A DNA stretch of 6,489 nucleotides, taken from NCBI GenBank assembly GCA_014381035.1, contig JACMIS010000665.1, forward strand, positions 1-6,489, given 5' to 3'. This DNA comes from Armatimonadota bacterium. Lineage in GTDB: Bacteria > Armatimonadota > Armatimonadia > Armatimonadales > Armatimonadaceae. The translations under genes and the position numbers were made by a program. Below are positions 1 to 6,489 of this stretch, piece by piece; positions within the stretch are counted from its first letter, which is position 1, and the number at the start of each line of letters is the position of its first letter. Under the pieces are notes generated by a model. The model was not told the DNA's origin. It worked only from the letters and a program-made list of their open reading frames with translations, and searched no databases.

Positions 1-1
1 C

Positions 2-772
2 GCACTGGACTGCCAGCAGGCACGCGACTACTTGGTGCGGACCGCATTTCAGCCGCTAAAGCGCAGGGATATTCGGACTATCAAAGGGCTTGCCGCCTTC
101 GCCCCGGACGAGGCCTATGCCGCCGCAATACGACTACTGCGCGATGAGGACGAACAAGACCGTATCTACGCGCTCGATTTGCTACTCGATATTGACGTAA
201 CACGGGCGATACCGGAGTTATTCAATCTGCTGGTTGGCGACCGAACGCAGTTGGTGATGCGTCATCGCATCGCGTACGCCCTATCCGAGAAGGTTCGGGC
301 GGGGGACGAGAAAGATGCAACGGCAATTCGTGAACACATCACGGGGCGCACTACATCGCCCGAGCCGCGCGAAAGATGGGGGGCTTGCTTCGTTCTCGGG
401 TTCCTGCCTTTATCGGACGACATATCGCAGGTCGTCCGCGACCTCATTGGAGATCAGGATGTACGGGTCTATGAAGCCGCCTGTGTTACTTGGAACCGTA
501 TGGAAAATGCACGTGCCGTTGGTTTGATCGTCGATTCCTTTTCGGTCGAAGATGATCCCGCCCGGCGTCGGATATTGCTCCGAGCCGCCCTCAAGATTGG
601 TGAACCGGGTGAAACTCAACGTGCCGAAGCACCCGAATGGCTGAATCGCATGGGCGCACGCCTTACTCCTTTGGAATGGCAACAGGCAACCGAAATGCTC
701 AGGAAACGCCGAGACAAGCGCGACGAAAGACTACGCCGGGAAGAGGATAGGGAAACCCGGGAGTTATACTAA
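2..772 (+). CDS. HEAT-repeat protein, 5'-truncated by the window edge
   Basis: The frame is open from the first complete codon at position 2, so the TTG at 32 need not be the true start and the gene probably begins outside the window; 256 residues are visible. The protein is almost entirely helical. Numbering from position 32, paired amphipathic helices recur at about 27-70, 75-105, 112-140 and 143-190, with HEAT-like stretches such as RIYALDLLLDID, RWGACFVLGFL and VRVYEAACVTW. It ends in a very basic and acidic tail (about 223-243, rich in R, K, D and E). HEAT solenoids normally act as protein-protein or nucleic-acid scaffolds; no catalytic motif is visible. It converges on the minus-strand operon with a 146-bp gap and has no evident link to it. 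It could be the C-terminal helical domain of a larger multidomain protein, such as a STAND NTPase or a kinase fusion. The fold call is fairly sure; the function is unknown. Confidence 0.75.
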   Translation, partial: ALDCQQARDYLVRTAFQPLKRRDIRTIKGLAAFAPDEAYAAAIRLLRDEDEQDRIYALDLLLDIDVTRAIPELFNLLVGDRTQLVMRHRIAYALSEKVRAGDEKDATAIREHITGRTTSPEPRERWGACFVLGFLPLSDDISQVVRDLIGDQDVRVYEAACVTWNRMENARAVGLIVDSFSVEDDPARRRILLRAALKIGEPGETQRAEAPEWLNRMGARLTPLEWQQATEMLRKRRDKRDERLRREEDRETRELY

Positions 773-777
773 ACTCC
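760..777 (+). repeat. Inverted repeat spanning the stop codon of the HEAT gene
   Basis: GGAGTT (760-765) and AACTCC (772-777) form a perfect 6-bp stem around a 6-base loop, with the TAA stop (770-772) at the loop/right-arm junction. There is no T-run directly after it, so it is not a standard intrinsic terminator by itself. It may protect the 3' end or assist the A/T-tract repeat at 800-822. Confidence 0.35.
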
Positions 778-799
778 TGACCGCGTCCTAAACCCATTG

Positions 800-822
800 A
801 AAAAAGCGGGTGATTCTTTTTT
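800..822. terminator. Candidate bidirectional terminator between convergent genes
   Basis: AAAAAAG (800-806) and CTTTTTT (816-822) form a perfect 7-bp inverted repeat around a 9-base GC-richer loop (807-815). It lies in the 146-bp gap between the HEAT gene (ends 772) and the convergent XRE-ImmA/IrrE gene (ends 919). Read from either strand a run of six T ends the element, as expected for a shared terminator. The stem lacks the usual GC-rich core; an alternative ACCC (792-795)/GGGT (808-811) pairing gives only four GC-richer pairs. Placement supports the call more than stem strength does. Confidence 0.4.
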
Positions 823-918
823 GATGCGCTCCCACTACCTGACGTGTGTTCAACGCTCTTTGCCGCGCGGTGGATGTCAAGAGAACAACCGGGTTCGTGG
901 CAACATCCCGACATCTTC

Positions 919-2046
919 TTAATAGTTCGCGGAATAGCCCAGTTCGTCAATGGTCAGGTATCTCTGCGGGGTTTCTTCCTGGATCGCCTGGCGGTATTCG
1001 TTGATCGTAGGGATGTAGGCAGCCAACTCCCTCACAGTCAGGTGGACGTCACGTGCCAGGTCCTCCGGGTAAACCCGCTTATCCACCAACCGGTCCAGGA
1101 CCTGCTTGTGGATCGCCGAAGTTTCCCAGTCTAACTTCCCCGGCTCCTGCACACGCCATCCGTTGGTCGAAATCTGCCGGAAGGCGCATTCGTACTGCCA
1201 CTGGGACAGTATGCTGGTGTCCCGGCACCGGCGCACCATCGCCTGCAGGGACACCTTCCACCGCTCTTTCATGTTCAGCAACTGGTTCAGGGTAGGGAAC
1301 TTAGGGCACTCGGAGCGAAACTGGTCGGCGGGCATCAGGAACGACGAGGCGAACCGATCCGCCTCGTTTTCCACTTGCTGGCCGTCCATATCCTCCACAC
1401 GGCGGTGCAGGACAAGGTGTCCCAACTCGTGGCTCAGATCGAAGCGGGCACGCTCACCCCCGCGCGACCGCTGACTCAGCAGCACGAACGGCTGTACGTC
1501 ACGCCAGAACGAAACCGCATCCACGAAAGGCGATTCCTCCTCAAACCAATAAATCTGAACGCCGACGCTTTCCAGTAGATGCACCACGTTGGTCACCGGG
1601 GCTTGTCCGAGTCCCCATTGCGCCCTTAATACCTGCGCGGCTACCTCCGGCGTCTCGCCGTTCAAATCGGGCACCGCCGGGACCGGTAGCCGGAACCGAC
1701 GCGCCAGGGCGGGCGATACGATACATGCGGCGACTTCGCCTGAGGCGGTCGTCTTGTCACGCACCTTGGCGGTCATCGCCCGTCGCGAACGGAACGATAT
1801 TGCCTCCAGCGGGATCGTATCCACCTCGTCCCCGTAGAAAAAAGCGAGCGGGAAGTCCAACGCCTCGGCGATCCTCCGAGCAGTCGCAACCTCCGGTGTG
1901 TGCCGTCCGTCCTCATAGAAAGTGACCATCTGTGCGGTTACGTTCACCGCCCCGGCGAGGTCCTTCTTTGTGAACTCCCGGCGTTGCCTGGCGACAGTCA
2001 GCCTTCGGGGAGAGAACTCCTCCGTCGGGATGTTTGGAATTGACAT
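919..2046 (-). CDS. XRE-family HTH regulator fused to ImmA/IrrE (M78) metallopeptidase
   Basis: This 375-aa protein has two recognisable parts. Residues about 14-68 are a Cro/C1-type helix-turn-helix (LTVARQRREFTKKDLAGAV, then VTFYEDGRHTP and ARRIAEALDFP). Residues about 80-300 are an ImmA/IrrE (COG2856, M78) domain with the usual linker motif around SFRS (84-87), a zinc-binding HELGH (H206, E207, H210) and the downstream ENEADRFASSFLMP (226-239), which supplies the acidic third ligand in this family. Known members cleave or sense a regulator under stress: ImmA acts on ImmR in ICEBs1 and IrrE/PprI on DdrO in Deinococcus. Residues about 300-375 are an extra C-terminal region of unknown role. 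I chose the ATG at 2046 because the open frame above it, back to 2187, overlaps the upstream gene and adds 47 residues without HTH character. That ATG lies one base after the upstream TGA and has no clear Shine-Dalgarno, so translation is probably coupled. It may autoregulate the promoter at 2835-2864. The family call is firm; the target is unknown. Confidence 0.92.
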   Translation of the reverse strand: MSIPNIPTEEFSPRRLTVARQRREFTKKDLAGAVNVTAQMVTFYEDGRHTPEVATARRIAEALDFPLAFFYGDEVDTIPLEAISFRSRRAMTAKVRDKTTASGEVAACIVSPALARRFRLPVPAVPDLNGETPEVAAQVLRAQWGLGQAPVTNVVHLLESVGVQIYWFEEESPFVDAVSFWRDVQPFVLLSQRSRGGERARFDLSHELGHLVLHRRVEDMDGQQVENEADRFASSFLMPADQFRSECPKFPTLNQLLNMKERWKVSLQAMVRRCRDTSILSQWQYECAFRQISTNGWRVQEPGKLDWETSAIHKQVLDRLVDKRVYPEDLARDVHLTVRELAAYIPTINEYRQAIQEETPQRYLTIDELGYSANY

Positions 2047-2047
2047 G

Positions 2048-2809
2048 TCAGTTTTCGGGCGACGCTGTGCGCTGGATATGTGACGGGTCCGACCATTCCA
2101 GCCTTTCGGCATCCTCGTCATGCTCCTCAACCACCGGGGTGAATACCGGTCCCTGCGGAAGGTCGGCGACGCTCTGAGCAACCTCAAACGGTTTGCCGGA
2201 CCACACGGTGTGGCACTCGATCCCGCAATCGAATACGGTACCCGTTTTGTTTAAAGCCTCCGGCAGCGCAACATGAATGGTCAAAACCATGTCGTCATCC
2301 CTGCCTTCGATCTCCCAGCAAACCCAAAAATTCTTGAAGATCGCACCGGGGTCACCCGGCTCGATTTCCGAGGAATCGCCCTCTGTTTCGACTTCCAACA
2401 GGCTCAACTGCCGCCCCCAAGCGGTGCTGTTTCCAACGACTAAACGACGACCATCCGACCCCTTCGGGTTCACTTTGAGGAGTCTGACATCTCCCTTCTT
2501 AATCAGGGTACCCTTGCACGCGAGGATGCGGATCGGTTGTTCGTAGCGGTCCGGGTCCTCGCACTCCAACCGCACCTGGCACCCTATGTCATTCCGCCCG
2601 AATCCGAACTCGGAAAGAAGATCGGTCAAGTTTTCGACGACGTTGCCGTACCGCTGCATCCCGTGATCGTTCAGCGGGCGCTTGGTATTATAGGTGTCTC
2701 TGGCACGACGCACAGCCTCCTGGACGGCGCGGACGATCTCCGCGACGACCTCGTGGTCATCGGTAATTTCCTGGTGGTGTGGGCGGAGTTTCGGTTGGAC
2801 GGTGATCAT
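2048..2809 (-). CDS. Unrecognised 253-aa protein, first gene of the XRE-ImmA/IrrE operon
   Basis: I do not recognise this family. The start is the ATG at 2809, preceded by a good Shine-Dalgarno (2817-2822, 7-base spacer) and a strong promoter, so expression is well supported. The N-terminal 70 residues look helical (DHEVVAEIVRAVQEAVRRARDTYN at about 18-41, then NVVENLTDLLSEFGF at 56-70). The rest looks like a beta-rich or mixed domain with six cysteines (77, 83, 98, 164, 195, 199), including CGIECH at 195-200. No enzymatic signature, signal peptide or membrane segment is visible, so it is probably cytosolic. The acidic tail (about 226-240, rich in E and D) is notable. The stop overlaps the translational start region of the XRE-ImmA/IrrE gene with one intervening base, which implies matched synthesis. 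By position it could be the toxin, the sensor or the protease substrate of a two-gene module; this is inference from context, not from homology. Confidence 0.85.
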   Translation of the reverse strand: MITVQPKLRPHHQEITDDHEVVAEIVRAVQEAVRRARDTYNTKRPLNDHGMQRYGNVVENLTDLLSEFGFGRNDIGCQVRLECEDPDRYEQPIRILACKGTLIKKGDVRLLKVNPKGSDGRRLVVGNSTAWGRQLSLLEVETEGDSSEIEPGDPGAIFKNFWVCWEIEGRDDDMVLTIHVALPEALNKTGTVFDCGIECHTVWSGKPFEVAQSVADLPQGPVFTPVVEEHDEDAERLEWSDPSHIQRTASPEN

Positions 2810-2816
2810 TGTAGAA

Positions 2817-2822
2817 CCTCTC
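2817..2822 (-). promoter_or_regulatory. Shine-Dalgarno site of the 253-aa gene
   Basis: On the minus strand GAGAGG ends 7 bases before the ATG at 2809. It fixes the start of the operon's first gene and contrasts with the absence of such a site before the second gene, consistent with translational coupling. Confidence 0.75.
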
Positions 2823-2834
2823 GTTGATTACGGG

Positions 2835-2864
2835 ATTATAACTGCAAAGTATCAAGCGTGTCAA
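2835..2864 (-). promoter_or_regulatory. Near-perfect sigma70-type promoter of the minus-strand operon
   Basis: On the minus strand an exact TTGACA (2864-2859) is followed after 18 bp by an exact TATAAT (2840-2835). Transcription would begin near 2828, leaving a leader of about 19 bases before the ATG at 2809. Both hexamers are full consensus with a near-optimal spacer, implying a strong promoter that needs repression. This fits an operon that encodes its own XRE regulator. The AT-rich DNA at 2866-2920 just upstream could add an UP-element effect. Confidence 0.8.
2849..2864. promoter_or_regulatory. Candidate operator: tandem heptamers inside the minus-strand promoter
   Basis: GTATCAA (2849-2855) and GTGTCAA (2858-2864) are direct repeats 9 bp apart that differ at one base. 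The second overlaps the -35 hexamer and the first lies in the spacer. A protein bound here would block RNA polymerase, as XRE repressors often do. A related longer copy (GTATCAAACGCG, 3069-3080) matches 2849-2860 at 10 of 12 bases. The site is inferred; no binding data can be read from sequence. Confidence 0.35.
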
Positions 2865-2926
2865 GAAAAAGTGATAGGAAATTTTAGTTTGGCAGATTTA
2901 ACGCGTTGAATATTTTTGGTTGTTAT

Positions 2927-2954
2927 GTCTGTAGGGTTGCGTATCGATACAGAC
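2927..2954. repeat. Inverted repeat GTCTGTA/TACAGAC enclosing a palindrome
   Basis: GTCTGTA (2927-2933) and TACAGAC (2948-2954) form a perfect 7-bp inverted repeat with a 14-base loop. A 10-bp perfect palindrome, GTATCGATAC (2941-2950), overlaps the loop and the right arm, so the two pairings exclude each other. It could be an operator or part of a structured RNA. Confidence 0.4.
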
Positions 2955-2994
2955 GCCAAACTTCCATCATGCTCCGTCGCGGGGTTTGATTGGC
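2955..2994. repeat. Imperfect inverted repeat GCCAAAC / GTTTGATTGGC
   Basis: GCC-AAAC (2955-2961) can pair with GTTT (2984-2987) and GGC (2992-2994) if GATT (2988-2991) bulges out; alternatively GCCAA pairs with TTGGC (2990-2994). It abuts the 2927-2954 repeat directly, so the two could be consecutive stems in one transcript. Weak by itself. Confidence 0.25.
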
Positions 2995-3031
2995 ATTTAG
3001 GTACGTAGCGAGCAGGTAGTGCTTTCTCACC

Positions 3032-3084
3032 CGCCGAGTGGTGTCTCCGGCGTTTCGCGCCTGACAGGGTATCAAACGCGCCGG
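3032..3084. repeat. Two overlapping, mutually exclusive GC-rich stems
   Basis: Stem A pairs CGCCGAG (3032-3038) with CTCCGGCG (3045-3052) with one bulged base and a 6-base loop. Stem B pairs CCGGCGTTT (3047-3055) with AAA (3074-3076) and CGCCGG (3079-3084), with a 2-base bulge. The segment 3047-3052 belongs to both, so only one can form at a time. Such alternative pairings are seen in attenuators and structured RNAs, but by-eye pairings in GC-rich DNA are easy to find by chance. Confidence 0.3.
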
Positions 3085-3206
3085 ATAGTGTGGGCTACCC
3101 CTAACGAAAACATTTATTTTTAATCTTTCCGTTTTTGTGCAACTCTGCTGAGTATATCCCAGGCTGCGATGTGATTCAGGAGTGCCGGTTTGTTAGATGT
3201 GCGTTG

Positions 3207-3223
3207 TTGATTCACGGAATCAA
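3207..3223. promoter_or_regulatory. Candidate operator palindrome upstream of the KAP NTPase gene
   Basis: TTGATTC (3207-3213), ACG, GAATCAA (3217-3223) is a perfect 7-bp inverted repeat with a 3-base centre, about 35 bases before the KAP start codon. Its TTGATT could also serve as a weak -35 hexamer for a TACTAT -10 at 3229-3234 (16-bp spacer, each 4 of 6 to consensus), although that would start transcription very close to the Shine-Dalgarno. The half-site resembles those in the opposing promoter (2849-2864). Confidence 0.45.
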
Positions 3224-3239
3224 GTATTTACTATGAACA

Positions 3240-3248
3240 GGGGGGAGG
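3240..3248 (+). promoter_or_regulatory. Strong Shine-Dalgarno of the KAP NTPase gene
   Basis: GGGGGGAGG ends 9 bases before the ATG at 3258. It favours that start over the in-frame ATGs at 3273 and 3294, which lie too far downstream to use it, although those starts cannot be fully excluded. Confidence 0.65.
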
Positions 3249-3257
3249 TCTGGTGGG

Positions 3258-5543
3258 ATGGACGACGGCGAAATGGGAGATGTGCGTAACGGGATGTACG
3301 GGGTAACGCTATCGTCGGACGCGGCGATTCAAAGTCGGGCGGCTGACATCTTGGGGCGACGGCGTTTCGCCGAGCGGATGGCGGCGACCATCCGCGACCG
3401 GGTCGGCGAGGAGAGCGTCGTGATCGCGCTCATGGGACCCTGGGGGTGTGGCAAGACGAGCATCAAGAACATGGTCATCGAGTCCCTCGCGGAGGACCCG
3501 GACACTAAGCCGCACGTGGTCGAGTTTGAACCGTGGTTGTGGAGAAATCAGGAGGACCTGACCGCAGCGTTCTTCCGCGAGGTCGGTATCGCCCTCGGGC
3601 GAGAAGACGCGGCGGGTGACGGGGAGGCGCGAGCCGCCAAATGGAATCGCTACGCAGCGAACTTCGCTGTCGGTGCCACCGCCCTAAAGGCACTCGCGGG
3701 CTTCGCCACATTCGCGTCGACGGGGGACCCGGTTCTTGCCGCTACGGTGGTTGCGGCAGGCAAACTGGGTGATGTCGCTGACCCCATGAAGAAAGGCAGC
3801 GAGGCTCTCGCCGCGCAGGCTGCGGGCGCGAAGAAGACTCTCGCTGAACAGCGCACGGAGTTGCGGGCGTCTCTGCTCGAACTGGAGCGTCCCGTTCTTG
3901 TGGTCATGGACGATCTCGACCGGCTCACTGCCTCCGAGATTCCGCTGATCTTCCAACTGGTAAAGGCGAACGCGAACTTCCCGAACATCGTCTACCTACT
4001 CCTGTTCCAGCGCGAGTCGGTCGAGCGAAGCCTGGATTCTGTCGCGCCGGGTGGGGGGAACTATGCCGGACGCGAGTACCTGGAGAAGATCGTCCAGGTA
4101 CCGTTCGACGTGCCGCTCGCGCCCAAGGGCACCCTGCATGACGCAATCGGGCGCGGTTTGACGGACGCGCTCGGCCCGGAACTCGACCGCCGGGTTGAGA
4201 ACGACCGCCGCTGGCGCAACCTACTCGGCACCCGGTTGCTCGACTACTTCGAGAACCTGCGCGACGTGCGTCGGTTCCTGAACGCGTTCTCGTTTACAGT
4301 CGGCATGTTTCGGGGCGAGGGCGACTCCTTCGAGGTCAACCCGATGGACCTGCTCGCGCTGGAGGTGATCCGATTCTTCGAGCCGGACGTTTACGCCCGG
4401 CTCCCTATTATGAAGCGGAGATTACTTGAGCCGAAGGGCGACTACACTTACACAAAGCAGGAGGAAGAGGTCGTACGTGCGGATATGAGGGCACTACTGG
4501 AGTCGGCGACACCGCGCCACCGCGACTCCCTGCGCGAGATGCTCAAAGATCTTTTTCCCGCCGGGGCGTGGTCGTTCCACGAAGACAAGCAACCTTACTG
4601 GCTGGGGTCGGTCGCAACACGCGAGGCACTCCGCGAACTCCACGCCTGTCACCCGGCATTCTTCGACCGCTATTTCCATCTCGCAGTGCCCCAGGACGAC
4701 CTTCCTCAGGCGGACTTGAACCGCCTCCTCGCCGCGACCGGCGACGGCGACCGGCTATTGGGAATACTTCGGGAACTGGCGCGGCGAGGCGTGCTACCGG
4801 TCGCCCTGGACCGCTTCGCGTCGTACGCGGACGAGATCAACCTTGATGACTCCTGGAATGTGGTTTCGGTACTATTGTCGCTGGACCCGGAATTGATCAG
4901 ATCCAAAAGCGACATGATGCACTTCGATAGCCGTGACGCGACGGTGGCATCCTTCATCAAAGACCTCCTGCTACGCGACGAGGATGTCCAGCGGCGTAGC
5001 AAACTCTTGCGCCGTGCTTTGGAAGAAGCAGAGACACTATGGTTGCCGTGCTACGCCGCCCACTGGGACGAACGGGATGAGGAGGCACTCAAACGGCGGA
5101 GCGAGTTCGTAATGACCGAGGACGACGTAGCGGCGGCACTGCGTGCATGCGCCGACCGCATCCGAACCGCCGGGGAAACCGGCGACTTGGAACGTCACCC
5201 GATGCTGGCAGCCTTGCTGTACCGGTGGCGTGCGTGGGGGGACGCGAGGGAGATGCAATCGTACGTCAACCGGCTCGTCGAAACTGAACTGGGGTTGATA
5301 CGGTTTCTGACAGCCTGGGTTAGCGTATCACACGAGAGCAACAGTAGCGACCGGATAAGCCACCCCAAAAAGTTCGTCAACCTCACATCAGTCGGGGAGT
5401 TCATCGCGGTCGATTCGTTGGCGGAAAAGGTCAGGGTGCTGATCGCCAATCCACCGACCGATGGTTTCGGTACGGACGGTCAGGAGGCGGCGGCTCTCTT
5501 CCTCGACACGCTCGCCCGTGGGAACGGTGGGAGTGACTCCTGA
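3258..5543 (+). CDS. KAP-family P-loop NTPase, candidate phage-defence protein
   Basis: This 761-aa protein has the KAP signature in order. A lead-in helix is followed by Walker A GPWGCGKTS (residues 60-68), then the family's FEPWLWRNQEDL block (90-101; other members have F-x-x-W at this place). An insertion with two modestly hydrophobic stretches follows (about 132-153 and 157-172), where KAP proteins typically carry a membrane hairpin; here it is Ala/Gly-rich, so membrane insertion is doubtful. A charged helix (178-210) precedes Walker B PVLVVMDDLDRL (212-223), then YLEKIVQVPFDVP (273-285) and ENLRDVRRFLNAF (332-344), a conserved arginine-containing motif. Residues about 400-761 are a helical C-terminal region I do not recognise. 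All NTPase motifs are intact, so it should bind and hydrolyse NTP. Known KAP members include PifA of plasmid F (T7 exclusion) and animal Kidins220. It is transcribed divergently from the XRE-ImmA/IrrE operon and is followed by small hairpins. The family is firm; the defence role is inference. Confidence 0.92.
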   Translation: MDDGEMGDVRNGMYGVTLSSDAAIQSRAADILGRRRFAERMAATIRDRVGEESVVIALMGPWGCGKTSIKNMVIESLAEDPDTKPHVVEFEPWLWRNQEDLTAAFFREVGIALGREDAAGDGEARAAKWNRYAANFAVGATALKALAGFATFASTGDPVLAATVVAAGKLGDVADPMKKGSEALAAQAAGAKKTLAEQRTELRASLLELERPVLVVMDDLDRLTASEIPLIFQLVKANANFPNIVYLLLFQRESVERSLDSVAPGGGNYAGREYLEKIVQVPFDVPLAPKGTLHDAIGRGLTDALGPELDRRVENDRRWRNLLGTRLLDYFENLRDVRRFLNAFSFTVGMFRGEGDSFEVNPMDLLALEVIRFFEPDVYARLPIMKRRLLEPKGDYTYTKQEEEVVRADMRALLESATPRHRDSLREMLKDLFPAGAWSFHEDKQPYWLGSVATREALRELHACHPAFFDRYFHLAVPQDDLPQADLNRLLAATGDGDRLLGILRELARRGVLPVALDRFASYADEINLDDSWNVVSVLLSLDPELIRSKSDMMHFDSRDATVASFIKDLLLRDEDVQRRSKLLRRALEEAETLWLPCYAAHWDERDEEALKRRSEFVMTEDDVAAALRACADRIRTAGETGDLERHPMLAALLYRWRAWGDAREMQSYVNRLVETELGLIRFLTAWVSVSHESNSSDRISHPKKFVNLTSVGEFIAVDSLAEKVRVLIANPPTDGFGTDGQEAAALFLDTLARGNGGSDS

Positions 5544-5582
5544 CAGGCTGACGTGTCAGTATCGGGTACAGTGCAAACACTG
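5540..5582 (+). terminator. Paired small hairpins at the 3' end of the KAP gene
   Basis: CTGACA (5540-5545) and TGTCAG (5554-5559) make a perfect 6-bp stem with an 8-base loop that includes the TGA stop codon in its left arm. Ten bases later CAGTG (5569-5573) and CACTG (5578-5582) make a 5-bp stem with a CAAA loop. Neither is followed by a clean T-run (GATCTTTAGAAATT comes later), so termination here is plausible but weak. Confidence 0.3.
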
Positions 5583-5827
5583 AGGAATTAGATCTTTAGA
5601 AATTAAACATCTGATCGACGTCCGGCCTCGCCAGTCCTATTATTCGGCACTTTGAAGCCGACGCATATAATTTGACCACCTCATTCCCGAGGGGATGTTC
5701 TTGCCACTACATCTGGGATCGAATGTCTGCCCGCAAACAACGCCTCCGGGCACGGAGCCAATAAGCAGCGCGGATGCTTTCGTCACCTGAAAATGCTGTT
5801 ACGTTAGGGCGAATATTCCGCCTCGCG
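5544..5827. other. Noncoding gap between the KAP gene and the convergent TSUP gene
   Basis: No convincing gene lies in these 284 bases. They hold the two hairpins above, an AT-rich stretch (5583-5612), an exact TATAAT (5666-5671) without a credible -35 partner, and a CATTCC/GGGATG stem with a CGAG loop (5682-5697, one G-T pair) followed by TTCTTG. The convergent arrangement of the flanking genes means only termination signals are expected here. Confidence 0.5.
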
Positions 5828-6489
5828 TCAGCCATTGGAAAGTCGGAGTGCGTTCCAAAGCATCGCGAGTGCCGCCGCCCCGACGAGGCAAGCGAATGCA
5901 AGCCGCAGAACCCGGTTGGGCAACCGATGGGTTGTCAGTGCCCCGATTTGCGCCCCGATAGAGGACCCCATGAGCAAGGTTACGGCGAGCGGGAGTGAAA
6001 CATGACCCGACAGTGCGGACTGCACCGTGCCGAGCGAAACCGTAAGAAAAAGAAGTAATACCCCCGTCCCCGCCGAATTGCGTGCCGAGAGTCCGAATCC
6101 GTACATCAGCACTGGCATCAGTAGCACGCCGCCCCCCACGCCCATGATGCCTGAAAGAAACCCGAGAAGGAAGCCGAGATACGCCAAAAGTGGCACGGAA
6201 GCCTGCCGGATACCGACATTCGGCAAATCAATGAAGGGTGGGATGCGAACCTTCGTCACGAGCGGACCGGGTATAGTTGTGTCGCCGCGTGGCACTTCGC
6301 CCCGTGCCTGCCAGGACTCGCGGAAGATGAAACCTGCCGTCACCGTCAGGATCACGACGAACAACACATTGATAACCAGCGTGACGAGCGGAATGGACTT
6401 ACCCGATGCGAGATGGAGCGGCGCGACGCCTGAAAGATAGCGCAGTGCCCGACCGCCCGCGTCCACGCCGATCAGGCTGCCGCCGATCA
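5828..6489 (-). CDS. TauE/SafE (TSUP) family membrane transporter, 5'-truncated by the window edge
   Basis: The minus-strand frame stays open to the right edge of the window, so the GTG at 6466 is unlikely to be the real start; the visible part is the C-terminal half plus the end of the N-terminal half. Numbering from 6466, hydrophobic segments occur at about 24-48, 92-108, 133-153, 158-178 and 184-207. The diagnostic TSUP block FLSGIMGVGGGVLLMPVL (103-120) is present, followed by AGTGVLLLFLT and MGSSIGAQIGALTTHRLP (166-183), which match the second repeat of this duplicated family. Upstream of the GTG the frame reads IGGSLIGV, like the end of the first repeat. Family members export or import sulfur-containing or small organic anions such as sulfite, sulfoacetate or taurine-derived sulfonates; the substrate here cannot be read from sequence. 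A soluble loop at about 50-88, rich in Pro and charged residues, links the halves. It converges on the KAP gene and looks like an ordinary housekeeping neighbour. Confidence 0.85.
   Translation of the reverse strand, partial: IGGSLIGVDAGGRALRYLSGVAPLHLASGKSIPLVTLVINVLFVVILTVTAGFIFRESWQARGEVPRGDTTIPGPLVTKVRIPPFIDLPNVGIRQASVPLLAYLGFLLGFLSGIMGVGGGVLLMPVLMYGFGLSARNSAGTGVLLLFLTVSLGTVQSALSGHVSLPLAVTLLMGSSIGAQIGALTTHRLPNRVLRLAFACLVGAAALAMLWNALRLSNG

Follow-up and report, generated by a model that had tools for sequence, protein, structure and literature searches.

A RosmerTA-type operon with a deeply divergent putative toxin and a candidate sliding-clamp-binding motif in an Armatimonadota contig

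Introduction

Targets have been established for few RosmerTA toxins, as far as the accessible parts of the literature tell: DnaN for RipA and the membrane for RmrT-D5 of Gordonia phage Kita. RipA, the toxin of the pneumococcal Rosmer pair RipAB, was reported to act on and interact with DnaN, and two assays were reported to show loss of this interaction with suppressors located in the hydrophobic pocket of the clamp (PMC12795458); the word "motif" is absent from the text of that paper (PMC12795458). The Kita RmrT was reported to depolarise membranes, and RosmerTA toxins are described in the same source as diverse (PMC10440598). Two RosmerTA homologues of S. thermophilus were reported to be inefficient against most of the phages tested (PMC12322248). 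Because of the depolarisation by the Kita toxin and the inefficiency seen in S. thermophilus, a particular mechanism, or protection, cannot be taken for granted in each RosmerTA pair.

A toxin that blocks replication through a clamp motif has been described in SocB (PMC9690074). The bacterial sliding-clamp-binding motif is given as QL[S/D]LF, or generally QxxLF, and its fifth position is said to matter (PMC12309361). Another source describes a weak Q-L-x-L-F motif, often placed in unstructured sequence, with hydrophobic or aromatic residues at positions 4 and 5 in one transposase family (PMC4549789). Here we describe a RosmerTA-type pair in a 6,489-nucleotide stretch of DNA from an Armatimonadota bacterium; the whole stretch is referred to below as the window.

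Results

The window carries an RmrT-like gene followed by rmrA

A preliminary description of the window had reported an unrecognised 253-aa protein followed after one base by a regulator that combines an XRE helix-turn-helix with a HELGH metallopeptidase, and had stated that RosmerTA has this architecture. Both open reading frames were found where they had been placed, on the minus strand (Table 1), with a single base (2047) between the stop codon of the 253-aa frame (P0002, window RmrT) and the ATG of the regulator (P0001, window RmrA). A longer frame of 422 aa starting at TTG was considered for the regulator and rejected; it runs into the partner gene and is unnecessary. The domain reading of the regulator held as well: HTH_31, HTH_3 (PF01381, E 2.3e-7) and Peptidase_M78 (PF06114, E 7.9e-17) all scored above the Pfam cut-offs, and the HELGH motif was intact. 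PADLOC, which the preliminary description had proposed to run on the locus, returned RmrA for P0001 (E 1.7e-115) and a weak RmrT match for P0002 (PDLC03935, E 6.8e-6, 24 bits; no curated cut-off is shown for this model), in line with that architecture. An XRE helix-turn-helix and a Peptidase_M78 domain are therefore found in one protein, as in RosmerTA antitoxins, and the RmrT gene is adjacent on the same strand. We regard the window pair as almost certainly a RosmerTA module.

In the regulator, H206, E207, H210 and E226 are kept in all 76 aligned RmrA proteins, so the metal site looks intact. Relatives of RmrA at 46% include Capsulimonas and Armatimonadaceae MAGs, and a search of solved structures with RmrA matched CapP alone. 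In a non-exhaustive search of viral contigs by shared words or patterns, P0001 on its own gave no match.

The GAGAGG and the consensus-perfect TTGACA-18-TATAAT upstream of the 253-aa gene are the reason why this gene reads as the first of a single operon that comprises the pair, and they also support the ATG at 2809 as its start codon. Sites with at least 9 matches to the promoter consensus numbered three in the 2.5-kb region, against a mean of 1.1 in shuffles. An imperfect palindrome lies just upstream of the promoter-like sequence (2896-2911) and may be an operator for RmrA.

Table 1. Features of the window
Feature	Position	Strand	Remarks
HEAT-repeat protein	32-772	+	Pfam HEAT_2 E 2.6e-10; no PADLOC match
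rmrA gene (P0001)	919..2046	-	375 aa, ATG 2046; XRE HTH + ImmA/IrrE (Peptidase_M78); putative antitoxin, repressor
HELGH zinc-protease motif	1417..1431	-	RmrA residues 206-210
XRE helix-turn-helix	1837..2007	-	RmrA residues 14-70; Pfam HTH_31 14-66, HTH_3 19-70
rmrT-like gene (P0002)	2048..2809	-	253 aa, ATG 2809, TGA 2050-2048; putative toxin
Putative sliding-clamp-binding motif QLSLL	2396..2410	-	RmrT residues 134-138; aligned with linker consensus Q-L-[D/E]-L-F
Ribosome-binding-site-like GAGAGG	2817..2822	-	Ahead of RmrT ATG; from sequence
Promoter-like TTGACA-18-TATAAT of the rmrTA operon	2835..2864	-	12/12 consensus matches, sigma-70-like
KAP P-loop NTPase, PifA-like	3258..5543	+	PADLOC PifA E 1.1e-84, residues 18-728 of 761; Pfam KAP_NTPase E 4.9e-43
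TauE/SafE permease	5828-6466	-	Pfam profile positions 89-237 only; apparently cut by the window end

The PifA-like KAP NTPase, divergent from rmrTA and outside the pair, is likely a second defence gene. With this gene next to the RosmerTA operon, a small defence island is a possible reading of the window. By annotation, at least 5 of 23 plasmid or phage RmrA loci (L001, L003, L010, L015 and L110) have AbiE-type, abortive-infection, restriction or other toxin-antitoxin neighbours.

The partner protein is a divergent member of the RmrT family

Beyond the PADLOC model, P0002 had two matches up to E 1 and no others, to NCBIfam NF052473 (E 0.027, 13 bits, with a cut-off of 500) and to Pfam rve_3 (E 0.21), and there was no PHROG match up to the same value. 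We compared P0002 and its two close relatives P0003 and P0004 with a profile of 91 RmrT members; they scored 17.3, 13.8 and 16.1 bits, respectively, whereas none of 1,503 decoys, made by shuffling or reversal, exceeded 8.2. When the P0002 branch was aligned to the 91 RmrT sequences with hhalign, the probability was 92.3 and the score 47.1 over 144 columns, against 20.0 for the best of 61 controls. A locus on a viral contig (L192) bridges the two groups. Its RmrA is 46% identical to window RmrA over the best segment, and its partner matched P0002 by BLASTP at E 1.8e-7 in a search of three sequences and the profile of the P0002/P0003/P0004 trio at 22.9 bits, the best of 1,001 decoys scoring 7.4. 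With L192 added, the probability of the match to the RmrT family rose to 96.4, over 102 columns. Homology of P0002 to known RmrT was thus found by PADLOC, by hhalign against controls and through L192. Because of the decoy-controlled profile comparison and the bridging locus, P0002 is best classed as a deep RmrT branch. The earlier suggestion that it may be a new family survives in the sense of a deep, divergent branch of a known family, and not in that of an unrelated one. L192 (355-1533 and 2126-4137) holds the nearest relative of the window pair seen in viral contigs, and there the pair adjoins an open reading frame that was judged by eye to be tyrosine recombinase-like.

Among 5.8 billion proteins, a search limited to shared exact words found two relatives of P0002, namely P0003 (78%) and P0004 (65%); P0005 and P0007 are at 89% and 81%, respectively, to window RmrA. 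From equal size and source figures we infer that P0003 and P0005 are encoded on one contig (7015 bases, lgn) and P0004 and P0007 on another (3522 bases, ena). For a further RmrA, P0006 (62%), no matching RmrT was seen among the matches of the shared-word protein searches. The linkage to RmrA has thinner evidence for the window's own close RmrT branch than for the family as a whole. No confirmed relative of the trio was found in viral or genome contigs by non-exhaustive searches with shared words or patterns. The L192 partner, a relative, was missed by this search of viral contigs and by the protein searches with P0002. The trio had no match in 149 genomes of the phylum of G015, in a search run without a positive control, and no match among solved structures at E 1; P0002 had no plasmid match at E 0.01 in a search that was likewise non-exhaustive.

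We then compared identities in 76 gene pairs (74 genome loci, the window, and P0005/P0003, which were paired by inference). Over the 2,850 combinations the median identity was 45% for RmrA and 25% for RmrT, and RmrT identity was below RmrA identity in 2,846 of them, indicating that RmrT diverges much faster. The window has the lowest medians of the set for both proteins, 15.6% for RmrT and 37.8% for RmrA; to the RmrT of the 74 genome loci, the median identity of window RmrT is 16%. The invariant Gly117 is kept in window RmrT. The Glu of ELSLP (residue 168 of L063), which is invariant in all 91 rows of the RmrT alignment, corresponds to His179 in the window, to Tyr in P0004 and, depending on the aligner, to Tyr or His in L192.

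RmrT and RmrA occur together

In the best 80 of 519 genome loci of RmrA, a same-strand open reading frame of at least 120 aa lies directly upstream in 78, and 76 of these match a partner profile built from 17 plasmid or phage partners, so that an RmrT-type gene precedes RmrA in 76 of the 80. Within these 76 partners, all 69 members of the A4 set have a PADLOC RmrT match. No partner frame was seen at L027 and L031, the latter near a contig edge, and the 91-row set and the 76-pair comparison leave out L046 and L076 (no RmrT match) as well as L032 and L054 (odd lengths). In viral contigs, a frame of at least 120 aa is upstream of RmrA in 154 of 160 loci (the 80 best from each of two sets, of 414 and 228). 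Plasmid and phage loci (L001-L017, L106-L111) have an upstream frame of the right size in 22 of 23 cases; Paenibacillus phage Dash (L106) carries an RmrA-like gene preceded by an S8 peptidase gene instead of an RmrT-like frame, and the L111 partner has no PADLOC RmrT match.

The preliminary description had named orthologues of the 253-aa protein scattered without the regulator as a sign against a module. Such scatter was not seen when we searched in reverse with the RmrT profile: RmrA lies directly downstream in 27 of 28 distinct loci (21/21 and 13/14 in two sets that have 7 loci in common). The RmrA-anchored scan had already yielded 14 of the 28 loci; of the 14 new ones, 13 have RmrA downstream. 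In the remaining locus, L296, the RmrT frame is interrupted by a stop codon, and no RmrA turned up in the stretch retrieved. This search covered 14 genomes with known loci and samples from three classes (289, 274 and 296 genomes), in which scoring covered the leading 10 or 11 candidates of each genome. The pairing of RmrT with RmrA is far above chance.

A clamp-motif-like pentapeptide is found in the RmrT linker

In the RmrT alignment, a pentapeptide follows a conserved Lys-Gly within a variable linker. Its five columns (365-369, n=91) hold Q in 57 rows, L in 27 or Y in 11, D in 20 or E in 18, L in 66 and F in 58. The linker extends over 12-25 residues before the motif and 23-48 after it in the 57 of 91 rows that have [LM]F there. 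The window peptide QLSLL fits positions 1 to 4 of QL[S/D]LF and has Leu instead of Phe at position 5; at the same site P0003 has QLSLL, P0004 QLLLP and L192 QLELF. E. coli MutS may carry QMSLL, likewise with Leu at position 5; a search of the accessible literature did not find QMSLL together with the clamp. In the window RmrT model the motif lies in a stretch with pLDDT below 50 (residues 134-142). In the canonical RmrT model the region has a pLDDT of about 75, and may partly pack on the fold.

We counted the motif with the patterns given in the literature; a looser pattern devised after seeing the alignment was set aside. Strict QxxLF occurs in 28 of the 91 RmrT proteins, in every case inside the linker, and is absent from 63; shuffled sequences gave a mean of 0.19 and a maximum of 3, figures that overstate the surprise since the motif had been spotted in the alignment before testing. 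Representatives below 50% identity gave 16 of 54, all in the linker (shuffled mean 0.11, maximum 2). As background, QxxLF was found in 11 of 327 neighbouring mechanical open reading frames of at least 180 aa, RmrA included, and in 1 of 76 for RmrA alone. Nearer to independent tests are the loci found later and the other RmrT types. Among the 14 RmrT loci found after the motif had been noticed, the linker has QxxLF in 8 and lacks it in 6. In a locus titled Bacillus sp. 2B10 (L028) the linker peptide is QYELW and resembles that of sphingomonads, which may point to gene transfer or to an assembly with the wrong label.

The partners at L107, L108, L109 and L110 have their PADLOC matches in other RmrT subfamilies and score at most 2.8 bits with the RmrT profile. 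In the same relative place L107 has QYNLF, L110 has QLSLF and L108 has EISLF, which is without the Gln; L109 (QNYELNF) does not fit the motif, and neither does the L111 partner. We also counted the motif in partners from viral contigs, which were de-duplicated by shared words alone, so that relatedness inflates all of the following counts. Outside the main group, QxxLF is found in 7 of 49 distinct partners, with 6 in the sixth tenth of the protein, where shuffles gave a mean of 0.15 (maximum 3 in any bin). In the main group it is found in 12 of 45 (13 matches, all but one in tenths six and seven). Counts of a looser xxx[LM]F reached 17 and 20 in two bins for the main group, against a shuffle maximum of 12, and 16 and 14 for the other types, not above the shuffle maximum of 18.

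Discussion

The window pair is best explained as an anti-phage toxin-antitoxin operon of the RosmerTA kind whose toxin has diverged deeply, toxicity and protection being putative; the best reading of P0002 is that of the putative toxin. Given that RipA acts on DnaN, that SocB uses a clamp motif and that RmrT carries a similar motif in its linker, we propose, as the account with the best support, that window RmrT may be a clamp-poisoning toxin held by RmrA, with the motif docking into DnaN, a proposal that we judge to be evenly poised between right and wrong. Conservation of the motif does not in itself show binding to DnaN. Further points against the proposal are the Leu at position 5 of the window peptide, the 63 of 91 RmrT and 6 of 14 later loci that lack strict QxxLF, its count of 7 in 49 among the other RmrT types, the exceptions L106 and L111, the packing suggested by the canonical model, the His in place of the family-invariant Glu, the different action of the Kita toxin and the inefficiency of the S. 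thermophilus homologues. The low-pLDDT stretch around the window motif speaks for it, since unstructured sequence is where such motifs are often found (PMC4549789). In this mechanism, RmrA would repress the operon and keep RmrT inactive until phage infection or some other trigger inactivates or switches it, possibly through the ImmA-type protease. Free RmrT would then dock by its linker motif (QLSLL here, QL[D/E]LF in the family consensus) into the hydrophobic pocket of DnaN and bar polymerases from the clamp; replication would stop, and the cell would arrest before phage is made.

The best placed of the alternatives, although unlikely, is a RosmerTA pair in which RmrT has another target and the linker motif serves the structure of the protein or the binding of the antitoxin, for example as a docking site for RmrA. 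A motif position that is fixed between helix and strand throughout the RmrT family would suit such a role, as would the predicted packing suggested by the canonical model, and a different target would agree with the reported diversity of RosmerTA toxins (PMC10440598). However, the linker consensus agrees with the published clamp motif in almost every letter (PMC12309361, PMC4549789), the linker around it varies in length, and a Rosmer toxin, RipA, is reported to target DnaN (PMC12795458).

It is improbable that RmrT is a PD-(D/E)XK-type nuclease brought to replication forks by the motif. In a reading of the alignment columns, the catalytic acidic residues and the Lys of such enzymes were not apparent among the conserved ones. 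ImmA/IrrE-XRE proteins also regulate without toxins, and the locus could in principle consist of a stress regulator of the ordinary kind and, linked to it, a gene for a substrate or sensor. We consider this very improbable in view of the strength of the match to the RmrA models, the near-constant linkage to RmrT and the validation of relatives by others (PMC10440598, PMC12795458). Least probable of all is a membrane-depolarising toxin like RmrT-D5, which shares the antitoxin family but is described as having no detectable similarity to other families (PMC10440598), while the RmrT models predict a globular alpha/beta fold.

The clamp-poisoning reading could extend beyond the window. Poisoning of DnaN by a restriction-endonuclease-like, probably non-cleaving body with a clamp motif on a flexible linker may be common to many RosmerTA toxins, in several RmrT subfamilies that have diverged too far for one profile; we hold this wider claim tentatively, as somewhat more likely to fail than to stand. 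If true, RosmerTA would be a widespread class of defence targeting the replication clamp, with RipA as its first characterised example and the window as a distant branch, and a shared clamp target would link anti-phage Rosmer systems, pneumococcal RipA and SocB. In the accessible text of the literature on RosmerTA and clamp-binding toxins, searched apart from preprints and most subscription journals, we saw no statement that an RmrT carries a clamp motif. RosmerTA is widely annotated, and a conserved five-residue motif makes the question of the toxin target experimentally simple, requiring one mutation. The window also shows how far RmrT can drift while its antitoxin remains identifiable, and toxins of this kind may therefore escape annotation tools.

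Among known systems, CapP/CapH of CBASS likewise has an ImmA-type protease and an HTH repressor, and window RmrA scores 78.5 bits with capP and 16.5 bits with capH. CapP and CapH are two separate proteins in CBASS, whereas the window has one fused protein for which the RmrA models score far higher, and PADLOC gave no other CBASS match in the five window proteins scanned, which places the pair outside CBASS CapHP. The antitoxin principle of SocAB from Caulobacter differs as well, being ClpXP delivery. The likeness to SocAB is in the toxin, which is described as using a clamp motif to act at the clamp pocket and block the elongation step of replication (PMC9690074). In Streptococcus pneumoniae, RipAB (spr1630/spr1629) is a Rosmer-type pair with the same proposed target, DnaN, and is likened to the window pair through this target and the antitoxin model rather than through the RipA sequence; the NCBIfam spr1629 model NF052239 matches window RmrA at 142.7 bits, far under its cut-off of 335, so that RmrA is not assigned as an spr1629 equivalog. 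From other RosmerTA systems the window differs in its RmrT, with its 24 bits to PADLOC, its median identity of 16% and its His in place of the family-invariant Glu, but it shares with them the toxin-first operon, the XRE and M78 antitoxin and a homologous RmrT.
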